Source: Planctomycetota bacterium (lineage in GTDB: Bacteria; Planctomycetota; Planctomycetia; Pirellulales; Pirellulaceae). From it: a stretch of 5,892 nt of DNA. Below the pieces are notes generated by a model that did not search any database, had not been told where the DNA came from, and saw only the letters and a program-made list of their open reading frames with translations. Both the position numbers and the translations under genes were made by a program. Shown in pieces: positions 1 through 5,892 of this stretch. The first letter of the stretch is position 1. The number at the start of each line of letters is the position of its first letter. The stretch is from positions 1 through 5,892 of the forward strand of contig JAPLNJ010001081.1 in NCBI GenBank assembly GCA_026692885.1, in the 5' to 3' direction.

Positions 1-354
1 CAGATGCGGCTGTCGGGCTTCAGCCTGGACCGGCTTTGCCAAGTCGGCTGCAAGGTCCGGGACATTTTCCAGCAGCACGCCAAGGCTCCGGAGCGGATCG
101 CTGCGGCCTGCGATAGTGGCTACGTCCGGGAACTTGCCGAAGCCGTCACCGGCAAGCTCGGCGGGAAGGTCGGCGTGGCCCCGCGGATCTTCCTGAAGAA
201 GCTGGTCGCCGACATTCTGGACCGCGTGGACCAGTTCCCTGACTTCAATCCACGTCAGCACTACGCCTTGACCATTGCCGAAAACGAGCTGACGCCCGTG
301 GAGCGGCAGGCGATGGGCACCAACGACGTCGATGAAATTGAACTGGATCTCTAG
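1..354 (+). CDS. brxD: BREX ATP-binding protein BrxD (DUF2791), C-terminal part
   Basis: The frame is open from the first base to the TAG at 352-354, giving 117 residues of a gene that begins upstream; the ATG at 4 is internal and should not be taken as the start. The visible part matches my knowledge of the C-terminus of DUF2791 P-loop ATPases (BrxD). It has a helical stretch ending in VAPRIFLKKLVADILDRVDQ, then FPDFNPRQHY, then a short acidic tail ending EIELDL. The nucleotide-binding motifs lie outside the window, so ATPase activity cannot be checked here. BrxD is a cytoplasmic accessory ATPase of BREX phage defence, encoded next to the helicase gene brxHI in BREX types 2 and 6. The gene that follows is exactly such a helicase, which strengthens the call. 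The BREX subtype cannot be decided from this end alone. Confidence 0.75.
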   Translation, partial: QMRLSGFSLDRLCQVGCKVRDIFQQHAKAPERIAAACDSGYVRELAEAVTGKLGGKVGVAPRIFLKKLVADILDRVDQFPDFNPRQHYALTIAENELTPVERQAMGTNDVDEIELDL

Positions 355-438
355 TTCTTGGTCAGTTGTCAGTTGTCAGTTGCAGAAGACCACGGACCAC
401 GGACCACGGATAACGGATAACGGATAACGAACAATCAC
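355..438. repeat. Intergenic tandem heptamers: three different 7-bp units, each in three copies
   Basis: The gap between brxD and the helicase gene is almost entirely short tandem repeats. GTCAGTT occurs three times at 361-381. After a 6-base spacer (GCAGAA), GACCACG occurs three times at 388-408, followed directly by GATAACG three times at 409-429. All copies are perfect. The last two units differ at only two positions (GAccACG against GAtaACG), so one may derive from the other. The array ends nine bases before the GTG start of the helicase gene and leaves no recognisable Shine-Dalgarno sequence. Similar short strings recur in intergenic DNA of some planctomycetes, as far as I recall. Any role in promoter spacing, slippage or transcript structure is unproven. 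Confidence 0.9.
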
Positions 439-2631
439 GTGACCGCCTTCGATCAGCTTCATCCCGCAGTGCAGCACCATGTCGTCAACAGCTTGGGCTG
501 GCGCGAACTGCGGCCGTTCCAGGACGCAGTGATCCCTCCAATCCTGGCCGGCAAGCACATGATCGTGTTGGCGCCCACGGCTGGCGGGAAGACCGAGGCG
601 GCTTTTCTGCCGCTGGCCTCCCGCATGCTTTCCGAGGGCTGGACGGGGCTCAGCGTCCTGTACATCTGCCCGATCAAAGCCTTGCTCAACAATCTCGACG
701 TGCGGCTTCAGCGGTACATCACGCTGCTCGGCAGGCAATCGGCGCTCTGGCACGGAGACGTGACCACGACCGCTCGGCGTCATGTCCTCCGCGATCCTCC
801 GGATCTCCTATTGACGACGCCCGAGTCGCTGGAGTTGATGCTGGTTTCACCGAACGTCGATGCCCGCAGTCTGTTCGCCGATCTCCGGGCCGTCGCCGTC
901 GATGAAATCCACGCCTTTGCCGGCGACGATCGGGGCTGGCATCTCTTGTCTGTGCTGGAACGCATCACGCGGCTGGCGGGCCGGGAGTTGCAGCGTGTCG
1001 GGCTGTCGGCCACGGTCGGTAACCCGGAGCTGCTCATCGACTGGCTGGCGGGTCCGTGCGCCGGCGAGCGAGTTGTGTACCGGCCGGACGACTCCCAAGT
1101 AGGATGGACTTCCAAGTCCGTCCTGGATCGCGAATCAAAGAATGTGGACGGACCTGGAGGTCCATCCTACGGAGGCGAGGCCGAGGTCAAGCTGGACTAC
1201 GTCGGTTCGCTGAACAACGCGGCGATCGTGATCTCTCGCCTGCACCGCGGCGAGAAGCGGCTGGTATTCGTTGATAGCCGCGCTCGGGCGGAGGAACTGG
1301 GTGCCGAGCTTCGGCAACTGAATGTCACGGCGTTTGTCACGCACAGCTCCCTGAGTCAGGAACAGCGGCGGCAGGCCGAAGATGCCTTTGCCAACCGAGA
1401 CGACTGCGTGATCGTGGCCACCAGCGTCCTGGAGCTGGGCATCGACGTGGGCAACCTGGACCGCGTCATTCAAATCGACAGCCCCACCACGGTGTCCAGC
1501 TTCCTTCAGCGGATGGGCCGCACTGGCCGGCGGGCCGGCGTGCTCCGCAACTGCCTGTTCCTGGCCACGCGGGACGAGTCGCTCGTGCAAGCCGCCGGCC
1601 TGATCGACCTGTGGGCCGAAGGCTATGTCGAGCCGATCATACCGCCGCCAGAGCCGTATCACGTCTTGGCGCAGCAGTTGATGGCTCTTGTGCTCCAGGA
1701 GCGAGGGATCGGCCGGCACACCTGGCGGGAATGGGTCCGCCGGGTGCCGGCGTTCAGTCAGATACCTGCGGAACGCATCCAGGAAATCGTCGCCTGGATG
1801 CTCCAGCAGGGCATCCTCTGGGAGGAAGAGGGCATCCTGGGGATCGGACGCAAAGGCGAAGAGGAATACGGACGCCGGCATTTCTGTGAGCTGTTGTCGG
1901 TATTCCTCTCCCCGCCGCTCTTCGCCGTCTTGCACGGTCGCCAGGAAGTCGGCTTCGTCGATGAGCTGACTTTCGTCGGCAAGCAGGAGGGCAGCCGCGT
2001 GCTGTTGCTCGGCGGCCGGGCATGGCGGGTGACGCACATCGACTGGCAACGCAAGGTCGCCCACGTGGAGATGTCCGAAGCTCCCGGCCGGAGCCGCTGG
2101 AAGGGCGCCGGCCAGGGCCTGTCCTACAGGCTCTGCCAGGCGATCAAGCGGGTCCTTGCGACCGATGATTCGCGGCCCTGCTGGTCCCAGCGAGCCCGCA
2201 CTCAGATTGACACGATCCGTGGGGAGTTCCCGTGGTTGACCGTCGATGCCTCGGCGGTCGTCACCGGGCCGGACGGCGACACAAAGTGGTGGACCTTCGC
2301 CGGCCAGAAGGCAAACGCGGCGTTGGCCCCAGCGTTGGCCAACATGACCCAGATTCCGACGACAAGCGACAGCTTGTCCATCGACTTTGACCGCCCGCTA
2401 CCACCTGAAGCCGTCCAGCGAGCGATCGAGGACCTGCGGTCCCGTGAGCCAAGCTCCATGCTACCCGATGTGACGCCGGACGCCCTGGAGGGCCTGAAGT
2501 TCTCCGAGTGCCTGCCGCCAGCCATCGCCCTACACTCGCTGGCGACGCGCCGGCGTGACCAAGCTGGTGTGGCGCAGCTCTTGGAAATGACAATCCGGTT
2601 CGTATCGGTCCAAGGGGCTAATCCAAACTGA
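439..2631 (+). CDS. brxHI: Lhr-like SF2 DEAD/DEAH helicase, BREX protein BrxHI
   Basis: This 730-residue protein carries the full superfamily 2 helicase motif set. Visible are a Q-like RPFQ (25-28), Walker A APTAGGKTE (45-53), motif Ia PIKALLNNL (78-86), TTPESLELML (126-135), Walker B DEIH (155-158), SAT (190-192), motif IV LVFVDSR (275-281), motif V TSVLELGIDVGNL (328-340) and motif VI QRMGRTGRRAG (357-367). About 360 further residues follow, consistent with the winged-helix and C-terminal parts of Lhr-type helicases. It should be an ATP-driven nucleic-acid translocase in the cytoplasm; its precise role in BREX is not settled. The GTG start is chosen because the in-frame stop at 418-420 leaves no other start upstream and FDQLHPAVQHH right after it fits the family N-terminus. 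No clear ribosome binding site precedes it. Residues 221-244 are encoded by a palindromic repeat lying between the two RecA domains. An orphan Lhr-like helicase is the alternative, but the upstream brxD end favours BrxHI. Confidence 0.85.
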   Translation: MTAFDQLHPAVQHHVVNSLGWRELRPFQDAVIPPILAGKHMIVLAPTAGGKTEAAFLPLASRMLSEGWTGLSVLYICPIKALLNNLDVRLQRYITLLGRQSALWHGDVTTTARRHVLRDPPDLLLTTPESLELMLVSPNVDARSLFADLRAVAVDEIHAFAGDDRGWHLLSVLERITRLAGRELQRVGLSATVGNPELLIDWLAGPCAGERVVYRPDDSQVGWTSKSVLDRESKNVDGPGGPSYGGEAEVKLDYVGSLNNAAIVISRLHRGEKRLVFVDSRARAEELGAELRQLNVTAFVTHSSLSQEQRRQAEDAFANRDDCVIVATSVLELGIDVGNLDRVIQIDSPTTVSSFLQRMGRTGRRAGVLRNCLFLATRDESLVQAAGLIDLWAEGYVEPIIPPPEPYHVLAQQLMALVLQERGIGRHTWREWVRRVPAFSQIPAERIQEIVAWMLQQGILWEEEGILGIGRKGEEEYGRRHFCELLSVFLSPPLFAVLHGRQEVGFVDELTFVGKQEGSRVLLLGGRAWRVTHIDWQRKVAHVEMSEAPGRSRWKGAGQGLSYRLCQAIKRVLATDDSRPCWSQRARTQIDTIRGEFPWLTVDASAVVTGPDGDTKWWTFAGQKANAALAPALANMTQIPTTSDSLSIDFDRPLPPEAVQRAIEDLRSREPSSMLPDVTPDALEGLKFSECLPPAIALHSLATRRRDQAGVAQLLEMTIRFVSVQGANPN
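1099..1170. repeat. 72-bp imperfect palindrome (REP/MITE-like) inserted in frame within brxHI
   Basis: Two 25-base arms, 1099-1123 (beginning GTAGGATGGACTTCC) and 1146-1170 (ending GGTCCATCCTAC), are reverse complements at 23 of 25 positions. They flank a 22-base central segment at 1124-1145. The whole unit is 72 bases, exactly 24 codons, begins on a codon boundary and contains no in-frame stop. It therefore adds residues 221-244 (from VGWTSKSV to GGPSY) without breaking the helicase frame. No target-site duplication is evident at its edges. The bias towards G, P, S and W and its place in the linker between RecA domains suggest a tolerated insertion in a surface loop. The arms resemble palindromes I recall as dispersed repeats in planctomycete-type genomes; this needs a genome search. 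No second copy is seen in the window. Confidence 0.85.
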
Positions 2632-2680
2632 ACGATGCCCAGCGGGGCGAAGCCCGATAGATGATTTTGGAGCATGCACC
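2632..2680 (+). promoter_or_regulatory. Short brxHI-to-fusion-gene spacer with a ribosome binding site
   Basis: The 49-base gap holds GGAG at 2669-2672, eight bases before the ATG at 2681, a normal Shine-Dalgarno arrangement that fixes the start of the downstream gene. A nearer ATG at 2674 is in another frame. A very small GGGC-GAA-GCCC stem lies at 2645-2655, too weak to call a terminator. I see no convincing promoter, so read-through from brxHI is the simplest assumption. Confidence 0.6.
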
Positions 2681-5600
2681 ATGAGCACGAATCGAGACAC
2701 ATTGGGCCGGATTCTTCGATTTGGCGAAATCGCACTAGAGTGTTCGCCGTTCCTCGACCAGGCCCCCGATCCGCTACCGGCCACGTTCAGCTTCGACAAG
2801 ATCGACGGCATGATGCTGGGGTTGGCGATTGGGGATGCGTTGGGCGTCACCACGGAGTCCTGGCTGCCGTCCAGGCGGCAGGCTACCTACGGTGAGATCC
2901 GCGACTACATCCCCAACAAGTACATCGACGAGCCTATTGGCTTTCCTTCCGACGACAGCCAGTTGGCCTTCTGGACCCTGGAGCAAATGCTTGCGGACGG
3001 CGGCTTCCGACCCGATAACGTGGCGGATTGCTTCTGCACGCGACATATCTTTGGCGTGGGATCGGCTGTTCGCGAGTTTCTTCGGAACCGGAAGGCAGGC
3101 AGGCCGTGGCAGCAGTGCGGTGCCAAGTCGGCGGGGAACGGCGCGTTGATGAGGATTGCCCCGATCCTCATCCCGCACCTGAAGGCCCCAACGTCGGCAC
3201 TGTGGGCCGACGCCGCCTTGGCAGCGATGATCACGCACAACGACGCCGGCTCGACGGCCGCCTGCGTGGCCTTCGTGGCCATGCTCTGGCAACTTCTCGC
3301 CATGGACGAGGCCCCCGCCGACCCGTACTGGTGGCCAAGGACATTTGTCTCCATCGCCAACGACTTGGAGGGCGACACCAAGTACAGCCCACGGGGCGGT
3401 GAGTACATGGACTATGAAGGCCCGATCTGGCGATTTGTCTCAGAAAAGCTGCTGAACACCCACTGGCGAGAATGGCCTTCCGTGCTCGACCTGTGCAACA
3501 GTTGGTACTCCGGAGCGTACCTGCTGGAAACGGTGCCCAGCGCGTTGTACATCTTGATGCGGCATGCCCATGATCCTGAAGAAGCGATCATCCGCGCGGT
3601 CAACGACACGAAGGACAACGATACCATCGCTGCCATTGTCGGGGCCGCCGTGGGCGCGCTGCACGGAAAGAAGAAACTTCCCAAGCGTTGGATCGACAAG
3701 CTCTCGGGTCGGACGACGGATTCCGATGATGGCCGCATCTTTGAGCTGCTGGCGTCGGGACGACGGAAATGGTGCCCCAGACGCACAACCAGGCCCGAGC
3801 CAGAAGCCCGTCGCTACCAATCCGCGTTGGATGCTGCCGTGGACGCCGCACAGGAGGCGGGAAAGCTGATCCGTGACGATTTTCACCGCCCTGGCGGGCC
3901 TCGCGGCAGCGGCAGCCACGCGGAGGTGGACAAAGAGGCAGAGCAGGTCATCCGCGAGAAAATCCTGGCCGCCTTCCCTGCCGCCTATCGCGGGGAGGAA
4001 ACCGGCACGGCCAGCGGTGGCGACGGCGAGCACACGTGGCTGGTCGATCCCAACGACGGCACGTCCGCCTATCTGAAGGGTTGGAGGGGCAGCGCAGTCA
4101 GCATCGCGCTGGTTCGGCAGGGCGTCCTGGTGCTGGGCGTCGTCTACGCCCCCACCTACCCCGACGACAATGGCGACCTGTTCGCCTGGGCCGAAGGCTG
4201 CGGTCCCGTCACCCGCAACGGGAAGCCGCTGACGACGAACTTGGCCGACAAGGATCTGAACGGCAGCGATGACGTGCCGGCGATCATCTACATTTCCCAG
4301 GATGCGGATAAGAACCCCGCGGGCAACGCGGCCTGCGTAACACCGGCACGTTTCATCGCCATGCCCAGCATCGCTTACCGCTTGGCGCTAGTCGCAGCGG
4401 GCGAAGGCGTGGCGGCCATCTCCCTGCATGGCCCGAAAGATTGGGATTATGCCGGTGGCCATGCTCTGCTCATCGGCGTCGGCGGGACGCTGATTGACCA
4501 GGCCGGAAAACCCATCACCTACGGTGCTCACGGCGAAAGTCACTGTCGATGGTGTTTCGGCGGCGCACCCGCAGCGGCCGATGCCCTGTATCAGCGGGAC
4601 TGGCACAGTGTCTTCAGCTCAGGCGCGAAGTCCGCCGGGGCATTTGCCCTGGTTCGGCCCGAACGTGGCGCCGCCGTGCCTGATCCCCGGCCACTTTCCC
4701 GTGCTCAAGGCTGCCTACTCGGCCAGTTGGCCGGCGATTCGCTGGGCGGGCTGGTGGAGTTCCGCTCGGCGGCCAGCATCAAGTCAAAATATCCCGCCGG
4801 CCTGCGGGAACTGATGGACGGCGGGCACTGGGGAATCCTGGCCGGCCAGCCAACCGACGATTCGGAAATGGCGCTGATGTTGGCCCGCTCCATCGTCCAA
4901 GCGAAAGGCCACCAGCCGACCACAGCTCTCGATGCCTACGTTCACTGGTACAACTCCCCGCCGTTTGACATTGGCGGCACGACTTCCTCGGCGCTGCGTG
5001 GTGCCAAACACGGCCAGACACCGCAGGATCGCCTCGCGGGGGCCAAGCAGCACGCCAACACGACCAGCCAGGCGAATGGTTCGCTGATGCGAATCAGCCC
5101 CTTGGCCATCTTTGGCGCGGGGAATCCTGCCGCAGCAGCAGAGTGGGCGCGGGCCGACAGCGGTCTGACGCACCCGCATCAGGTGTGCCAGGATGCTTGT
5201 GCCGTCTTCGTGACCGCGATTGCCACGGCGATCGCCAATGGGACCTCGTCGCAGGACTGTTACCAAGCCGCCCTGGACGAAGCGAGGCGGTCCTCAGCGG
5301 CCGCGCCAGTGGTTGAGGCACTTCACGAGGCGGCCGAGCGACCACCCCAAGACTATCAGACGCACCAAGGCTGGGTGCTCATCGCCTTGCAAAATGCCTT
5401 CTACCAGCTCTTGCACGCACCGAGCCTGGAAGACGGCGTCGTGCAGACCGTGATGGCCGGCGGCGACACCGACACCAACGCCGCCATCGCCGGTGCCCTC
5501 CTGGGCGCAGTCCACGGGCGTGACGCCATCCCGCCGCAGTGGGTCCGCAGCATTCTATCCTGCCGCCCGCTGCCCAAGTCCGGCACATCGCATCCCCGCC

Positions 5601-5701
5601 CCATCGAGTTCTGGCCGGTGGATGCCCTGCGACTGGCCGAGAAGCTACTGGTATTGGGACTACAGGCACACGACGCCAAGGGAGTGAACAGCGGTCCGTG
5701 A
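2681..5701 (+). CDS. Three-domain fusion: ADP-ribosylglycohydrolase / inositol-monophosphatase-family phosphatase / ADP-ribosylglycohydrolase
   Basis: The 1006-residue product has no signal peptide or membrane segment and should be cytoplasmic. Domain 1 (about 40-345) is DraG/ARH-like: GLAIGDALGVTTE (47-59), PSDDSQ (89-94), GNGALMRIAP (152-161), THND (185-188) and DNDT (312-315). Domain 2 (about 376-640) has the motifs of the Mg-dependent, lithium-sensitive phosphatase superfamily: D417, GEE (438-440), DPNDGT (456-461) and WDYAGG (588-593). Domain 3 (about 673-990) is a second, more canonical DraG: GQLAGDSLGGLVEF (681-694), PTDDSE (724-729), NGSLMRISP (799-807), THPH (830-833) and GGDTDT (927-932). 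DraG enzymes use two Mg ions to cleave ADP-ribose from an acceptor; the phosphatase family acts on inositol phosphates, PAP or similar small molecules. All predicted metal ligands are present, so all three domains look active. The true substrate is unknown; processing of ADP-ribosylated or phospho-ADP-ribose compounds is inference. The ATG is supported by a ribosome binding site. The gene follows brxHI by 49 bases and may belong to the same transcript. Confidence 0.88.
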   Translation: MSTNRDTLGRILRFGEIALECSPFLDQAPDPLPATFSFDKIDGMMLGLAIGDALGVTTESWLPSRRQATYGEIRDYIPNKYIDEPIGFPSDDSQLAFWTLEQMLADGGFRPDNVADCFCTRHIFGVGSAVREFLRNRKAGRPWQQCGAKSAGNGALMRIAPILIPHLKAPTSALWADAALAAMITHNDAGSTAACVAFVAMLWQLLAMDEAPADPYWWPRTFVSIANDLEGDTKYSPRGGEYMDYEGPIWRFVSEKLLNTHWREWPSVLDLCNSWYSGAYLLETVPSALYILMRHAHDPEEAIIRAVNDTKDNDTIAAIVGAAVGALHGKKKLPKRWIDKLSGRTTDSDDGRIFELLASGRRKWCPRRTTRPEPEARRYQSALDAAVDAAQEAGKLIRDDFHRPGGPRGSGSHAEVDKEAEQVIREKILAAFPAAYRGEETGTASGGDGEHTWLVDPNDGTSAYLKGWRGSAVSIALVRQGVLVLGVVYAPTYPDDNGDLFAWAEGCGPVTRNGKPLTTNLADKDLNGSDDVPAIIYISQDADKNPAGNAACVTPARFIAMPSIAYRLALVAAGEGVAAISLHGPKDWDYAGGHALLIGVGGTLIDQAGKPITYGAHGESHCRWCFGGAPAAADALYQRDWHSVFSSGAKSAGAFALVRPERGAAVPDPRPLSRAQGCLLGQLAGDSLGGLVEFRSAASIKSKYPAGLRELMDGGHWGILAGQPTDDSEMALMLARSIVQAKGHQPTTALDAYVHWYNSPPFDIGGTTSSALRGAKHGQTPQDRLAGAKQHANTTSQANGSLMRISPLAIFGAGNPAAAAEWARADSGLTHPHQVCQDACAVFVTAIATAIANGTSSQDCYQAALDEARRSSAAAPVVEALHEAAERPPQDYQTHQGWVLIALQNAFYQLLHAPSLEDGVVQTVMAGGDTDTNAAIAGALLGAVHGRDAIPPQWVRSILSCRPLPKSGTSHPRPIEFWPVDALRLAEKLLVLGLQAHDAKGVNSGP

Positions 5702-5858
5702 AGCCGGGCGACGTCGCCGACAGGACCGGGGCTGTCGCGGCTGACTTGCTGGGGCGGCTTGGGGCGAGTCCGGGACACCGGCGGAGCGGTGGGACGGATT
5801 GATCCGCCGCAACATGATCGAGAAGGCCCTGCAGGAGCTTTTGGTGACTGCGAACTGA
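5698..5858 (+). pseudogene. Possible small coding remnant with a frameshift, overlapping the end of the fusion gene
   Basis: A GTG at 5698 overlaps the fusion gene's stop codon (GTGA), an arrangement typical of translational coupling; a purine-rich AAGGGAG lies 13 bases upstream. Its frame reads VKPGDVADRTGAVAADLLGR onwards and stops at 5800-5802. Another frame (+2 relative to the first) is open from just after a stop at about 5741 to the TGA at 5856-5858. It encodes a protein-like tail, ERWDGLIRRNMIEKALQELL then VTAN. Joining the two by a shift within the G-rich stretch at about 5748-5780 would give a protein of roughly 53 residues. Both halves use mainly G or C at third positions, as real genes here do. 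I recognise no family. It could equally be non-coding spacer, so the call is weak. Confidence 0.3.
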
Positions 5859-5862
5859 CTGA

Positions 5863-5868
5863 GGGGAG
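5863..5868 (+). promoter_or_regulatory. Ribosome binding site for the gene starting at 5875
   Basis: GGGGAG lies six bases before the ATG at 5875-5877 and is the strongest Shine-Dalgarno-like sequence in the window. It supports a real gene start there. Confidence 0.65.
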
Positions 5869-5874
5869 CGAAAA

Positions 5875-5892
5875 ATGAACGCGAAACGAGTG
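5875..5892 (+). CDS. Start of an unidentified gene, cut by the window end
   Basis: Only six codons are visible (MNAKRV), so no product can be named. The start is supported by the well-placed GGGGAG upstream and by following a same-strand gene cluster after only a short gap. It is probably the next gene of the same transcription unit. Confidence 0.5.

Follow-up and report, generated by a model that had tools for sequence, protein, structure and literature searches.

The gene lying 49 nt downstream of brxHI, on the same strand, in the DNA analysed here (5,892 nt in full, hereafter the window) encodes a single polypeptide in which two ADP-ribosylglycohydrolase (ARG) domains, denoted N and C, enclose a domain of the inositol-monophosphatase family (IMPase, denoted I). 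The protein is tentatively read as a multi-step processor of ADP-ribose adducts, combining ARG hydrolysis with dephosphorylation and serving in this locus as a possible defence accessory, a reading to which we would give slightly less than an even chance. New here is the observation that the ARG-phosphatase-ARG order also occurs with an unrelated cysteine-based phosphatase (N-PTP-ARG). We infer catalysis, substrate, and step order as follows: the two divergent ARG modules would hydrolyse ADP-ribosyl bonds, and the Mg-dependent IMPase-type module would take a phosphate monoester off that same substrate, off the product set free, or off a compound arising when it breaks down. The fusion gene would presumably be read through together with brxHI, and its putative anti-phage role would be that of a repair or clean-up accessory, reversing ADP-ribosylation by an invader's ADP-ribosyltransferase and stopping the product from building up. 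If true, this would tie BREX, McrBC, and like DNA-targeting loci to the repair of a phage-made modification.

Domain architecture and active sites

The features of the window are listed below, with the evidence for each in brackets.

1..354, + strand: BrxD, C-terminal part only, cut by the window start (Pfam, PADLOC, NCBIfam)
439..2631, + strand: BrxHI helicase of type 2 BREX, upstream neighbour (PADLOC, 3.5e-294)
2681..5701, + strand: triple fusion ARG(N)-IMPase-ARG(C), 1006 aa (ORF, Pfam, AlphaFold)
2798..3715, + strand: N-type ADP-ribosylglycohydrolase domain, residues 40-345 (Pfam, structure model, N clade in tree)
2948..2956, + strand: N metal-site motif S90-D91-D92 (conservation 0.93/0.96/0.99 of 120)
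3053..3055, + strand: Gly125 of N at the position of DraG Asp97, which is lost (Gly 0.97 of 120; invariant in 42 rows)
3614..3625, + strand: N metal-site motif D312-N-D314-T315 (conservation, motif check)
3821..4534, + strand: inositol-monophosphatase-family domain, residues 381-618 by Pfam, fold match ~376-646 (Pfam, fold)
3992..4006, + strand: IMPase motif G438-EET-G442 (motif check)
4046..4063, + strand: IMPase metal motif D456-P-N-D459-G-T461 (motif check)
4442..4447, + strand: IMPase metal motif W588-D589 (motif check)
4694..5554, + strand: C-type ADP-ribosylglycohydrolase domain, residues 672-958 (Pfam, fold match)
4853..4861, + strand: C metal-site motif T725-D726-D727 (conservation, motif check)
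4967..4969, + strand: Asp763, aligned with DraG Asp97 and kept in C (Asp 0.99 of 130; aligned to DraG and to DraG D97N)
5459..5476, + strand: C metal-site motif GGD929-T-D931-T932 (conservation, motif check)

The initial annotation had called two ARG domains around an IMPase-family domain and had proposed structure prediction and profile searches as the check; the three folds of the 1006-aa fusion are now borne out by Pfam, AlphaFold models, and PDB matches. PF03747 scored 418 bits against a cut-off of 26.2 over two stretches of the fusion, and PF00459 scored 111.6 bits against a cut-off of 27 on the IMPase domain, with metal motifs present and a concordant fold match, placing the protein in both Pfam families. 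Structure prediction relied on alignment A6, an earlier alignment (A5) having been set aside because N-only proteins were aligned to the C domain, and N was modelled alone, as the fold list of the whole model hardly covered it. Each of the domains is under purifying selection, with a dN/dS of 0.12-0.13 in one orthologue pair. Rfam returned no match anywhere in the window.

The metal-binding motifs, which the same annotation had described as apparently intact, are so by alignment in all three domains, only N being without an equivalent of DraG Asp97. The dinuclear-metal ligands were assigned by alignment as S90/D91/D92 and D312/D314/T315 in N, and as T725/D726/D727 and D929/D931/T932 in C. The position of Asp97, which we take to be catalytic in DraG-type ARGs, is held by Asp763 in C and by a near-invariant glycine in N. 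As far as aligned residues indicate, the C domain is DraG-like with a full site; the N domain forms an ARG clade of its own, its site is altered, and it therefore probably acts on a different linkage or substrate.

DraG (R. rubrum or A. brasilense), Tri1, and ARH3 have their fold and metal motifs in common with both ARG domains, at ~20-28% identity, but the ARG domains here are joined to a phosphatase and fall below the NCBIfam equivalog cut-offs, with 238.5 bits against 337.05 for TIGR02662 (the DraG equivalog, dinitrogenase reductase hydrolase) and 159.3 bits against 490 for NF041672 (Tri1). The Tri1 score and the lack of any toxin among the window's identified genes both speak against an immunity protein directed at a partner ADP-ribosyltransferase toxin, like Tri1 or Lmo0067, which we regard as extremely unlikely.

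The IMPase domain shares its fold and the GEE, DPxDGT, and WD motifs, presumably those of the inositol-monophosphatase superfamily, with SuhB/IMPase, HisN, and CysQ, and differs from these in being joined to ARG and in having a signature of its own (DPNDGTxAYLKGWRGSAVSIA). The CysQ, HisN, and IMPase equivalog models gave weak and about equal scores, all far below cut-off (70.4/228.8, 67.5/275.15, and 62.2/332 bits, respectively), so that the domain belongs to none of the three equivalogs.

Recurrent fusion of ARG domains with unrelated phosphatases

Among 120 listed homologues, the window protein included, the N-I-C architecture is represented by 12 proteins, I-C by 105, I-C-N by two, and N-C by one. 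A second ARG-like domain is present in 35 of 105 further N fusions, and the slot of the IMPase domain is elsewhere held by an unrelated DSP/PTP phosphatase with the HCx5R motif (Pfam, motif check); a set of 120 proteins contains three of N-PTP-C' and two of C'-N-PTP architecture. These PTP-ARG and N-PTP-ARG fusions have the ARG-phosphatase-ARG order and the N-type ARG in common with the window protein, but their cysteine phosphatase is unrelated and their other ARG belongs to a third group (C'). Since the three ARG types form separate groups in the tree (SH-aLRT 100 for N, 69 for C, and 94 for C'), the ARG-phosphatase-ARG fusions are likely to be separate events. Several separate fusions of the N-type ARG with two unrelated phosphatases support the earlier suggestion of linked steps, in this case on one substrate, and would place ADP-ribosyl hydrolysis and dephosphorylation in one reaction path. 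It is also conceivable, if quite unlikely, that these enzymes in fact act on an ADP-ribose adduct which is itself phosphorylated and so far undescribed, for which the fusion would be the dedicated remover and which would account for the repeated ARG-phosphatase-ARG order; examples would be a 2'-phospho-ADP-ribosyl modification derived from NADP and an ADP-ribosyl phosphate attached to protein or nucleic acid, placed on macromolecules by phages or hosts.

Homologues of N that are ~49-62% identical carry Cys-phosphatase, vWA, and PF20208 fusions. By Pfam, the fusion partners of N include vWA, NADAR, PF20208 (which we take to be ARPP-1), and PF06956 with PF00158 (presumably RtcR and a sigma-54 activator, respectively), the latter pair being joined to N in one chain in P0139; an RtcR-type regulator gene also stands directly after an I-C gene (L048). 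KptA chemistry moves an RNA 2'-phosphate to NAD, and the RtcR links are consistent with an RNA-repair by-product enzyme that would act on the resulting ADP-ribose phosphates or remove ADP-ribose from RNA. ADP-ribose-1''-phosphate does arise as an RNA-repair by-product according to the main text of PMC9503650, but the RtcR links amount to one fused protein and one locus among the relatives examined and the window has only two other identified genes, so we hold this role to be very unlikely.

The same RtcR links, together with the placement after BrxD-BrxHI and a lone N gene that is the last of an apparent operon with NERD-kinase and helicase genes (L116), could be reconciled with a regulator or off-switch that degrades an ADP-ribose-derived signal or removes the host defence's own ADP-ribose, limiting self-damage. 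This is improbable, as none of the window's identified genes encodes an NAD-consuming enzyme, nor do passages of PMC12839542 on the components of type 2 BREX name one.

Comparison with predicted ARG-centric systems

Iyer et al. 2022 predicted "ARG-centric" systems that undo viral ADP-ribosylation, whose definition in the main text includes the absence of an ADP-ribosyltransferase or sirtuin gene alongside and whose neighbourhoods feature a Nudix or WYL regulator, or a chaperone gene (PMC9503650). Planctomycetes are among the hosts named in that text, and the N clade has much of the same partner set (vWA, ARPP-like, NADAR, and Cys-phosphatase), a likeness drawn from the partners alone; a phosphatase in the same polypeptide is supplied here by the IMPase domain. 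The fusion differs in having two ARGs in one chain, and its metal-dependent IMPase-family phosphatase is outside those that the text lists (R-P, calcineurin-like, HD, and HAD). The terms "inositol", "IMPase", "BREX", and "McrBC" have no match in the main text, to which Figure 7 and the supplements may add. A WYL or Nudix regulator or chaperone gene is absent from the short window with its two other identified genes, and a literature search by title or abstract opening found none in which an ARG-phosphatase system of this type was put to experiment. The idea that the fusion reverses or processes ADP-ribosylation stands as the best available reading and fits the prediction in section 3.8 of that paper; that of a BREX accessory in general is not supported. 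Host systems reversing viral ADP-ribosylation have already been predicted. The multi-step single chain makes the substrate directly testable.

Association with BREX

Type 2 BREX comprises PglW, PglX, PglZ, BrxC, BrxD, and BrxHI, of which the BrxD-BrxHI pair adjoins the fusion (PADLOC), these being the sole other identified genes in the window; any PglW, PglX, PglZ, and BrxC genes would have to lie beyond its ends. The position 49 bases past brxHI noted at the outset is confirmed. No homologue of N, I, or C (E<=1e-4) was found near planctomycete BrxHI in any of 18 loci (stretches of 6-20 kb), which were drawn from 392 planctomycete genomes with the best few candidates per genome scored. Conversely, none of the 97 fetched loci contained a BrxHI or BrxD match (E<=1e-10). 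The fusion is therefore, as had been stated, not a standard BREX gene or recurrent component, and the term "accessory module", taken as a general and BREX-specific statement, is not supported by the same counts; the association looks like a local one, not a general one. No ADP-ribosyl, DraG, or inositol term occurs in the main text of a survey of BREX (PMC12839542). PglZ was present in 17 of 50 genomes of I-C loci, and by record coordinates it lies at least 0.4 Mb from the I-C gene in three large single-contig genomes (G005, G010, and G825), so that there is no link there.

Genomic surroundings and distribution of relatives

IMPase-ARG genes are sometimes beside defence genes and often in ordinary surroundings. 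An I-C gene is directly flanked by vWA and McrBC genes in two loci (L044 and L050) and by vWA and ZacABC genes in a third (L039); vWA genes are near a further relative (L063), and in L007, the one locus covered for the 11 listed N-I-C relatives (P0002-P0011 and P0026), the gene that begins ~20 nt past N-I-C matches Mrr_cat weakly, though above the cut-off. WYL genes occur near three relatives (L001, L002, and L004), in one of which (L002) a NUDIX gene lies 8 nt downstream of I-C and a SIR2-family gene ~10 kb away. Ordinary surroundings, metabolic or housekeeping in kind, were seen by Pfam for L110 and L112 and, judged by eye from protein starts, for L140, L006, L010, and L190-L193. The initial annotation had held that homologues mostly in non-defence contexts with no BREX association would count against it; this has come about in part, relatives standing beside several defence genes but also in metabolic or housekeeping settings. 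Neighbour genes were called by a simple script, with wrong-strand calls in some GC-rich loci, and the boundaries of genes adjoining I-C are approximate, the flanks having been called separately.

The fusion might instead serve general salvage or the repair of metabolites, acting on ADP-ribose and its phosphorylated relatives, with no dedicated defence role and an accidental proximity to brxHI; its substrates may include 2'-phospho-ADP-ribose, ADP-ribose-1''-phosphate, AMP, and ribose-5-phosphate. Such a role suits the several I-C and N relatives in ordinary surroundings, the lack of BREX association in either direction, and the small-molecule phosphatases to which the IMPase domain is related. 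We nevertheless consider it rather unlikely, given several close placements with restriction genes and a sparse distribution unlike that of a core metabolic gene: matches at E<=1e-100 occur in at least 6 genomes among the 241 of a single family (2-3 best candidates scored per genome, as for the order) and in at least 8 among the 396 of a single order, tallies that are lower bounds because only the best few candidates (2-5) per genome were scored.

Two genes on each side of the relatives were compared by PADLOC (sets A2 and A3, 117 and 115 proteins) with a control (A4, drawn from 18 stretches and comprising 118 proteins). The neighbours matched 124 (A2), 74 (A3), and 36 (A4) families, counts inflated by many related models, and no clear excess of defence families over the control is claimed, because of this inflation and because kinases and helicases contribute, some also in the control. 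A Fisher test gave p 0.10, but its input, 7/232 against 0/118 proteins, was a guess in place of an actual count, and the helicases in it may be RecQ or UvrD with housekeeping functions. Left out of the sets were loci L018, L023, L025, L055, L063, L065, and L078, a protein of L067 with a bad frame, L134 without any gene, and nine set-A proteins (two of L024, four of L053, and three of L086); in the control, 22 of 140 genes were left out at random and one of 20 regions was non-existent. The PADLOC scans and the relatives in ordinary surroundings count against the defence-accessory reading.

Phage records gave 28 matches, none covering 80% and all ARG in the 20 listed, and plasmid records 255, none covering 80%. 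In viral contigs a single-protein query retrieved no relative, and an I-C alignment query retrieved 12 loci, one with an I-C gene (L086) and the rest with whole or partial C-type ARG.

Domain architecture and active sites

The window protein (2681-5701, forward strand, 1006 aa) joins an N-type ADP-ribosylglycohydrolase (ARG) domain (N), an inositol-monophosphatase (IMPase) domain (I), and a C-type ARG domain (C) in one chain, a fusion that is real, well conserved, and unusual. The 120 listed homologues, the window protein included, comprised 12 N-I-C proteins, 105 I-C proteins (a class that, for metagenomic proteins, may hide a cut gene or a separate N gene immediately upstream), two I-C-N proteins, and one N-C protein. 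Repeated gain or loss of N is probable, since N-I-C and I-C proteins were interleaved in a rapid tree built from 64 rows of the I-C part, with eight changes, at least four of them forced by well supported branches.

Both ARG domains had been described in the initial annotation as carrying intact metal motifs, in agreement with which the metal ligands were kept in 88-100% of rows across 120 N-type and 130 C-type domains. At the position of DraG Asp97, 99% of C-type domains (n = 130) have Asp and 97% of N-type domains (n = 120) have Gly, which also stands in all 42 rows of a further alignment (A7). N and C share 25% identity and, together with C', a third ARG type found with a Cys-based DSP/PTP phosphatase (PTP), they formed separate groups in the ARG tree (SH-aLRT 100 for N, 69 for C, and 94 for C'), in which the deep branching order is unsure because long branches meet. 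Judged by these three differences, N and C would not be copies of one activity. As for the IMPase domain, 100 of the 120 listed homologues matched simple patterns for all three motifs, GEETG, DPNDGT, and WD; of the remaining 20, 16 failed just the narrow first pattern. The window protein's matches to the curated IMPase, CysQ, and HisN equivalogs scored far below the cut-offs.

Fusion with two unrelated phosphatases

A query with N alone against proteins of 553-1760 aa gave 197 matches, 120 of which were listed; the fusion partners of N among these listed matches were DSP/PTP-type phosphatases, vWA, PF20208 (which we take to be ARPP-1), NADAR, and PF06956 with PF00158 (presumably RtcR and a sigma-54 activator, respectively). 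A second ARG-like domain was present in 35 of the 105 newly listed N fusions. Two single chains may be mentioned here: P0129, an ARG-NADAR-ARG fusion, and P0139, in which an N-type ARG is joined to PF06956 and PF00158.

The cysteine phosphatase, with its HCx5R motif present, occurred as N-PTP-C' in three proteins and as C'-N-PTP in two, and PTP-C' without N accounted for 92 of the 120 proteins listed in another search. From the I-C, N-I-C, PTP-C', and N-PTP-C' fusions it follows that two unrelated phosphatases have each been combined with ARGs, each apparently joined to an N-type ARG in an event separate from its joining to an ARG of the C or C' type. These repeated fusions are the strongest evidence that the phosphatase and ARG steps would belong together.

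Beyond the anatomy, conservation, and repeated fusion, which the comparisons above show, we infer the following reactions and step order, as well as an anti-phage role, for the window protein. N and C would take ADP-ribose off different adducts or linkages, the IMPase module would strip phosphate from the same substrate or from the product, and the whole clean-up could be completed within one chain; production with brxHI, which ends 49 nt upstream, would place the enzyme at hand when the defence locus is expressed.

Comparison with predicted ARG systems

ARG-centred bacterial systems have been predicted to reverse viral ADP-ribosylation, with phosphatases, Nudix or WYL regulators, vWA and other chaperones, REases, and ARPP as partners (Iyer et al. 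2022, PMC9503650, section 3.8). The N clade has much of this partner set, a likeness judged by fusion partners. The window protein appears to depart from the predicted systems in that an IMPase replaces the cysteine phosphatase and two ARGs are present per chain. The main text of PMC9503650 does not contain "inositol", "IMPase", "BREX", or "McrBC", and that of the 2026 BREX survey (PMC12839542) does not contain ADP-ribosyl, glycohydrolase, DraG, ADPr, or inositol terms. Literature searches, with thin coverage of subscription journals, returned no paper on ADP-ribosylglycohydrolase together with inositol monophosphatase, a single listing for ADP-ribosylglycohydrolase with BREX and defence, and, for ADP-ribosylglycohydrolase with phage, ADP-ribosyltransferase, and anti-phage since 2022, nothing beyond PMC9503650.

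Genomic neighbourhoods

A genome scan gave 233 relatives, of which the best 80 were kept; among these, N was fused in one locus only (L007). The following settings come from the part of the fetched loci (L-numbers) that was annotated or inspected:

L007: N-I-C, then, about 20 nt farther on, a gene that matches Mrr_cat at 23 bits (cut-off 21)
L044, 4220-12061 (Siccirubricoccus), and L050, 3854-10462 (Roseococcus): an apparent operon of vWA, I-C, McrB-type AAA, and McrC genes
L039, 8607-17986, one direction: vWA, I-C, then ZacA, ZacB, and ZacC
L008: I-C, directly followed by a gene for a PDC-S02 nuclease in the reverse orientation, with a type IIG enzyme gene farther along
L116, 426-8386, minus strand: a run of overlapping genes that encode a helicase-kinase, a NERD-kinase (PglW-like, E 6.7e-22), and a RecQ-like helicase, with a lone N-type ARG at the end
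L016, 9947-12651: I-C, then weak N-like ARG fragments split between two frames, which may reflect an error of assembly or the break-up of an I-C-N arrangement
L077: partial N match adjoining a C-type gene

The ARG-phosphatase unit of L039 stands immediately before what PADLOC models name a Zac system, and L116 and the triple fusion of L007 come from one genome (G002). In L048 (10010-13439), an RtcR-type CARF-AAA-HTH regulator gene lies directly 3' of the IMPase-ARG gene on the same strand. Three plasmids carry WYL-domain genes nearby: beside adjacent C-like and N-type ARG genes, on the other strand, in Rhodothermus (L001, 10548-13622), and a few genes from IMPase-ARG, together with a TM0106-family RecB-like nuclease, in Rhodobacter (L002, 7965-17321) and Pseudomonas luteola (L004, 13262-20787). 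A NUDIX gene follows the IMPase-ARG gene of L002 after 8 nt.

Set against the defence-type settings (L007, L008, L039, L044, L050, and L116) is the main rival explanation, a salvage enzyme without a defence role, and other relatives do lie in ordinary surroundings, with fucosidase and esterase genes (L110) or a sugar-isomerase-like gene (L112) nearby. Visual inspection of protein starts pointed to ordinary surroundings in further loci: L140 (flagellar and cell-division-like genes), L190 (an imidazole-glycerol-phosphate-dehydratase-like gene), L010 (secreted or peptidase-like genes), L006 (a peroxiredoxin-like gene), and L191-L193 (other genes of metabolism or transport). PADLOC neighbour counts compared with control genes do not decide between a defence and an ordinary setting.

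Distribution and the BREX locus

The distribution of fusion relatives is sparse: N was matched at E<=1e-30 in 1/392 planctomycete genomes, and the whole protein at E<=1e-100 in 8/396 genomes of the order, 6/241 of the family, and 9/397 of the class, these sets overlapping and few candidates per genome being scored. BrxHI was matched at E<=1e-100 in 18/392 planctomycete genomes, and in all 18 fetched stretches (6-20 kb each, some ending at contig ends) BrxD adjoined it or lay within about 2.2 kb. The initial annotation had suggested an accessory module beside the BREX locus, an association that did not recur in either direction: 0/18 of these stretches around BrxHI contained a homologue of N, I, or C (E<=1e-4), and BrxHI or BrxD matches (E<=1e-10) occurred around fusion relatives in none of 97 fetched loci, a survey which included, from the closest metagenomic relatives (P0002-P0010), L007 alone (a 5.5-kb contig). 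Placement beside BREX genes seems to be a local matter, not a rule.

At the window edge, a new reading frame (MNAKRV...; 5875-5892) starts 173 nt 3' of the fusion and is truncated by the window end; it is preceded by the purine-rich stretch GAGGGGAGCG.
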